A stretch of 64,000 bases of DNA from Psychroserpens sp. (GTDB lineage Bacteria > Bacteroidota > Bacteroidia > Flavobacteriales > Flavobacteriaceae), in contig JAEPNY010000003.1 of assembly GCA_017643165.1 (NCBI GenBank), positions 354,007-418,006 of the forward strand. The letters are read 5' to 3'. Made by a program: the position numbers and the translations under genes. The notes under the pieces were generated by a model that saw nothing but the letters and a program-made list of their open reading frames with translations, ran no database searches and had not been told where the DNA came from. Shown here in pieces: positions 1 through 64,000 of this stretch (within the stretch, counting starts at the first letter, position 1; each line of letters begins with the position of its first letter).

Positions 1-61
1 AAAAAACCAAGTTATAAAGAACTTTATAAATGGATTAAGTACTAAATTCTCATTCAGGAGT

Positions 62-928
62 ATGCAATTAGAAGAGAAAATAACTGAAAGTTCGACTTGG
101 CAAGGAATTAAAGATGTTTTGAATCTGCATTTTGATTTCACCGAGAACATCAGTATTTCAATTCTTGATTTGTTGGTCGTTATTACTGTAATCTTCATAA
201 CGACCTTAATATTGCGACTTGCGTATAAGGCATTTACTCGCAATCTACCTAATGAGGATAAAGCTAAGTTTAGTGGGATATTCGGTTATTTTAGATGGTT
301 AATCTATATGATCATTCTATTGATCACTTTACATTCGGTAGGTGTAAATGTCACAGCAATATTTGCGGCTTCAGCTGCGCTTCTAATTGGTATTGGTTTA
401 GCCTTACAAACCTTATTTCAAGATATTATTGCAGGCGTCTTTATTTTAATTGATCAGTCGGTTCATGTTGGTGATATAATTGAAATCGATGGTAAGGTTG
501 GTCGTGTTGAAGAAATAAAATTAAGAACCACAAGGGCTGTTACTATTGATAATAAAGTTCTCGTATTACCAAATCACCTGTATCTCGAAAACAGTTTATA
601 TAATTGGACTCAAAATGGAACATTAACCAGAGAAAGTGTAGCAGTTGGTGTAGCCTATGGAAGTGATGTTGAATTAGTAAAACGTGTACTTTTACAAGCT
701 GCGAATGCACATCCTGAGGTAGTTGATTCTCCGAAACCAGATGTTTTATTTACAGATTTTGCTGATAGCTCGCTCAATTTTCAGTTAATATTTACGATGA
801 ATAATAGTTTTAAATCTCAATTCCTTAAAAGCGATTTACGATTTGAAATAGATCGTTTATTTAGAGAAAATGGGATCACAATTCCATTTCCGCAACGCGA
901 CATCCACATTATTGACAAGCCTTCATAA
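62..928 (+). CDS. Mechanosensitive ion channel family protein (MscS-like)
   Basis: This small MscS-type channel (288 aa) would sit in the inner membrane and release solutes on osmotic downshock. Hydrophobic segments lie at about residues 34-55, 78-93 and 96-130. The last matches the pore-lining TM3 of MscS, rich in Ala and Gly, and runs into the conserved FQDIIAGVFILI stretch. It is followed by the beta domain with the VGDIIEIDGKVGRVEEI signature (about 136-152), and the protein ends in FPQRDIHI as MscS family members do. It is the first gene of a plus-strand run. The ATG directly follows AGGAGT, which is too close to be an ideal Shine-Dalgarno. The family call is firm; the gating stimulus is inferred from the family. 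Confidence 0.93.
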   Translation: MQLEEKITESSTWQGIKDVLNLHFDFTENISISILDLLVVITVIFITTLILRLAYKAFTRNLPNEDKAKFSGIFGYFRWLIYMIILLITLHSVGVNVTAIFAASAALLIGIGLALQTLFQDIIAGVFILIDQSVHVGDIIEIDGKVGRVEEIKLRTTRAVTIDNKVLVLPNHLYLENSLYNWTQNGTLTRESVAVGVAYGSDVELVKRVLLQAANAHPEVVDSPKPDVLFTDFADSSLNFQLIFTMNNSFKSQFLKSDLRFEIDRLFRENGITIPFPQRDIHIIDKPS

Positions 929-957
929 TAGAATCGGAATTTCTACGTTAAACGCTT

Positions 958-1842
958 ATGCTAAAATCTATATCTAAAATTGTCTTGCTGGTCTTCATTG
1001 GATGCACATCTCAATTATCTACGGCTCAGCTTACAGATTTGGCTAGATTAGAGTATTCATTTATTCCAAAAAGTAATTCTGAGGATCAATACACACGAGT
1101 TAGAGCCTTATTAAATTATCCAATTAAAACGAAAGAAGACTGTTACCTAGTAATTGGTGCCGAATACAATCAAATCTTCTTAAACTTAGAAGATGATTAT
1201 CCTTTTGATGTATCCCTAATTGAATCTGTAAAAGTAATAGATCTAAATATCGGATACACATTTAAAACCAGTGAGAAATGGCGCATCGGACTTAATTTGA
1301 ATCCAAGATTGGCCTCCACATTCACAAGCTCTCTAGAATCAGATGACTTATTTCTCAATGGTGGAATATTCGCAATCAACGATCGTACTAAAGATGAATC
1401 AGCTAAACGACCATATCGTTTAACTCTTGGGTTGACATATAATACTACAGCTGGAATTCCATTTCCGCTACCTTTTGTTAGTTATTATCGACGCGTAAAT
1501 GAAAAGTGGTCCTTTTCAGCAGGAATCCCAAAATCTAATGTAAAATACTTCCTATCTGAAAAAAGTATGTTACAAACTTTCGTTAGTTTAGATGGGTATT
1601 TTGCTCATATTCAACGCCCATTAGTCATAAATGGCACTCAAGTTGATAATGTTTCATTATCAGTAGCTGTAGGCGGATTGGGATATGAATATTTTATTAC
1701 CAAAAATTTAGTCGCCTATGCCTATTCTGGATTTACATTTAGATTAAATAATGTACTTCGTAATGATAATCGCGATGAAGTTTTTAAATTAGACGATCTA
1801 AATGCCTTTTATTTAAGAACAGGAATAAAATTTAAACTTTAA
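958..1842 (+). CDS. Predicted outer-membrane beta-barrel protein (DUF6268-like)
   Basis: The 294-aa product starts with a hydrophobic signal peptide ending near STAQ (about residue 24). It continues as alternating amphipathic strands with many aromatic residues and ends in FKL after FYLRTGIKFKL, a typical last strand of an outer-membrane barrel. I recognise it as like the DUF6268 family of Bacteroidota outer-membrane proteins; no biochemical function is known to me. It lies 29 nt after the MscS gene and only 2 nt before the sigma-54 regulator, so the three may be co-transcribed. The function is open. Confidence 0.7.
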   Translation: MLKSISKIVLLVFIGCTSQLSTAQLTDLARLEYSFIPKSNSEDQYTRVRALLNYPIKTKEDCYLVIGAEYNQIFLNLEDDYPFDVSLIESVKVIDLNIGYTFKTSEKWRIGLNLNPRLASTFTSSLESDDLFLNGGIFAINDRTKDESAKRPYRLTLGLTYNTTAGIPFPLPFVSYYRRVNEKWSFSAGIPKSNVKYFLSEKSMLQTFVSLDGYFAHIQRPLVINGTQVDNVSLSVAVGGLGYEYFITKNLVAYAYSGFTFRLNNVLRNDNRDEVFKLDDLNAFYLRTGIKFKL

Positions 1843-1844
1843 TA

Positions 1845-3008
1845 ATGTCAAAAATACTTGTAATTGAAGATGAAGCTGCGATCCGACGTGTCTTAGTGAA
1901 AATCTTGTCAGAAGAAAACGATGCTTATCAGGTAGAAGAAGCAGAAGACGGTCTTGTTGGAATCGAAAAAATAAAAAAAGATGATTTTGACTTGGTACTT
2001 TGTGATATAAAGATGCCTAAAATGGATGGCGTCGAAGTCCTCGAAGCGGTTAAAAAAATCAAGCCAGAAACACCAATGGTCATGATATCGGGTCATGGCG
2101 ATCTCGATACGGCTGTTAATACCATGAGACTGGGAGCGTTTGATTATATTTCAAAACCACCGGATTTAAATCGACTTCTGAATACGGTTCGAATCGCATT
2201 AGATACAAAAACACTGGTTGTTGAAAACAAAATGCTGAAAAAGAAAGTAAGCAAGAAGTATGAGATGATTGGTGATAGTGAGGCTATCAGTCAGATCAAA
2301 GACATGATTGAGAAAGTAGCCGCTACAGATGCACGTGTGCTTATTACTGGTCCGAATGGTACAGGAAAAGAACTCGTTGCACATTGGTTACATCAAAAGA
2401 GTTCTCGTTCAAAAGGACCACTAGTGGAGGTAAATTGTGCTGCAATTCCTGCTGAATTGATCGAAAGTGAATTATTCGGACATGTGAAAGGAGCCTTTAC
2501 AAGTGCTGTTAAAGATCGTGCTGGAAAGTTTGAAGCCGCTAATGCAGGAACTATCTTTTTAGATGAAATAGGAGATATGAGTCTATCTGCTCAGGCCAAA
2601 GTGCTTCGTGCCTTGCAAGAAAATAAAATACAGCGTGTAGGTAATGATAAAGATATTAAAGTTGATGTTCGAGTCGTTGCTGCTACGAATAAAGACCTTA
2701 AAAAAGAAATAGACGAAGGACGTTTTAGAGAAGATCTTTACCATCGATTAGCTGTTATATTAATAAAAGTTCCAGCCTTGAATGACAGAAGGGAGGATAT
2801 CCCATTACTTATAAACCATTTTTGTGCAAAGATTGCTGAAGAACAAGGAACGGCTAAAAAAGAATTTTCGGATAAGGCTATTAAATTACTTCAAGAATAT
2901 GACTGGACTGGAAATATTCGTGAATTACGAAATGTTGTTGAACGTTTAATAATTCTTGGAGGTAATGAAGTAAGTGAAAACGACGTGAAATTATTCGCTT
3001 CAAAATAA
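1845..3008 (+). CDS. Sigma-54-dependent response regulator lacking a Fis/HTH domain
   Basis: This is an NtrC-type transcription activator (387 aa). The receiver domain (1-120) has the acidic pair E8/D9, phospho-acceptor D54 in [10 protein letters not shown]82 and K104. The AAA+ domain (about 142-380) has a Walker A GPNGTGKE (169-176), the sigma-54 contact loop in the variant form GAFTSA (216-221; the usual loop is GAFTGA) and Walker B TIFLDE. The protein stops right after the AAA+ lid helices ([12 protein letters not shown]) and has no C-terminal Fis-type helix-turn-helix, so it probably activates from solution or through a partner. Full NtrC proteins are about 450-470 aa. No histidine kinase is encoded nearby. 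It abuts the PPK2 gene (6 nt gap). Confidence 0.92.
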
Positions 3009-3014
3009 CGGATT

Positions 3015-3893
3015 ATGAAAAACATTTCGATAGACCAATTCAAGGTAACAGCACCAATTCAGTTAAAGGACGTGTCAACAACTTTTGATTTAAATGCTGG
3101 CAAAAAAGATATAGAGAAGGAACTTGAGGAGGTTCGTGAGAAATTAGGAGATTTTCAGAACACGATTTATGCACACGGAAAGTATGCTGTTCTCATTTGT
3201 ATTCAAGGTATGGATACTGCAGGTAAGGACAGTATGATTCGTGAGGTATTTAAAGATTTTAATACACGAGGAATTGTGGTTCACAGTTTTAAAGTTCCTA
3301 CCGAATTAGAACTGGATCATGATTATTTGTGGCGACATTATATCGCATTACCAGCAAGAGGTAAGTTTGGTGTATTCAATAGAACGCACTACGAAAATGT
3401 TCTTGTAACTCGAGTTCACCCTAGCTATATTTTAAATGAAAATATACCTGATGTGAATTCAGTAGAGGATATAAATGATGCCTTTTGGAATAAACGATTC
3501 CGACAGATTAATGACTTTGAACAACATATCGCAGAAAACGGAACAATCATTTTTAAGTTCTTCCTACATTTATCAAAAGATGAACAGCGTGATCGCCTTT
3601 TAAGACGATTACATAAAGCTGAAAAAAACTGGAAGTTTTCACCTAGTGATTTAAAGGAACGTAAGCTATGGGATAAATATCAGATGTGCTACGAGGAAGC
3701 AATAAATCGTACTTCAAAACCGCATGCGCCTTGGTATACTATTCCAGCAGATGATAAGCCAACTGCTAGGTATATTGTTGCAAGAATACTGTACGATACT
3801 CTTACGCAATATTCTGATATTGTTGAACCAGAACTTGACGAAGAAATCAAAAGTCATTTGGGCGACTATATCAAGCAGTTGAAAAGTGAATAG
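3015..3893 (+). CDS. Polyphosphate kinase 2 family protein (PPK2)
   Basis: This 292-aa P-loop kinase moves phosphate between inorganic polyphosphate and nucleotides (AMP, ADP or NDP). The Walker A is GMDTAGKDS (65-73). The second motif is FNRTHYENVLVTRVH, followed by a lid with RDRLLRRL. The length and single-domain layout fit the short PPK2 enzymes; Cytophaga-type relatives belong to class III, which can phosphorylate both AMP and ADP, but class cannot be proved from motifs read by eye. It follows the sigma-54 activator by 6 nt, suggesting co-expression with a stress-type regulator. Confidence 0.93.
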   Translation: MKNISIDQFKVTAPIQLKDVSTTFDLNAGKKDIEKELEEVREKLGDFQNTIYAHGKYAVLICIQGMDTAGKDSMIREVFKDFNTRGIVVHSFKVPTELELDHDYLWRHYIALPARGKFGVFNRTHYENVLVTRVHPSYILNENIPDVNSVEDINDAFWNKRFRQINDFEQHIAENGTIIFKFFLHLSKDEQRDRLLRRLHKAEKNWKFSPSDLKERKLWDKYQMCYEEAINRTSKPHAPWYTIPADDKPTARYIVARILYDTLTQYSDIVEPELDEEIKSHLGDYIKQLKSE

Positions 3894-3977
3894 TACCGGA
3901 TCTATTTTTTAAGATTTATTTATAGAACTTAAATTGTTTATGTAGTATCTTTAAGTTTCACAGTTAAACACTAATCT

Positions 3978-5381
3978 ATGAAGCATATTTTTACGCTTGC
4001 CCTTCTTTGTTTTTCCTTGACTTTTTCTGCTCAAACTGATGAGCAAGCCGTTGAGACCATTTTTAAAAATTCATTAAATAATGGTATGAGTTACCAGTGG
4101 CTAGATCACCTTTCTAATCAGATTGGAGGGCGACTTTCAGGTTCGCTTAATGCTGAACGCGCGGTAGCATACACTAAAGAAGAATTTGAGAAATTAGGTT
4201 TAGATAAAGTTTGGTTGCAACCTGTAATGGTCCCACGATGGGTTAGAGGTGCACCTGAATTTGCGTATATAGAAACATCGCCAGGTGTTACAACGAACGT
4301 TAATATTTGTGCGCTAGGAGGATCTATTGCAACGCCAGGCGGAGGAATTAAGGCAAATATTATTGAAGTTGGGTCTTATGAAGATCTTAAAGACTTAGGT
4401 GAAGAAAAAATTAAAGGAAAGATCGTATTTATAAATCGTCCAATGCAAGCTGATCTTATTAATACGTTTGAAGCCTATGGAGGATGCTCATCTGAACGTT
4501 ATCGCGGTGCTGCTGAAGCCGCTAAATATGGCGCTGTAGGTACAATAGTACGTTCACTAAATTTAAGATTAGATGATTACCCTCATACAGGTAGTATGAG
4601 CTATGGCGATTTACCGCCTTCTCAGCGAATACCTTCTGCTGCTATTAGTACTAATGATGCTGAATTACTAAGTGGTATGCTAGCGCTTAACAAAGACTTG
4701 AAGTTCTTCTTTAGTCAGAATTGCAAACAACTGGAGGATGTTTTGTCCTATAATGTTATAGGTGAAATTACCGGAAGCGAATATCCTAACGAGATCATAC
4801 TTGTAGGTGGTCATTTAGATTCATGGGATTTAGGGGATGGATCACATGACGATGGTGCAGGCTGTGTTCAATCGATGGACGTTCTTAGATTGCTCAAAGA
4901 AAGTGGTTTAAAACCTAAGCGTACTATTAGAGCCGTTCTTTTTATGAATGAAGAAAATGGATTGCGTGGCGGACGTAAGTATGCGGAAGAAGCGAAAGCC
5001 AAGAATGAGAAACACATCTTCGCGTTAGAAAGTGATTCAGGAGGGTTTACACCTCGTGGATTTAGTTTTCAATGTAGTGAAGCAATGCTTGGGAAAGTAC
5101 AAAGCTGGCGGTCTTTATTTAAGCCGTATTTGATTCACTTTTTCGAAATGGGTTATAGTGGAGCAGATATTGGACCACTGCGAAATGATGAAATCGTTTT
5201 AGCAGGACTGCGTCCAGATTCTCAGCGCTATTTTGATCATCATCATGCAGCTAATGATACATTCGAACACGTGAATAAGCGTGAGCTAGAACTAGGTGCA
5301 GCTTCGATGACGGCACTAGTGTTTTTAATAGATAAATATGGAACTAATACCATCAGTAATGTTGAAGAAATTAGAGATTAA
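3978..5381 (+). CDS. M28 family zinc peptidase, exported (carboxypeptidase Q-like)
   Basis: This is a secreted or periplasmic aminopeptidase/carboxypeptidase (467 aa). The signal peptide is MKHIFTLALLCFSLTFSAQ. A protease-associated (PA) insert occupies roughly 100-240. The di-zinc catalytic part has GGHLDSWDLGDGSHDDGAGC (His, Asp and the bridging Asp), then NEENGLRGG (catalytic Glu pair), and a final zinc ligand in HHHAANDTFEHV. The layout is that of the PGCP/carboxypeptidase Q branch of M28. The start is supported by the signal peptide. A near-consensus -7 box (TATCTTTA, 3946-3953) precedes it. Confidence 0.92.
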   Translation: MKHIFTLALLCFSLTFSAQTDEQAVETIFKNSLNNGMSYQWLDHLSNQIGGRLSGSLNAERAVAYTKEEFEKLGLDKVWLQPVMVPRWVRGAPEFAYIETSPGVTTNVNICALGGSIATPGGGIKANIIEVGSYEDLKDLGEEKIKGKIVFINRPMQADLINTFEAYGGCSSERYRGAAEAAKYGAVGTIVRSLNLRLDDYPHTGSMSYGDLPPSQRIPSAAISTNDAELLSGMLALNKDLKFFFSQNCKQLEDVLSYNVIGEITGSEYPNEIILVGGHLDSWDLGDGSHDDGAGCVQSMDVLRLLKESGLKPKRTIRAVLFMNEENGLRGGRKYAEEAKAKNEKHIFALESDSGGFTPRGFSFQCSEAMLGKVQSWRSLFKPYLIHFFEMGYSGADIGPLRNDEIVLAGLRPDSQRYFDHHHAANDTFEHVNKRELELGAASMTALVFLIDKYGTNTISNVEEIRD

Positions 5382-5391
5382 TATTATAGCG

Positions 5392-5970
5392 ATGAAACAT
5401 TTGTTAGTGTCAATCGTGTTAATCTTTAGTTTTACAATTGGATCAGCTCAGGATTCCAAGGATGCGGAAGTGCCCTATCGAGAGGTGCCGAAGTATGCCG
5501 ATGAATTCACATCTGGAACGGTCGCTGCACGATTAATTGATGGATTAGGGTTTCGTTTTTATTGGGCGAGCGAAGGACTTGAAGAAAAAGATCTTCAGTA
5601 TAAACCGAATGAAGAGGCGCGTTCTAGTTTAGAAACTATTGATCATATATTAGATTTGTCATATATGATCGTTAACTCAACACTGAAGAAGAATAACGAG
5701 CGAGTCGATAAATCTGGGTTGTCTTATGAAGAAAAAAGGAAGCAGACCTTAATGAATTTAAAAACAGCAGCTGATATTCTCAGAACTAGTGACGATATTT
5801 CACAATACAAGATAATTTTCGGTTCGAATGAAATTCCATTTTGGAATCAAATCAATGGTCCAATAGCTGATGCTATCTGGCACTGTGGTCAATTGGCAAC
5901 CTTGAGACGTTCAAGTGGAAATCCAATTAGTTCGAAAGTGAGTTTTTTTAATGGTACAGTCAAAGATTAA
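5392..5970 (+). CDS. Exported DinB-like four-helix protein
   Basis: I place the start at the ATG at 5392 because it opens a clean signal peptide (MKHLLVSIVLIFSFTIGSAQ); a longer reading frame from 5338 would overlap the M28 gene and bury this peptide. The mature part has DinB-like helices with His residues in TIDHILDLSYMIVN and IWHCGQLATLRR, the usual positions of the DinB metal ligands. DinB-fold proteins are putative metal-dependent enzymes such as thiol S-transferases, but most are cytoplasmic, so an exported one is unusual. It lies directly after the M28 peptidase gene. Function unknown. Confidence 0.75.
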   Translation: MKHLLVSIVLIFSFTIGSAQDSKDAEVPYREVPKYADEFTSGTVAARLIDGLGFRFYWASEGLEEKDLQYKPNEEARSSLETIDHILDLSYMIVNSTLKKNNERVDKSGLSYEEKRKQTLMNLKTAADILRTSDDISQYKIIFGSNEIPFWNQINGPIADAIWHCGQLATLRRSSGNPISSKVSFFNGTVKD

Positions 5971-5975
5971 GTAAT

Positions 5976-6350
5976 TTGAAAGGTCGTTTAAAACAAATTC
6001 ATCCTGTATTACCTGTTCGGAATGTTTCTGAAAGCATTAGTTATTATACCGATAAATTAGGTTTTACTTTGGCATTTAAAGACGCAGTCGATTCTCCGAG
6101 GTACGCAGGCGTTAAACGCGATGCTATTGAGATTCATCTACAATGGCATGATGCAAATGATTGGATAAATGGAATGGATAGCTGCTTGTTGCGAATTTAT
6201 GCAGAAAACATTGACGATTTATTTAATGAATATAAATCTAATTCGGTATTTCATGAGCAAACAGATTTACGTGATACAGCTTGGGGAACGCGAGAATTTG
6301 GAATTTACGACGAAGATAAAAATGGTTTAATTTTTTATAAAGACTTTTAA
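5976..6350 (+). CDS. VOC family protein (glyoxalase/bleomycin-resistance fold)
   Basis: This 124-aa protein has the vicinal-oxygen-chelate fold: the opening HPVLPVRNVSESISYYTDKLGF is the classic first beta-alpha unit, and it ends in the GIYDEDKNGLIFY strand that carries the usual last metal ligand position. The start codon is TTG at 5976, 5 nt after the preceding stop; there is no ATG before the first conserved strand. Members bind metals or small hydrophobic compounds; the substrate cannot be told from sequence. Confidence 0.82.
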   Translation: MKGRLKQIHPVLPVRNVSESISYYTDKLGFTLAFKDAVDSPRYAGVKRDAIEIHLQWHDANDWINGMDSCLLRIYAENIDDLFNEYKSNSVFHEQTDLRDTAWGTREFGIYDEDKNGLIFYKDF

Positions 6351-6363
6351 AATATTAAGCGCT

Positions 6364-7902
6364 ATGAAAAGAAAGTTTTGTCTGTTACTCTTATTTGTTT
6401 TGCCACTTTTAAGTTTAGCACAGGTAGAAGAGTTATTGTGTCAAGTCTTAGACAGTCAAACCAACCAACCTGTGGTTTTCGCCACAGTATTGGTTAAAAC
6501 TAGAAGTGTCGGTGTAATATCAGATGATAATGGTAATTTTAGATTGCCAATTCGCTATAAAGCAAATAACGACATTATTCGTATTTCCTGTATTGGTTAT
6601 AAAACCATCGAAATTAACGTCGTTTCACTAAAAGATACAGAACTCAATGTTTTTAAACTGGTGCCCAAAATTGAAGCACTAGATGCGGTGACAATTGTTG
6701 CACAAAAAAATAGACCAGCTGCTGATCGACTTCAAGCACGTGAAATTATTAGAAGAGCGATTGCAAAAATGCGCGTAAATTATCCAACCACACCGCATTC
6801 CTATATTGGGTATTATAGAGATTATCAATTATTAAATAAAACCTTTTTCAATTTGAATGAAGGCATTATGGAAGAGTTTGATGCTGGATTCCAAACAAAC
6901 AAGATTTTTTACAAGGATAATCAAGCAGCCTTGTACAGTTTTGAACAAAACAACTCATTTCCAAAAGACCCATTACTTACACAGGCTTATGACAATACAA
7001 GTCTAAAATTTATGGAAGCCGCGACGTTATCAGGATTTGGCGGGAATGAATTAAGTATTTTAAATATACACAATGCTATTAGACACTATGAAAAGAAGTC
7101 CTTCTCGTTTGCCGATGTGTTCAAGGAAGATTTTATAGTTAATCACACGTTCAGAGTTACTGATAAGATGTATCTAGATGATCAGCCAATTTATAGAATA
7201 TCTTTTTTTGCCAATGACGATATAACTGGCGTAAAGAATAGGGCAGATGGTGTTATTTTCATCGGATATGATACCTATGCGATTCATAAATTGGAATATA
7301 ATGGGTATCAATTTGATGATCAAGAACCATTTTATTCGGTCACTGTTGAATATAAGCCTATCGGCGATAAGATGTACCTTAATTACATATCATTCTTTAA
7401 TGAATTCAAAGTTAAGAGTGCCAAAAGCTTTAAGTTAGAATCCATTGAATATGATCCGCCATCGAATGCATTTATTGTAAAATTCAATAATCCAATTGAT
7501 GAAAAGACCATAACGAAAAAACGTCGATTTAAATTCGAATATTACGACGAACGATTGGATATTGATGAGGTAAGATTGATGACACCTCATAGGCTTCAGA
7601 TAAAAATAGCCGATCGTTTTGGTGATGAAGATTTAGCTAATTTTAAAACCATGACAGGTCTCGAGTATAAAATTAGAGGCGTTAAAGATCTAGCAGGAAG
7701 AAAGCTTGATGAATTGGTGTTTTTAGACGTAGATCAATATCGAGAGTTCTTTGTTCAGCAAGTGTTTACTGATAAAACATTACCGGAAGATTTGAAATTC
7801 GTAAATAAAGCAGAAATGCTTAAAGATGCGTATATTAATAATGAGCGTATTGATAATGATACCTATTGGATCAATTCACCTCTTAAAAAGATAAAAGATT
7901 GA
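6364..7902 (+). CDS. Carboxypeptidase-regulatory-like (CarboxypepD_reg) domain surface protein
   Basis: The 512-aa product has a signal peptide ending SLAQ (about residue 20). A CarboxypepD_reg-like domain follows (about 25-100; CQVLDSQTNQPVVFATVLV, then DDNGNFRLPI and ISCIGYKTIEI), the domain seen at the N-terminus of TonB-dependent outer-membrane proteins. The rest has no TonB box or plug domain and reads as beta-rich. Proteins of this layout are common in Flavobacteriaceae and are thought to act at the outer membrane; the exact role is unknown. The gene ends before a strong bidirectional hairpin (7909-7933). Confidence 0.8.
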   Translation: MKRKFCLLLLFVLPLLSLAQVEELLCQVLDSQTNQPVVFATVLVKTRSVGVISDDNGNFRLPIRYKANNDIIRISCIGYKTIEINVVSLKDTELNVFKLVPKIEALDAVTIVAQKNRPAADRLQAREIIRRAIAKMRVNYPTTPHSYIGYYRDYQLLNKTFFNLNEGIMEEFDAGFQTNKIFYKDNQAALYSFEQNNSFPKDPLLTQAYDNTSLKFMEAATLSGFGGNELSILNIHNAIRHYEKKSFSFADVFKEDFIVNHTFRVTDKMYLDDQPIYRISFFANDDITGVKNRADGVIFIGYDTYAIHKLEYNGYQFDDQEPFYSVTVEYKPIGDKMYLNYISFFNEFKVKSAKSFKLESIEYDPPSNAFIVKFNNPIDEKTITKKRRFKFEYYDERLDIDEVRLMTPHRLQIKIADRFGDEDLANFKTMTGLEYKIRGVKDLAGRKLDELVFLDVDQYREFFVQQVFTDKTLPEDLKFVNKAEMLKDAYINNERIDNDTYWINSPLKKIKD

Positions 7903-7908
7903 TTAAAA

Positions 7909-7933
7909 AAGGCAAGATGTTTAGTCTTGCCTT
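7909..7933. terminator. Bidirectional intrinsic terminator between convergent genes
   Basis: A perfect 9-bp stem (AAGGCAAGA / TCTTGCCTT) with a 7-nt loop separates the 6364 gene (+) from lysA (-). On the minus strand it is followed by a run of six T, so it should be strongest for lysA. Confidence 0.85.
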
Positions 7934-7938
7934 AATAT

Positions 7939-9144
7939 TTATAATGCTACTTCAACTTGATTGTGAAGAATATCTTCGAATGTTTCTCGTTTACGAATGA
8001 GATGTGCTTCTCCTTTATACCACATAACTTCAGCTGGACGATATCTAGAATTGTAATTCGACGCCATTGAATAACAGTAAGCACCAGCATTTTTAAATGC
8101 TAGAATATCATCTTCTTTTATCTCATTAATGCGTCTATTATTAGCAAACGTATCAGTTTCACATATATAGCCTACTACCGAGTAAAAACGTTCTCTTCCC
8201 TTAGGATTAGAAATATTAATAATCTCATGTTGAGACCCGTAAAGCATTGGTCTTATTAGATGATTGAATCCTGAATCCACTTGCGCAAAAACGGTAGAAG
8301 TCGTTTGTTTCACAACATTAACACGAGTTAAGAAATAACCAGCTTCGCTAACCAGAAATTTTCCTGGTTCAAATGCCAGTGTTAATTCTTTGCCATAGTC
8401 TTTACAGAAATCATTGAATCGCTTTGATAGCTTTTCTCCTAGCTCTTCGATATTGGTTTCTATATCACCAGCTTTGTAAGGTACCTTGAAGCCTGAACCA
8501 AAATCTATAAATTCGAGGTTGTCAAAATTCTTTGCGGTTTCAAATAAAATTTGACTTGCATAGAGGAATACATCAATATCCAAAATGTCACTTCCTGTAT
8601 GCATATGAATACCATTGATGGTCATATTCGTGTTTTCAACAATACGCAGAAGTAACGGAATTTGATGAATCGAAATACCGAACTTACTATCAATGTGTCC
8701 TACAGAAATATTCGTGTTTCCTCCTGCCATGACGTGCGGATTGATACGAATGCAAACTGGTATATTTGGATGCTTTGTTCCAAATTGTTCTAAGATTGAT
8801 AAATTATCAATGTTGATCTGAACACCGAGACTCGCTGCTTTTTCAATTTCTTCAAGTGAGACACCGTTTGGTGTGAAAATAATATCTTCAGGTTTAAATC
8901 CAGCATTCAAGCCTAATTGTACTTCTTGAATTGAAACTGTATCTAATCCAGAACCTAATTGATTAAACAATCGAAGTATTGAAATATTGGACAATGCTTT
9001 AACTGCATAGTTCAATTTCAACTGTTTGACCTTACCAAATGCTGAAGTTAACCGTTTATACTGAGACTGAATTTTTTCAGTGTCATAAACATAAACCGGA
9101 CTTCCAAAGTCCTTAGCAATCTGTAATAAGGTGTTTTGTTCCAT
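7939..9144 (-). CDS. lysA: Diaminopimelate decarboxylase
   Basis: LysA (401 aa) converts meso-diaminopimelate to L-lysine with PLP. It is a fold-III (alanine-racemase-type) enzyme. The PLP lysine lies in NYAVKALSN (about residue 48), followed by HMHTGSDI and FEPGKFLV (phosphate-binding region), and the active-site Cys in VGYICETDTFA. The N-terminal barrel and C-terminal beta domain are both complete and the length is typical. It starts at ATG 9144; a weak -7-like box (TAACTTCG on the minus strand, near 9164-9171) lies upstream. dapD, an earlier step of the same pathway, is at 40342-41157. Confidence 0.96.
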   Translation of the reverse strand: MEQNTLLQIAKDFGSPVYVYDTEKIQSQYKRLTSAFGKVKQLKLNYAVKALSNISILRLFNQLGSGLDTVSIQEVQLGLNAGFKPEDIIFTPNGVSLEEIEKAASLGVQINIDNLSILEQFGTKHPNIPVCIRINPHVMAGGNTNISVGHIDSKFGISIHQIPLLLRIVENTNMTINGIHMHTGSDILDIDVFLYASQILFETAKNFDNLEFIDFGSGFKVPYKAGDIETNIEELGEKLSKRFNDFCKDYGKELTLAFEPGKFLVSEAGYFLTRVNVVKQTTSTVFAQVDSGFNHLIRPMLYGSQHEIINISNPKGRERFYSVVGYICETDTFANNRRINEIKEDDILAFKNAGAYCYSMASNYNSRYRPAEVMWYKGEAHLIRKRETFEDILHNQVEVAL

Positions 9145-9268
9145 TGTTTTAAATTTAAGTTAAGAAGCGAAGTTACTGCCTTTTTCTCAGAGAAATGATA
9201 AGGAAATCTTAAAAAATTGAAGTCGATCATTTATATGTATGGCATGCGTATAATCTCATTAAAAAATA

Positions 9269-9339
9269 TTGGTAGAATCTTTTAGTATGTTTATTTTTGT
9301 GCTCGTAAAAAATGATGTCGCAATTATTAGTGATTGCGA
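9269..9339 (+). promoter_or_regulatory. sucC promoter and 5'-leader hairpin
   Basis: TTG at 9269-9271 and TATTTTTG at 9292-9299 are separated by 20 nt, an exact match to the Bacteroidota sigma-A pattern TTG-N17-23-TAnnTTTG. The expected leader of about 55 nt contains a perfect 7-bp inverted repeat (TCGCAAT 9318-9324 / ATTGCGA 9333-9339). Confidence 0.75.
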
Positions 9340-9359
9340 ATTAAATATTTGAAAACCTT

Positions 9360-10550
9360 ATGAATTTACACGAGTACCAAGGAAAAGAATTATTGAGCAG
9401 CTTTGGCGTTCGCATTCAGCGCGGAATTGTAGCTCAAAATGCTGATGAAGCAGTTGAAGCAGCAAAGAAGTTAACGGAAGAAACCGGAACAGGTTGGCAC
9501 GTTATAAAAGCACAGGTTCACGCTGGTGGTCGTGGAAAAGGAGGCGGAGTCAAGTTGGCAAAAAACCTAGATGACGTTAAAACGCTTTCCGGACAGATCA
9601 TAGGAATGGATCTAGTTACACCTCAAACATCAGCCGAAGGTAAGCGTGTACACCAAGTATTGGTTGCAGAAGACGTTTATTATCCTGGTGATTCTGAACC
9701 TGAAGAATATTATATGTCAGTACTATTGAATCGTGCTAATGGACGCAATATGATTATGTATTCGACTGAAGGCGGTATGGATATCGAAACAGTAGCTGAA
9801 GAAACACCACACTTAATCTTTACGGAGGAAATTGATCCATCAACTGGAATTTTACCTTTTCAGGCAAGAAAAGTTGCTTTTAATTTAGGTTTGTCTGGTG
9901 CTGCATTTAAAGACATGACACGTTTTGTGACATCTTTATATAAAGCTTATGTAGAATCAGACTCTTCATTATTTGAAATCAATCCTGTATTAAAAACTAG
10001 TGACGACAAAATTTTAGCAGTTGATGCGAAAGTAACACTAGACGACAATGCACTATTTAGACATAAAGACCTTGCTGAATTACGTGATTTACGTGAGGAG
10101 AACCCAATTGAAGTAGAAGCAGGAGCCTTAGGACTTAATTATGTTGATCTTGATGGAAATGTTGGTTGTATGGTAAATGGTGCCGGATTAGCAATGGCTA
10201 CTATGGACTTAATAAAGCAGGCTGGAGGTGAGCCAGCAAACTTCCTTGATGTTGGAGGTACTGCTGATGCTGCTCGTGTAGAAGCGGCCTTTAAGATCAT
10301 ATTGAAAGATCCTAATGTAAAAGCCATCCTTATTAATATCTTTGGTGGTATCGTTCGTTGTGACCGTGTTGCTCAAGGTGTGATTGACGCTTACAAGAAT
10401 ATTGGAAATATTAGTGTGCCAATTATTGTACGTTTACAAGGTACAAATGCTGACATTGCGAAAGAGTTAATCGATAACTCTGGATTAGATGTTTTAAGTG
10501 CTACACAATTTAAAGAAGCGGCAGACAAAGTTCAGGCTGTACTTTCTTAA
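9360..10550 (+). CDS. sucC: Succinyl-CoA synthetase (ADP-forming) beta subunit
   Basis: SucC (396 aa) is the ATP-grasp beta subunit of the TCA-cycle enzyme that makes ATP from succinyl-CoA. It opens with [12 protein letters not shown], the family's invariant start, and shows the ATP-grasp glycine-rich loop ([12 protein letters not shown], about 51-62), FEINPV near 200 and the C-terminal [10 protein letters not shown] (about 325) that contacts the alpha subunit phosphohistidine. The alpha-subunit gene sucD is not adjacent; in many Bacteroidota the two are separate. It ends in a very strong terminator. Confidence 0.97.
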
Positions 10551-10569
10551 TTATAGAGCTAAAGAATTT

Positions 10570-10603
10570 AAAAAGGCGTTCAAAAATTATTGAACGCCTT
10601 TTT
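10570..10603. terminator. Bidirectional terminator after sucC and the APS reductase gene
   Basis: A perfect 14-bp stem (10570-10583 / 10590-10603) with a 6-nt loop starts with five A and ends with six T, so it can stop transcription from both converging genes. Confidence 0.93.
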
Positions 10604-10630
10604 TATTTGTTATTAAGATTACGATTTCAA

Positions 10631-11332
10631 TTAAAGATGTAATCCGCACTCCGTTTTCGGATTATTATTCCATCTGCCATCACGATCTTCTCCAGGTATA
10701 GTACAATGCTTACAACCAATAGAATTATAGCCTTTCGCTACTAATGGATGGAATGGTAAATTGTGCGTTTCAATGTAGGCATCTCTTGCCGCTTTCGAAA
10801 CATCAAGTAACGGGTAGAATTTTAATATATCACCTCGTAGTTCGAAAATGTCTAAGGTCGCTCTATGATCACTTTGCCATTTCATCAAGCCTGAAATCCA
10901 GACCTTATAGTTGTTCTTAATTAAATCTAATGGCTTAACCTTATTTATTGAACAACAGAAATCCGGGTTTTTCGACCAGGTTTCATCTTTTGTTGTGAAC
11001 TCATGCTCCTCTTTAATGGCACGAATTGATTTTACATTTAAACCGTAGCGCTCAGTTAGCGCTTCTTTATAGGTGAGTGTGTCTTCGAAGTGATATCCTG
11101 TGTCAATAAAAAATACGTCCTGTTTTTTAGTCACATCTGAAATGAGTTTTAATAAGAAAGCTGAGGTTGCTGCAAAAGAACTGGTTAGCATAACATCAGC
11201 CATATTAAAGTCTTCATACAACATTTTAATGCGTTCTCTAGCAGTAAGAGGTTGGTACTTTTTATTTAATGCTTTGATTTCAGCTTCTGAAATATTTGGA
11301 ACAACTTTGTGAACAGGTGCAGATTCGAACAT
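10631..11332 (-). CDS. cysH: Phosphoadenylyl/adenylyl-sulfate reductase
   Basis: This 233-aa enzyme reduces activated sulfate to sulfite in assimilation. It has the PP-loop core (ADVMLTSSFAATSAFLLKL, about 45-65) and the C-terminal ECGLH motif with the catalytic Cys. The paired cysteines FCCS (about 128) and GCKHC (about 207) are the ligands of a [4Fe-4S] cluster, which mark the APS-type (adenylyl sulfate) form rather than the cluster-free PAPS form. Other sulfate-assimilation genes are not in the window. It converges on sucC and shares its terminator. Confidence 0.93.
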   Translation of the reverse strand: MFESAPVHKVVPNISEAEIKALNKKYQPLTARERIKMLYEDFNMADVMLTSSFAATSAFLLKLISDVTKKQDVFFIDTGYHFEDTLTYKEALTERYGLNVKSIRAIKEEHEFTTKDETWSKNPDFCCSINKVKPLDLIKNNYKVWISGLMKWQSDHRATLDIFELRGDILKFYPLLDVSKAARDAYIETHNLPFHPLVAKGYNSIGCKHCTIPGEDRDGRWNNNPKTECGLHL

Positions 11333-11413
11333 ATAAATTAATTAGGACAACGCAAGTTAGTACACATTTCTGACGTATACTTACAATTGATAAATTTTTA
11401 TGAATTTCTGATT

Positions 11414-11662
11414 TTAGACCTTCTTTTTTTGAGGTTTTGGCATTGGACCACGTAAATGAATTATTAATCCGTTAAGGAAGTTTCTCAATATTTGATCACC
11501 AACTGCCATATATTTTGGGTGATCTTCTCTACGAAAAAATGCATTGATCTCACTTTTAGACGTTCTAAAATCTACTAGTGCTAAAATATTTACAATGTCT
11601 TCATCACGTAATTTGTGTGCTACGCGTAATTTTTTTAAAATATCATTATTTGTTAAGCCCAT
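11414..11662 (-). CDS. DUF1456 family protein, single-repeat form (YehS-like)
   Basis: The 82-aa protein carries one DUF1456 unit: MGLTNNDILKKLRVAHKL, then KSEINAFFRREDHPKY and LRNFLNGLI. The E. coli relative YehS has two such units (about 156 aa), so this is a half-length version ending in a basic tail (PKPQKKKV). The start ATG overlaps the stop of the upstream esterase gene by one base (TAATG), so the two are translationally coupled. Function unknown. Confidence 0.8.
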   Translation of the reverse strand: MGLTNNDILKKLRVAHKLRDEDIVNILALVDFRTSKSEINAFFRREDHPKYMAVGDQILRNFLNGLIIHLRGPMPKPQKKKV

Positions 11663-12468
11663 TAATTTTCATTTAATAACCATTGATAGGCGTCAGGGAA
11701 ATGATTACTCCAAAACGCTTCATTATGTTGTCCACCTTCAATGATATAGTTTTTTATTTGAGTTGCTGATATTCCTTTGTCCAATAAAAGTTTTACCATA
11801 CGCTCCTGATTAGGTACCATTGATTCTCCTTCATCTGTACCAACTAAAAAATAAAAGCGGCTAGATTTCGGAATCTCATTGGTTTCTGCTAAGTCGTAAA
11901 TTTCAGGATTAATCCAAAAGGCAGGCGAAAATACTCCCGCTTGCCCAAACGTATCCGAATGGTTTACCACAGCATAGAATGCCATAAGACCTCCTAGCGA
12001 TGACCCTATAATACTTGTATTTCGAACATCTGATTTTGTTCGATAGTTATTGTCAACATATGGTTTTAATGTATCGATTATAAAATTCAAGAATGCTTTT
12101 CCTTTTCCACCTCCATAAGATGCATGTGCGTAAGGTGTGAGTTCTTCTATTCGTTTTTCATTCCCATGTTCAATTCCAATTATGATGGATTGTCCTTTTG
12201 TTAGTGTATCCAAATACTCATCAACTTTCCATTCACCAACATATGAAGTTTCAGCATCAAAAAGGTTTTGCGCATCAAACATATAAATTACAGGATAAGA
12301 CTTAGTGCTTTTTTTATAGTCAATTGGAAGATAGACCCAGATCTTTTTTTGCGTGTTTAACTGAGGCACATTCATCTCAAATGTTACGACCTGTTCAGAC
12401 GCGGTTGATTGTGAACGAGCGGTCTGATTTAAAACTAAAAACAGTATTAGGAATAATAATTTTTTCAT
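11662..12468 (-). CDS. Alpha/beta-hydrolase esterase, secreted (esterase D / Fes family)
   Basis: This 268-aa hydrolase has a signal peptide (MKKLLFLILFLVLNQTARSQ). The chosen ATG at 12468 lies 15 nt inside a longer TTG frame and opens the signal peptide. The domain matches the putative esterase family (Pfam Esterase): nucleophile elbow GSSLGGLMAFY (about 148-158) and catalytic His in GGQHNEAFW near the end, with the acid likely in VGTDEGE. Relatives hydrolyse ferric siderophores, acyl-glycerols or S-formylglutathione; the signal peptide favours an extracytoplasmic substrate. It is coupled to the DUF1456 gene. Confidence 0.88.
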   Translation of the reverse strand: MKKLLFLILFLVLNQTARSQSTASEQVVTFEMNVPQLNTQKKIWVYLPIDYKKSTKSYPVIYMFDAQNLFDAETSYVGEWKVDEYLDTLTKGQSIIIGIEHGNEKRIEELTPYAHASYGGGKGKAFLNFIIDTLKPYVDNNYRTKSDVRNTSIIGSSLGGLMAFYAVVNHSDTFGQAGVFSPAFWINPEIYDLAETNEIPKSSRFYFLVGTDEGESMVPNQERMVKLLLDKGISATQIKNYIIEGGQHNEAFWSNHFPDAYQWLLNEN

Positions 12469-12723
12469 GGGTCTGTTAAACAAAACGAATGTACATAAAT
12501 ATTCATGATAAATGACTATGCCGTTTATCGATAATAATTTTTTCAGTCGAAAAATTCGGTGAACTGCACGCTTTATATAACTAACTGAAAAACAGTAATT
12601 TAAAATTTCATTTCACGGAAACGTAAGAAAATAACGACGAAATACACGTTATTTTTCGATAAGCTACAATTTATAAAGGATTATAACCTAAACAAACTGT
12701 TTAACTTTATAAAGCTATTAATC

Positions 12724-13140
12724 ATGAATCCCTCTACAATGATAAATCGAGTTGAAAAGCTGAGTTTACTTTCCGAAATGATTGCATTTGCTCAGACCGA
12801 TGAGAATATAAAATCCATTGAATACAAATTCCTGTCAAATATTGCTAAGCAATTAGACATTTCAAAAGAAGATTTTGACTATTTATTTGAACATCCAGTA
12901 AGCTATGTCCATTTAAAATCACATAGCGAACGCATCGTTCAGTTTCACAGGTTGGTACTTCTAATGAATTTAGATAATCACATTTCTAGTAAGGAATTAG
13001 TGAAATTGCATAATTTTGGACTACGTATGGGATTAAGTCATGAATCGATTAATCGTGTATTGGATCTCATGGATAGTTTTCCTAATAAAATTGTACCACC
13101 AGACTTTTTAATTGACATTTTTAAAGTTCAATACAATTAA
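12724..13140 (+). CDS. Small helical protein, TerB-like
   Basis: The 138-aa product is all-helical with acidic pairs in the style of TerB/tellurite-resistance-like proteins (SEMIAFAQTDENIKSIEYKFL, then LDISKEDFDYLF and NLDNHISSKELVKLHNFGLRMGLSHE). I cannot identify metal ligands with certainty, so TerB membership is tentative. ATG at 12724 is used; a second ATG at 12739 (MINRVEK) is possible. The gene converges on uvrB and the two stop codons overlap by four bases, leaving no room for a terminator. The 240 nt upstream show no clear TAnnTTTG box. Confidence 0.6.
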   Translation: MNPSTMINRVEKLSLLSEMIAFAQTDENIKSIEYKFLSNIAKQLDISKEDFDYLFEHPVSYVHLKSHSERIVQFHRLVLLMNLDNHISSKELVKLHNFGLRMGLSHESINRVLDLMDSFPNKIVPPDFLIDIFKVQYN

Positions 13141-15143
13141 GAGACCTTCAATTTCTCTAACTTTTCTTGATACCCTTTAATTTCATCGCGTAATTGTGCT
13201 GCGATAATGAAGTCAAGCGCTTTAGCGGCTTTCTCCATGGCTTTGCGCTTTTCACGTATTTTCTTTTCTAACTGACTTTTAGTGAGGTATTCGCTTTCAG
13301 GTTCAGCAGCTTTTGCCGCTTCGAGTTCATAGCTGTAAGTACTCACCGAATTTCTCGCCAATGCATTATCCAAGCTCTTATTCAAGGCTTTAGGTGTTAT
13401 TTTGTGTTTTGTGTTATATGCGATTTGTTTCTCACGACGGTAATTTGTCTCGTCAATGGTCTTTTGCATACTTTTGGTAATTGTATCAGCATACATGATC
13501 GCTTTTCCATTCAAATGTCTTGCAGCTCTACCCACGGTTTGTGTAAGTGATCTATTAGATCTTAAGAAGCCCTCTTTGTCAGCATCCAATATCGCAACGA
13601 GTGATACTTCTGGTAAATCCAATCCTTCTCGTAACAGATTTACACCAACCAATACATCGAATAATCCTTTTCTCAGATCTTGCATTATCTCGACACGTTC
13701 AAGCGTATCTACGTCACTGTGGATGTAGCGGCAGCGGATTTGAATTCGATCTAAGTATTTAGTCAATTCTTCAGCCATTCGTTTAGTTAACGTCGTCACC
13801 AAAGTACGTTCGTCTTTCTCAACGCGTTGTTGAATTTCTTCAATGAGATCATCAATTTGATTTAAACTTGGTCGGACTTCAATTATCGGATCTAAAAGCC
13901 CTGTTGGTCGAATAACTTGCTCTACATATATACCATCTGTTTTTTCCAATTCATAATCAGCAGGAGTGGCACTTACGTAAATAACTTGATTTTGAAGTGC
14001 TTCAAATTCTTCAAATTTTAATGGACGATTGTCCATGGCTGCTGGTAATCGGAATCCATATTCAACGAGGTTTTCTTTTCGGCTACGATCGCCTCCGTAC
14101 ATGGCATGAACTTGAGAAATGGTTACATGACTTTCATCCACTACCATCAAATAATCATCTGGAAAGTAATCTAACAAGCAGAATGGTCGCGTTCCAGGTT
14201 TTCGTCCATCCAAGTATCGAGAATAGTTCTCTATACCTGAGCAATAGCCTAATTCACGTATCATTTCAAGATCGAATTCGGTACGTTCTTTAAGGCGTTT
14301 CGCTTCCAAATGCTTACCAATTTCTTTAAAATAATCATGCTGTTTTACCAAGTCATCTTGAATCTCACGAATAGCGCCTTGTAATATTTCCGGAGACGTT
14401 ACGAACATATTAGCTGGATAGATATTTAATCTATCGTAATGCTCAATAACTTCATTGGTTTGAATATTAAACTGTTCAATGTCTTCAATTTCATCACCAA
14501 AAAAGTGAATGCGAAATGCGTCATCTGCATAACTCGGGAATACATCAACAGTGTCTCCTTTAATTCTAAAATTTCCATGATTGAAATCTGCTTCTGTTCT
14601 TGAGTATAAGCTCTGAACAAGACGATGTAATAAATCTGTTCTAGAGATTTCTTGATCTACTTCTAATGAAATGACATTCTTTTGAAATTCAACAGGATTA
14701 CCAATACCATAGAGACATGATACTGAAGCTACAACAATGACGTCACGTCTTCCAGAAAGTAGGGAAGAGGTTGTACTAAGTCGCATTTTTTCGATTTCTT
14801 CATTTATCGATAAATCCTTTTCTATATAAACTCCAGATACAGGAATATAGGCTTCAGGTTGATAATAATCATAATAGGAAACAAAATATTCTACTGCATT
14901 ATCTGGAAAAAATTGTTTAAACTCAGAATACAATTGTGCGGCTAATGTTTTGTTATGTGCGAGCACAAGCGTAGGACGCTGTACCTCCTGAATCACATTG
15001 GCCACCGTAAACGTTTTACCAGAACCAGTAACACCCAGTAATGTCTGGTATTTTTCTTTAGATTCGATGCCATCAGACAATTGTCTAATTGCTTCGGGTT
15101 GATCACCAGTTGGGTTGAATTCTGAATGTATTTTGAATTTCAT
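13137..15143 (-). CDS. uvrB: Excinuclease ABC subunit B
   Basis: UvrB (668 aa) is the damage-verifying helicase-like subunit of nucleotide excision repair. It shows Walker A GVTGSGKT (about 38-45), the damage-probing beta-hairpin YYDYYQPEAYIP (about 92-103), helicase motif II VVDESH, motifs V/VI (LREGLDLPEVSLV and QTVGRAARH), and a C-terminal UVR motif (AKALDFIIAAQLRDEI) that binds UvrA/UvrC. Full length. A near-consensus -7 (TACCTTTC on the minus strand, near 15192-15199) sits upstream, so it can be expressed apart from the T9SS gene lying 67 nt upstream. Confidence 0.98.
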   Translation of the reverse strand: MKFKIHSEFNPTGDQPEAIRQLSDGIESKEKYQTLLGVTGSGKTFTVANVIQEVQRPTLVLAHNKTLAAQLYSEFKQFFPDNAVEYFVSYYDYYQPEAYIPVSGVYIEKDLSINEEIEKMRLSTTSSLLSGRRDVIVVASVSCLYGIGNPVEFQKNVISLEVDQEISRTDLLHRLVQSLYSRTEADFNHGNFRIKGDTVDVFPSYADDAFRIHFFGDEIEDIEQFNIQTNEVIEHYDRLNIYPANMFVTSPEILQGAIREIQDDLVKQHDYFKEIGKHLEAKRLKERTEFDLEMIRELGYCSGIENYSRYLDGRKPGTRPFCLLDYFPDDYLMVVDESHVTISQVHAMYGGDRSRKENLVEYGFRLPAAMDNRPLKFEEFEALQNQVIYVSATPADYELEKTDGIYVEQVIRPTGLLDPIIEVRPSLNQIDDLIEEIQQRVEKDERTLVTTLTKRMAEELTKYLDRIQIRCRYIHSDVDTLERVEIMQDLRKGLFDVLVGVNLLREGLDLPEVSLVAILDADKEGFLRSNRSLTQTVGRAARHLNGKAIMYADTITKSMQKTIDETNYRREKQIAYNTKHKITPKALNKSLDNALARNSVSTYSYELEAAKAAEPESEYLTKSQLEKKIREKRKAMEKAAKALDFIIAAQLRDEIKGYQEKLEKLKVS

Positions 15144-15210
15144 CGACGTAACTAATTGTAAGTTATAGCTTGGTTTTTATTGAAAAAAGACGAAAGGTAA
15201 AGTTAATCAA

Positions 15211-17541
15211 TTAACGTCTCAATGCAAAGTGACCTGTAAAGCTTCTTCCGTCAATCAAGGTAACCGTAAACCAATAATCATCACTAGGAAGTGGTTGTCC
15301 GTTGAGTGTGCCGTCCCAACCTGCACTTTCATTATTGAGTTGTGTAATAAGCTTTCCGTATCGATTAAATATTTTGATATCTATACCATGATTAAACTCT
15401 GAATTTACACCGTAAACTTGCCAACGCTCATTATAAGGGTCGCCATTAGGTGTGAAAAATTTAGGAAATCCTAAAACAGAAAAGGTTTCTTCTACAATAC
15501 CACAGCCATTCATGTCTCTAACAAAGATGGTATGGAAGCCAGGTGAAACAGGACTAAATATGTTCGATACTTGATATGGACCGTCTGGATCATCAAGAGC
15601 GAATTCATAGTCACCTTCTCCTGAAACTAAAACAGTCACTGTATTATTACTTACACCATCATTTACATTAATTTCATCAATTGTTGCATTATTAGATGGC
15701 AGAACTGTAATTGATCGACTGGATGAGCACCCATTCGGATCGGTCACGATAACTGTGTAAATTCCTGGTTCGTTAACGTCGTTAAATGTTGTCGTTACCT
15801 CTGTAAGACTGCCATTAAATAGCCATTCGTAATAATAATTATTAGGTAAATCATTAATTACACCACCCACAAGTGTAATGGTATCAGGAAAACTGTTCAA
15901 ACAGTAGATAAAAGATTCATCATTTAGCAATTGTGGTGTGTTCAAGACGATTAAATCAACCGTTGTTATTGAATAACATTGATTATTACTATTTACTTTA
16001 ACGAAAATTGTCTGCTGATTAGGAATTGTATTTTCAAAATTACCTGTTAGGGCATTTATTTCTAGGAATGCGTCTTCTTCGGTTAGGTAATATGTTACAA
16101 TAGAATCGTCTGGAATTTGGTTTTCGATGGTTGTGGCAATTGTATTCAATTGAAATGAGGCAAACCCATCGATTAGTTCACCGTCACAGGCTTCTAGAGG
16201 TGGGATATTTATAATGTTATTAGAAATTTCTAATTGAATTTCAGCGATATCAAAGCATCCAGCTTGGGTCGTAACTCTTGCATAAATCGTTTGAAAAGGC
16301 GCGGTATTCTGAAAATTTTCAGGATCAATTAATGCATCTACATTATTCAGAGCATCCATTTCATTTAGAAAGTAGCCCTCAACAAAAACAGAACTATCAT
16401 TATTAGTCACAGCAGGTTCGGCAAGGCGTAAATCGTAAAATGTTAGACCATCTTGATCTTGATCACACTCCGTCAAAATTGTGTCAATGGCAACTGGGTT
16501 ATCGGCATATTCAATAATAATTTCACCGAATAGCAGGCAATTGTCTTTTGTAACCTCAACGCTGTAAATGCCTAGTTCATCAACTTCAAGGAAATCATTA
16601 GTTTCACCAGTGAGTTCAGCACCATCCTTAAACCATTGATAAGTATTATTCGCTCCAGGCTCATTCGTTTGAATTGTAAATGTTTCATCACCACAAATTG
16701 CCGTTCCGTTCGCAACCAATCGATCTGGTCCTAAATCTGTTGAAAGTCTAAAACTTCCAGCTTCTAAAAATACAGCAGAATCAAATCGGAAATTTTGTTC
16801 GTCGGCTATAACCAGCTTTACATGATAGGTTTCATTTGGAACTACAGGTGCTGTTGCTGTTAATATTTTTGTTTGTCCGTTAAAATTGATAGGTGTGTTA
16901 GGTCCATTAAAACTCTCAAACCAAGCTTCGTTCTCAGCGGGACAGCCTCCTGGTATTTCAGGGTGAACTGTCGTTACTTTAACTGGTGTTTGGGTGTCAG
17001 GTACTAATGCAATATTAACGTACTGTTGTTCATTTATTGGTCGTATTAAAAATCCAAAAAGATCAGAGAATTGACATGTGTTAGGGTTACCTTCCTGATA
17101 CTCTTCAGAAGCAAAAATGTATCTGAAGCTCACTTCAGTAGCGACTGATGTAAAATCGAATTCAATAATTGTGGCATTGATCGTGTTAGTTTCATTAAGA
17201 ATTGTTTCGAGGTCTGTATCACCAGCCCATCCTGCTGCATCGTCATCACTCAATGAGGTATTTGGTCCAGGAATATTGGCCAAACGACCTGTACTTAATA
17301 CAATTCCTGATTCAAATGGGAAAGTCGTTCCAGTCGCATCGAAGAAGCCAAAACTTTGGTCTGTAGCTCCAAAGTTACCACCTACAACATTATTCACAAC
17401 AACATTACTGATACAATCACTGTCAATGAGAATATCTTCAATTAATTCTTGAGGTGAAAATGTTTGGCTATCTACTTGAATATTCTGAGCACAGATTATA
17501 GTCGACCAAAACATTAATATGATTCGAAATGCTATCTTCAT
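15211..17541 (-). CDS. T9SS type-B sorted protein with choice-of-anchor L domain (776 aa)
   Basis: This is a large secreted surface protein. I use the ATG at 17541, which opens the signal peptide MKIAFRIILMFWSTIICAQ; the longer frame from a TTG at 17562 overlaps the promoter box. Order: choice-of-anchor L domain (about 25-260: SNVVVNNVVGGNFG, FPFESGIVLSTG, FRYIFASEEYQEG), an Ig-like segment (WFKDGAEL), two cysteine-bounded modules opening CDQDQDGL and CDGELIDGF, a second Ig-like segment, and the type-B C-terminal signal (FPKFFTPNGDPYN, then IFNRYGKL, GWDGTLNG, SDDYWFTVTL and ALRR). The last 280 residues closely match the 1147-aa protein at 25435-28878. Its role is probably adhesion or matrix; no enzyme motif is visible. 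Confidence 0.9.
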   Translation of the reverse strand: MKIAFRIILMFWSTIICAQNIQVDSQTFSPQELIEDILIDSDCISNVVVNNVVGGNFGATDQSFGFFDATGTTFPFESGIVLSTGRLANIPGPNTSLSDDDAAGWAGDTDLETILNETNTINATIIEFDFTSVATEVSFRYIFASEEYQEGNPNTCQFSDLFGFLIRPINEQQYVNIALVPDTQTPVKVTTVHPEIPGGCPAENEAWFESFNGPNTPINFNGQTKILTATAPVVPNETYHVKLVIADEQNFRFDSAVFLEAGSFRLSTDLGPDRLVANGTAICGDETFTIQTNEPGANNTYQWFKDGAELTGETNDFLEVDELGIYSVEVTKDNCLLFGEIIIEYADNPVAIDTILTECDQDQDGLTFYDLRLAEPAVTNNDSSVFVEGYFLNEMDALNNVDALIDPENFQNTAPFQTIYARVTTQAGCFDIAEIQLEISNNIINIPPLEACDGELIDGFASFQLNTIATTIENQIPDDSIVTYYLTEEDAFLEINALTGNFENTIPNQQTIFVKVNSNNQCYSITTVDLIVLNTPQLLNDESFIYCLNSFPDTITLVGGVINDLPNNYYYEWLFNGSLTEVTTTFNDVNEPGIYTVIVTDPNGCSSSRSITVLPSNNATIDEINVNDGVSNNTVTVLVSGEGDYEFALDDPDGPYQVSNIFSPVSPGFHTIFVRDMNGCGIVEETFSVLGFPKFFTPNGDPYNERWQVYGVNSEFNHGIDIKIFNRYGKLITQLNNESAGWDGTLNGQPLPSDDYWFTVTLIDGRSFTGHFALRR

Positions 17542-17567
17542 TTGCAATTTTTCCGCTTGCAAAGATA
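17541..17567 (-). promoter_or_regulatory. Promoter of the 776-aa T9SS gene, overlapped by an inverted repeat
   Basis: On the minus strand TATCTTTG (17567-17560) is an exact -7 element. The 7-bp inverted repeat TTTGCAA (17541-17547) / TTGCAAA (17557-17563) joins the end of the -7 box to the start codon, so the short leader (about 12 nt) is almost entirely enclosed in a possible hairpin. Confidence 0.65.
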
Positions 17568-17606
17568 CGCATAACGTAAATAGTCGTCACTAAAAAAGTG
17601 TTAAGT

Positions 17607-20600
17607 TTAGAGTCGCAGAGAGAAGTGACCTTTAACTTGAAATGCAATATTATCTTTCTTCACATCAGCAACAAACCAATAATCATTGGCAGGCATAAGA
17701 TTACCGTTATAAGTACCATCCCAACCACGAGAATCTGAGGTCAAGGTCTTTAATAATTTTCCGTAGCGATCATAAATATATACGATAGTTCCGGTTAGTG
17801 TTTCTACACCTGTTATATGCCATGTATCGAAATAGGAATCACCATTAGGCGTAAAGAATTTAGGAGCATCAATAACTACAATCTCCTTAGAAACTTCAGC
17901 ACAACCATTAAGATCGATGATTGTAATTGTATGGTATCCTAAACTTACATTTTCGAATACATTTGATTCTTGAGGTGGGTTATCATCTAATTGATATAAA
18001 TAATTTCCTATTCCGCTAACCGTAACGATAATATTATTAGGATCAGAAAAATCAATAGACTCTGTAATTTCGATCGTTGCAGCTTCAGATTCAGAAACTG
18101 TAAATATTCTTACGGTTTCACAGCCATTAGGCGTTGTTACCGTCACAGAATAAGTCCCTGTTTCAGTCAGTTCAATCTCAGGTGTGATTTCGCCCGTAGA
18201 CCATAGATAACTATCACCTAAATTGTTGGTATTAGCACTTACCAATAGTGGTAAATCGTCTAGACAGATCACTTGATCATCTAAATCTATAATTGGTTTT
18301 TCAAAGACAATAGTTTCAAATTGAGTGATGCTATAGCAACCTGTGTTATTATTTTCAATTCGTACAAAAATGAGGTCATTGGTCATAGCGTCATATGTGG
18401 TACCAAGATCTTCAATGCCTTCTTCAGCCAATACAATATCATTATAATACGTAATTGTAAAGTTACTTGGGTTTTGTCCACCTAAAATTGCCGCATTCTG
18501 TTCCGTTAGTGTAAACGTATAGAAGCCATCGTAATCATCATCACAAGTCTCCATATTATCTGGTTGATTAGCTATTGGTAATGGGTTTATCTGTAATGTA
18601 AACTCATGGATGTAAAAACAGTGCGTTGTTGAGAATTCTATACGTGCAAATAAGGTGTCATTTGCGGTTTGATAGGCATAATCGTTATTTAATGCATTTG
18701 TTTCATTTTGCGCGTCCATCATGGTTGGATAATACGTCACCACTACATTAGCAAATTGTGCTAATAAATCAGAGTTAATTGTTGAAAGATCTACAGTTCC
18801 AGTTGCGGTGTCACATATTTCAAATACTGATAAATTGTTAATTGCAGGTGGTAGGTTAACATCTAGATTTAAATCGACATAAGTGAAGCAATCTGCTACT
18901 TGGTTGTAAACTTTGATGTAAACAGTTTGAGGATTTGAAGTATTCTGAAAAGCCGTTGGATTTGCGATAGTATTTGTATCTGCATTCAAATCATCAAGTG
19001 TTTCAAAATACGTTATAACATTGTCCGGAATAGGGTTAGCAAATAATTCAGATTCTGCAAGTGTAAGATCAAATTGGGATAACCCATCATAATCGTCGTC
19101 ACATGTTTGAAGTGTGTTCGGCGTATTTGGATGTGGATTCACAATGAGGTTGAATTGTGTTATACTGAAACATCCTGTTGTATTGTTTTCTACTCTTGCG
19201 TATATGGTTTGTCCTTGTTGACCTAAGTAGTCATTCGCTAACGGATTAGTATCATTTTCTGCATCAGTTAAGGTTACAAAATAGTTCACACTATAATCCA
19301 CATTACTTTGGGTTCCTAAAATTTCAGGGTTTTGAGAGTATAGACTAAAAATGGCTGTATTGTCGTTGCTAATATCGTCACAAGCTTGTAAATCAGCTGG
19401 CTGATTAGCAATAGGCGATGGATTTACGGTAAGATTAAAACCATAAATAGCATAACAAAGCGTACTGTTAAATGAGACTCTGATAAAAATAGTATCATTA
19501 GTTGTACTATAGGTGTAGTTAGTATTTAAAGCATTTGTCATAGTTTCAGCATCTGCTTGGGTGCTATAAAAACTAATCGATTTATCATTGGTATCATCTA
19601 AAGCAACACTAATAATTTCATTGAGGTCAAAACTATTGGTAGCATTTTCACAAATCTCATAAGATTGAAAATCGTTTATAACTGGCGGAAGATTTACAAT
19701 CAAGTCTAATGGAATAGCCACGAAACAATTCGAAATCGTATTTGTTATCTTAATGAAAACCGTTTGCGGATTTGAAATGTTTGTATATGCATTCGGATTT
19801 GTAATTGGGTTCGTATCTGCCTCAAGATCTGCCATTGTTTCAAAATAAGAAACCACAATATTGTCTTGTCTTACGTCTAGAACTTCCAGTTCTGAAATGG
19901 TAAGATCGAATGTTACTAATCCATCATAGTCATCATCACAAGCTACTAATGGAGCGGCAAGGTTAGCTTCTGGAACTTGTATAACATTAAGTTCAAAACT
20001 CGTTATGGAGTTACAGATAGTTCCATTATCAATGACAGCGAAGATTTGCTGTGGATTCACTGTGTTTTCAAACTGAAAAGGAATCGGATTAGTTAAATTT
20101 TCGGCATCGTTCATAGTCAAATAGAACGTTATATCTAATGTGTCATTAATTCCTTGTGCCATTTCTTGAGCCTTTATATTAAGGTCAAATAGCTCACTAC
20201 CATCATTCGATATATCATCACAAACAAACCAGTCTGTTGGCCCATTAAAAACAGGATTTGTTCCAACTTCGATTATAAATGAAGTGGTATCGTAACAGTT
20301 TGGATCCGTAAGGTTCTGAACTCTCACATAAATTGTTTGTGGGTTAGACGTATTTTGATAAGCAACTGTTTTATCGATAACGTTGGTATTATTGTCGGCA
20401 TCAAATTGACTTTCGAAGTACAAGACCTCTTTTCCGATCTGACCATTTAATATTTCAGCGTCTTTAGTTTCAAATATAAAGTCTGCGATATCGTCACTTG
20501 CATCCTCGCAAATCCTATAATTAGTAATCGCTATGAATTGCGGAAGTGTATTAACTATGATCTCAAGGGTTTCGGTTGAATAACAACCTGTAATTGTGTT

Positions 20601-23288
20601 TTCGATCCTTGCATATACCGTTTCCGTAGCTGCTGCATAGGACGTCGGAGTAAGAATCGGATTAGTAGAATTGTTAGCATCGATTTGGGAATTATAATAT
20701 GTAATAGCTCTATCTGTAGTATCAGGTACAAGTTCAGGAATTGTTGATTCTAGATCAACGATAAAAACTCCATCCTGATCATCATCACAAATAATTATAG
20801 ATGCTGGCTGGTTTGAAATAGGAGCAGGTAGCACTTCAATTTCAAATGCAATGATATCGGCACAGCTTGTGGTATTTGGAGATATACTTGCATATATCAT
20901 TTGAGGATTGGATATATTCGTATAAAAAGTTGGTAATATATTGTTATTATTATTCGCATCATCTTCAGATTCAAAATAAGTAACCGTAAAATCATCAGTC
21001 TGATTATTAGTGATTAAAGCATCATAAAAACTTAAGTCAATCACCGTAATCCCGTCCTGATCAAAATCACACACTGTTTGGTCAGCAATAGGATCGAATT
21101 CAATGATAGGATTTAAATGAATATTAAATTCTGAAACTTCTTGACAAAATGGACTCGTGATTGTTATATATAGCGTTTGAGGATTGGATGTAGGTATGAA
21201 TGGAACTGATGTGTCTATGGCATTAATCATATTATCTCGATCAGACTCTGTTAGATAGAACTCTAGATCTACATTATATTCCATCACGTCCTCGATATCT
21301 CCGAGGAATCCTCCAGTAGCTTCTAACAAAAAGATCTCTTCAATTCCGTCATTCAGTTCATCGCAAATAAATAGGTCTCGGATATCTCCACCTGTCAATA
21401 ATAAGTTAGTATGGACTTCAATAGGAGTAGTAGATACGCATCCTGTAACGGCGTCTTCAACTCTAATAAAAAGCGTTTGTTCATTTACTTGATTATTTGC
21501 ATAATTAGTAACGTTTATAATAGGGTTAATACCCAAATTGGCATCGTCCTGTGTTTCATGAAAGGTAACATTTACACCAGTTAGACCTTCTAGGACATCA
21601 TCAATAATTGATGTGAGGTCGAAGGTTGCAAACCCGTCATGATCACTATCACAGGCATCAATGTAGTGGTTCTCTGTATTAATTACAGGGTTGTCTCTAA
21701 CCTCAATATCTAATGAAGTAGTAATCGAACAACCTGTATTTAAATCTGTTACATTAACGTAAACAGTTTCATTTGGTTGAATATTCACATAGGGAAAAGG
21801 GAGCGCATTCGTGCCATTTGTGGCATCTATGGGCGTACTATGATAAGTCACATTATAATTTGGATTACTATTTGTGATCTCATCATTTTTTTGAGAAAGA
21901 TCTATGGTTGTACTACCATCAGCGATCGAATCATCACAGGTAATAAGGGGCGTTGGAGTAATAATTTGAGGTAATGGATTTACAATAAGGTTAAAAGTTT
22001 GGAATGCCAAACATCCATTGATGTCATCTTCAATTCGCACAAAAATAGTTTGCGGATTTGATGTATTTTGAATCGTTCCTGAAATAGCATTGATGCCATT
22101 CGTGGCATCAGTAGCGCTTGTATGATAACTAACGGTATAACTTGAAGGTGGAACAGCGGCTAACGCGTCGGCATCCATAGTTGAAAGGTCAAATGTCTCA
22201 ATTTCATCAGCACTTATATCATCACAAAGTTCGTAATCTGGAATTGCGCCAGCGGCTTGTGTTGAACTTAATATTACGTTTACCGTGTCTTCGATTAAAC
22301 AGGTTGAACCTGCTAATGGGATTTCTATTTCAACACGATAATCACCAGTTTGTGTAGCCGTTAATGTTGGTTGCGTTTCTCCTGGAATTATAGTATTGTT
22401 CAAGTACCATGAATAGGTTGCTAACGGATTATTGATGTTTCCATTTAATGTAACCTCTGAGGCACATGTTTGAATATCAGATCCTAGATCAACATCTGCA
22501 TCAAAACTATTTCCTTCTATAAAAACTGCAGAATCATAGTTTCGGTCAGTTTGATCTGCAATTATTAGTTTAATATGATACTGTACATTAGGTTGTATTA
22601 CAGCATTAGCGGTCATTACGGTAGTTCGTCCATTATAATTGGTATCACCAATATTGTAACCATCGAAATATTGTTCATTTGATGCTGCACAAAAACCTAC
22701 GATTTCATCGTGAATTGTATTGGTATTAACTGGTATTGTAGTTGATGGTATAACCGCAAGATTGACGTAAGGATCAGGAGTTCCAGCTTCTTTTATTAAA
22801 AATGCGAAACCATCTGAATATTGACATGGAAAATTTCCGAAGTACTCTTCTGAAGCTAAAATATAGTTGAATTGAATTTGACTAGATACTGAAATAAAAT
22901 CGAATTCAATGGATGTTGCATTTAGAGTACCCGTAATTCCAAGAGCAGTTTCCAAATCTCCGTCAGTTCCCCAATTAGGTTCACCTTCGTTAAGGATTTC
23001 TGTGTTAATACCATTTCCTCCAGATGTTGCATTTCCAGTAGAGAGCATAATTCCATTTTCGAATGGAAAATTTGAACCAGCACGTTCGAAGTAAGCAAAG
23101 CTATTAAAGCCATTTACTTGTCCGTTAATTTGTGACTGAATATTGGAAGTTTCTACACAACCTTGTACAAGATTGTTCTCTATAAGTTCTTGAGCAGTGA
23201 ATGTGTTATCAATACTTATTTGCTGAGCGTTCGCGAAGCAGCAAAATAGACATGCTATAATGTAGAGGGATTGTTTCAAAAATGTCAT
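17607..23288 (-). CDS. Giant T9SS type-B sorted adhesin-like protein with 14 tandem modules (1893 aa)
   Basis: The signal peptide is MTFLKQSLYIIACLFCCFANAQ. A choice-of-anchor L domain (about 25-270) is followed by an Ig-like segment (to about 350). Then come 14 tandem modules of about 90-97 aa, each starting with C-D/E and a Ca-loop-like DxDxDG run (for example CDDDYDG, CDFDQDG), with a YY/F-x-[ST]-x-x-DA core, NTSNPQTIYVRV and a second Cys near the end. An Ig-like segment and the type-B C-terminal signal (APKFFTPNGDSYFDTW, YIYDRYGKLL, GWDGTYNG) finish it. Modules 9-11 and 12-14 are a duplicated block. Two cysteines per module suggest one disulfide each and the acidic loops suggest calcium binding (inference). 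T9SS would export it to the cell surface. No partner PorP/SprF gene is nearby. Confidence 0.9.
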   Translation of the reverse strand: MTFLKQSLYIIACLFCCFANAQQISIDNTFTAQELIENNLVQGCVETSNIQSQINGQVNGFNSFAYFERAGSNFPFENGIMLSTGNATSGGNGINTEILNEGEPNWGTDGDLETALGITGTLNATSIEFDFISVSSQIQFNYILASEEYFGNFPCQYSDGFAFLIKEAGTPDPYVNLAVIPSTTIPVNTNTIHDEIVGFCAASNEQYFDGYNIGDTNYNGRTTVMTANAVIQPNVQYHIKLIIADQTDRNYDSAVFIEGNSFDADVDLGSDIQTCASEVTLNGNINNPLATYSWYLNNTIIPGETQPTLTATQTGDYRVEIEIPLAGSTCLIEDTVNVILSSTQAAGAIPDYELCDDISADEIETFDLSTMDADALAAVPPSSYTVSYHTSATDATNGINAISGTIQNTSNPQTIFVRIEDDINGCLAFQTFNLIVNPLPQIITPTPLITCDDSIADGSTTIDLSQKNDEITNSNPNYNVTYHSTPIDATNGTNALPFPYVNIQPNETVYVNVTDLNTGCSITTSLDIEVRDNPVINTENHYIDACDSDHDGFATFDLTSIIDDVLEGLTGVNVTFHETQDDANLGINPIINVTNYANNQVNEQTLFIRVEDAVTGCVSTTPIEVHTNLLLTGGDIRDLFICDELNDGIEEIFLLEATGGFLGDIEDVMEYNVDLEFYLTESDRDNMINAIDTSVPFIPTSNPQTLYITITSPFCQEVSEFNIHLNPIIEFDPIADQTVCDFDQDGITVIDLSFYDALITNNQTDDFTVTYFESEDDANNNNNILPTFYTNISNPQMIYASISPNTTSCADIIAFEIEVLPAPISNQPASIIICDDDQDGVFIVDLESTIPELVPDTTDRAITYYNSQIDANNSTNPILTPTSYAAATETVYARIENTITGCYSTETLEIIVNTLPQFIAITNYRICEDASDDIADFIFETKDAEILNGQIGKEVLYFESQFDADNNTNVIDKTVAYQNTSNPQTIYVRVQNLTDPNCYDTTSFIIEVGTNPVFNGPTDWFVCDDISNDGSELFDLNIKAQEMAQGINDTLDITFYLTMNDAENLTNPIPFQFENTVNPQQIFAVIDNGTICNSITSFELNVIQVPEANLAAPLVACDDDYDGLVTFDLTISELEVLDVRQDNIVVSYFETMADLEADTNPITNPNAYTNISNPQTVFIKITNTISNCFVAIPLDLIVNLPPVINDFQSYEICENATNSFDLNEIISVALDDTNDKSISFYSTQADAETMTNALNTNYTYSTTNDTIFIRVSFNSTLCYAIYGFNLTVNPSPIANQPADLQACDDISNDNTAIFSLYSQNPEILGTQSNVDYSVNYFVTLTDAENDTNPLANDYLGQQGQTIYARVENNTTGCFSITQFNLIVNPHPNTPNTLQTCDDDYDGLSQFDLTLAESELFANPIPDNVITYFETLDDLNADTNTIANPTAFQNTSNPQTVYIKVYNQVADCFTYVDLNLDVNLPPAINNLSVFEICDTATGTVDLSTINSDLLAQFANVVVTYYPTMMDAQNETNALNNDYAYQTANDTLFARIEFSTTHCFYIHEFTLQINPLPIANQPDNMETCDDDYDGFYTFTLTEQNAAILGGQNPSNFTITYYNDIVLAEEGIEDLGTTYDAMTNDLIFVRIENNNTGCYSITQFETIVFEKPIIDLDDQVICLDDLPLLVSANTNNLGDSYLWSTGEITPEIELTETGTYSVTVTTPNGCETVRIFTVSESEAATIEITESIDFSDPNNIIVTVSGIGNYLYQLDDNPPQESNVFENVSLGYHTITIIDLNGCAEVSKEIVVIDAPKFFTPNGDSYFDTWHITGVETLTGTIVYIYDRYGKLLKTLTSDSRGWDGTYNGNLMPANDYWFVADVKKDNIAFQVKGHFSLRL
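18267..19103 (-). repeat. Second copy of a three-module block inside the giant adhesin gene
   Basis: Modules 12-14 (96 + 90 + 93 codons = 279 codons, 837 nt). Each module pairs with its counterpart three modules earlier: 12 with 9, 13 with 10, 14 with 11, and paired modules have identical lengths. By hand count 52 of 96 residues agree between modules 9 and 12. Module 12 opens CDDDYDGLSQFDLT. Confidence 0.85.
19104..19940 (-). repeat. First copy of a three-module block inside the giant adhesin gene
   Basis: Modules 9-11, again 837 nt. Shared marks with the second copy include ADTN in the middle of modules 9/12, VNLPP at their ends, TNALN and SPIANQP or LPIANQP in modules 10/13, and NNTTGCFSITQF or NNNTGCYSITQF in modules 11/14. 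Earlier modules 1-8 do not show this three-step periodicity clearly. Confidence 0.85.
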
Positions 23289-23552
23289 TCGTAAGCGGTT
23301 AAGTTAATGGTATCAATAGTGACTTATTTGGGACTAGCTATAGTACTGATATCCTTATGGTGTGAAAAGTACATGTAAATAAGCTGAAATGCAAAAAAAC
23401 ACGATGAAATGCATAAAATTTTAACATTTAATCTGTATTTCGCGTCAATTCTACGAATTTGGCATGTGTTCGGACGAAAAATGAGCCGTCAAGAACTTCT
23501 TGTACTGGCTTAGATTTAGATGTTTATAAATCAGTAAATTACTCCAGAATGT
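23289..23552. other. Intergenic gap in the T9SS island
   Basis: These 264 nt lie between two minus-strand T9SS genes. I find no open frame of note, no convincing terminator and no exact TAnnTTTG box on the minus strand, so the promoter of the 1893-aa gene is not identified. Confidence 0.5.
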
Positions 23553-25394
23553 TTAGTAATTAACATAGACCCATCCAATCTGAGAATCATAGTTAGAATC
23601 ATTTGGATTTAAGACATAAAAGTAGGTGCCAACAGGAACAAGATTACCTTTATTATTTATTCCACGGTTAATTCGACCATACCATTTTGTATCGTTATCA
23701 CCCTCAAAAATTAGGGTTCCATAACGATTGTAAATTTTGAGCTCATGATTTTCGAAGACATCATATAGACCTTGAATATTGAACCAGTCATTTGTACCAT
23801 CATCATTTGGAGAGAATCCTTCTGGGACATATGGTGGGCAATTTTCAACAGAAACTATAAACTCATAGGCATCATAACATGGCGGATTATCAACTCTCAC
23901 ATAAATTGTAATAGGATTACTCGTATTATTATAAAATTCTGGGTCTGTAATTTCATTCGTATTTGATTCGAGATCAGATATTGATTCGAAAAAGCTACTA
24001 TTAGTGGAAACGGAAATGGACTGATTAAAAAGCTCAATAAGGTTGAAAGTAGCACTATTAAAACCTTCATTGCATGCTATTTGTTCTGGCAATTCTTGAA
24101 TAGGAGGTACTACTAATAGCTCAATTAATTGTTCATTAGAATTATTAGTTTCATTTATTTCGATAACTGTGCTCATACCTGTGCCATCATCATCCACAAC
24201 TGCAATCAATAAAAAGATGTCACTGATAGTTTCAGGTAGACTAAACGTTACTGTTTGAGTTTCGATTCCATCTATAGGAATCACATTTATGGTTGATGAC
24301 TGTCCAACTAAACTGCCATCGGCGTAAAAGGCAATAGGGGTATTGGCTGGCAATGCATCAGTACTGTTCGTATTAGAAATTGTGAAATCAATCGTAATAG
24401 AACGATCACCGCAGTTCACATCATAATCGTCCATAACTATGCGTGCATCTGGTAATTGGCTATTTAATACTGTTACGATATTGTTTAGAATTATGAGATC
24501 TGCCCTAAAAACACCAAACTCATCTAATGCACCTGTAGTCAATCTAATCTCGGCGGAAGTGTCGCCAATATTAATATTATCTTGGATATCATATACATCT
24601 AAATCACAATTGTAATAGGTGTTAGAATTTGTAAAAGAATTCGTTCCATTAAAGGCATTGTCTGCGAGATTTAGTGGCGGATTGGATAATATATTATTGT
24701 TTATAGATAAGCTTTCGCCAAAATTCAAATTATTGTCCCCTTCCCATGCTAAGAACCCAATTTTCGCACCAACGTTATCGATAACATTGAGATTATCTAT
24801 TGAGATAATTTTTTCTTGATTATTTCTATTAATTATTTCTAAGCCTTGATAAAGATTAAGTTGATTTAATGGGAGCGTATCGTCTTCATAGATGATATAA
24901 ATGCTCCATCCTGCAAAATTCGTTCTATTATTACAATAGCCAGGCGTTGTAGTTAGATCATTGGTAATATCAAGATCAGAAAATGTATATGTAATATTAC
25001 CGTTTGAAATTATGAGATCAGTTATGTCAGCATAACACGAGAAGTACGTGAGGGTCTCGCTGAATGGTTCTGTATAATCCACTGTGTAGGTGTCTTCAGC
25101 CGTAATAGTCATTCCGTTTAATGCAACTTCTTGATCACCAAAACCAGAACCAGCCCAATATAAATAAGCAGCAATAATTGTTGCATCACTAGATAAGTTC
25201 AAATCAGCGCTAGATGACTCAAGGGGAAAGCAAAAACTAAAGTCTAAGTTGTTTTCAAATGGGTTAAGCGTATTACCGATGGCTGTATAATCAAAACGAC
25301 CATTAAATTGCTGGAATAACTCTATATCTTGAGCATTAGAGGGTAGTGCGCATAGTAGTAAGACAAGTAGTATGATCGATCTACAATTCCTCAT
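23553..25394 (-). CDS. T9SS type-B sorted surface protein, 613 aa
   Basis: I use ATG 25394 (MRNCRSIILLVLLLCALPSNAQ, a clear signal peptide); the frame can be extended three codons to a TTG. The N-terminal 320 residues form a beta-rich region with AAYLYWAGSG and FAGWSIYIIYED, resembling DUF3344-type surface domains. A CARDB-like Ig segment follows (about 330-450; ITIDFTISNTNS, then VVDDDG and EINETNN), one cysteine-bounded module (ACNEGFNSATFNL), and a canonical gliding-type C-terminal domain (PEGFSPNDDGTNDWFNI, IYNRYGTLIFEG, VPVGTYFYVL, GWVYVNY). This C-terminal domain is closer to the family consensus than those of its three neighbours. Secreted by T9SS and probably surface-attached; function unknown. 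Confidence 0.87.
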   Translation of the reverse strand: MRNCRSIILLVLLLCALPSNAQDIELFQQFNGRFDYTAIGNTLNPFENNLDFSFCFPLESSSADLNLSSDATIIAAYLYWAGSGFGDQEVALNGMTITAEDTYTVDYTEPFSETLTYFSCYADITDLIISNGNITYTFSDLDITNDLTTTPGYCNNRTNFAGWSIYIIYEDDTLPLNQLNLYQGLEIINRNNQEKIISIDNLNVIDNVGAKIGFLAWEGDNNLNFGESLSINNNILSNPPLNLADNAFNGTNSFTNSNTYYNCDLDVYDIQDNINIGDTSAEIRLTTGALDEFGVFRADLIILNNIVTVLNSQLPDARIVMDDYDVNCGDRSITIDFTISNTNSTDALPANTPIAFYADGSLVGQSSTINVIPIDGIETQTVTFSLPETISDIFLLIAVVDDDGTGMSTVIEINETNNSNEQLIELLVVPPIQELPEQIACNEGFNSATFNLIELFNQSISVSTNSSFFESISDLESNTNEITDPEFYNNTSNPITIYVRVDNPPCYDAYEFIVSVENCPPYVPEGFSPNDDGTNDWFNIQGLYDVFENHELKIYNRYGTLIFEGDNDTKWYGRINRGINNKGNLVPVGTYFYVLNPNDSNYDSQIGWVYVNY

Positions 25395-25434
25395 TAGGAG
25401 CAAATTAATGTCCTAATTTACACTTTTTTTTGCA

Positions 25435-28400
25435 TTAGCGTTTTAAGGCAAAATGACTTTGGAATGTACGGCCATCTTCTAAGGTTACAACAAACCAATA
25501 ATCACTAGCTGGCATATTAGCGCCATTAAATGTACCGTCCCATCCTGGTCCAAGTGGGTCTAATTCTACAAGTAATTTTCCGTATCGATCGAAGATCAAA
25601 ATTTGAGAGTTTGGTTGAAAATCTGATGAGATCCCTTTTACTTGCCAATATTGATTATACTCATCACCATTAGGTGTGAAAAATTTTGGGAATCCGATGA
25701 CTGACACTAATTCGTCAACGATTCCACAATTATTTTCAATATCTCTAACATAGATTGTATGGAACCCGAACGTTACATCTTCAAATACATTACTTTCTTG
25801 ATATGGTCCATTGATATCATCTAGTGCATATTCATACACACCTTCACCAGTTACAAAAACAGTTATAGTGTTGTTTTCAGTAGCATCCGTAACTTCAATA
25901 TCAGTAATAGTCGCAATATCTGACGGTAAGACCGTAATCGTTCTATCTTTAAAACAGCCATCTGTTGAAGTCACCCGAACCGTATAAGTTCCTGGTTCGT
26001 TTACTTCTATTTCAAATTCATCTTCTCCAGTAGACCATTCATAGTAATAATTATTTGGGATATCATCTATGAGTCCTCCAGTTAACGTTATTGTTTCTGG
26101 GAAACTGTTTAGACAATAGTAAAGTGTTTCTTGAATTTCAATATTAGGTAATTCAAATACCGTTAATTGAATTTCACTTACACCATAACAATCATTGACA
26201 TTTTCTACTCTCGCATAAATGGTTTGATTATAAGGAATCGTATTTGTAAAAGTCAGACCAAGTGGACTATCTTCTAACAAGGCATTTTCGTAAGTTTCAT
26301 AGTATGTCACATTTAAATTTGGCGGTAAACCAAAAAGTACAGTGTCGGTAGCATCATTGAGATTAAATGAGGTAAACCCATCTTCATTGCCGTCATAATC
26401 ACATTCCTCTAAAACAGCATTATTTGAAGCTGTAGTGCTAGCTTGTAATGTTAATTCAGCTATATTGGTACAGCCCGTAGTCGTATTGGTAACCAATGCG
26501 AAGATGACTTGTGGATTAAAATAGTTTTCGAAGGTATCGGCGTTTAATTCGTCTTCATCATTTTCAAGATCTGCCAGAGACACATAGAAATTGATCGTGC
26601 GATCTGTTGCACCACCAGTAATATCTTCAAAAGCTTGATTCAAATCAAATAAAGTAAACCCTTCTGGTATACCATCTTCATCACATTGTATAATTGTTGA
26701 ATCAAATGCTTCAGGCGCATTATTTATCGTGAACACAAAAGAATCGGTACTATAGCAATCAGTATTAGCATTATTCTCTATTCGAACGAATATCTCTTCA
26801 GAATTAGCAGTTGTGTTCGTATAGTTCAAATCAAGTGGATTTGTATTATTATCGGCGTCGTCTTGAGTTGGATGGTAAGAAATCGTGTATAAAGTTTCGT
26901 CTTGCGTCCCTAAAATACCTGTATTTAATTCCTCCAAGTCAATGGTAGTAAATCCGTCCATGCTATTACCCGTAAAGTCTGTATCACAAACTACAATGTC
27001 ATCTAAAGAACTAATCTCGGGAGTAATGAAAACGGTAATATCAAATGTGGTGGTTACATAACAGTTTGGATTTTCAAAATTTTCTACACGTACAACAATG
27101 GTTTGAACGCCTTCTGTTGCTCCAAATAAATCAATGATCTCATTTACGTTATTATCAGCATCCTCTAAAGTATTGTAGTATCGTACAGTATATTGCAGGG
27201 TATTTTGACCATTAAGCACTGCATCATTTTGAGTAGTAAGGTCTACATCTGAGGTTCCTGTTGGGTCACAAATAATAATGTCATCAGGTTGGGTCGCTGT
27301 TGGAAATTCAAAAAAGTTGACCACAGCTTCACCTTCAATCGGACATTCACCATTATTAGGTTCAATAAATACTTCATAGAACCCAGGTTCGTCAACAAAA
27401 AGCTCGAATGTTGTTTCTGTTAATTCGACATCATCCTTAAACCATGTATAATCTGCACCAGGAATATCATCAGCCATTAATGTGTATGTGTCATTCGTGC
27501 ATAATTTGAGTTCGGTTGTGCTTATTCCATTTTGAATGATATCGATCTGTGAGTTAAAAAGCGACTGTATAAAAGGAGGTAAACCGATCCGACTTAAATT
27601 ATTGAAGCCTCCATTGATATCTAATAAGATACCGTTCTCAACATAACCAACTGCTGCTCCCGTTGCTTCAGGATTGTTGATCACACCTAAAAATGTTCCT
27701 GATGTTGCGAAGTTGGCAAAACTAACTTGAGCACGATAAATCCGTCGATCTAGTCCTAGTTGTAAGGCGCCAGCACTTAAAGAATTTGAAGTGCTTATCG
27801 TTTGTATCGAACCAGGAATATCATCACTTTCAAGATCCCATTGTAAAAGGCTACTTGTACCACCACCATTGGCACCATTACCAACAGTTGCATACACTTT
27901 TCTATTCTCTGCTGAAAATTCAACACCATAAGGACTTGTATTATTTTCCGGACCATAAAGCTCAACCGAATTCGAAACAACACCTGTATCATTATCGAAG
28001 TCAAATAAATAAACGCCTCCAGCTGCATCACCAGCTGTCACCATTGCAAATCCATAATGCGCTACTCCTAATTTTGCACCGTCGGGAGATGCTTTGATAT
28101 AACCAAGTGCATTTCTTCTATATCCTGAAATTGGGACTTCCGGACCTACTGTCGAAATTACTGGTGTTGTATCTACACCATTAATATCTACTTTAAAGGC
28201 ATAAAAACTATCTGTGAAGTGGGTGATCACCCAGAATGATGAACAATCATCAGCGGCAACAGCCGTAATTTTTTCTGAACATTTATAAGAAGCTTCATCG
28301 AGATCGCCAGGATCATATGTGACTAATGGGACATTTTTTTCTGTATCGACCACGTCTCCTAAGCCGCCATTTAAGGTCATGTCGACCAAAGAATAATTAA

Positions 28401-28878
28401 ATCCATTATTAAATCCATCGTCAGCACCAGGAACGGTTCCACCGTTACCTTGATAGGTTCCTGTGAATTGGTTTGGATAAACTGCTGCATTCTGATGATG
28501 TGGTTCATCAACAGTAAATATGTAATATTGCGTTGGGTCTTGAGGTTTTGGAACGATTAGACCTGAAGAGGTACTTGAGGGATCACCTAATAATCCAGTT
28601 CCACCAAAATAATCGCCATTTGCCATAATCTGATGGTTTCTATTCCAGACGGTTTGACCGTCAGTATAAAACTGAAGATTTCCTTCGGTATCAGATATCG
28701 ATGTACACCCTTCAAGGGTATTTATTTGTCCGTCGGTTACAGCTGTGACTGTTCCAGTAGTCGCATCGAATTGTAAACCGGCATTCTGTCCGAAATACCA
28801 AAATGAAGCTTCCTGCTGAGCAAAAGTAAAGGCAATACTAAGTAACGTAATAAAAGCTAAAACGTGTTTCTTTTTCAT
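25435..28878 (-). CDS. T9SS type-B sorted protein with N-terminal beta-propeller (1147 aa)
   Basis: ATG 28878 opens the signal peptide (MKKKHVLAFITLLSIAFTFAQ); a TTG four codons upstream is less likely. Residues about 25-440 look like a WD40/YVTN-style propeller (WYFGQNAGLQFD, then DGQTVWNRNHQIM, IVPKPQDPTQYYIF and VEFSAENRKVYATVG). An Ig-like segment follows (YTWFKDDVELTET), then four cysteine-bounded modules (opening CDPTGTSD, CDTDFTGN, CDEDGIPE, CDYDGNED), an Ig-like segment and a type-B C-terminal signal (FPKFFTPNGDEYNQYWQV, IFDRYGKLL, GWDGTFNG, ALKR). The final 280 residues are nearly collinear with those of the 776-aa protein, so one is probably a domain-swapped copy of the other. It is the first gene of the four-gene island. 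Confidence 0.9.
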   Translation of the reverse strand: MKKKHVLAFITLLSIAFTFAQQEASFWYFGQNAGLQFDATTGTVTAVTDGQINTLEGCTSISDTEGNLQFYTDGQTVWNRNHQIMANGDYFGGTGLLGDPSSTSSGLIVPKPQDPTQYYIFTVDEPHHQNAAVYPNQFTGTYQGNGGTVPGADDGFNNGFNYSLVDMTLNGGLGDVVDTEKNVPLVTYDPGDLDEASYKCSEKITAVAADDCSSFWVITHFTDSFYAFKVDINGVDTTPVISTVGPEVPISGYRRNALGYIKASPDGAKLGVAHYGFAMVTAGDAAGGVYLFDFDNDTGVVSNSVELYGPENNTSPYGVEFSAENRKVYATVGNGANGGGTSSLLQWDLESDDIPGSIQTISTSNSLSAGALQLGLDRRIYRAQVSFANFATSGTFLGVINNPEATGAAVGYVENGILLDINGGFNNLSRIGLPPFIQSLFNSQIDIIQNGISTTELKLCTNDTYTLMADDIPGADYTWFKDDVELTETTFELFVDEPGFYEVFIEPNNGECPIEGEAVVNFFEFPTATQPDDIIICDPTGTSDVDLTTQNDAVLNGQNTLQYTVRYYNTLEDADNNVNEIIDLFGATEGVQTIVVRVENFENPNCYVTTTFDITVFITPEISSLDDIVVCDTDFTGNSMDGFTTIDLEELNTGILGTQDETLYTISYHPTQDDADNNTNPLDLNYTNTTANSEEIFVRIENNANTDCYSTDSFVFTINNAPEAFDSTIIQCDEDGIPEGFTLFDLNQAFEDITGGATDRTINFYVSLADLENDEDELNADTFENYFNPQVIFALVTNTTTGCTNIAELTLQASTTASNNAVLEECDYDGNEDGFTSFNLNDATDTVLFGLPPNLNVTYYETYENALLEDSPLGLTFTNTIPYNQTIYARVENVNDCYGVSEIQLTVFELPNIEIQETLYYCLNSFPETITLTGGLIDDIPNNYYYEWSTGEDEFEIEVNEPGTYTVRVTSTDGCFKDRTITVLPSDIATITDIEVTDATENNTITVFVTGEGVYEYALDDINGPYQESNVFEDVTFGFHTIYVRDIENNCGIVDELVSVIGFPKFFTPNGDEYNQYWQVKGISSDFQPNSQILIFDRYGKLLVELDPLGPGWDGTFNGANMPASDYWFVVTLEDGRTFQSHFALKR

Positions 28879-29009
28879 GTAATAGTGCAATTAACATAGA
28901 GGTCCATATATAGAACAGATATATAGGTCGAATTCCTACATCGATCCAAACAGAAAATTGCTGAATTTTTCTTGTTCTATAGACGTTTGCGTCTAAGTCA
29001 ATAAAGATA

Positions 29010-29858
29010 TTACAAATCTCGCTTTTTTAATAATCTGTACGATAAAAAGATAAATAAGGCTGTCCAACCAATTACGATTGCTAATTCGTACCAATGTACG
29101 GCGAAATCGTAAGCAATCTCACTTTTGTTTGGCATTTTTGACATCACAATACGTTGAATAGGTTGGTCGATCAATTTGTACATCGACTTTAATGGAAAAT
29201 AATTTTGGATTTTCTCTGCGACATCAACATTGACTTGCCAAGTAATTATCCCAAAAGTAATCCACTCTAATAACCATAAAACGAAAAGAAATGCTAAGGC
29301 GAATGCCGAACGTTTAACGAGCATTCCCAAGAATAAACACAAACTAAAGAATCCTACTAACTTTACGAAATAGGCTAACAAGAATTCAGTGCCTCTAAAA
29401 ACAAGATGAATTTCGTCAATACTAGAGTAGTACAAACCGATAAGTAGACATATTAAGAAAATGATAATGGTTGCAACGGCTGAAAAGAATAATATGGTGT
29501 AAAACTTTGAAAGAATAAATTCTTTCTTGCTCAATCCATCGATGAGATTTTGTTTTATCGTCTTGTTACTATATTCATTTCCAATCATACTAACGACAAC
29601 GATAGCAAAGAAAAACTTAAACTGAGCAGCAAAAAAGGTTGTGATATGCCACACTATTGGAAAATTGAAAACACCGTAGTGACCTAATTCTAATACAAAT
29701 AATCCAAAAAAGTTGATTCGTAATGACGACAAGATAATTACGAAAAATGGTAATATGAACGATATGAATATAAGAACTTTACTCGCTCTGTTCAAGAGCA
29801 ATTTTTGGAGTTCTAATTGTAATAATCTTAACATGTTGGTTGGTTTTATAGTAGCCAT
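29010..29858 (-). CDS. ABC-2 type transporter permease
   Basis: This 282-aa membrane protein has about six hydrophobic segments (for example VLIFISFILPFFVIIL, FFAIVVVSMIGNE, ATIIIFLICLLIGLYY, FFSLCLFLGMLV, FALAFLFVLWLLEW and VIGWTALFIFLSY), the ABC-2 layout of exporters. It lies 30 nt after the ATPase gene on the same strand; together they should form an exporter of unknown substrate. The ATG at 29858 is used; the in-frame ATG at 29834 (MLRLLQLELQ) matches the usual family N-terminus and may be the true start. Confidence 0.9.
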   Translation of the reverse strand: MATIKPTNMLRLLQLELQKLLLNRASKVLIFISFILPFFVIILSSLRINFFGLFVLELGHYGVFNFPIVWHITTFFAAQFKFFFAIVVVSMIGNEYSNKTIKQNLIDGLSKKEFILSKFYTILFFSAVATIIIFLICLLIGLYYSSIDEIHLVFRGTEFLLAYFVKLVGFFSLCLFLGMLVKRSAFALAFLFVLWLLEWITFGIITWQVNVDVAEKIQNYFPLKSMYKLIDQPIQRIVMSKMPNKSEIAYDFAVHWYELAIVIGWTALFIFLSYRLLKKRDL

Positions 29859-29888
29859 TTTAAAATGGCTTTGATTTTTGATTGATGA

Positions 29889-30785
29889 TTAGTTGTTGTT
29901 TGTTAACTGCAAGAATTGTTCTTCTAGGCTTTCTTTACGTTTCACTAGATGTGATAGTACAAATCCGTTATCAAACATTAGTTTGTTGAACGTTTGGGCA
30001 TCCATAGGTTCATTTAAAAAAGCGGTGATTAATTCGCCTTCAACCTTAATATTTCCGAAGGAATCATGTGCTTCTAATAACGTGATTAATTCGTCATGTT
30101 TTTTACATTTCAATTCAAAAAATCCATGACTAGAGATCATTTCATCGACACGACCTGAATATAATTTTTCACCTTTTCTCAAGACCACTACATGCGAACA
30201 AACCTTTTCAACTTCATCCAATAAATGCGAAGCCAGTAAAATTGTTGTTCCGTTGTTTGCGATTTCTTTAATGATCTGACGAATTTGATGAATACCTTGA
30301 GGATCTAATCCATTTGTTGGTTCATCTAAGATCAGGATTTCTGGATCATTTAATAACGCTGAAGCAATAGCCAAACGTTGTTTCATTCCTAATGAATAGG
30401 TTTTGAATTTATGATCCTTACGATCTAGAAGTCCAACAACTTCGAGTTTTTCGTTAACCTTGCTTTCATCAACACCTTTAATTCGGCAAACCAATTTCAG
30501 GTTTTGATAGGCGGTCATATAAGGATAGAAATTCGGTCTTTCAATAATAGCACCAACTTTTTTAAGTGCGTCATGCGTTGAGATATTGCCATCAAACCAA
30601 TGGAAGTCGCCAGTAGTTTTGTTGACTACATTCAACACAATACCCAAGGTAGTTGATTTACCACTTCCGTTAGGTCCTAAAATTCCGTAAACATTTCCTT
30701 TATTTATTGTAAAGGATAAATCCTTCACAGCGGTGAGATAACCAAATTTTTTGGTAAGGTTATTAATGGTTAAAATTGATTCCAA
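29889..30785 (-). CDS. ABC transporter ATP-binding protein
   Basis: This 298-aa ATPase has Walker A GPNGSGKST (about 37-45), signature TYSLGMKQR (in place of LSGGQ), Walker B ILILDEPTNGLDP and switch His in ASHLLDEV. A C-terminal extension follows the ATPase domain, as in bacitracin-export-type ATPases. The start is a TTG at 30785: no in-frame ATG or GTG precedes MESILTINNLTKKFG. It is first in a two-gene operon with the ABC-2 permease. Confidence 0.93.
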   Translation of the reverse strand: MESILTINNLTKKFGYLTAVKDLSFTINKGNVYGILGPNGSGKSTTLGIVLNVVNKTTGDFHWFDGNISTHDALKKVGAIIERPNFYPYMTAYQNLKLVCRIKGVDESKVNEKLEVVGLLDRKDHKFKTYSLGMKQRLAIASALLNDPEILILDEPTNGLDPQGIHQIRQIIKEIANNGTTILLASHLLDEVEKVCSHVVVLRKGEKLYSGRVDEMISSHGFFELKCKKHDELITLLEAHDSFGNIKVEGELITAFLNEPMDAQTFNKLMFDNGFVLSHLVKRKESLEEQFLQLTNNN

Positions 30786-30900
30786 TTTTTGATTGATTTT
30801 TCCACAGATTGATCTGCGGTGGTTGATTATTAAAGTATGACGAATTGAAATTCGTTTTGTTACACCACCAAATTAATAAACCTGTAGCTAAACCACCAGT

Positions 30901-31473
30901 TTAGAACATCATTTTTAGTACTAATAAGAAAATCAGGCTGTTAACAACTATTCTGACCCACTTTACATTGCCTTTAATAAGACGCTCAATTATTGTAATT
31001 AAAACAAGAAATGCTGCAATAATTAATAATTGTGCTAATTCAATACCAACATTGAATCCAAATAGGGGCATTACAATAGATTCATCATCAAATATCATCC
31101 GTTTGATGTAATTTGAAAATCCGAGTCCGTGGATTAATCCGAAAACCAGTAAGATTATATATGTAATTCCCAACTGTTGTTTAGACTTCTTGTCTTTAAG
31201 AATTAGCCAATAATTATTGACACAGCTTAATAGAATCGTTATTGGAATTAAAAACTCCACAGTATCCATGTTAATGCTAACAAGTTCTAATCCTGAGAGA
31301 AATAAGGTTAAACAGTGGCCAACTGTAAAGGCCGTAACCAGTCCAAGAATTTTTTTCCAATCTTTAAATGTGTAGAGTAAGCAAAAGGATAGAATGAAAT
31401 AAAAGTGATCTAGTCCTTCGGGATCAAGAATATGATCGATACCTTCCCTTAAATAGAATATAAAGTCTGTCAT
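30901..31473 (-). CDS. HupE/UreJ family membrane protein
   Basis: This 190-aa protein has six to seven hydrophobic segments and the family's opening, REGIDHILDPEGLDHFYF, with conserved His and Asp residues, plus GHCLTLFLS and FGLIHGLGFS. HupE and UreJ relatives take up nickel or cobalt for hydrogenase or urease; in Bacteroidota these proteins usually stand alone, as here, and substrate is uncertain. Neither hydrogenase nor urease genes are in the window. It follows the pRiA4b-like gene by 11 nt. Confidence 0.85.
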   Translation of the reverse strand: MTDFIFYLREGIDHILDPEGLDHFYFILSFCLLYTFKDWKKILGLVTAFTVGHCLTLFLSGLELVSINMDTVEFLIPITILLSCVNNYWLILKDKKSKQQLGITYIILLVFGLIHGLGFSNYIKRMIFDDESIVMPLFGFNVGIELAQLLIIAAFLVLITIIERLIKGNVKWVRIVVNSLIFLLVLKMMF

Positions 31474-31484
31474 AGTAATGGCGA

Positions 31485-32003
31485 TTAATTCCAGTTTTCG
31501 TCAAAGTCAAAATTGTCGTAATCATCGACGTCTACATCATCATCGAATTCATTAAAGTCTGCACCAAAGTCTTCAGCTTCAAAAGCTTTTTCCGGTGCTG
31601 AATCTGGAATTTGGCCATGGACAAACATAAGGTTAGGATAGTCAGTGCCCTCCGCTTCTTCAACAATTTCAGCCAATTCCACTAAGAAGGTCCACATACT
31701 CAGAAAATCGTAGACATAAATTAGTTTTGTCTGAGCTTCATGTACGACGTCATTTATGATGGTTTCATTCATTAAGCGTACTTTGTTTCCGCCTTCGCTC
31801 ATATCGAACATAGAAATTTCTTCGCCCTGTTCCCAAGCGTCATTACTGACATAAAAAGAAGCCATCTCCAATCCATCAAACCCGAACGATTGGGTAATCG
31901 CGTTATGAAGGTCTTCCAAAGAATCCGTCTCTCGAATCTCAAGATCTCTGAAAATGTCATCTTCAGTATCGTTGTCTAAAATGACTCTAAATCTGTATAT
32001 CAT
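31485..32003 (-). CDS. Plasmid pRiA4b ORF-3-like family protein
   Basis: The 172-aa protein matches the pRiA4b ORF-3 (IS1096 TnpR-like) fold: IYRFRVILDNDTEDDIFRDL, then DSLEDLHNAITQSFGFDG and a KLIYVYDFLSMWTFLVEL strand. The last 30 residues are extremely acidic (a run of Asp, Glu, Phe and Tyr), an unusual tail. Despite the family name there is no transposon here; it sits last but one in a housekeeping-like operon downstream of the heme A synthase gene. Function unknown. Confidence 0.85.
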   Translation of the reverse strand: MIYRFRVILDNDTEDDIFRDLEIRETDSLEDLHNAITQSFGFDGLEMASFYVSNDAWEQGEEISMFDMSEGGNKVRLMNETIINDVVHEAQTKLIYVYDFLSMWTFLVELAEIVEEAEGTDYPNLMFVHGQIPDSAPEKAFEAEDFGADFNEFDDDVDVDDYDNFDFDENWN

Positions 32004-32029
32004 ACTACTAAAATAAACTATTTTTTAGA

Positions 32030-33046
32030 TTATTTGCTAAATCTATGTAAGGTGAATACCATTGCTGAAAGTAACAAAAATGCGCCTACTTGATGCACAA
32101 CGCCCAGCCAAACTGGGACTGCATATATAATGGTTAATACACCAAGTAAAAACTGTATCCCTACGCCTACTAAAAGTGTATTGACTCCAATAAGTTGATA
32201 TTTTGTTATGATCAAACGACGCATACGATACCATATCGCAATAATTAAAGCAACCACGACATATGCCAATGTTCTATGAACAAATTGGACACCACTTTTG
32301 CCTTCAATGAAATTGAGATATAGCGGATCTTGTTCAATATAAACTGTCTCATGCATAAACTTGCCATCACTCATTAATGGCCAATGATTATGTATAAAAC
32401 CAGCATCAAGTCCTGCAACGAAGGCGCCATAAATTATTTGGAGAATCAACACAACGAATCCAAGACGAATAAAATTTCGCATTTTGGTATTCACTTCTTT
32501 TTTCTGAGGAAATATAAGATCTAGAGCTACCCAAAACGTATAGGCGAATGTGAGAAATGCCGTTGTTAAATGCATTGCAAGTCGATAATGGCTTACATCG
32601 GGACGATCTACAAGTCCGCTTTTAACCATATACCAGCCTAAGAATCCTTGAAAACCTCCCATAAATAGTAGAATGATCGATTTCTTAATTGTTGGCTTAG
32701 AGAGTTGTTTTGTGATCAAGAAATACAAAAATGGAATTATAAATACCAATCCGATCAATCTGCCGATCACGCGATGAATCCATTCCCAAAAGTAAATTTG
32801 CTTAAAATCTTCAAGATCAAAGTGATAATTTAGTTTTTGATATTCTGGATATTGTTTGTAGAGATCGAATGCTTCTTGCCATTCTACTTCGTTCATTGGA
32901 GGTATTGTCCCAGAGATTAATTTATAGTTGGACATCGATAATCCTGAATGGGTTAATCTTGTAATACCTCCAACAATAACCATAATAAAGATGAGCGTGC
33001 AACCTAATAAAAGCCAGTAAATGACTTTTTTGTTATCCTTTTTCAT
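32030..33046 (-). CDS. ctaA: Heme A synthase (COX15/CtaA family)
   Basis: This eight-helix membrane enzyme (338 aa) converts heme O to heme A for cytochrome c oxidase. Heme-ligand histidines appear in TRLTHSGLSM (about 33), WEWIHRVIGR (about 91), the HLTTAF helix, QFVHRTLAYV (about 258) and VVHQVGAFLLL (about 318). The length and topology are typical. The start overlaps the stop of the GNAT gene by one base (TAATG), so expression is coupled. No cytochrome oxidase genes lie nearby. Confidence 0.94.
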   Translation of the reverse strand: MKKDNKKVIYWLLLGCTLIFIMVIVGGITRLTHSGLSMSNYKLISGTIPPMNEVEWQEAFDLYKQYPEYQKLNYHFDLEDFKQIYFWEWIHRVIGRLIGLVFIIPFLYFLITKQLSKPTIKKSIILLFMGGFQGFLGWYMVKSGLVDRPDVSHYRLAMHLTTAFLTFAYTFWVALDLIFPQKKEVNTKMRNFIRLGFVVLILQIIYGAFVAGLDAGFIHNHWPLMSDGKFMHETVYIEQDPLYLNFIEGKSGVQFVHRTLAYVVVALIIAIWYRMRRLIITKYQLIGVNTLLVGVGIQFLLGVLTIIYAVPVWLGVVHQVGAFLLLSAMVFTLHRFSK

Positions 33047-33498
33047 TAATTCAATCTTTTTTTAAAACACAAACTATTGTCCATTCCAATGTATTGGCCA
33101 TAATTTGCAATATTCTCGTAATTTTTCTTTTTGTAGAATTTTACCGCTTCTACTTGACGTTTTCCTGTTTCTAGGATACAAAATTCATAGTTTAATTCTG
33201 ACGCCCATAGCTCTAAAGCGTTTATTATTTTAGAGGCAATTCCTTTTCCACGAAATTCTGGAATGGTATACATACGTTTAATTTCTACACTTGTCTCATC
33301 AAACTTTTTGAAAGCGCCACATCCTATAGCGTTTTCTATATCATAAGCTAGAACCACATGATCAAGACTTTCAATACCATTAAATTGATCATAGAATGCG
33401 TGTTCATCACCATCGGTCACTGCTAAATACGCATCTAGATCCTTTACAAGACGTTTAAAGTCCTTATGATCTGAATTCGTTTTTATGATCTTAATCAT
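33046..33498 (-). CDS. GNAT family N-acetyltransferase
   Basis: This 150-aa acetyltransferase has the acetyl-CoA loop in PEFRGKGIASKIINALELWA (the R/Q-x-x-G-x-G/A pattern) and the following beta-5 strand FCILETGKRQVEAVKFYKKKNY. The substrate is unknown. Its start overlaps the 3' end of the cca gene by 8 nt, placing it second in a probable four-gene operon. Confidence 0.9.
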   Translation of the reverse strand: MIKIIKTNSDHKDFKRLVKDLDAYLAVTDGDEHAFYDQFNGIESLDHVVLAYDIENAIGCGAFKKFDETSVEIKRMYTIPEFRGKGIASKIINALELWASELNYEFCILETGKRQVEAVKFYKKKNYENIANYGQYIGMDNSLCFKKRLN

Positions 33499-34918
33499 TA
33501 CTGATATTAGCCTTTAATCCTAATTTTTCTCCTTCCTTCAACATCAGCTGAAATGCTGCTTCATGGTCATTTGGAATATCGCCTTCTAAAATAGCTTCTT
33601 TTATTGCCTCTTTAATCTGACCGATTTCTCGTGATGGTTTCAGATTAAAAGTCTTCATGATCTCTTCTCCGGAAACAGGAGGCTGAAAGTTTCGCACGTG
33701 ATCACGTGCTTCCACCTCAATTATTTTATCTCGAACAATTTTAAAATTGTTATGATACTTTTTAAATCGTTTCGGATTTTTAGTTGTGATATCCGCTTCA
33801 CAAAGTGTCATCAAATCATCAACATAATCACCAGCATCAAACACCAACCGTCTTACTGCCGAATCTGTTACAATATCTTGTGCTAATACTATTGGACGTG
33901 AACTCATGAATACCATTTTCTGAACGAATTTCATCTTCTCATTTAATGGCATCTTCAATCGCTTGAATAAATGATATACCATTTTCGCACCTTCAAATTC
34001 ATGTGCATGGAATGTCCATCCAGATTTCTTACTAAATTTTTTAGTCGGTGCTTTTCCAATATCATGTAACAGCGCAGCCCATCGCAACCATAAATTATCA
34101 GTGGTTTTAGCAATATTGTCAACGACTTCTAACGTATGGTAGAAATTATCTTTATGTGTTTGACCTTCAACTTCATCAATTCCCTTCAATGCTGTTAATT
34201 CTGGTAATATGTATTTCAATAAACCAGTTTTTTCAAGATGTAAAAATCCAATAGATGGCTTATCACTTTCTAGGATCTTGTTAAGTTCTACTACAATACG
34301 TTCTTTAGTAATGATCTTTATACGATCTCTGTTCTTTGAGATGGATTCTAAAGAACCTTGTTCAATGGTAAAGTTGAGTTGCGTTGCAAATCGAATGGCA
34401 CGCATCATTCTCAAAGGATCATCACTATAGGTAATATCTGGATCTAAAGGCGTACGTATGAGTTTTGCATCTAAATCTGCTAGCCCGTTGAAAGGATCTA
34501 AAAGATTACCATATTGATCTGGTGATAGATCCAAAGCCATAGCATTAATAGTGAAATCCCTTCGATTTTGGTCATCTTGAAGGGTTCCGTTTTCAACAAC
34601 AGGATTACGGCTGTTTTCGTTGTAGGATTCTTTGCGAGCACCAACGAATTCGATATCCATCTCTTCATGGCGAAGCATTGCGGTTCCATATGTTTTAAAT
34701 ACTTGAACTTTTGGCTTATGAGGTAACAACTCGGCTACTTTTTTAGCAAGAGTGATTCCACTGCCAATCGCCACGATATCTATGTCCTTATGCTCACCAC
34801 GATTTAAAATGAAATCACGAACAAATCCACCTATGACGTAGCTGTCTAAATTAAGCTCCTGAGCAGCCTCAGATATGACCTTAAAAATAGAATGTGATAT
34901 GGCTTGATTATAGTTCAT
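33491..34918 (-). CDS. cca: tRNA nucleotidyltransferase (CCA-adding), HD-domain type
   Basis: This 475-aa enzyme adds or repairs the 3'-CCA of tRNA. The nucleotidyltransferase head has VIGGFVRDFIL and metal-binding KDIDIV (about 27-46), then the RRDFTINAMA motif and DDPLRMMRAIRFATQL. A C-terminal HD domain follows (HTLEVVDNI and LLHDIGKAPT). It leads the operon cca-GNAT-ctaA-pRiA4b. An exact -7 box lies upstream (34954-34961, minus). Confidence 0.95.
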   Translation of the reverse strand: MNYNQAISHSIFKVISEAAQELNLDSYVIGGFVRDFILNRGEHKDIDIVAIGSGITLAKKVAELLPHKPKVQVFKTYGTAMLRHEEMDIEFVGARKESYNENSRNPVVENGTLQDDQNRRDFTINAMALDLSPDQYGNLLDPFNGLADLDAKLIRTPLDPDITYSDDPLRMMRAIRFATQLNFTIEQGSLESISKNRDRIKIITKERIVVELNKILESDKPSIGFLHLEKTGLLKYILPELTALKGIDEVEGQTHKDNFYHTLEVVDNIAKTTDNLWLRWAALLHDIGKAPTKKFSKKSGWTFHAHEFEGAKMVYHLFKRLKMPLNEKMKFVQKMVFMSSRPIVLAQDIVTDSAVRRLVFDAGDYVDDLMTLCEADITTKNPKRFKKYHNNFKIVRDKIIEVEARDHVRNFQPPVSGEEIMKTFNLKPSREIGQIKEAIKEAILEGDIPNDHEAAFQLMLKEGEKLGLKANISND

Positions 34919-34922
34919 TTTT

Positions 34923-34961
34923 CAAAACGTTTGTAACCGCTTTTTTCGTTTTGCAAATTTA
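34923..34961 (-). promoter_or_regulatory. cca promoter with leader inverted repeat
   Basis: On the minus strand TAAATTTG (34961-34954) matches the -7 consensus. Immediately downstream a 7-bp inverted repeat (CAAAACG / CGTTTTG, 34947-34953 and 34923-34929) spans the whole short leader up to the start codon at 34918. Confidence 0.6.
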
Positions 34962-34994
34962 AGACTTCCGCGTCTTCTAATGAAATATAAATTC

Positions 34995-35996
34995 TTATTT
35001 CTTGAAGTGTTGATGGCCAATAATTATCTTTTCTTCAACGTTCGAAAGATTATCAATTGCCGTAGAATAAGCTGTGAATGCCTTGTTGAATTTCAAGTTT
35101 GGAAGAAGATTTAATAGTTCTGCCGGAAATAATTTTGGGAGTACTATGATTCGGTCATCAGAACTAAAGACAGTTGCATAATCAGTGAGTTCCCTTGGAT
35201 GAGGTTTAAAATAGATAAGATCAGTCTTGGCTTGATCAACAAAAGTCTTATAATAATTAAGTTTTGTAGACTCATCATCGACAATTCCATCTTCGTTTAG
35301 CGTTTGTGTGATGATGATGCTTTTGCTTTTATCTGCAGGAAATAATTTAGACGAATTTAAATTATTTGAAGGTAGAAAAGCTTTAGTAAGTTCATCTAGT
35401 TTTTCTTCGCTTAATTGCTCAAGCGTTGATTTCCAATTTAATTGTTCAGATTTTCTTTTTAATTCCAATGGAAGATCCTCAGGAGTTGTAGCAAATACTT
35501 TGGATATTCGATTATCGAAACCATTTACTAATGGACGATTAACTAGTTTGCTCGTTATTTTTTTAACACGATCAGGAGCATTGGTAACATAAGTTTTTAA
35601 GCCATCTTCAATCATAAACTTATTATGATTCTTGTACTTATAGATGAAGTAGTTTTTAGCTGAATCAGGAGAGCAAATATAAATGTCATAGTCGTTGTTT
35701 TCTTTGTTCAATGCTTTCATATCTGCATGTTGCGCATCAATAAGAGAAACAATCTTTTTACGGTTGAAAGTGTACGTGAGTTTTCCAGCGAGCTTTTTTT
35801 GTTGTTGTCGTCCTGGCATCAAGATCACGTCGTCAAACCATCTTGTATTTTTTAGAGGATCTATTAAGGTCTCTATATCTGGTGTGATCTCAACAATCAC
35901 AAGCAAATTGTTTTTTAATTTTCGTTCTTCAATATGAAGTATTGACAAAAGGATGTGATATACTGAAGTAATTACAAAAAGACCTTTTGATTTCAT
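34995..35996 (-). CDS. Glycosyltransferase family 52-like (sialyltransferase/polysialyltransferase-like) protein
   Basis: This 333-aa protein looks like the GT52/alpha-2,8-polysialyltransferase group (GT-B fold, CMP-sugar donors). It has KGLFVITSVYHILLSILHIEE at the start, FMIEDGLKTY in the middle, the His-Pro motif YFKPHPRE (about 277) and the PAELLNLLPN / FTAYSTAI pair near the end that form the donor site in that group. It may add a terminal sugar to lipooligosaccharide, but a CMP-sialic acid synthesis set is not in this window, so the donor is unproved. It is transcribed divergently from a GT2 gene across the palindrome at 36017-36040. Confidence 0.65.
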   Translation of the reverse strand: MKSKGLFVITSVYHILLSILHIEERKLKNNLLVIVEITPDIETLIDPLKNTRWFDDVILMPGRQQQKKLAGKLTYTFNRKKIVSLIDAQHADMKALNKENNDYDIYICSPDSAKNYFIYKYKNHNKFMIEDGLKTYVTNAPDRVKKITSKLVNRPLVNGFDNRISKVFATTPEDLPLELKRKSEQLNWKSTLEQLSEEKLDELTKAFLPSNNLNSSKLFPADKSKSIIITQTLNEDGIVDDESTKLNYYKTFVDQAKTDLIYFKPHPRELTDYATVFSSDDRIIVLPKLFPAELLNLLPNLKFNKAFTAYSTAIDNLSNVEEKIIIGHQHFKK

Positions 35997-36016
35997 TAGC
36001 GTTTACCAAATTAGAA

Positions 36017-36040
36017 TACAAAAATAGTTATATTTTTGTA
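36017..36040. promoter_or_regulatory. Bidirectional promoter palindrome (GT52-like / GT2)
   Basis: Two perfect 10-bp arms (TACAAAAATA and TATTTTTGTA) flank the 4-nt spacer GTTA. Each arm contains an exact -7 box, TATTTTTG: 36031-36038 on plus for the GT2 gene and 36026-36019 on minus for the GT52-like gene. For the minus direction a TTG equivalent (CAA at 36043-36045) lies 16 nt upstream. Leaders would be about 36 nt (+) and 16 nt (-). Confidence 0.7.
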
Positions 36041-36080
36041 TTCAAAATCCCGTAGTTAAGGTCAATTACCCGAACTTACA

Positions 36081-36884
36081 ATGAAGATACGAACCACGCT
36101 CATCATACCAACTTATAATTGGCCTGAAGCATTAGAATTAGTTTTATTGAGCTACATGCGACAAACGGCATTTACGGATGAGGTAATAATTGCCGATGAT
36201 GGTTCTACAGAAGAAACGCGATTATTAATCAAAAAGTTTCAAGATGATTTTCCAGTACCTTTAAAGCATCTTTGGCATGAAGATGAAGGGTTTAGAAAGG
36301 GTGTGATCATGAATAAGGCCATTGCTCAAGCCAAAGGAGACTATATCATTCAAATTGATGGCGATTGTATTATGCACAAGCATTTTGTTGAAGATCATAT
36401 CTCTTCAATTGAAAAAGACACCTATTTATTTGGTTCGCGAGTAAGTTTGAAAGAATTCAGTGTTGCCAACATATTCAAACGGAAACAAATTAATTTTTCG
36501 ATTTTTTCAAAGGCGCTTATCAAGCGTGGCAGAAGCCTTTATTTGCCGTTTTTAGGAAAGCGCTACAAACGAGAATTACCGATGTCGAAGAAAGTAAGAG
36601 GATGTAATCTTTCCTATTGGAAAGCTGATTATATTGCCGTCAATGGTTATAATGAAGATATATTTGGATGGGGAAGAGAGGATACCGAACTTGTGGTTCG
36701 ATTAGTCAATAACAAGGTATTTGGAAAACGACTAAAATTTAGAGGAATTGTTTTTCATATTTGGCATAATGAATTTTCAAAAAACCGCTTATTAAAAAAC
36801 CATGAAATTCAAGCTGAAACCATTGCGAATAAGATCGTTTGGTGCGATAACGGTATAGACAAATATTTAAGTGCGACAAACTAA
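36081..36884 (+). CDS. Glycosyltransferase family 2 with galactosyltransferase C-terminal domain
   Basis: This 267-aa GT-A enzyme starts TLIIPTYNWPEALELVL. It has the DDGST motif (about 40), the DGDC metal-binding site (about 93) and the C-terminal Glyco_transf_7C-like motif GWGREDTELVVRL (about 192). It resembles the GT2 at 38445-39266 throughout (both have HIWHED or HLWHED, KGDY and DGDC), so the two are paralogs. It probably adds a hexose during LPS/LOS core assembly. Its last 14 nt overlap the kinase-like gene. Confidence 0.9.
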   Translation: MKIRTTLIIPTYNWPEALELVLLSYMRQTAFTDEVIIADDGSTEETRLLIKKFQDDFPVPLKHLWHEDEGFRKGVIMNKAIAQAKGDYIIQIDGDCIMHKHFVEDHISSIEKDTYLFGSRVSLKEFSVANIFKRKQINFSIFSKALIKRGRSLYLPFLGKRYKRELPMSKKVRGCNLSYWKADYIAVNGYNEDIFGWGREDTELVVRLVNNKVFGKRLKFRGIVFHIWHNEFSKNRLLKNHEIQAETIANKIVWCDNGIDKYLSATN

Positions 36885-37638
36885 AGACATACATACAGAT
36901 TATAAAGAACAAGAACTGTTTCTTGATGATATCATTGAAAATTTCAGTGTAAAAGGTGAACCATTTGGTAACCAAGATCGCAATTCTCTTAAATTATTTC
37001 GATTGGATCAAAAGACCCTGAATGTCAAATCATTTCGCATACCAAATTTTGTAAATCAAATTGCCTACAGGTTCTTTAGAAAAAGTAAAGCGCAGCGTTC
37101 ATTCGAATACGCTAAATGGTTACAAAGTTTAGATATTGGTACGCCTGATCCTGTGGCTTATTATGAGTATTCATCGGCCTTCTTATTCAAGAAAAGCTAT
37201 TACATCAGTGAGCAACAAGAATGTGATCTGACATATCGAGAATTAACTACAGATTTGAATTATCCTAATCATGATGTTATACTTCGTGCTTTCACACGAT
37301 TTACATTTAAACTCCACGAGAAGAAAGTAAACTTTCTTGATCACTCTCCAGGTAATACTATAATTAAAAAGGTAGGAGAGGACTACCAGTTTTATTTAGT
37401 AGATCTAAATCGTATGGAGTTCGAGACTATGAATTATGAAGCGAGAATCAAGAATTTCGCAAAGCTTACGACTCATGAATCTATGGTAAAAGTGATGAGT
37501 GATGAGTATGCAAAATGTATCAATAAAGACGCAGACGAAGTCTTTAATCTCATGTGGAAATACACTCAAGAATTTCAACAGCGTTTTTGGCGTCGCCGAC
37601 GATTGAAAAATAAAATTCTGTTTTGGAGAAAAAAATAG
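36871..37638 (+). CDS. Lipopolysaccharide kinase (InaA/KdkA-like) family protein
   Basis: The 255-aa product has the small-kinase catalytic core: NFLDHSPGNTIIKK (catalytic Asp and metal-binding Asn, about 150-163) and FYLVDLNRMEF (DFG-equivalent Asp). This matches InaA and Kdo kinases, which phosphorylate the Kdo-heptose region of LPS. Translation begins at a GTG (36871) inside the end of the GT2 gene, an overlap that fits translational coupling. The neighbouring glycosyltransferases support a role in core phosphorylation. Confidence 0.82.
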   Translation: MRQTKDIHTDYKEQELFLDDIIENFSVKGEPFGNQDRNSLKLFRLDQKTLNVKSFRIPNFVNQIAYRFFRKSKAQRSFEYAKWLQSLDIGTPDPVAYYEYSSAFLFKKSYYISEQQECDLTYRELTTDLNYPNHDVILRAFTRFTFKLHEKKVNFLDHSPGNTIIKKVGEDYQFYLVDLNRMEFETMNYEARIKNFAKLTTHESMVKVMSDEYAKCINKDADEVFNLMWKYTQEFQQRFWRRRRLKNKILFWRKK

Positions 37639-37640
37639 AA

Positions 37641-38402
37641 TTAGACCTGCGATCGATATAATTCCCTCAGTTTAGCATACTTCAAGAAGGTAATATTTCC
37701 AGTTTGATAGCAAATCATAAATCCATTAAATCCATCAAGAAATCCTAGCCTTAGGAAATAAGCTTTGAAAAAAGCCCAGAACGGATTAAATAGAATCTTC
37801 CATACTGGTGCGCTTTTACCTTGATCGAAATAGGCTTTAGCAGCAATAGTGGAGAAGTATTCAGTTTTATCATTGAATTCGGAATAGGTTTGGTAGGTCT
37901 TATGTAAAATATCACCTTTTAAATGGCCTATCCTAGCCGAAGTATTATGTAATTCGACATGATCATGAGGGTTCATTCCTTTCCATACAGCTTTTCTTCG
38001 ATCAAAAACACGAAGTTTTTTATTCGGATACCAATCTGAATATTTGATCCATTGTCCACAAAAATTATTAAACCTATTGCAGGTGTACCCGTCATTTAGC
38101 CAATTGGTTTTTAAATCTTGTATGGACTTTTGCAGTTCTGGAGATAATGATTCGTCACCATCTAATGAGACAATATGATCATGTGATGCTTGATCTAAAG
38201 CAAAGTTTTTTTGCTCAACGTAACCAAGAAACTTCTGCTCTACAAATTTAACTCCATATGATTGGCAAATGCTTTTGGTGTTATCAGTAGAAAACGAATC
38301 CACCACAACGATCTCATCTACCACATCTACTAATGAACGAATACAGTCTTCTATATTTCGTTCTTCATTAAAGGTGATAATAACGCCAGAAAGCTTGATC
38401 AT
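37641..38402 (-). CDS. Glycosyltransferase family 2 (WaaE/KdtX-like)
   Basis: This 253-aa enzyme begins MIKLSGVIITFNEERNIEDC, the signature start of the WaaE-type GT2s that extend the LPS inner core. It shows DSFSTDNTK, QKNFAL and the DGDE metal site (about 91). I place the start at ATG 38402; the open frame continues 43 codons upstream but that part overlaps the divergent gene and has no homologous look. It converges on the kinase-like gene (2 nt between the stop codons) and is divergent from the GT2 at 38445. Confidence 0.9.
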   Translation of the reverse strand: MIKLSGVIITFNEERNIEDCIRSLVDVVDEIVVVDSFSTDNTKSICQSYGVKFVEQKFLGYVEQKNFALDQASHDHIVSLDGDESLSPELQKSIQDLKTNWLNDGYTCNRFNNFCGQWIKYSDWYPNKKLRVFDRRKAVWKGMNPHDHVELHNTSARIGHLKGDILHKTYQTYSEFNDKTEYFSTIAAKAYFDQGKSAPVWKILFNPFWAFFKAYFLRLGFLDGFNGFMICYQTGNITFLKYAKLRELYRSQV

Positions 38403-38422
38403 TGTAGGAATAAATATTTGGT

Positions 38423-38439
38423 AAAAATAGTTATTTTTG
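38423..38439. promoter_or_regulatory. Divergent promoter palindrome (GT2 / GT2)
   Basis: Perfect 7-bp arms (AAAAATA / TATTTTT) flank GT, with a full -7 box TATTTTTG at 38432-38439 (+) and TATTTTTA (one mismatch) on minus. The core AAAAATAGTTA is shared with the palindrome at 36017-36040. The plus start codon at 38445 lies only 5 nt past the -7 box, which predicts a leaderless or nearly leaderless mRNA. Confidence 0.6.
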
Positions 38440-38444
38440 AGCCA

Positions 38445-39266
38445 ATGAAAAACTACGACATTTCTGTAATTATTAGTACTTATAATAGCCCAACGTGGCT
38501 TCAAAAAGTTCTTTGGAGTTTTGAACAACAAACCTTTAAAGATTTTGAGGTCGTTATAGCGGATGATGGTTCAGGAGAGGATACTAAATCCCTTATAGAT
38601 TCGATGTCTAGTCAAGTTTCATATCCAATTCAGCACATATGGCATGAAGACAATGGGTTTCAGAAAACAATAATTTTAAATAAAGCGACCGTTGCCAGTA
38701 AAGGTGATTATTTAGTGTATACTGATGGTGATTGTATTGCTCGAAACGACTTTTTACAAGTTCATGTTGAGAATCGAGAAAAAGGGTATTTCTTATCAGG
38801 AGGTTATTTTAAGCTTCCGATGACGATTAGTCAACTTATTTCAGAAGATGATATTAGGTCGCAACGATGTTTTGATATTATGTGGTTGAAATCTAATGGA
38901 TTGAAATCATCTTTTAAGAACAATAAGATTACGGCTAAAGGTTTTAAACAAAAACTGTTAAATACACTCACACCTACCACAGCCACATGGAATGGTCATA
39001 ATTCGTCGGGTTATAAATCAGATATTATTGCTGCTAATGGATTTGATGAACGCATGCAATATGGAGGAGAAGATCGAGAACTTGGAGAGCGGTTGTTTAA
39101 TGCAGGAATTAAAGCCAAACAAATTCGATATAGCGCCATATGTTTGCATCTTGATCATGCAAGAGGATATGTAAAACCCGAAATGATCGAGAAAAATCTA
39201 AAAATTAGGGCGACTACTAAAAAAGAAAAGCGAACAGAGACAGCCCATGGTATTCGCAAATCCTAG
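38445..39266 (+). CDS. Glycosyltransferase family 2, paralog of the 36081 gene
   Basis: This 273-aa GT-A enzyme opens NYDISVIISTYNSPTWLQKVL and has ADDGSGEDT, the DGDC metal site (about 97) and the late acceptor motif MQYGGEDRELGERL. I use ATG 38445 rather than the TTG at 38418 because homology starts here and the -7 box sits between them. The stop overlaps the stop of the convergent GT9 gene by 4 nt. It belongs to the surface-glycan cluster. Confidence 0.9.
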   Translation: MKNYDISVIISTYNSPTWLQKVLWSFEQQTFKDFEVVIADDGSGEDTKSLIDSMSSQVSYPIQHIWHEDNGFQKTIILNKATVASKGDYLVYTDGDCIARNDFLQVHVENREKGYFLSGGYFKLPMTISQLISEDDIRSQRCFDIMWLKSNGLKSSFKNNKITAKGFKQKLLNTLTPTTATWNGHNSSGYKSDIIAANGFDERMQYGGEDRELGERLFNAGIKAKQIRYSAICLHLDHARGYVKPEMIEKNLKIRATTKKEKRTETAHGIRKS

Positions 39267-40321
39267 AACTGCTTTAAGTAGGTCTTTAGCCTAGGTATAA
39301 TGAGTTCTGGAGGAAATGTCTCATACAAAGCATACGCTTCTTTCTTAGCTGTTTTGAGTGATTTACCGTCGTAAATATCTGGTTTCATATCCTTCAAATG
39401 AATTGAGACATGCGTCCGATCATTATCGAACATGTTCCACGCTTCTTTTAATATCCAAGGTGAAAATATTGTGAAGGTAGGGACATTCAATGCCTTGGCC
39501 ATATTTACAGCGCCACCTTCATTACCGATTAAGGCTGTACAATGATGAGTTAATGCTAAAAACTCTCTTAGACTTCTTCCAAAAACATCGAAGAAAATAT
39601 GTGCTTTAGTTTGTTCGTTGCAGAAGTTATAGACGGTTTTAGCCTCTGTTAACTGTTTAGGGATATAATTAAATAAAATTTGACCACTAGTCTCTTCAAC
39701 TATCGTGTCAATAATCTTAGCCATATGTGGCAATGGGTAAGTTTTATTTTCACCACTACCTAAAACACTCATCATAAACAGTGGCTTTTCCAAATCAATT
39801 TTTGCTTTAATAAGCGTTTGTTTTGAAGCCTCGATTTCAGTTTCAGTAAGGTATACTTTAGGTTTTATTTGTTTCGGGATAGCATTACAAATTGGTTGAA
39901 GCAATTGCAATCGGTTTTCAACAGCTAATCCTGCGTCGGTTTGAGGTGTTTTGGCTTCCTTGAATGTATGTGTGTAGTAGTGGGAAGTATACCACTTTCT
40001 CTTAGAGACTTTTATTGGTGCACCTGAAAATTTAGTCATAAGATTACTAGAGAATTTGGAATAGACATCAATAACTGCATCGTAATTCTCGCTTTTGATC
40101 TTATTAAGAAATGCCAAAAATTTTGATTTACTTTCTTCAATTTCTGGTGTTACAAAAAGGAATTTATCTATGAAAGGATTGTTCTGTACAACGGCGAAGG
40201 TATGGGAGTTTATTATATAGTGTAATTCAGCATCCGGATGTTCAGCTTTTATAGCCTCGAATAGGATACTGGTGGTGAGAACATCACCAATCATTTTTTG
40301 TTGTATAATAAGAACTTTCAA
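39263..40321 (-). CDS. Glycosyltransferase family 9 (heptosyltransferase-like)
   Basis: This 352-aa GT-B enzyme has VLIIQQKMIGDVLTTSIL at the start, FMMSVLGSGENKTYPL in the middle and the GT9 donor site ALIGNEGGAVNMAKALNVPTFTIFSP (the T/G-x-E/D-x-G-x-x-H/N area). GT9 enzymes add heptoses or related sugars to the LPS inner core. The start is a TTG at 40321, supported by the conserved residues before the next ATG (40294). It lies 20 nt after dapD on the same strand and may be co-transcribed with it. Confidence 0.9.
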   Translation of the reverse strand: MKVLIIQQKMIGDVLTTSILFEAIKAEHPDAELHYIINSHTFAVVQNNPFIDKFLFVTPEIEESKSKFLAFLNKIKSENYDAVIDVYSKFSSNLMTKFSGAPIKVSKRKWYTSHYYTHTFKEAKTPQTDAGLAVENRLQLLQPICNAIPKQIKPKVYLTETEIEASKQTLIKAKIDLEKPLFMMSVLGSGENKTYPLPHMAKIIDTIVEETSGQILFNYIPKQLTEAKTVYNFCNEQTKAHIFFDVFGRSLREFLALTHHCTALIGNEGGAVNMAKALNVPTFTIFSPWILKEAWNMFDNDRTHVSIHLKDMKPDIYDGKSLKTAKKEAYALYETFPPELIIPRLKTYLKQF

Positions 40322-40341
40322 AGTTAGTTAGGTTGAAAATT

Positions 40342-41157
40342 TTATACTGCTACATCATATTCTCGCAGGGCATCATTCAATGAGGTTTTTTTGTTTGTGC
40401 TTTCTTTTCGTTTTCCTATAATCAAGGCACAAGGCACATTATATTCTCCCGCCGCAAATGTTTTAGTGTAACTTCCTGGAATCACTACAGAACGTTCTGG
40501 AACAACACCGCGCATTTCTACTGGTTCATCTCCTGTGACATCAATGATTTTAGTACTCATAGTTAGAACGACATTAGCGCCAAGTACTGCTTCTTTTTCA
40601 ACACGAACACCTTCAACTACTATACATCTTGAACCAATAAACGCACCATCTTCTATGATTACCGGAGCCGCTTGTAATGGTTCTAATACACCACCAATAC
40701 CAACACCACCGGAAAGGTGTACATTTTTACCTATTTGAGCGCAGCTTCCAACTGTTGCCCAAGTATCTACCATCGTTCCTTCATCTACATAAGCACCTAT
40801 ATTTACATAACTAGGCATTAGTATCGTTCCAGAGGAGATATAAGCACCATGCCGTGCCACAGCATTAGGAACGACTCGAATTCCTTTAGCTTCATAATCG
40901 CGTTTTAGTGGAATTTTATCGTGATATTCAAAAATACCAGCTTCAAGTGTTTCCATTTTTTGTATTGGGAAATACAGTACTACCGCTTTTTTAACCCATT
41001 CATTAACTTGCCAGCCATCGGCTGTTGGTTCTGCAACTCTTAGGGTTCCAGAATCCAGTAAGTCTACTACTTTTCTTATGCTGTCTATAGTTTCTGATTG
41101 AGTTAAAAGCGAGCGATCGTCCCACGCATTTTCTATGATCTGTTGTAATTCATTCAT
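40342..41157 (-). CDS. dapD: 2,3,4,5-tetrahydropyridine-2,6-dicarboxylate N-succinyltransferase
   Basis: DapD (271 aa) performs the succinylation step of lysine/diaminopimelate synthesis. It has a helical N-terminal domain and a left-handed beta-helix of hexapeptide repeats (GTILMPSYVNIGAYVDEGTM, then IGKNVHLSGGVGIGG and FIGSRCIVVEGV). Start ATG 41157 gives the standard family length; 15 extra codons upstream do not fit. Together with lysA at 7939 it shows the succinylase branch. Confidence 0.96.
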   Translation of the reverse strand: MNELQQIIENAWDDRSLLTQSETIDSIRKVVDLLDSGTLRVAEPTADGWQVNEWVKKAVVLYFPIQKMETLEAGIFEYHDKIPLKRDYEAKGIRVVPNAVARHGAYISSGTILMPSYVNIGAYVDEGTMVDTWATVGSCAQIGKNVHLSGGVGIGGVLEPLQAAPVIIEDGAFIGSRCIVVEGVRVEKEAVLGANVVLTMSTKIIDVTGDEPVEMRGVVPERSVVIPGSYTKTFAAGEYNVPCALIIGKRKESTNKKTSLNDALREYDVAV

Positions 41158-41181
41158 CGTTATAATATTCTTCTTGAAGCA

Positions 41182-41189
41182 CAAAGATA
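41182..41189 (-). promoter_or_regulatory. dapD -7 element
   Basis: The minus-strand sequence TATCTTTG matches TAnnTTTG, 24 nt before the dapD start codon. No convincing -33 TTG at the right spacing was seen. Confidence 0.55.
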
Positions 41190-41345
41190 ATTCTATATTC
41201 AACGTTTTTTAATGCATAAATCCTAAAAAATTCAAAAATTGTGACCTATCTAAAATTTAGGGGTCTTAATATATGATTATTATGATGCAATCGTATTCCT
41301 AATCTTACGTTTGATGTTTTTAATAATTAATAGCTAATTTTTGTG

Positions 41346-41382
41346 AAAACTCTCCTTCTCCCTTTGGAGAGTTTTCTTTTTT
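41346..41382 (+). terminator. Terminator of array unit 1
   Basis: Perfect 10-bp stem AAAACTCTCC / GGAGAGTTTT with a 10-nt pyrimidine-rich loop, followed by C and six T. Confidence 0.9.
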
Positions 41383-41476
41383 AAAAGATTATGTGACTTT
41401 TTAAAATAATGTGTGTCAAATAGATAAGGACGTGAGAAAAAACATTTTTACAAACCCTTGATTTATAATTGCGATT

Positions 41477-41510
41477 AAACCTTTTTAGATCCTCTAAAAA
41501 GGTTTTTTTT
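41477..41510 (+). terminator. Terminator of array unit 2
   Basis: Perfect 13-bp stem AAACCTTTTTAGA / TCTAAAAAGGTTT with a 3-nt loop, followed by five more T. The next unit's GTGAC starts at the very next base. Confidence 0.9.
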
Positions 41511-41608
41511 GTGACCAATTCAAAATATGTGTGTCTAAACTATAAACAGGTACTGTTTAAGGTAGAGGGTAAACGGTATCATGGATTTAATTAATAGTTG
41601 ATTATTTT

Positions 41609-41645
41609 AAACTCTTCACTGTATTTCAGTGAAGAGTTTTTTTTG
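41609..41645 (+). terminator. Terminator of array unit 3
   Basis: Perfect 13-bp stem AAACTCTTCACTG / CAGTGAAGAGTTT with a 5-nt loop and a T tract. It lies only 24 nt before the ruvX -7 box, so ruvX needs its own promoter downstream. Confidence 0.92.
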
Positions 41646-41668
41646 ATAGCTAAACATTAAAATTAGAT

Positions 41669-41676
41669 TAACTTTG
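41669..41676 (+). promoter_or_regulatory. ruvX -7 element, leaderless configuration
   Basis: TAACTTTG matches TAnnTTTG and ends 4 nt before the ruvX ATG, so the transcript should start at or next to the start codon. A TTG lies at 41643-41645 (23-nt spacer, at the long end of the accepted range). Confidence 0.6.
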
Positions 41677-41680
41677 CAGC

Positions 41681-42094
41681 ATGGCCAGAATTTTAGCGTT
41701 AGACTATGGAACCAAGCGAACTGGAATTGCAGTTACCGACGAGCTTCAGATCATTGCCTCGGGATTAACTACAGTTGAAACCAAATCATTGATTTCATTT
41801 TTACAAACTTATGTATCGCAGGAAAATGTGGAGTTATTCATTATAGGCGAACCGAAACAAATGAATAATGAGGCATCTGAAAGTGAAGCCTCTATTTCGA
41901 AATTTTTAAAGACACTCGAACGCACATTTCCGCATATACCAATCCATCGTGTTGATGAACGATTTACATCAAAAATGGCATTTCAAACTATGATAGACAG
42001 TGGATTGAGTAAAAAGCAACGTCGTAATAAAGCCTTAGTTGACGAGATCAGTGCTACCATTATATTGCAAAGCTATTTATATAATAGGTCTTAA
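41681..42094 (+). CDS. ruvX: Holliday junction resolvase-like protein RuvX/YqgF
   Basis: The RNase H-fold protein (137 aa) starts MARILALDYGTKRTGIAVTD, with the catalytic Asp in LDYG, FIIGEPKQMNNEASE in the middle and HRVDERFTSKMA carrying the second acidic residue, then the closing Asp in KALVDEISA. YqgF-family proteins are needed for 16S rRNA 5'-end maturation, with a proposed Holliday-junction nuclease role. It heads the plus-strand group ruvX-def-DUF5606-mazG. Confidence 0.95.
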   Translation: MARILALDYGTKRTGIAVTDELQIIASGLTTVETKSLISFLQTYVSQENVELFIIGEPKQMNNEASESEASISKFLKTLERTFPHIPIHRVDERFTSKMAFQTMIDSGLSKKQRRNKALVDEISATIILQSYLYNRS

Positions 42095-42131
42095 AAGCAT
42101 CTTAAAAATTCTCAAAAACCGATTAGAATCG

Positions 42132-42139
42132 TATTTTTG
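42132..42139 (+). promoter_or_regulatory. def -7 element
   Basis: TATTTTTG, an exact match, 20 nt before the def ATG; predicted leader about 15 nt. Confidence 0.6.
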
Positions 42140-42159
42140 CAGCCGAAAACAAAACGAAA

Positions 42160-42750
42160 ATGATTTTACCAATTGTGGCATATGGTGATCCTGTACTTAG
42201 AAAAAAAGCTAAGTCTATCACTAAAGACTATCCTAATCTTGATACACTTATCGAGAACATGAAAGAAACAATGTATGGTGCTTATGGTGTTGGTTTAGCA
42301 GCACCGCAAGTAGGAATTCCTATTCGTTTATTTTTGGTAGATGCGTCGTCATTTGCCGAAGATGAGGTTTTCACCGAAGAAGAGCAGGCCTTATTAAAAG
42401 ACTTTAAACGTACCTTTATTAATGCTGAAATTTTAGAGGAAGAAGGTGATGAATGGGCTTTTAATGAAGGATGTTTGAGCATTCCTGATGTTCGAGAAGA
42501 TGTCTTCAGGCAACCAAATGTCAAAATCAAATATCAGGATGAAAATTTCAAAGAACACATAGAAGAGTTCGATGGAATCATTGCTAGAATTGTTCAACAC
42601 GAATACGACCATATCGAAGGTGTATTATTTACTGATAAATTGTCATCGTTGCGTAAACGATTGATTAAAAGTAAATTAACGAATATTTCTAAAGGCAAAA
42701 TCAAAGTTGATTACAAGATGCGTTTCCCGTTAATGAAAAAGAGACGCTAA
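42160..42750 (+). CDS. def: Peptide deformylase
   Basis: Def (196 aa) removes the N-formyl group from nascent proteins. All three motifs are present: GVGLAAPQVG (about 45-54), EGCLSIP with the zinc Cys (about 105-111) and QHEYDHIEG with both zinc His and the catalytic Glu (about 146-154). An acidic insertion between motifs 1 and 2 is usual in Bacteroidota. It is followed after 12 nt by the DUF5606 gene. Confidence 0.97.
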   Translation: MILPIVAYGDPVLRKKAKSITKDYPNLDTLIENMKETMYGAYGVGLAAPQVGIPIRLFLVDASSFAEDEVFTEEEQALLKDFKRTFINAEILEEEGDEWAFNEGCLSIPDVREDVFRQPNVKIKYQDENFKEHIEEFDGIIARIVQHEYDHIEGVLFTDKLSSLRKRLIKSKLTNISKGKIKVDYKMRFPLMKKRR

Positions 42751-42762
42751 CAAAATATTCCC

Positions 42763-43188
42763 ATGAGTCTAGATAAAATATTATCCATTTCAGGTAAACC
42801 TGGATTATTCCAAATTGTAGCCCAAACGCGCAACGGTTTTGTTGCAGAATCCTTAATTGATAAAAAGAAAGTAGCTGTTAATATTCACAACAATATTAGT
42901 GTATTGAGTGAAATTGCCGTTTATACCCTTTCTGAAGAACTGCCATTGAGAGAGGTGTTCTTAAAGATTAAAGAAAAAGAAAATGGACAGGCTACTTCAA
43001 TAAGTCATAAAGATTCTAAAGATACGCTTGAAGAATACTTCTTTAAAGTATTACCAGATTATGATGAAGATCGTGTTTATGCCAGCGATATAAAAAAGAT
43101 TGTGCAATGGTATAATTTACTTCAAAAACACGACCTGCTTTCTACATTGGATGAGGAAGACCTTGTTTCTGCTGAAGAAGAAGAATAA
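42763..43188 (+). CDS. DUF5606 family protein
   Basis: The 141-aa protein opens MSLDKILSISGKPGLFQIVAQT and ends in an acidic tail. I recognise the DUF5606 family, found next to def and mazG in Bacteroidota. The N-terminal part reads as a small beta barrel (KPGLFQIVAQTRNGFVAESLIDKK) and the rest as helical. No function is known to me. Confidence 0.85.
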   Translation: MSLDKILSISGKPGLFQIVAQTRNGFVAESLIDKKKVAVNIHNNISVLSEIAVYTLSEELPLREVFLKIKEKENGQATSISHKDSKDTLEEYFFKVLPDYDEDRVYASDIKKIVQWYNLLQKHDLLSTLDEEDLVSAEEEE

Positions 43189-43251
43189 GAGCCGTTAATA
43201 GATTGTTCATATAATATCTGACTTAGAATTTATTTCTGAAGATCAGTATTG

Positions 43252-43259
43252 TATTTTTG
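43252..43259 (+). promoter_or_regulatory. mazG -7 element
   Basis: TATTTTTG, exact match, 18 nt before the mazG ATG at 43278. The in-frame TTG at 43257 lies inside this box and so is not the start codon. Confidence 0.6.
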
Positions 43260-43277
43260 ACTTCTAAACGATTTAGA

Positions 43278-44051
43278 ATGTCAGATAAAACACAACAATT
43301 ACAAGCTTTTGAAAGACTTCTTATCATCATGGATGAGCTACGAGAGCAGTGTCCGTGGGATAAAAAGCAAACCCTTCAATCTTTACGTCATCTAACCATC
43401 GAAGAAGTTTATGAACTTGGCGATGCTATTCTTGATAATGATCTCGATGAAATTAAGAAAGAGCTTGGTGATGTTTTACTTCATATCGTTTTTTACTCAA
43501 AAATTGGTAGCGAATCTGGTGCTTTTGATATCGCAGATGTTTGTCATACCATATGTGATAAATTAATAGAACGTCATCCGCATATTTATAGTGATGTGAA
43601 AGTCGAAAATGAAGAAGATGTTAAGCGTAATTGGGAACAATTAAAATTGAAAGAGGGTAAATCAAGTGTATTAGAAGGCGTTCCTAAGAGCCTGCCAGCA
43701 ATGGTTAAAGCGAATCGTATACAAGATAAGGTAGCAGGTGTTGGTTTTGATTGGGAACAACCTTATCAGGTTCTGGCTAAGGTGCATGAAGAACTTGATG
43801 AATTGGAAGATGAAGTTAATCAAGGTGATACTGATAAAATCGAAAGTGAATTTGGTGATGTTTTATTTGCCATGATAAATTATGCGCGATTTTTAAAAGT
43901 TGATCCAGAAAGCGCATTAGAACGCACGAATAAGAAATTTATCAAACGTTTTAAGTATCTAGAAGAAAAGTCAAAGGCTTTAAACAAATCATTAGCCGAT
44001 ATGTCATTGGCAGAAATGGATATCTACTGGGATGAAGCCAAAAAATTGTAA
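43278..44051 (+). CDS. mazG: Nucleoside triphosphate pyrophosphohydrolase MazG
   Basis: MazG (257 aa) hydrolyses non-canonical and regular NTPs to NMP and pyrophosphate. It has CPWDKKQT (about 29-36), the first metal-binding EEVYELGDAI / KKELGDVLLHIVF and a second copy EELDELEDE / ESEFGDVLFAMINYAR, the tandem layout of the full-length enzyme. It starts at ATG 43278 (MSDKTQQ), not at the TTG 7 codons upstream that overlaps the promoter. It is last in the ruvX-def group and is followed by a structured non-coding region. Confidence 0.95.
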   Translation: MSDKTQQLQAFERLLIIMDELREQCPWDKKQTLQSLRHLTIEEVYELGDAILDNDLDEIKKELGDVLLHIVFYSKIGSESGAFDIADVCHTICDKLIERHPHIYSDVKVENEEDVKRNWEQLKLKEGKSSVLEGVPKSLPAMVKANRIQDKVAGVGFDWEQPYQVLAKVHEELDELEDEVNQGDTDKIESEFGDVLFAMINYARFLKVDPESALERTNKKFIKRFKYLEEKSKALNKSLADMSLAEMDIYWDEAKKL

Positions 44052-44069
44052 TATTTTTTGATAAGGAAA

Positions 44070-44236
44070 TCCAAATATATACTTCTTCACGTATATAAAT
44101 CAGATAGGAACTTTTTTAAGTTTCTGAATCATAAGTAGGAAATCTTAATGCAGTAGTTAAGCGGATGCATTAAGGTTCAAAATTTAGTTTAGTTAGGGGT
44201 AGAATCCTGTCTGGTTTACGGACAGGATTTTATTTT
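44070..44236 (+). ncRNA. Candidate structured RNA: four consecutive stem-loops ending in a terminator
   Basis: Downstream of mazG four inverted repeats follow one another: SL1 TATATAC / GTATATA (44076-44097, 7 bp), SL2 (44107-44124, 7 bp with one G-U), SL3 CTTAATGCA / TGCATTAAG (44144-44174, perfect 9 bp, 13-nt loop), SL4 AATCCTGTC / GACAGGATT (44203-44229, perfect 9 bp) and a T-rich tail. A near-promoter TATTTTTTG (44052-44060; one T too many for the consensus) lies just upstream. It is either an independent small RNA of about 165 nt or a long structured mazG 3' UTR. No open frame of note is present. The remaining bases to 44316 show nothing else. Confidence 0.45.
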
Positions 44237-44237
44237 T
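44203..44237 (+). terminator. Intrinsic terminator
   Basis: Perfect 9-bp stem with a 9-nt loop, followed by TTATTTTTT. Confidence 0.85.
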
Positions 44238-44316
44238 TAAAGCCTACTCTTCATATTATTTCAATACTATTTTACCTAGTCTGACCAATATCATTTTATA
44301 GGTATTGGACTACATC

Positions 44317-44324
44317 TATATTTG
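44317..44324 (+). promoter_or_regulatory. -7 element of the lipoprotein gene
   Basis: TATATTTG matches TAnnTTTG, 26 nt before the ATG at 44351. No TTG at proper spacing was found. Confidence 0.5.
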
Positions 44325-44350
44325 GTGCATTAATCAATACACATTTTAAT

Positions 44351-45217
44351 ATGAAAACAATACTATTTAGATTTTTGGCGCTCACGTTGTTGTTTACAGC
44401 GTTCGTAGCGTGTAGCGATGATGATGATAATCCACCTCCTATTGTAATCAATGATATTATGGTGGTGTATAACACCGATACAGGTGAATTTTCAGCCGTT
44501 GATCTAACCGATGGGTCACTTCTTTTATTAGGTACTGCAACGTATAATGGATCAGATCTATTAGGATTGAGAGATGTGGTATTTAACTCTGCAGACAATA
44601 TGATGTATGCAAGTTCGAGAGCAACAGATCAATATCATGAAGGCGCATTATTCCGTATAGATCCTATGAATATGCAGGCAACCATGATTAATGATAACGC
44701 TAATGATGATTGGTATGCCGTTGCCAATCTAGAAATGGATGAGGGTAGGCTATTAGGAACTGTTTACTGGGATGAATATGATTATGATTATTGGTCATCA
44801 TTGGTTCGTTTAAACCTTGACGGTTCTATAGATGAAGTTATATATTTAACGTATGAAGATGATGATTACGGTTTTAGTGGTGGTATGGCACTTGAATTTG
44901 GTGATAATCCAGACGAATTTTTAGTTACAGATGGTAACAGAATAGCTATCTTAAATATTAATGGAACAGTCTCCGATGAATTTATACTTAATTCGGCAGG
45001 TTTTCCAAATGATGATGTAGGTAGAGGTGGTGGAAGCTCAGTTGGCTATGTAAGAAGTTTAGAACGTGATGCTAACGGAAATCTATACGGACTGGACGCA
45101 GATGGTCACTTAGGAAGTATAAATCTTAATAATGAAACATTTACATATATAACCCAATTCGATGCAGGTGGTGACATCGTTGCATTAATAAAACTTCCAG
45201 AAAATATATTTCAATAA
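44351..45217 (+). CDS. Lipoprotein of unknown function, beta-propeller-like
   Basis: The 288-aa product has a lipoprotein signal (MKTILFRFLALTLLFTAFVAC; lipobox FVAC) followed by an acidic SDDDDN stretch typical of surface-exposed Bacteroidota lipoproteins. The rest has repeated beta-type phrases such as MVVYNTDTGEFSAVDLTDGS and DVVFNSADNMMYASS, suggesting a propeller that lists values. I do not recognise the family. It ends before a terminator at 45241. Confidence 0.7.
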   Translation: MKTILFRFLALTLLFTAFVACSDDDDNPPPIVINDIMVVYNTDTGEFSAVDLTDGSLLLLGTATYNGSDLLGLRDVVFNSADNMMYASSRATDQYHEGALFRIDPMNMQATMINDNANDDWYAVANLEMDEGRLLGTVYWDEYDYDYWSSLVRLNLDGSIDEVIYLTYEDDDYGFSGGMALEFGDNPDEFLVTDGNRIAILNINGTVSDEFILNSAGFPNDDVGRGGGSSVGYVRSLERDANGNLYGLDADGHLGSINLNNETFTYITQFDAGGDIVALIKLPENIFQ

Positions 45218-45240
45218 TATATACGCTTAAAATCAAAAAG

Positions 45241-45266
45241 AGGAGGCCAATTTGGTCTCCTTTTTT
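45241..45266 (+). terminator. Terminator of the lipoprotein gene
   Basis: A 9-bp stem AGGAGGCCA / TGGTCTCCT (one G-T pair, 3-nt loop) followed by five more T. Confidence 0.85.
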
Positions 45267-45295
45267 AATGTGTAAAATGTCGGGTAACAATACAT

Positions 45296-45853
45296 TTATT
45301 TAAGATCATCTGAAAAATGACCACCATGTTTGCCTTTAGAAAATTTTTGTTTATTGAATGTTTTTGATTCACCCTTCGGTATTGTCAAGCTCGTCCAATG
45401 GTTTGACTTTATCATGCGCCCAATATAGGCTATTTGACCAATGTGGTACGCATAATGTGCTAACTGTCTATTTACGGCCTGAATGATGCTGTGCTCTTGG
45501 TTTCGAATATAGATTTTCTGGTTGAAATTCTCTTCATTTACTGAATTTAAGGCATCGAATAGGCATACCCAACCTTCATTCCATTTTGTTAGTAGTTCAG
45601 CTCTAGTTTTGATGACAGATTCAAATTCTTGATCGCGATTGCGCCATTCTTTTTCACCATCTGAGCTAAGAAAGTTAGTCCAACGTGATTTCATATTTCC
45701 GTATAGATGATTCACAATAACACTTATGGAATTTGAAGCTTCATTAAATTGCCAGAATAGATCAGTCTCATCGAGTTGGCTGAAGGTTTTTTCTCCAACA
45801 GATTTATAATATTCGAATTGCTTTTTCACACTGTCTAAATAATCCTTTTGCAT
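45296..45853 (-). CDS. DinB family protein (DUF1572)
   Basis: This 185-aa four-helix protein has the DinB metal-ligand His positions in VNHLYGNMKSRWTNF (about 48) and AHYAYHIGQIAYIGR (about 135). DUF1572 members are cytoplasmic and may be thiol-dependent S-transferases; the substrate here is unknown. It is a single gene on the minus strand facing the lipoprotein gene across the terminator. Confidence 0.88.
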   Translation of the reverse strand: MQKDYLDSVKKQFEYYKSVGEKTFSQLDETDLFWQFNEASNSISVIVNHLYGNMKSRWTNFLSSDGEKEWRNRDQEFESVIKTRAELLTKWNEGWVCLFDALNSVNEENFNQKIYIRNQEHSIIQAVNRQLAHYAYHIGQIAYIGRMIKSNHWTSLTIPKGESKTFNKQKFSKGKHGGHFSDDLK

Positions 45854-46013
45854 ATTAAATTTTACTTGATCATTACTAATTACAACCCTAAGTTAAACAT
45901 TTAGTCTATTTAAACATGAATCGTATTTATCAAAAACTTACGTCAATATTTCACCAATTCTCATAATTGAGTATATTCGCCCATCATTTAAATACGTATT
46001 TAATCAAATAGCT

Positions 46014-46772
46014 ATGAAAAAGATCATATACGTCATATTGTTTTTGCCATTAGTATTATCTGGGCAGATCAATGAAAGTGATTCATTAAAGGTCAAAGCA
46101 AATCTATCAATAACTGGGTTTTGGCAGGGCGGAAATGTGGAGACTGTCATATTTCGAGCTAAATCAGACTTTAGCTTTAAGCCACTTAAAAATCTCGTAT
46201 TTAAAACACAGAATTCCTATGTGTATCAAGAGTTTGGAAAGGAAAAAGCTGACGAAGATATCCTGAGCTTAAACTTTTTATATCTTAATCCAGATCGTAA
46301 AATTTACCCATTGGTTCTAGGGTTTGTAAGTACAAATTTTAGACGTGAAATCGATTTGAGGTACTTAGTTGGAGGTGGTGTAACCTTCAAGATCTTGGAC
46401 GAAAAAGCGCATTGGTTGAAGTTTTCATTAACCAGCGAATATGAACATACACATTTCGAAAAAACAGATTTTAATCGATCCGAATATGATGGAAGTAAAT
46501 CTATTAATACATTACGAGGAACCATATGGATTAATGGACGATATGAAGTGTTTAAGAATAAATTGATCTTAAGTCACGAAAGTTATTATCAACCCTCCTT
46601 AGAAGAAGGGAATAACTATCGTTGGCAAGCTGACTTCGGACTGGAAGTGCCAGTTTGGAAGTTTTTGAACTTCAAGATTAATTACCTACATGTGTTTGAA
46701 AGTATTGTCCAAGAGAGTCAGGCACAAGATGATCGTTATTTGACCTTAGGATTTACAATTAAAAACTATTAG
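46014..46772 (+). CDS. DUF481 family outer-membrane protein
   Basis: The 252-aa protein has a signal peptide ending LSGQ (about residue 18) and a run of amphipathic beta strands ending LGFTIKNY, fitting the DUF481 family of salt-induced outer-membrane barrels. The opening KVKANLSITGFWQGGNVET is typical. A near -7 box (TATATTCG, one mismatch) sits at about 45971. Function unknown; probably a 12-16-strand barrel. Confidence 0.85.
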   Translation: MKKIIYVILFLPLVLSGQINESDSLKVKANLSITGFWQGGNVETVIFRAKSDFSFKPLKNLVFKTQNSYVYQEFGKEKADEDILSLNFLYLNPDRKIYPLVLGFVSTNFRREIDLRYLVGGGVTFKILDEKAHWLKFSLTSEYEHTHFEKTDFNRSEYDGSKSINTLRGTIWINGRYEVFKNKLILSHESYYQPSLEEGNNYRWQADFGLEVPVWKFLNFKINYLHVFESIVQESQAQDDRYLTLGFTIKNY

Positions 46773-46811
46773 ATGATACGAAACCATCTATTGGCTAATT
46801 CAAACTAGGAT

Positions 46812-46976
46812 TTAATTTCTAGAATCTTTGTAGCTTTTGTAAGTTATTCCAGCACTTGCAATGCCACCGAAAACTCCGATAAACCAACTGTCGGTAAAGA
46901 TAAGTGCGATTCCAGCAATTACACCTAATATCCCGATTAACATTATAAGGTTAAATTTTCGAGGTTGTTTTTCCAT
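46812..46976 (-). CDS. Tiny two-helix membrane protein (54 aa)
   Basis: This frame, too short for most gene finders, reads MEKQPRKFNLIM and then two hydrophobic helices (about residues 11-27, LIMLIGILGVIAGIALIF, and 31-45, WFIGVFGGIASAGITY), ending KSYKDSRN. The basic ends and clean helical hairpin argue for a real gene. It starts 23 nt after the stop of a second tiny membrane-protein gene on the same strand. Family unknown to me. Confidence 0.6.
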   Translation of the reverse strand: MEKQPRKFNLIMLIGILGVIAGIALIFTDSWFIGVFGGIASAGITYKSYKDSRN

Positions 46977-46999
46977 GGTGTATTACGTTTGCAAGCGTT

Positions 47000-47185
47000 T
47001 TATTTATTGCACCTAACTTTTACGGTTTTAGCAGCATATTTGCTGATAAGCATATTCATGAGTCCAGCACTGAATATGAGTACAAAAAAGAAATATTTGT
47101 AATTCGCTACATCTCTAAACAAATAAGAAGCGACTAATATGATTGTTGCCCAAACTATGGCATTAATAAGAACTAATTTTTTCAT
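47000..47185 (-). CDS. Tiny two-helix membrane protein (61 aa)
   Basis: Two hydrophobic segments (about 3-22, KLVLINAIVWATIILVASYL, and 31-49, YFFFVLIFSAGLMNMLISK) end in a basic tail (AAKTVKVRCNK). It forms a tandem pair with the 54-aa gene downstream and follows the metallo-beta-lactamase gene by 43 nt. No family recognised. Confidence 0.6.
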   Translation of the reverse strand: MKKLVLINAIVWATIILVASYLFRDVANYKYFFFVLIFSAGLMNMLISKYAAKTVKVRCNK

Positions 47186-47228
47186 GTCTATTGGTAGCAG
47201 AATTGGTGATAATGTTACATAATTTAAA

Positions 47229-47999
47229 TCATTTAAATTCTATGACATCACCATCTTCAGGAATGTATACTTTATTTGAGAGTGCTAGTTCATTGATTTC
47301 ATTTTGTAATTGTGACCTAGTAGTCGGACAATGATTAACTGCTTCAAGGTGATTGGCGATAACTTTTCCAGGTGCATTTTGTATGAATTTCAAAATATCA
47401 TCCATTCGCATAAGTAATGGTTGGAATAAATCTAGTTGCGCTGATCCACTTGCGACAATGGAAATATCAGGCTTTAGTTCGGTCAAGGCCTTGTGAACGT
47501 CATCGGTATATATAGTATCCGAGCTAATATATAACGACTTTTCATTTGGCAATTGAATGTGGAATCCCATAACATTACCCATAGGTTTTGCTACATATCC
47601 ATAACCATGACGTGCTGGGATTCCTTGGATCTTTCCATCAAAAAATTCTTGTTCTTTCCAATAGTGAATGACCTGACTCACATGAATTCCTTTTTTACGA
47701 ATTTCAGCTTCATCATTAAAACTACAAATCACTGGAATCTGTTTTTTAGTTAAAAATGAAATGGCTGCCTTATCAAAATGATCGGCATGTAAGTGGGTAA
47801 TTAGGCAATGCGTCGTCCTTTCAATTAATCCCATAGCATTGTCAGGAAGATCTACAATAGGATTTCGTTTTGGTTTAAAGCGAATAAATGAAAAGGGTGG
47901 AGCAGCTGTTCCTTTTTTACCGAGCATAGGATCAACCAATATTAACTTATCTTGAGTTTCGATTATTAACGTGGCATTTCGGATGTGATGAATTTTCAT
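47229..47999 (-). CDS. MBL-fold metallo-hydrolase (UlaG-like)
   Basis: This 256-aa hydrolase has the zinc motif THLHADHFDKA (about 68-78), the later RHGYGY and SSDTIYTDD metal site, and NHLEAVNHC near the end. The overall pattern is of the UlaG/YtnP-type cytosolic lactonases and related phosphodiesterases. I start it at ATG 47999 (MKIHHIRNATLIIE); a TTG two codons upstream exists. Substrate unknown. Confidence 0.9.
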   Translation of the reverse strand: MKIHHIRNATLIIETQDKLILVDPMLGKKGTAAPPFSFIRFKPKRNPIVDLPDNAMGLIERTTHCLITHLHADHFDKAAISFLTKKQIPVICSFNDEAEIRKKGIHVSQVIHYWKEQEFFDGKIQGIPARHGYGYVAKPMGNVMGFHIQLPNEKSLYISSDTIYTDDVHKALTELKPDISIVASGSAQLDLFQPLLMRMDDILKFIQNAPGKVIANHLEAVNHCPTTRSQLQNEINELALSNKVYIPEDGDVIEFK

Positions 48000-48025
48000 A
48001 GACAAAAGGAGTACTTAATTAATAA

Positions 48026-48187
48026 TTAACGCTTCCATGTGCCTCCATATTTGTAGTTTTTATTTCTAGGTTTCACTTGAAGCAGACAGTCCTCACATAC
48101 AAATACCCATTGTTTAGGCAATTTGTACTGAATGCGATACATCGTATCGAAGTCCTTATTGCAAATGTCACAGAATTTAACTCTCAA
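48026..48187 (-). CDS. Small zinc-ribbon-like protein (53 aa)
   Basis: The frame reads (M)RVKFCDICNKDFDTMYRI, then KLPKQWVFVCEDCLLQVK and ends NKNYKYGGTWKR. The two CxxC pairs (C5/C8 and C34/C37 approximately) form a four-Cys zinc ribbon. The only in-frame start is a TTG at 48187; upstream there is a stop within nine codons. A -7-like TATTTTCG lies just upstream on the minus strand. It is likely a real protein missed because of its size and start codon. Function unknown. Confidence 0.65.
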   Translation of the reverse strand: MRVKFCDICNKDFDTMYRIQYKLPKQWVFVCEDCLLQVKPRNKNYKYGGTWKR

Positions 48188-48219
48188 GAAGCGTAGATTT
48201 TTGTATTAAATGCAAGTTG

Positions 48220-48870
48220 TTATAACGAAAATAGCATAAAAATCAATAAAAGCGGTAGGAATAAAACAAGAGCAGGAAGTAACATATTTAGAATAGCTTT
48301 TCCAGTACCAAAGCCTTGAATGATTTTAATCCCTATCACTAATATAACTAAGCTCCAAATCCATAAAGCGAGTTCAATTAATCCGAACCCTATTAAGGCC
48401 ACACTTTGAAATGTAGATAAATATAAAAATTCAGACTTAAAAAGTTGATCTCCAATTATGATCAATTCTGGGATCAATAGAATTATTGAAGCGATAGTAG
48501 GTACAAGCGACCATGCAATGATAGTTCTAAAGGTTTCAGGGTCTGATTTCCCATTCAACCATTTTCCAGTAAAACTGAGTGCCCATGCATAAATAAAATA
48601 TGCAATCCATCCGATTAATCCACCTGTTAAGATAGCCATTATGAGTACTGAGGCTGTAGACATTGTGTCTCCCATACCACGCTCTGAAGCTCTTGAAATT
48701 GCTCTTGCAATACCTCCAAGTATAAGGAATAGAATTACATATTTTGTAGGACATTTTTCAAGTATATATTTTAAGGTTCTTTTGGGCTTTACCCATATTG
48801 AATACACAAGCTGATTTGGATTGATATCATCGTATTCACTTTCGAATTCTTCGAAATTATTTTCAGTCAT
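48220..48870 (-). CDS. YIP1 family membrane protein
   Basis: This 216-aa protein has an acidic N-terminal tail, the motif YSIWVKPKRTLKYIL (typical of bacterial Yip1 domains) and five hydrophobic segments ending LLPALVLFLPLLLIFML. Bacterial Yip1 proteins are of unknown function. Single gene; no terminator seen at its 3' end. Confidence 0.85.
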   Translation of the reverse strand: MTENNFEEFESEYDDINPNQLVYSIWVKPKRTLKYILEKCPTKYVILFLILGGIARAISRASERGMGDTMSTASVLIMAILTGGLIGWIAYFIYAWALSFTGKWLNGKSDPETFRTIIAWSLVPTIASIILLIPELIIIGDQLFKSEFLYLSTFQSVALIGFGLIELALWIWSLVILVIGIKIIQGFGTGKAILNMLLPALVLFLPLLLIFMLFSL

Positions 48871-48958
48871 GATTGGTTGTTGAGGTTAGTATATCTTCTA
48901 AATAATAACTCGAATATAATACGAGGAATTGAATATTCTATAGTACTTGAGAGAATTA

Positions 48959-49384
48959 TTAGTGCCATTTGGCTGTTTTACTTTTTGATACCAATTTTTC
49001 CAGTATGGCGAGGTCAATATCAGCAACTTTATTAATGTATAGACATCCTTTTCCCCATTTGCATTTACCCAGTTGTTTAAGAAGTTCAGTTTCGGCATTG
49101 ATGTCGAATGTGAGATAAACAGTCATTTTAGATTTCCGAGGTGCGAAACCTACGTTGAACCATTCGAATTCTTCTTTAGAACCTTTCCGTGTATAATTAT
49201 ATTTCCCAAAACCAATTAAAAAATCAGGCGCTTTATCATTACCCCAAACTTTTGGTTTTTGTCCAGTAACTTTAGTTAGAAGCTCTAGTATGATTTTACT
49301 GTCTTCCTGCTTTGAGGCATTGTCAATTTGAGATATAAAATTATCGACACTTCGATTTGTTTCTTTTGTTGCTAGGCCTGCCAT
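48959..49384 (-). CDS. DUF1801 family protein
   Basis: This 141-aa protein has the DUF1801 (YdhG-like) fold: LELLTKVTGQKPKVWGNDKAPDFLIGFGKYNY, then EWFNVGFAPRKSKMTVYL and KGCLYINKVADID. Function unknown. Confidence 0.88.
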   Translation of the reverse strand: MAGLATKETNRSVDNFISQIDNASKQEDSKIILELLTKVTGQKPKVWGNDKAPDFLIGFGKYNYTRKGSKEEFEWFNVGFAPRKSKMTVYLTFDINAETELLKQLGKCKWGKGCLYINKVADIDLAILEKLVSKSKTAKWH

Positions 49385-49514
49385 AGTTTTCTCTATTTTA
49401 ATTCCATTTAAAAAGTACTTGATGTTTTAAGTATTTTAATTTCAGGATAAGTCATGAACTCTTGAAAGGATATTATAGTCTTATAAGATATAGAATCTCT
49501 TTCCAAAATAAAAA

Positions 49515-49545
49515 AACCGAGAATGATTTGCATCTATTCTCGGTT
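49515..49545 (-). terminator. Terminator of the NmrA-family gene
   Basis: Perfect 10-bp stem AACCGAGAAT / ATTCTCGGTT with an 11-nt loop; on the minus strand it runs into seven T in all (two of them in the stem). It lies just past the stop codon at 49554. Confidence 0.92.
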
Positions 49546-49553
49546 AGGGTTGG

Positions 49554-50396
49554 TTAGTGTGTATGAGACACTTCCGTATTCCATACTCCCGATTTGACTG
49601 TTAGGTCAATATAATCTTTAAAGCGAATTGGTTTGCGATGAAGTACATGTTCGATATCATTCGTAATTTCTGAATTACTTGGATTACCTAATACTTCTGT
49701 AAATAAGTATTCAATCAACCAAATGAAATCTTCTGGTAAATTGTGTTGTCTCAAAGTATTTACATAGGAAGAAATACTAACACCTGTGAACTGTATTTCT
49801 TTTCCTGTAGCTTCAGATATTAATTGTACAGCTTCACCAAAAGTTAATCCTTCAGGTCCAGTTAGTTCATATATTTTACCATTATGCTCGCCTTCGGTAA
49901 GTGCCTTAACAGCCACTTCAGCAATGTCGTTTGCATCTACAAATGGAATCTTCATCTCCGCAAAAGGAAGTGCTACGTGACCCTCTAAAATGCCGTCAAG
50001 CAAAAAGTTTTCGCTGAAATTCTGGTTAAACCAATTAGCTCGTACAATAGTATGGTCTAATCCCGAATGAATAATAACTTGTTCACACAATTGTGCTTCA
50101 CGTTCACCTTTACCAGATAATAATACTAGCTTTTTTACATCGGCTTTTTTCGCAACTTTAACAAGACCTTCAATGGCTTCTAATGCTCCAGGAACCGCTA
50201 GATCAGGTTGATATGTAATATAGATACTTTCGATACCTGCGACAGCTTCCATCCATCCATCTGGATTGTGCCAATCGAATGCAGGTTCACCTTGTCGCGA
50301 TCCTACTCGAACTGAATGTCCAGCAGTTTTTAAAAGGTTTACAATTCGTTTTCCTGTTTTTCCGTTTCCTCCAATAACTAAAATGTTTCGTTTCAT
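49554..50396 (-). CDS. NmrA/SDR-a family NAD(P)-binding protein
   Basis: This 280-aa Rossmann protein starts NILVIGGNGKTGKRIVNLL (GxxGxxG dinucleotide loop) with RVGSRQGEP and the NmrA-like ELTGPEGLTFGEAVQLISEATG in the C-terminal half. Relatives are NAD(P)H:quinone reductases or redox sensors (QorB-like). It is last in a minus-strand set headed by an AraC regulator. Confidence 0.9.
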   Translation of the reverse strand: MKRNILVIGGNGKTGKRIVNLLKTAGHSVRVGSRQGEPAFDWHNPDGWMEAVAGIESIYITYQPDLAVPGALEAIEGLVKVAKKADVKKLVLLSGKGEREAQLCEQVIIHSGLDHTIVRANWFNQNFSENFLLDGILEGHVALPFAEMKIPFVDANDIAEVAVKALTEGEHNGKIYELTGPEGLTFGEAVQLISEATGKEIQFTGVSISSYVNTLRQHNLPEDFIWLIEYLFTEVLGNPSNSEITNDIEHVLHRKPIRFKDYIDLTVKSGVWNTEVSHTH

Positions 50397-50425
50397 AATG
50401 TTTGTTTTTAAATGTTTATAATGTT

Positions 50426-50929
50426 TTAAATGGTTTGATTATTTAGTAGAAGTCCATATAAAAGCAAGGCGAAAGAAGCAATAGAACAAACAGTTCTAAC
50501 CAAATGCCATTGATTCCATGGTGTTTCAAATTTTTGACGTAGTGCTTTAAGATCTTCTGATGAAATATTTGCTAGATCTGTACCATCCAATATTGTATTA
50601 AGCGGAACATTTTTAAATATGGTTACAAACAATACACCTAAAATGAATAGCGCGGCGGCAGCAACATAAATCCAAAATACGTTATCAGCATTTTGAAATT
50701 TTAGATAGATGGTCAAACCATGGCTGATGAGCGGTCCAAAGAAAACTAAGATGAACAATGGGTTGATTATAGAGCGATTCATTTGTTGAAATGCTTGTAA
50801 ATAGCCAAGATCATTAAGTTGTCCCAGTCCGGGTGTAACTGCATTTGTCCATGTAAAGCATAGCCCTGCAGTTAATCCTGTAAATAGTATCGATATGTAT
50901 ACTACTATGGCTTCTAAATTGATTTCCAT
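50426..50929 (-). CDS. DUF1772 family membrane protein
   Basis: This 167-aa protein has four hydrophobic segments and the DUF1772 features FTWTNAVTPGLGQLND near the start and WNQWHLVRTVCSIASF near the end. Such proteins often accompany NmrA-type reductases. The gap to the preceding gene is one base. Confidence 0.85.
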   Translation of the reverse strand: MEINLEAIVVYISILFTGLTAGLCFTWTNAVTPGLGQLNDLGYLQAFQQMNRSIINPLFILVFFGPLISHGLTIYLKFQNADNVFWIYVAAAALFILGVLFVTIFKNVPLNTILDGTDLANISSEDLKALRQKFETPWNQWHLVRTVCSIASFALLLYGLLLNNQTI

Positions 50930-50930
50930 T

Positions 50931-51335
50931 TTAATTGTGCTTTAAGAGTTTAACTTTTGGATGAACTTTGAGGTAGTAATACAGTACAGTTGTTAATATC
51001 ATGACTAAGCCAATGAACCAAAATCCCAAATCGGTGAAGAAGTCTAAATGACTTCCTCCATTTGGAATTATAAATAACGGCACTGTAATTAGAGCGTCTA
51101 GTATTCCGGCTACAACAAAAAATATTAAGCCTGGAAGGAAACTCTGAGTGTTTTGCTCCATTCTAAAATAGAGGTGAGCACCATACCATACTAATGGTAG
51201 TAATACTGCCAGTAATACGAAATTTGCCTGTTGTTCAGGATCTGCTAGTAACTCAATTTGAAATGAGAGCGTGTAGAAACTCACTGCTAGAAACCAAATT
51301 CCAATACCGATTAAAATTGCTTTGAATGTTTTCAT
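50931..51335 (-). CDS. Small four-helix membrane protein (DUF5367-like)
   Basis: The 134-aa product has four hydrophobic segments: KAILIGIGIWFLAVSFYTL, FVLLAVLLPLVWYGAHLYF, LIFFVVAGILDALITVPLF and FWFIGLVMILTTVLYYYL. I recognise it as like DUF5367. It is the first gene after the AraC regulator and is tightly linked to the DUF1772 gene. Confidence 0.7.
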   Translation of the reverse strand: MKTFKAILIGIGIWFLAVSFYTLSFQIELLADPEQQANFVLLAVLLPLVWYGAHLYFRMEQNTQSFLPGLIFFVVAGILDALITVPLFIIPNGGSHLDFFTDLGFWFIGLVMILTTVLYYYLKVHPKVKLLKHN

Positions 51336-51426
51336 GTCTTATAATGTTTTATTTACAAGACAAAACTAGATCAGGTTTAAAGGAATGATTTATTCAAAAA
51401 GAAGTATGATTTGTTTGAAAAGACGA

Positions 51427-52281
51427 CTACTTGATTTGACTGGGTCTGTAGCCAAACTTTTTCGCAAAGGCATTGGAGAAGGAACTAAGACTATCATATC
51501 CAACGTGCCAAGCGGCTTCTTGAACTGTAGCTTCATTGTTACTAATAAGGCTATGTGCTGTGGTTAAGCGTTCGTTTTGTAGATACTTGAAAACGGGAAG
51601 TCCAAAGACTTCTTTGAATTCTTTTTTCAGCTTGGTAGTGTTTAGTCCGAGTTCTTTTGATAATTCTGATAGCGAAGGAGGGTTGTCTAAATTTTCAGAT
51701 AAAATCTCCCTAGCCCTTTCTAAACGTTCTTTATCTAAAGATTTCATGCCTTGAGTATGGTTAATTGCAAGCTGTCCAAAGAAATGTGATAGTAGCGCGG
51801 TAATTTGACTTCTAAAGAACATCATCTTCGTTTTTCCTTCATAAGTGATATTAAATAAGCTATCAACGATGCGATGCATGTCTGGTGTCATGAAAAAACT
51901 AGGACCTTCAACATAATGGTCTTTTGGATTGACTAAAGATTCTAACAATTCAGAAAATAATTCGCCTTCTTGATTTGGAAGTTTTTCAAGATGCCGAGTT
52001 GCTGTTGCGATCACGATACATTCTAAGGGTTTATTTTTAGAAACTGTGTGAATACAATCGACAAGTTCATCAGCATAAAATGAGAGCGCCAGCCCTTTGG
52101 TATAGTTTAATTGGCGTGATCCAGTTGGATAACGCATTTCGAGGTCTACATTCCCTGCGCCATAAAATGCCACTGCAATAACAGGTTCATCAAACTTACA
52201 ACTATCCTGAATGACTTCTGAAGAAAAGGCCGTTTCTACCAGAATAGTAAAATCATTGATGTCTATTATATCGCGAGTCAT
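51427..52281 (-). CDS. AraC family transcriptional regulator
   Basis: This 284-aa regulator has two C-terminal helix-turn-helix units (about 190-284): SLSELSKELGLNTTKLKKEF and TVQEAAWHVGYDSLSSFSNAFAKKFGYRPSQI. The N-terminal half would sense an effector. It lies 91 nt upstream of, and on the same strand as, DUF5367-DUF1772-NmrA and so probably controls them, perhaps for quinone or electrophile stress (inference). Confidence 0.93.
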   Translation of the reverse strand: MTRDIIDINDFTILVETAFSSEVIQDSCKFDEPVIAVAFYGAGNVDLEMRYPTGSRQLNYTKGLALSFYADELVDCIHTVSKNKPLECIVIATATRHLEKLPNQEGELFSELLESLVNPKDHYVEGPSFFMTPDMHRIVDSLFNITYEGKTKMMFFRSQITALLSHFFGQLAINHTQGMKSLDKERLERAREILSENLDNPPSLSELSKELGLNTTKLKKEFKEVFGLPVFKYLQNERLTTAHSLISNNEATVQEAAWHVGYDSLSSFSNAFAKKFGYRPSQIK

Positions 52282-52363
52282 AACAATTGCAAATTTTGAG
52301 ATCGATTAACCTTTATCTCGTTGCACTAAGATAGGAAAAGTATAGTTGATCAGATTACTCTAA

Positions 52364-53803
52364 TTACGTTTCCAATTCGTTTATCTTTTCTTTTATAATC
52401 TCAAGCAAAAGGTCAATCTGTTTGAGATGCGTTCTAAAGATTACAACTGCTACACGAATCCAGAATACACCATTTATAGTCGTTGATGATAAAAATATTC
52501 TACCATCGTGTTGTATGGCTTTGATAAGCTTCGTATTGAATTCATTTAAATCACCTTTTTGAGTTCTATATCTGAACATAGCCACTGATAATTCGGGTTC
52601 AGGACCTACTTCAAAACCAGCTATTTTTTGGATTTCCTTATGGAAGTATCGCGCTAATAATAATTTTTCCTCCAAGGCTGCTCTAAATGGCTTTAAACCG
52701 AATAATTTCAATGGTAACCACAATCGCATTCCGCGGAAATGTTTAGTCAATTCAGGAGATATATCAGCAGGTGACAATATTTCATTGGCATCTGCTGTAT
52801 CCTGCATATAATCTGCTAGATAATAGAATACCTTTAACACATGCGTTTTTTCTTTGAGAAGTACTGCTCCTGTTCCAAATGGTAAGAATAAAGTTTTATG
52901 AGGATCTAATGTTATCGAATCTGCTTGGGATACGCCTTTGAATTTAGGAGCAAGTTTCTCCACCAATCTGAAAAATCCACCATAAGCAGCATCGACATGA
53001 AACCAGATATGATGTTTTTTCGCAATTTCGCCTATGTTTTCAATAGGATCAATGGCGCCAGTATTAGTGGTTCCTAAGGATGCGTTGATAAAGAACGGTT
53101 TTAAGCCATTTGCTTTATCATCTATGATCGCTCTTTCTAAATGTGATATTGACAATCGTAAGCCTTCATCTAATGGGATATAACGTAATTGTGCTTCGGA
53201 AAGTCCTGCGATTCGTAGTGCTTTCTGTATTGAATGATGCGCTTGTTCGGATAGGTAAATGACTGCTTTTGGAATGTTATTAGCTTTAAGCCCTTGAGAT
53301 TCTCGTGCTGTAACAATTGCAACCAAATTTGCAATTGATCCTCCTGAGGTCAAGTGACCAACAGCTTGATTAGGATAGCCCATTAGCTTGCACATCCATC
53401 TAATCAACATATCTTCTAAGCGTACAGCACCTGGTGCGGCATAAAAAACACCTGCATAGCGATTATGTATAGCGGCAATGTAATCACCTAAAGCGGAGGG
53501 ATAAAGTCCGCCTCCTGGAATATAACCCATATGACCTGCTGCAGCAGGATTGATACCTACAGCATCAATATCTTTTGAGGTATGTTTGAGTAATGTTTTA
53601 AGATCAGTAGCGTGTTCTGTAATATCTTGATCATAGATGCCTTTACCGTTGGATTCATTTACGGAATAAGCTTTTGTGGAATCCAACTGTTCAATGAAGT
53701 TGTCAGCATAGTTTAGGACGTCCCGATTCCAATCAGCTCTTATTTCAGTGTTTGGATCGAGTTGTTTTGATACCTTCTCTAAAGCTTTAATTTTATCGCG
53801 CAT
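52364..53803 (-). CDS. PLP-dependent group II decarboxylase
   Basis: This 479-aa fold-I PLP enzyme (glutamate/aromatic/diaminobutyrate decarboxylase family) has HLTSGGSIANLVAI (cofactor phosphate), the HVDAAYGG motif (Asp to the pyridine N) and the Schiff-base lysine in SITLDPHKTLFLP. Substrate cannot be fixed by eye. I use the ATG at 53803, 8 nt past the upstream stop, rather than a GTG at 53824 that overlaps the upstream gene. Co-transcription with the thioredoxin-fold gene is likely. Confidence 0.92.
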   Translation of the reverse strand: MRDKIKALEKVSKQLDPNTEIRADWNRDVLNYADNFIEQLDSTKAYSVNESNGKGIYDQDITEHATDLKTLLKHTSKDIDAVGINPAAAGHMGYIPGGGLYPSALGDYIAAIHNRYAGVFYAAPGAVRLEDMLIRWMCKLMGYPNQAVGHLTSGGSIANLVAIVTARESQGLKANNIPKAVIYLSEQAHHSIQKALRIAGLSEAQLRYIPLDEGLRLSISHLERAIIDDKANGLKPFFINASLGTTNTGAIDPIENIGEIAKKHHIWFHVDAAYGGFFRLVEKLAPKFKGVSQADSITLDPHKTLFLPFGTGAVLLKEKTHVLKVFYYLADYMQDTADANEILSPADISPELTKHFRGMRLWLPLKLFGLKPFRAALEEKLLLARYFHKEIQKIAGFEVGPEPELSVAMFRYRTQKGDLNEFNTKLIKAIQHDGRIFLSSTTINGVFWIRVAVVIFRTHLKQIDLLLEIIKEKINELET

Positions 53804-53811
53804 AGCTAGTT

Positions 53812-54369
53812 TTATGCTTTCCACTTAATATTACAACCGATACTTGGTTTTTGTATGTCTGAAATAGCTGTTACTTCGAGCAAGGCATCCAATGCATTTC
53901 GTAAATCTATACCTGTCACTGGTTTTTCATTACCTGGTCTTGAATCGTCTAATTGTCCGCGATACACCAATTTTAATTCCTTATCAAAAATATAGAAATC
54001 AGGCGTGCATGCCGCATCATAAGCTTTGGCTACTTCTTGTGTTTCATCATATAGGTAAGGAAAGATGAAATCATGTGCTTTGGCATTCGCTTTCATTAGA
54101 TGTGGTGCGTCATCTGGGTAATTTGTTACGTCATTACTTGAAATCGCAATACAATTAATACCTGCGCTTTTATAGTCCTTAGCAAGTCGTGATAATTCTA
54201 AATTTACATGTTTCACAAAAGGGCAGTGGTTACATATGAACATGATTAAAGTGCCTTGCGTACCTTTGGCTTCTGCTAAAGAGATGAGGTTGTCATCTAC
54301 TGTATTTAATAGATTAAAATCGGGTGCGGTAGTACCAAGAGGTAGCATATTTGATGGAGTCAAAGCCAT
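53812..54369 (-). CDS. Thioredoxin-fold (AhpC/TSA-like) protein
   Basis: This 185-aa peroxiredoxin-like protein has an ICNHCPFVKH active site (CxxC, about 46-49), APDFNLLNTVDDNLISL upstream and PYLYDETQEVAKAYDAACTPDFYIFD downstream (cis-Pro loop). It belongs to the thioredoxin-like redoxin group and would act as a thiol oxidoreductase in the cytoplasm. It is divergent from the CsaA-like gene (24 nt apart). Confidence 0.9.
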   Translation of the reverse strand: MALTPSNMLPLGTTAPDFNLLNTVDDNLISLAEAKGTQGTLIMFICNHCPFVKHVNLELSRLAKDYKSAGINCIAISSNDVTNYPDDAPHLMKANAKAHDFIFPYLYDETQEVAKAYDAACTPDFYIFDKELKLVYRGQLDDSRPGNEKPVTGIDLRNALDALLEVTAISDIQKPSIGCNIKWKA

Positions 54370-54393
54370 AATATTTTTTAGTATTTTTAAATC

Positions 54394-54738
54394 ATGAATT
54401 CAACTGATAATATAATAACTTTCGAAGACTTCAGCAAGGTAGATTTGCGTGTCGGTACTATAATAGAAGTTAAGGATTTTCCGGAAGCACGAAATCCATC
54501 CTATCAACTTATCATTGATTTTGGAGATCTCGGAATTAGGAAATCATCAGCTCAAATTACAGCGCTCTATTCGAAAGAAACATTACTAAACAGACAAGTT
54601 ATAGCAGTTATCAATTTTCCGAAGAAACAAATTGCTAAATTTATGAGTGAATGTCTCGTACTTGGTGCTGTTGAGGGTAGTAAGGTTATGTTACTCAACC
54701 CCGAACAACCTGTAAAAAATGGTTCACAAGTTTCTTAG
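54394..54738 (+). CDS. tRNA-binding OB-fold protein (CsaA-like)
   Basis: This 114-aa protein has the tRNA-binding OB domain: FSKVDLRVGTIIEVKDFPEA, KSSAQITALY, VIAVINFPKKQIAKFMSECL and LGAVEGSKVMLL, matching CsaA. CsaA is proposed to have chaperone or tRNA-binding activity in protein export. Its stop codon abuts that of the convergent M14 gene. Confidence 0.92.
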   Translation: MNSTDNIITFEDFSKVDLRVGTIIEVKDFPEARNPSYQLIIDFGDLGIRKSSAQITALYSKETLLNRQVIAVINFPKKQIAKFMSECLVLGAVEGSKVMLLNPEQPVKNGSQVS

Positions 54739-57243
54739 CTAAAGTTCATTTCTAAAAAAAATGGCATTCATTAATAACTTGTTAGTGCCATACCAAAATG
54801 CTCTAAAATTCGTGTTATCTGTAAATGATACCACCTTACCACGACTCATTCGATTTACTTTGAAAGGCACCGTCAGTGATAAGCTATCTAAGTTCTTTTC
54901 AGAGATATATCCACTTAGTAAAGGGTTCTTAGTGTATTGAATAGGATTATTATAACTCTGTTTATCAGCTTTCATGAATAAGGTGTTATTTCTGAACAAT
55001 GCAATTCTGTCATTTTTATATCCAAAATTTATAGGGTGTGACCTATCGGTTTTTGCTTCAAAAATGGCGCCTCCGACGACCTGAGCACCTCTAAAATTAC
55101 TGCGATCCTCAAATGTGATATTTTCAGCTGTATTTTCCATTTTTTTGAATTCAAGTTTTGCGAATTCATTATTCTTCAACCAATTCAGTGCACTGCGATA
55201 GGCTATCAAAGTCCCGCCATTTTGCACCCATGTTTTGAGTTTGGTAGTCGCACTTTTGTCTAGTGAACCACTCGGAAGAATTATTGTGTTATAGCGATCT
55301 AAGTTTGCATAGCTCAAGGATTTTGTATCGAGTTTAGTTACTCTCATATTAAATCGCGTATCAAATAGATGCCATATTTCACCTGCATCATAACTTCGTA
55401 TACCATCACCTACAATCAATGCAACTTTAGCAGGTTTTAGTGCCCTAAATTGATTACTACCAAGGTCAATACCTTCTGTTAAACCTGTATTAACTGCATC
55501 AATCTGAACGTGACTATCTGCTGCTACGGTCTTTAAAAAAGCGTATAACTCATCGGCAGATTTTTTCTGATTTTGGACAGGTATTAATATCGTACCATAG
55601 TCATAGGTCTTTCCATTCATACTAAATTGCTTCATGCCCACTTTGGCGCGTAGACCACTATTTAAAATAGCATTTAAGGCTTTAGGCGTATAATATTCAT
55701 GCCATTCCATGAGATAAGCGTAGTTGCTTTTAGTTGAGACATTACCTATTGTCATTGCAAGTTCTTGCACACTATTTCCTGCATTGTTAAGAGATATATT
55801 TTCTGCATAGTCTACACCAAAGGCTAATGGTAAAGTCCAAGCCGAAACATCATAGAAAAGGCTATCTTGGAATTTAGTTCGCTTCTCAAACATGGCATTG
55901 ATCAGGCGCGTATTCTTTTGATTCTTTGGAACAATGAAGGCATTTCCTTTTTTAAATGTCGTTCCATTAATTGTAAAGTCCTGTTTTAAATCGTGAATAG
56001 TGATTTGGTGACGTTTTAATATTTCGGCCAGGTGATAGGTTTTAGCGGCATCTTTCGAATCACCAAATACAATGCCTTTGCCATTTTCATTGGCGCCTTC
56101 TTTTCGTGCATTTTTAAAGAAATCGTGTTGGTATTGTAATAATTCCTGACGCATGTTCTGAGCAGCTTCTAGGGTTGATAAGGCTGCCGTAAACTGATTA
56201 CGAATGGTAAAAGGGAATGTAAGGATGCCATTGTTGCTTTCTTGTATATGACCGCGAGAACTTCCTTGTTCGAATAATATGCCGATTCCACCATTTATAT
56301 CAGGAAATGTGGAACCTTTCCCGTAGTAAAAATCATCAAAGCTCTCTTCTGTATAATAGAACGACCCTATTTTATCTAGGGCTTTAGCATGATAATTTCC
56401 AATATTTTTAGTGAGTTCTTGATTCAATTTAGGTGTTAATGGATGTGTACGTGAAGGAATTCCAGGTTGAAAGAAGAAACTTGAATTAGTTCCCATTTCG
56501 TGATGGTCTGTAAGAATGTTAGGTAACCATTTATGAAACGATGCTATTCTTGCTTTTGATTCTGGAAGTTGTACAGGTAACCAGTCTCTGTTCATATCAA
56601 ACCAATAATGATTGGTACGACCACCAGGCCAAACTTCTGAATATTCGCGATCGTTTGGATCGGGATTAAGGTTGATACTTTTATTGGTATTCGCCCAATA
56701 AGCAAATCGTTGTAAGCCATCTGGATTATAGCAAGGATCAAACAAGATCACAGCATTGTTCAGTAGATTATTTACGTCATTGCTTTGAGCTGCCGCGAGA
56801 TAATATGCGACTAACATAGACGCGTTAGATCCACTTGCTTCATTACCATGAATTGAAAATCCTTGATAAACAACCACTGGCATTTCACTTGTATCGACAT
56901 TATCATTTTCGGTAGAAGCTATATGTGCTTGACGTATTGCTTCTAAGTTTTGATAATTATCTGGTGATGTTATTGTAAGTAGGAGAAGCGGTCGTCCTTC
57001 AAACGTACTTCCACGGTTTTCAATGTGTATACGATCTGATGCGTTGGCAAGCGCATACATATACTGAACGAGTTTATCATGTGTTATGTGCCATTCACCA
57101 ACTTCATGACCAACAACTGACGACGGAGTTGGTATATTGCTGTCATAAGTAATATTCTGTGGAAGGTAATAGGATAATTCGGTTTGGGACTGGGCATTAA
57201 GATTAAAAAAGCTTAATACCAGCAAAAGTAAAGTTAGTCTCAT
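54739..57243 (-). CDS. M14 family zinc carboxypeptidase, exported, with a GATase-like C-terminal domain
   Basis: This 834-aa protein has a signal peptide ending NAQ, then a peptidase M14 domain (about 60-330) with zinc ligands in GFSIHGNEAS (His and Glu) and DHHEMG, and the later LFEQGSSRGHIQE region with the catalytic Glu. A long C-terminal part (about 560-830) includes KVALIVGDGIRSYDAG and TIILPSGSLDK, like a class-I glutamine-amidotransferase fold. This architecture is common in Bacteroidota secreted M14 peptidases. It is probably periplasmic or surface-located; substrate unknown. Confidence 0.9.
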   Translation of the reverse strand: MRLTLLLLVLSFFNLNAQSQTELSYYLPQNITYDSNIPTPSSVVGHEVGEWHITHDKLVQYMYALANASDRIHIENRGSTFEGRPLLLLTITSPDNYQNLEAIRQAHIASTENDNVDTSEMPVVVYQGFSIHGNEASGSNASMLVAYYLAAAQSNDVNNLLNNAVILFDPCYNPDGLQRFAYWANTNKSINLNPDPNDREYSEVWPGGRTNHYWFDMNRDWLPVQLPESKARIASFHKWLPNILTDHHEMGTNSSFFFQPGIPSRTHPLTPKLNQELTKNIGNYHAKALDKIGSFYYTEESFDDFYYGKGSTFPDINGGIGILFEQGSSRGHIQESNNGILTFPFTIRNQFTAALSTLEAAQNMRQELLQYQHDFFKNARKEGANENGKGIVFGDSKDAAKTYHLAEILKRHQITIHDLKQDFTINGTTFKKGNAFIVPKNQKNTRLINAMFEKRTKFQDSLFYDVSAWTLPLAFGVDYAENISLNNAGNSVQELAMTIGNVSTKSNYAYLMEWHEYYTPKALNAILNSGLRAKVGMKQFSMNGKTYDYGTILIPVQNQKKSADELYAFLKTVAADSHVQIDAVNTGLTEGIDLGSNQFRALKPAKVALIVGDGIRSYDAGEIWHLFDTRFNMRVTKLDTKSLSYANLDRYNTIILPSGSLDKSATTKLKTWVQNGGTLIAYRSALNWLKNNEFAKLEFKKMENTAENITFEDRSNFRGAQVVGGAIFEAKTDRSHPINFGYKNDRIALFRNNTLFMKADKQSYNNPIQYTKNPLLSGYISEKNLDSLSLTVPFKVNRMSRGKVVSFTDNTNFRAFWYGTNKLLMNAIFFRNEL

Positions 57244-57273
57244 AGCATAGTTGATTAAGTCATAAAAATAAAA

Positions 57274-57301
57274 AAACCGCTAAGCAAAAGCATAACGGTT
57301 T
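57274..57301 (-). terminator. Terminator of the DUF3276 gene
   Basis: A 12-position stem (one G-T pair, one mismatch; outer part AAACCG / CGGTTT) with a TTTT loop on the minus strand, ending in seven T in all, three of them in the stem. Confidence 0.85.
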
Positions 57302-57324
57302 AATTTTATTTAACAATTGAGAAG

Positions 57325-57717
57325 TTATATATCTTCGAAACTTATGTCGGTAAATTTATCTGCCGAATCATTGCTCTCCGAAGGTTCAGTCACTTCTTGT
57401 TTAGAACCATAATCTTCTTTTTTATAATCTTTTTGATGACGTTCACTAATAACTTCATCACCTTTTTCAGAGATAATGTAATCGGTCATTTCCCTTAGAA
57501 TCTCATTAAATTCTGAAAAGTCTTCTTTATACAAATAGATCTTATGCTTTTTATAGTGGAAAGATCCATCGTCATTCGTGAACTTTTTACTTTCTGTAAT
57601 CGTAAGATAATAGTCTCCCGCTTTCGTTGCTCTTACATCAAAAAAGTAGGTTCTTCGTCCGGCTCGTAATACTTTCGAATAAATTTCCTCTTTATCCATC
57701 ATTCCGTTATCGCTCAT
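57325..57717 (-). CDS. DUF3276 (PUR-alpha-like) family protein
   Basis: This 130-aa protein has the Pur-type beta fold typical of Bacteroidota (EEIYSKVLRAGRRTYFFDVR, YYLTITESKKF and KIYLYKEDFSEFNEIL). Relatives bind single-stranded DNA or RNA. A disordered acidic tail (EPSESNDSADKFTDISFEDI) follows. It has its own terminator. Confidence 0.92.
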   Translation of the reverse strand: MSDNGMMDKEEIYSKVLRAGRRTYFFDVRATKAGDYYLTITESKKFTNDDGSFHYKKHKIYLYKEDFSEFNEILREMTDYIISEKGDEVISERHQKDYKKEDYGSKQEVTEPSESNDSADKFTDISFEDI

Positions 57718-57782
57718 ATTTTAATCTAATTTTTGTTTGATTGCGGATCAAAAATCTAAAAAAAATAAATAGTAAGCAAAAA

Positions 57783-59540
57783 TTATTCGTATTCTTTTGT
57801 GCTTAGCTGTTTCAAGTAGAGATCCTTGTAATAGCCGTCAGTATTAGACAAGATTTCGTGGGTTCCGCTCTGTATAATTTCCCCATCTTCCAACACAATG
57901 ATCTTGTCGGCATGTTTTGCTGAAGAGACACGATGACTAACAATTATTGTCGTCTTACTTTGAGAAATTTCTCTCAATCCTTTTAAGATCTTTTCTTCAG
58001 TCTCAGTATCTACGGCAGATAAGCAATCATCAAAAAGCATGATTTCAGGAGCCTCGATGATGGCTCGAGCGATCGATATACGTTGCTTTTGGCCTCCTGA
58101 TAAGGTTATACCACGTTCACCTAATTCGGTTTGATAACCGTCATTGAACTTCATTATATTACGGTGAACATCGGCCAGTTTGGCTGCAGCAATGACTTCG
58201 TCTTCTGTAGCATTTTCTTTTCCAAATTTGATGTTATTTGCAATGCTGTCTGAGAACAGAAAAGCGTCTTGCGGGACATATCCAATACCATCTCTCAAAC
58301 TCTTTAAATTAATTTGGTCGATTGCAATACCATCAATGGTAATGCTTCCGTGCTGAACATCATATAGACGGCCTATTAGATCCAAGATAGTAGATTTTCC
58401 AGATCCCGTTTTACCAAGAATTGCTAGTGTTTCACCTTGTCTCAACGAAAAACTAACATTGTTTAACGCTTTAATATTGGTGTCGGGATGAACATAGGTA
58501 ACATTCTTAAATTCAATGTTTCCTTCTATGGTAGACGGTTCTATGATATTGTTCTTGATTTCTGGATCTTGCTTTAAGAATTCGTTTATTCGTTTTTGGG
58601 ACGCCTCGGCTTGTTGAACCAAATCTGTTACCCATCCAACCGTAGCAACAGGCCAGGTTAGCATATTAACGTAAATGAGAAACTCTGCAATCGTACCGAG
58701 CTCTTTAATTTCACCGTTGATATATTGCATGCCACCAACGTAAGCAACTAAAATGTTACTTACGCCAATCAAAAGGATCATTGAAGGAAAAAATAAAGCC
58801 TGAACTTTAGTAAGATCAATTTGTTTTTGTTTGCTGTCTTCCGAAAGTGTATTGAATTCGTCGTAATTCGCCTTTTCGATTCCATAAGACTTAATCACTG
58901 AAATGCCACTAAATGACTCTTGAGTAAAGGTTGAAAGGTGTGACAAATATTCCTGTACAATACGACTACGTTGATTGATTACCCTACTTAGTTTGTAAAT
59001 GATTATAGATAGGATAGGTAAGGGTATAATCGTGTAAAGCGTTAATTTAGGTGCAACACTAAGCATATAAATAAGAGCAACAAAAAAGAGCGTCACTGTA
59101 TTTATTGTATACATAATAGCAGGTCCAGCATACATACGCACTTTTCCTACGTCTTCGCTTATACGATTCATTAAATCTCCAGTGCGATTGGCCTTATAAA
59201 AATTAAGTGATAATCTTTGGTATTGTTGATAGACCTCATTTTTTAAATCAAATTCAATGTGACGGGATACATTGATTATGGTTTGACGCATAAGGAATGT
59301 AAAAATACCTGTAATTACTGCAGCACCGACGAGATACAAAATATTCATCATTAAGGCTTGCTTGAACGCTTCTCCCGTGAGCTCTCCTTGAACAGCCAAT
59401 GAAATAGTTGTTATAGCTTTTCCTATGAAACGAGGGGTAAATAAAGCGAAGATCTTTGCAGCAATAGTTATCAATACACCCAGAAGTAATTGATATCGAT
59501 ACTTATAGAAGTATTTGTTAATGTGTTTTAATTCTTTCAT
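57783..59540 (-). CDS. ABC transporter, exporter type (fused membrane and ATPase domains)
   Basis: The 585-aa half-transporter has six membrane helices (about 15-310) and an ATPase domain with Walker A GKTGSGKST, signature LSGGQKQR, Walker B IMLFDDCLSAVD and His-switch VSHR. It would act as a homo- or heterodimer exporting lipid, peptide or drug. I start it at ATG 59540 (MKELKHINKYFYKYR); six codons upstream a TTG exists. No partner half is nearby. Confidence 0.93.
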   Translation of the reverse strand: MKELKHINKYFYKYRYQLLLGVLITIAAKIFALFTPRFIGKAITTISLAVQGELTGEAFKQALMMNILYLVGAAVITGIFTFLMRQTIINVSRHIEFDLKNEVYQQYQRLSLNFYKANRTGDLMNRISEDVGKVRMYAGPAIMYTINTVTLFFVALIYMLSVAPKLTLYTIIPLPILSIIIYKLSRVINQRSRIVQEYLSHLSTFTQESFSGISVIKSYGIEKANYDEFNTLSEDSKQKQIDLTKVQALFFPSMILLIGVSNILVAYVGGMQYINGEIKELGTIAEFLIYVNMLTWPVATVGWVTDLVQQAEASQKRINEFLKQDPEIKNNIIEPSTIEGNIEFKNVTYVHPDTNIKALNNVSFSLRQGETLAILGKTGSGKSTILDLIGRLYDVQHGSITIDGIAIDQINLKSLRDGIGYVPQDAFLFSDSIANNIKFGKENATEDEVIAAAKLADVHRNIMKFNDGYQTELGERGITLSGGQKQRISIARAIIEAPEIMLFDDCLSAVDTETEEKILKGLREISQSKTTIIVSHRVSSAKHADKIIVLEDGEIIQSGTHEILSNTDGYYKDLYLKQLSTKEYE

Positions 59541-59590
59541 TGGCAATTTCCGCAGCAATAGTTGTTAACAATTTGATAATTTAACAGCTA

Positions 59591-59626
59591 TATTTTTGTT
59601 AATAATCCAATATTGAGTTATTTTTG
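59591..59626 (+). promoter_or_regulatory. Tandem promoter boxes of the leucine-type dehydrogenase gene
   Basis: Two exact TATTTTTG boxes lie at 59591-59598 and 59619-59626. The first ends in TTG (59596-59598), which stands 20 nt before the second box, so it can serve as the -33 element of the downstream promoter. Leader of about 40 nt. Confidence 0.65.
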
Positions 59627-59672
59627 CACGTTATTTTAAACATAATTTAAAATAGCACCTAATTCAATTTAC

Positions 59673-60773
59673 ATGACTTCAGACGTTTTAAGTTCAAAAG
59701 AACTTACAAAAATGGACCCAGTGTTCGGACAATTATCATTCGATAATCATGAGCAAATCGTTTTTTGCAACGACAAAGATACTGGTTTAAAAGCAATAAT
59801 TGGTATTCATAACACAGTTTTAGGACCTGCTTTGGGAGGTACAAGAATGTGGCAATATAATAACGAATGGGAAGCCCTAAATGATGTTCTACGTTTATCA
59901 CGTGGTATGACGTTCAAGTCGGCTATAACAGGATTAAATTTGGGTGGTGGTAAAGCCGTAATCATTGGTGACGCTAAAACTCAAAAAACACCTGAACTTA
60001 TGCGTAAGTTTGGTGAATTTGTTCATTCATTGAGTGGTCGATACATTACCGCTGAAGATGTAGGTATGACAACCGCTGATATGGATACAGTAAGAGAAGT
60101 TACGCCTTATGTTACTGGAATTTCAGAGAGTAAAGGTGGTGCTGGAAATCCTTCGCCTATAACGGCATATGGTGTTTTTATGGGAATGAAAGCTGCTGCG
60201 AAATTCAAATATGGAAGTGATGTGCTTGAAGATAAATCTGTATTCGTACAGGGTATTGGGCACGTAGGTGAGTCGCTTGTTGAACATCTTCTAAATGAAG
60301 GTGCAAAAGTAACGATTGCTGACATTAATGAAGCACGATTAGAGGAGGTTGCTTCGAAACACGATGTACAAATCTATAGAGGTTCAGATCTTTACAGCGA
60401 GCCAATGGATATTTATGCGCCATGTGCTCTTGGGGCTACGATTAATGATGATACGCTAAATAAACTACAATGTGATGTTATTGCAGGAGCTGCAAACAAT
60501 CAATTGGCTGATGAAGTAAAACACGGAAGATTACTACAAGAACGCAGAATTGTATATGCTCCTGATTTCTTGATCAACGCTGGTGGAATTATCAATGTTT
60601 ATGCAGAATTAGAGAATTATGATAAGCAAGAGATAATGCGTAAAACAGAAAATATCTACAATACTACATTAGAAATATTTAATCGCGCTGAACAAAATGA
60701 GGTAACAACAAATGTTGCTGCATTAGCAATTGCTAATGAACGAATCGAGCGCAGAAAACAGGAACAGTCTTAA
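59673..60773 (+). CDS. Glu/Leu/Phe/Val dehydrogenase family protein (leucine dehydrogenase-like)
   Basis: This 366-aa NAD-dependent amino-acid dehydrogenase shows GPALGGTRMW, catalytic Lys in GLNLGGGKAVI (about 93), EDVGMTTADMD and the Rossmann loop GIGHVG. The features fit the short branched-chain amino-acid (leucine/valine) dehydrogenases, not full glutamate dehydrogenase. It would deaminate Leu, Val and Ile to 2-oxo acids. Confidence 0.92.
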   Translation: MTSDVLSSKELTKMDPVFGQLSFDNHEQIVFCNDKDTGLKAIIGIHNTVLGPALGGTRMWQYNNEWEALNDVLRLSRGMTFKSAITGLNLGGGKAVIIGDAKTQKTPELMRKFGEFVHSLSGRYITAEDVGMTTADMDTVREVTPYVTGISESKGGAGNPSPITAYGVFMGMKAAAKFKYGSDVLEDKSVFVQGIGHVGESLVEHLLNEGAKVTIADINEARLEEVASKHDVQIYRGSDLYSEPMDIYAPCALGATINDDTLNKLQCDVIAGAANNQLADEVKHGRLLQERRIVYAPDFLINAGGIINVYAELENYDKQEIMRKTENIYNTTLEIFNRAEQNEVTTNVAALAIANERIERRKQEQS

Positions 60774-60818
60774 GGTTGTAATTCCTTAGATTTTATTTTC
60801 CTAGATTTAAAATAATAG

Positions 60819-60855
60819 TATTTTTGCAAAGCGAAAGCATTAGTCTTTCGCTTTG
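60819..60855 (+). promoter_or_regulatory. nusB promoter with a hairpin at the transcript 5' end
   Basis: TATTTTTG (60819-60826) is followed without a gap by a perfect 11-bp inverted repeat (CAAAGCGAAAG 60827-60837 / CTTTCGCTTTG 60845-60855, 7-nt loop). The transcript should begin inside or just before this stem. There is no T tract, so it is not a terminator. Confidence 0.65.
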
Positions 60856-60877
60856 TTAATTTAAGCTCTTTGTAACC

Positions 60878-61822
60878 ATGTTAAACAGACGACACATTCG
60901 TATTAAAGTTATGCAAACGCTCTATGCTTCCCAAGGCAGTGAAAGTGATAACATTAAAACCAATGAAAAATTTCTACTTCAAAGTCTGAATAGTATGTAC
61001 GATCTTTTTTTAGCACAATTGTCTCTTCTTTTAGAGGTGCATAAAAAAGCAAAAGATCGCTTAGAAAAATCGCAACAAAAGTTATTAGCAACTCAAGAAG
61101 ATAAAAACCCAAATGCCAAATTTGTTAATAATGAGGTGCTTAAATTAATTAGCCTAAATGAAAACTTAAAAGGACTAATTGAGGATCAGAAAGCAAATCT
61201 TTGGTATCTAGATTTTGAATACGTGGAAGTTATCTATAAGGATATGCTGAAAAGCGATCTGTACAAAGATTATATGGCAACTAAAGTGTCTACATTTAAT
61301 GACGATAAAAATTTTGTGATTGATTTATTTACAGAAGTTATCGCTCCAAATGATAAGCTCTATGATTATTTCGAAGATAAACGTATAACGTGGTTAGACG
61401 ATCTTCCAGTTGTAAATACGGTTATTTTAAAACTTTTGAAAAAGGTGAAATCGACAACAAACGAAAATTTCTTTACACCTGAATTATTTAGAGATGTTGA
61501 AGACAAAGAGTTTGGTATCGATCTTCTTAAAAAGACTATTTTGAATCAGTTGCATTTCAACGAAGAAATTTCAGCAAAAACGAAAAATTGGGACGCAGAG
61601 CGCATTACACATATAGATACTGTATTAATGCAAATGGCTATTTGTGAGTTTCAGAAGTTTCCATCGATTCCAGTTAAAGTTACGATTAATGAATATCTTG
61701 AAATTGCTAAGGAATATTCCACGCCAAAAAGCAGTACGTTCATCAATGGTATCTTAGATAAAATAATTAAGGAATACTCGTCTAATGGTCAACTGAATAA
61801 AGTAGGAAGAGGATTACTCTAA
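60878..61822 (+). CDS. nusB: Transcription antitermination protein NusB
   Basis: NusB (314 aa) joins the rRNA antitermination complex with NusE/S10. The long N-terminal extension is normal in Bacteroidota (E. coli NusB is 139 aa). The NusB domain is at the C-terminus: RITHIDTVLMQMAICEF, then PVKVTINEYLEIAKEYSTPKSSTFINGILDKI. It starts with LNRRHIRIKVMQTLYA, the usual RNA-binding head. Confidence 0.95.
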   Translation: MLNRRHIRIKVMQTLYASQGSESDNIKTNEKFLLQSLNSMYDLFLAQLSLLLEVHKKAKDRLEKSQQKLLATQEDKNPNAKFVNNEVLKLISLNENLKGLIEDQKANLWYLDFEYVEVIYKDMLKSDLYKDYMATKVSTFNDDKNFVIDLFTEVIAPNDKLYDYFEDKRITWLDDLPVVNTVILKLLKKVKSTTNENFFTPELFRDVEDKEFGIDLLKKTILNQLHFNEEISAKTKNWDAERITHIDTVLMQMAICEFQKFPSIPVKVTINEYLEIAKEYSTPKSSTFINGILDKIIKEYSSNGQLNKVGRGLL

Positions 61823-61902
61823 ACCTACAGTTTTAAAGGGCCTAGACTGTTAATGTTTTGCTCTAAAGTTGGGCAAAAATTTTAATTAGTTCAAATAATT
61901 AG

Positions 61903-61910
61903 TACATTTG
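61903..61910 (+). promoter_or_regulatory. -7 element of the DUF1573 gene
   Basis: TACATTTG matches TAnnTTTG, 36 nt before the ATG at 61947. Confidence 0.6.
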
Positions 61911-61946
61911 GCTTCTCGAATCAAAAATTATTTAAAAATTATAGCA

Positions 61947-62447
61947 ATGAAAAAAGCAATTTTAGCGTTAAGCGCATTGTGTTTAGTAGCATTTACATCT
62001 TGTAAAGAAGATGCTACGAGTAAGATCAACTCTGAAAACGTAGCTGCAGCTGCTGAAAGAGATGCAAGTTCTGCGGATTTCCCAGTAATCACTTTTGAAG
62101 AAACTGAGCACGATTTCGGAACGATTGTAAACGGAACTCCAGTTGAAACTAAATTTAAATACACTAACACAGGAAAAACACCTTTAGTAGTAAGTAATAT
62201 CAAAAGTACTTGTGGATGTACCGTTCCTTCTGATTGGAATAGAAATCCGTTAGCACCAGGAGAATCTGCTGAATTTACTGTAAAGTTTAATGGTAAAGGC
62301 GCTAATCAGGTTCAAAAGACAGTAACATTAACTACCAACACAGAAAAAGGATCTGAAACTGTTAAGATTAAGGCTTTTGTTCAGCCAGATCCTAACGCTG
62401 CAAATAAAAAGGCAGGTACAGCTTCTATCCAACCTTTAGGAAAATAA
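61947..62447 (+). CDS. DUF1573 lipoprotein
   Basis: This 166-aa lipoprotein has the signal MKKAILALSALCLVAFTSC (lipobox FTSC). The DUF1573 Ig-like domain has FEETEHDFGTIVNGTPVET, KSTCGCTVPSDW and GESAEFTVKFNGKG. The start at 61947 is chosen for the signal peptide; the frame opens 13 codons earlier at a TTG inside the promoter box. Cell-envelope protein of unknown role, just before yajC. Confidence 0.92.
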   Translation: MKKAILALSALCLVAFTSCKEDATSKINSENVAAAAERDASSADFPVITFEETEHDFGTIVNGTPVETKFKYTNTGKTPLVVSNIKSTCGCTVPSDWNRNPLAPGESAEFTVKFNGKGANQVQKTVTLTTNTEKGSETVKIKAFVQPDPNAANKKAGTASIQPLGK

Positions 62448-62450
62448 TAT

Positions 62451-62741
62451 ATGGGAGAATTAGGTAATTTTTTACCATTTATTGCCATGTTTGCTGTGGT
62501 GTATTTCTTTATGATTGCACCGCAAATGAGACGTGCCAAAAAGGAAAAAGCTTTTGCCGCAGGTTTAAAACGTGGGGACAAAGTGGTTACTAAAAGCGGG
62601 ATGCACGGTAAAGTTGTAGATCTTAATGATAAAGACAACAGCTGTGTCATAGAAACCCTTGCAGGAAAAATTAAATTTGAACGTTCTGCGATCTCAATGG
62701 AGATTAGTCAAAAACTGAATGCACCTGCAAAAACAAAGTAG
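62451..62741 (+). CDS. yajC: Preprotein translocase accessory subunit YajC
   Basis: YajC (96 aa) assists SecDF at the Sec translocon. It has one membrane helix (FLPFIAMFAVVYFFMIAPQM, about 7-26), RRAKKEKAFAAGLKRGDKVVT and SGMHGKVVDLND. It starts 3 nt after the DUF1573 stop. Followed by a strong terminator. Confidence 0.95.
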   Translation: MGELGNFLPFIAMFAVVYFFMIAPQMRRAKKEKAFAAGLKRGDKVVTKSGMHGKVVDLNDKDNSCVIETLAGKIKFERSAISMEISQKLNAPAKTK

Positions 62742-62764
62742 TATCATACATTTATATAATAAAC

Positions 62765-62795
62765 AAACTCCGAAATTCGTTTCGGAGTTTTTTTT
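62765..62795 (+). terminator. Terminator of yajC
   Basis: Perfect 11-bp stem AAACTCCGAAA / TTTCGGAGTTT closed by a TTCG tetraloop and followed by five more T. Confidence 0.94.
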
Positions 62796-62801
62796 GTCTA
62801 C

Positions 62802-63401
62802 TTAACAGTTCTTGTATTTGTCATATAAACCCAGACCTTGCAAGATCATAGGTGTTATCTTTTCAATTCTTGAAAGTTTGGTAGCTTCTCGCTTTGCGCT
62901 GCTTACATGCTCGCAATATTCTCTCTGCTTTCCAGGAGTTAATGCTTTAAATGCATTTTGAAGCGCTGTGTCAGATTTAAAAACAGCTTTAAGTTCATCT
63001 GGCACCTCTACAGTTTTAGACTTCCGCTCTGGTTTAATCTCTTTACCTAGCCTTTGATTTTCTATGGCTTCTTTTACATAAGACAATACGGCTGATTCAT
63101 TAATATCATCGATAGACTTAAATCGCATTTGTCGTAATGCTTTCGTTTTATTTTCTTGAGCATTAATTAGTAAATTTTGTTCGTCTTTGAGAAATACGCC
63201 ATTAAAAAACCATACGCCGAAATGATTTTTAAAAGCCCCTAAACCAACAACATTCTTACCATCAAGTGCATATACAGGTGCACTCCATTTTATTGTTTCC
63301 TCTAATTCTGTTTTACTAATAATACTTCTGAGTAATTCCAGTGCTTCACCAAAATGGGAATTACGTTCTATATACTCATCTACCGAAGTTACTTTTGCCA
63401 T
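62802..63401 (-). CDS. YdeI/OmdA-type DUF1801 protein
   Basis: This 199-aa protein begins with a DUF1801 domain (about 20-115; ETIKWSAPVYALDGKNVVGLGAFKNHFGVWF) and ends with the OmdA-like helical domain (VPDELKAVFKSDTALQNAFKALTPGKQREYCEHV), the layout of bacterial YdeI-type proteins. Some relatives bind the outer-membrane protein OmpD or protect against antimicrobial peptides. Confidence 0.88.
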   Translation of the reverse strand: MAKVTSVDEYIERNSHFGEALELLRSIISKTELEETIKWSAPVYALDGKNVVGLGAFKNHFGVWFFNGVFLKDEQNLLINAQENKTKALRQMRFKSIDDINESAVLSYVKEAIENQRLGKEIKPERKSKTVEVPDELKAVFKSDTALQNAFKALTPGKQREYCEHVSSAKREATKLSRIEKITPMILQGLGLYDKYKNC

Positions 63402-63408
63402 AATTAAA

Positions 63409-64000
63409 TTATTTTGCCTTTTCAGCGGTTAACTCTGCAATCTTACATATTACCTCGGTTGCTTTTATCATGCTTTCAACCGGAACGTATTCGTATCTAC
63501 CATGAAAGTTATGTCCTCCAGCAAATATATTAGGGCATGGTAAACCTATATAACTTAGCTGAGAACCGTCGGTACCACCACGAATAGGTTTTATTAATGG
63601 TTCTATGTCAAGCGATTTCATGGCTTCTTCAGCAATATCTACAATGTGCATTACGGGTTCGACCTTTTCTTTCATATTGAAATACTGATCTTTAATTTCG
63701 ATATGTACCACGTCTTTGTTGTACTGGTTATTGATTTCATTGGTCAATTTCAGCATGGCTTCTTTACGTGCCTCGAAATGATCTTTATCATGGTCTCTAA
63801 TGATATATTGTAAAGTGGTTTCTTCAACTTTTCCCTCCATATGATGCAAATGGAAAAATCCTTGATAACCTTCCGTATGCTCTGGAGTTTCCATACGTGG
63901 TAAAGCGTTGATAAATTCAGTGGCGATATACATTGAATTTACCATTTTACCTTTAGCATATCCTGGATGTACAATTTTGCCTTTGACTGTTACCTTAGCT
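63409..64000 (-). CDS. pepT: Peptidase T (tripeptide aminopeptidase), C-terminal part; truncated by the window edge
   Basis: The frame stays open to base 64000 and continues beyond. The visible 196 residues include the PepT phrase [14 protein letters not shown] (just inside the edge), [21 protein letters not shown], then [39 protein letters not shown], which carries the zinc-ligand His and the di-zinc pattern of the M20 PepT family. PepT removes N-terminal residues from tripeptides. A full PepT is about 410 aa, so roughly half lies outside. Confidence 0.93.

Follow-up and report, generated by a model that had tools for sequence, protein, structure and literature searches.

In enterobacteria, the small RNAs MicA and RybB form the non-coding arm of an envelope-stress ECF sigma factor; they depend on Hfq and are encoded at scattered loci. 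The array described here would likewise be the non-coding arm of an envelope-stress ECF sigma factor, and is unlike MicA and RybB in being tandem and in a genome where no Hfq was found. Its nearest functional relatives appear to be sigma-E RNAs such as FoxI and FoxJ, the sigma-E-dependent small RNAs of Fusobacterium nucleatum (PMC11005410). As they are described there, the likeness comprises ECF-sigma promoters common to the RNAs and the sigma gene, a stress regulon, the absence of Hfq and ProQ, and a C-rich stretch as seed, which in FoxJ lies within a hairpin loop. In the same description FoxI and FoxJ form no tandem array, share the porin FomA as target and belong to another phylum, whereas in the present array the sigma mRNA is matched by the G-rich loop of one of the RNAs.

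Three other systems are comparable in part. LhrC1-5 of Listeria are paralogous stress-induced RNAs with C-rich loops, lhrC1-4 being clustered (PMC4132741). The present units would likewise be paralogous stress RNAs, partly clustered and with C-rich loops; as presented in that paper, the LhrC RNAs depend on the two-component system LisRK and are virtually identical copies, whereas here the promoters are of the ECF type and the loops have diverged. In the same phylum, the FopS/GibS family of Bacteroides thetaiotaomicron is described, together with RbpB, as 14 members at multiple loci with canonical housekeeping promoters and an RRM protein partner (PMC11697453). It too is a paralogous small-RNA family, unlike the present one in that ours has ECF promoters, is tandem and lies in a genome with no RRM_1 match. 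In the same family of bacteria, Flavobacterium psychrophilum has the Rfp RNAs and an ECF-type -10 motif, SM6, with one RNA (Rfp11) behind it (PMC9723704). SM6 differs from our promoter in that it is described by a CGT box, serving T9SS genes among others, and the main text of PMC9723704 contains neither GTGAC nor dapD; the Rfp RNAs are set apart from ours by their description, not by their sequence.

In our searches of openly licensed papers we came across no account of the promoter, regulon or array presented here. It is an unnamed small-RNA array tied to one ECF sigma factor and one promoter, in a phylum whose small-RNA partners and targets are poorly known. Judging from the sequence, its role would be that of a non-coding arm within a stress sigma regulon; what we rate as new is the combination of a tandem array, in Bacteroidota without Hfq, with a loop that matches its own sigma mRNA. 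We think it very likely that the gap between dapD and ruvX holds three ECF-sigma small-RNA genes forming the non-coding arm of the regulon of an autoregulated sigma factor, with the probable targets proposed below for units 3 and 1. The core of this model, three small-RNA genes driven by the sigma factor, is strong. Transcription of each unit would begin at a separate ECF-sigma promoter and end at a separate terminator, the RNAs being made when the one autoregulated sigma factor is active.

Organization of the dapD-ruvX gap

The window, the whole stretch of 64,000 nucleotides that was analysed, has a gap flanked by dapD (minus strand, listed to 41202, with its ATG near 41157) and ruvX (plus strand, from 41681). 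The four nearest named matches to its RuvX are 78-83% identical, and two of the four are called Psychroserpens; the source is a member of the Flavobacteriaceae, probably Psychroserpens or a close relative. The gap holds three promoter-RNA-terminator genes, with predicted RNAs of about 85-110 nt (Table 1). Below, G-numbers denote genomes and L-numbers loci.

Table 1. Features of the dapD-ruvX gap, in window coordinates
Feature	Position	Strand	Basis
Unit 1 promoter: -35 TGTGAC, 15-nt spacer, -10 GGGTC+TTA (one mismatch to GTGTC)	41240..41268	+	Sequence pattern
Unit 1 predicted small RNA	41273..41382	+	Start from promoter, end from terminator
Unit 1 conserved outer helix and inner hairpin	within 41275-41334	+	Pair counts
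Unit 1 hairpin loop, eroded to UUCCUAAUC in own genome	41296..41304	+	CCCUAA in 16/20 same-genus loops
TAATTAATAGCTAATT, first part common to units 1 and 3, 3' strand of unit 1 outer helix	41324..41339	+	Alignment, pair counts
Terminator 1, 10-bp perfect stem	41346..41375	+	Sequence
Unit 2 promoter: TGTGAC-N15-GTGTC-AAA	41392..41420	+	Sequence pattern
Unit 2 predicted small RNA, putative start	41425..41510	+	Unit comparison
Terminator 2, 13-bp perfect stem	41477..41505	+	Terminator scanner, sequence
Unit 3 promoter: TGTGAC-N15-GTGTC-TAA	41510..41538	+	Sequence pattern
Unit 3 predicted small RNA, putative start; hairpin within 41549-41580	41543..41645	+	Covariance model, pair counts
Loop of unit 3, UAGAGGGU, a candidate seed for pairing with the start of the sigma mRNA	41563..41570	+	Sequence, pairing comparison
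TAATTAATAGTTGATT, first part common to units 1 and 3	41588..41603	+	Sequence
Terminator 3, 13-bp perfect stem	41609..41639	+	Terminator scanner, sequence
ruvX box TAACTTTG, housekeeping TAnnTTTG type, 4 nt 5' of the ATG at 41681	41669..41676	+	Consensus given in PMC9723704
dapD box TATCTTTG, housekeeping type, upstream of the ATG near 41157	41182..41189	-	Sequence

A preliminary description of this DNA had read the gap as three tandem small-RNA genes descended from one copy, or else as a repeated attenuator; the small-RNA part of this is largely right, and the interpretation as a whole is partly supported. GTGAC is found at 41241, 41393 and 41511, where it had been placed, and the other elements listed there are also present: ATGTGTGTC common to units 2 and 3 (unit 1 carries GGGGTC at equal spacing), TAATTAATAG common to units 1 and 3 (from 41324 and 41588), and three perfect terminators of 10, 13 and 13 bp. 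The terminator scanner called terminators 2 and 3, and at terminator 1 only a shorter alternative hairpin, 41356-41371. The third TGTGAC starts inside the T-run that follows terminator 2, and unit 2 of this genome lacks a GCCCUAUAUACCCUU stretch that several relatives have.

The presence of three terminators upstream of ruvX, on its strand, would fit tandem attenuators or leaders of that gene. However, every unit comes with a separate promoter, and a TAACTTTG box belonging to ruvX stands 4 nt from the ATG of that gene. This box and that of dapD are of the housekeeping TAnnTTTG type, a consensus taken from section 15 of PMC9723704, and are unlike the unit promoters. Furthermore, the regulon is stress related, and the unit promoter was seen before ruvX in 16 of 80 named RuvX loci (gaps of 257-609 nt) and was not seen in the other 64, three of which have only about 200-230 nt of upstream DNA. 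Among these promoter-less loci, 58 have a measurable gap (86-331 nt in 35, at least 697 nt in 23) and six are without a measurable dapD. We consider attenuation of ruvX, including the repeated attenuator of the preliminary description, very unlikely. As the box lies only 4 nt from the ATG (window 41669-41681), the ruvX mRNA may be almost leaderless.

An ECF-sigma promoter and its regulon

The head shared by the three units, GTGAC...TGTGTGTC, follows the pattern TGTGAC-N15-GTGTCTWA, in which TGTGAC as putative -35 and GTGTCTWA as putative -10 element have the anatomy of an ECF-sigma promoter. The spacing from TGTGAC to GTC is exactly 17 nt in units 1, 2 and 3. In the window's own 3.1 Mb genome, TGTGAC-N17-GTC occurs 20 times (one self-complementary place being counted twice) against once for the backwards control, and three of these 20 sites fall inside 296 nt at the gap. 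The stricter TGTGAC-N15-GTGTC has 161 sites in 23 same-genus genomes versus six for the backwards controls, and the third base after GTGTC, a position left free by the pattern, is A in 98 of 98 sites from 18 of those 23 genomes. The shared 5' block had been regarded as part of the RNA; with this pattern and its genome-wide sites it is instead a promoter, and as such it leads to a sigma regulon. The AAAAT noted after GTGAC is indeed there, as variable promoter spacer and not as a shared RNA feature. Since the block from GTGAC to GTC is a promoter, it is not expected in the transcript, and RNA starts are expected near 41273, 41425 and 41543.

The regulon was obtained by clustering the genes behind promoter sites, with Pfam names taken from one member per cluster. 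The clusters, whose counts depend on which sites were fetched, comprise DUF2853 (15), the ECF sigma factor (12), a 142-aa protein that matched no Pfam family (10), ileS behind a long leader (9), a protein with DUF3078 (6), MscL (6), an M48 peptidase (4), GNAT (4), LysM/BON (3), an OmpA-like protein (3; the label is a reading from the sequence), aquaporin (2), DUF4197 (2) and others. This membership points to osmotic or envelope stress as the probable signal.

The same promoter appears, in the genus-level clustering, before the ECF sigma gene itself. It precedes the gene in 17 of 20 same-genus sigma loci and, on a second reading, in the remaining three (L323, L327 and L336), the variants accepted being TGTGAC, GGTGAC or AGTGAC and, once, GGGTC. 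In the window's own genome (L170) it reads GGTGAC-N15-GTGTCTTA and begins 60 nt before the TTG. Among 120 family genomes, 42 have the promoter and 44 the sigma factor (E 1e-40); 39 have both, three only the promoter and five only the sigma factor (Fisher p 2e-22, which is only a guide because the genera are related). Within the genus, an intact sigma gene is present in 20 of 23 genomes and missing from G003, G022 and G017, which have 0, 1 and 3 promoter sites, respectively. Neither G003 nor G022 has a match to the gap DNA, and in G017 the sigma gene (L206) is cut by an early stop behind an intact promoter and the array is reduced to unit 3; all three genus members without an intact sigma gene miss all or most of the array. 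We take the link between sigma factor and promoter as established by computation. As read from the sequence, the units have the marks of sigma-regulon small RNAs: an ECF promoter shared with the sigma gene, their own terminators, no coding capacity and structure.

The sigma operon consists of the sigma gene, a protein of about 58 aa and, in the window's genome and others seen, an MscS-like channel, the last named from its sequence. The second frame (57-62 residues, MENPFKDIDKPLKSVPEELKAKVMNDIAIAKLIMELAELFSYNLGDVIETVMSKR...) overlaps the sigma stop and is conserved in 17 of 20 loci (L170, L318-L335); it is a candidate anti-sigma or accessory protein. Other arrangements recur in the regulon. In L184, L194, L203, L215, L225, L232, L236, L240 and L247, two promoters face each other across DUF2853 and the 142-aa gene at a distance of about 1.8-2.5 kb, which makes them a recurrent convergent pair. 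Upstream of ileS in relatives (L186, L191, L200, L213, L217, L228, L238, L253 and L255), reading by eye shows a very short hydrophobic frame, or a pair of them, behind the sigma promoter (for example MKNTKRI(L/V)SL...), possibly stress-induced membrane peptides. Another promoter site of the window's genome (L005, C1:951291) is followed by TTTAATTAATAATAGCTAATAG, as in units 1 and 3, with no clear terminator before the next gene.

Structure and relationship of the RNAs

Units 1 and 3 are conserved, covarying RNAs. In unit 3 (24 of 30 sequences), 87.7% of the cells are paired and both partners have changed in 13 pairs; in unit 1 (19 of 28 sequences) the figures are 94.3% and 12. These counts are made on given structures and lean towards them, because RNAalifold on plain MAFFT alignments yielded the terminator stems only and the hairpins were supplied from single-sequence folds. 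None of 500 shuffles reached the covariation score of either unit, and slid controls stayed well below it; among the five measures taken for unit 1, there were two that 5 and 9 of the 500 shuffles did reach. The short outer helix of unit 3 is weak, with 62% of its cells paired. Inner stems covary and loops are kept, UUUCCCUAAA-like in unit 1 and UAGAGGGU in unit 3, the latter identical in 20 of 20 same-genus sequences. In other genera, three unit 3 loops (L043, L087 and L115) read AGAGGGA in place of AGAGGGU, which shows that the loop varies between genera; moreover, unit 3 was defined as the last GAGGG-holding unit before ruvX, and outside the genus the presence of the loop is therefore partly a matter of definition. 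The unit sets exclude duplicate genomes (L182, L189, L051 and L052) and also L118, L079, L091, L116 and L121. The unit 3 alignment (A1) was made without L031, L033, L043, L087, L115 and L125, and that of unit 1 (A2) without L031, L062, L080, L082, L084, L087, L115, L122 and L125.

These data bear on two further explanations. The units could code for short peptides rather than act as RNA, as the very short membrane-peptide frames that the regulon seems to include upstream of ileS might suggest. Against this, the gap has no ORF of at least 60 aa, its longest plus-strand open run (about 42 codons) has no ATG and spans terminator 2 and promoter 3, and variation tracks the paired columns, with compensatory changes and indels; we regard a coding role as highly improbable. 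The promoters could also act mainly by titrating the sigma factor, for which a promoter cluster would serve as binding sites, leaving the RNAs as by-products. Covarying RNA structure and conserved loops are hard to reconcile with by-products, and we give titration as the main function hardly any weight. Taken together, promoters, terminators, conservation and covariation support three tandem small-RNA genes, as the preliminary description had proposed.

Its second proposal, descent from one copy, is weakly supported. Units 1 and 3 share TTAATTAATAG and a similar architecture, and their covariance models cross-match: the models of units 1 and 3 each find the other unit (E 0.0012 and 0.0031), and find unit 2 at E 0.29 and 0.0006, scores to which the terminators add. 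Two further matches of the unit 3 model are its terminator read on the reverse strand (E 0.0002) and an unrelated place at 10527-10605 (E 0.0078), and loops and hairpins differ among units 1, 2 and 3. On their own units, the unit 1 model (R2) matches 41268-41379 with 101.7 bits and the unit 3 model (R1) matches 41537-41643 with 99.9 bits, the own sequence being included in each model.

A comparison with Rfam, one of the checks suggested earlier, gave no match at gathering for the window or 10 related loci (Rfam 15); at relaxed thresholds nothing was credible, the best sub-threshold match in the gap having E 0.077. Pairing between units (2 with 3, 1 with 3) showed no consistent excess over shuffles. 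Regarding RNA chaperones, Hfq (PF17209) was found in none of 37 genomes (the window's own, 21 others of the genus and 15 of the order), with 5 of 14 controls positive, and RRM_1 (PF00076) had no match in the window's genome, the Bacteroides ihuae control being positive.

Candidate targets

The sigma frame opens with TTG, followed by CAACCCTCTA or GGAACCCTTA and the like. The unit 3 loop UAGAGGGU can pair over 8 bp with ACCCUCUA or ACCCUCUG after this TTG in 15 of 20 genomes (G016 is not among the 20, and one of the 15 has the broken G017 gene); in the other five the sigma mRNA has ACCCUU, and the predicted pairing is about 6 bp plus wobbles. Shuffled starts did as well in 1-28 of 300 cases for the 15 genomes and in 22-58 of 300 for the five, so that taken singly the pairings exceed composition only mildly. 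When 300 translation starts, some of them sigma orthologues, were compared with the consensus loop, the own sigma start was equalled or surpassed by three, one from a further sigma gene and two from window genes unrelated to it. Several genomes have no ATG near the sigma TTG; the window's genome and a few others have an in-frame ATG at codon 8, and there the matched site may be late leader and not first codons.

The matched nucleotides themselves are conserved. All 20 sigma starts that were read (one being the broken G017 gene) contain ACCC, and their proline codon 3 is CCC, a codon used for 4.7% of the prolines of 48 window genes. Among 33 other loci of the family, 8 have ACCCT after the TTG shifted by one nucleotide and hence in a different reading frame, an argument for selection at the RNA level; in six more it stands elsewhere in the leader or first codons, several of the 33 being unparsed. 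The seed complement ACCCTCTACC is not enriched genome-wide over the backwards control, and this 10-mer does not contain the sigma site. The unit 3 loop would probably pair with the start of the sigma mRNA; we put the chance that it thereby damps translation of the sigma factor, as negative feedback, at about even or slightly better. If the sigma mRNA is a direct target, this would be a compact feedback loop joining transcriptional and post-transcriptional control in the absence of the usual RNA chaperones, and the joint change of seed and target could be followed from genus to genus.

Alternatively, with the same core of sigma-dependent RNAs, the main targets could be mRNAs of outer-membrane proteins or others, as for the sigma-E RNAs of other phyla; the sigma mRNA and the 142-aa gene would then be matched incidentally. 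There is precedent in FoxI and FoxJ, described as repressors of the porin FomA (PMC11005410), and the 300 starts compared are not the whole genome; the leader around the sigma start varies, however, whereas the nucleotides that would pair are retained there, a rare codon among them. We see this alternative as a serious one whose chance nevertheless lies clearly below even.

Of the ten starts among the 300 that score best with unit 1, eight belong to orthologues of the 142-aa regulon gene, with UUUAGGGA or AAGGG directly before the ATG. Pairing with the start of this gene would extend over at least 8 bp in 8 of 14 genomes and is 4-6 bp or broken in the rest. The gene was not found at E 1e-15 in G000, G003, G012, G013, G017, G021 and G022; it is partial in G020 and a broken copy in G006. 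The unit 1 loop is eroded in three of six parsed genomes without an intact 142-aa gene, and also in G005, which has the gene. CCCUAA is kept in 13 of 14 genomes with the intact gene versus three of six without (p 0.06), and the tracking of seed loss with absence of the gene is suggestive only. The 142-aa gene is likewise a suggestive target, and AGGGA near its ATG could instead be an unusual ribosome site. In relatives, unit 1 would probably act on this gene as unit 3 on the sigma mRNA; in the window's own genome the gene was not found and the loop is eroded. For unit 2, no clear set of targets emerged among the 300 starts.

A more general reading, which we advance tentatively and rate somewhat short of an even chance, is that the tandem array acts as a brake within the regulon without Hfq or an RRM protein. 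Its loops would be aimed at the regulon's own members, that of unit 3 at the first codons of the sigma factor and that of unit 1 at the beginning of a gene under the same control; unit number (one to four) and loops would turn over between genera at one site, and loops could erode after loss of their target.

Distribution of the array

The gap DNA is matched in 20 of 22 other same-genus genomes, as the preliminary description had expected of genuine units. Units 1, 2 and 3 were parsed between dapD and ruvX in 19, 12 and 20 same-genus genomes, respectively; in G016 units 1 and 3 lie on two contigs. Across 249 family genomes, unit 3 gives clear matches in the genus and in three further genera, and weak ones beyond these (12 of the 249 at E 0.001, of which several are weak). 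It is confined to few genera, whereas the promoter is wider. At the same dapD-ruvX place, other genera have four units (G030, L303) or three (G122, L305) of different sequence.

Some further units were observed in these comparisons. A TTTGGTTGGTTG stretch recurs in the L303 and L305 units and in a Hanstruepera unit (L091). At L371 and L372 (G039 and G041) the sigma promoter precedes short units that contain AAAAGGGGGTTT or AAAAAGGGTTT and finish in a T-rich end; in those genera, ACCCT at the sigma start could be a pairing partner for the G-rich stretch of these units. In L029 and L031, with a similar stretch in L028, there is an extra unit-2-like copy that has a terminator and no recognised promoter.
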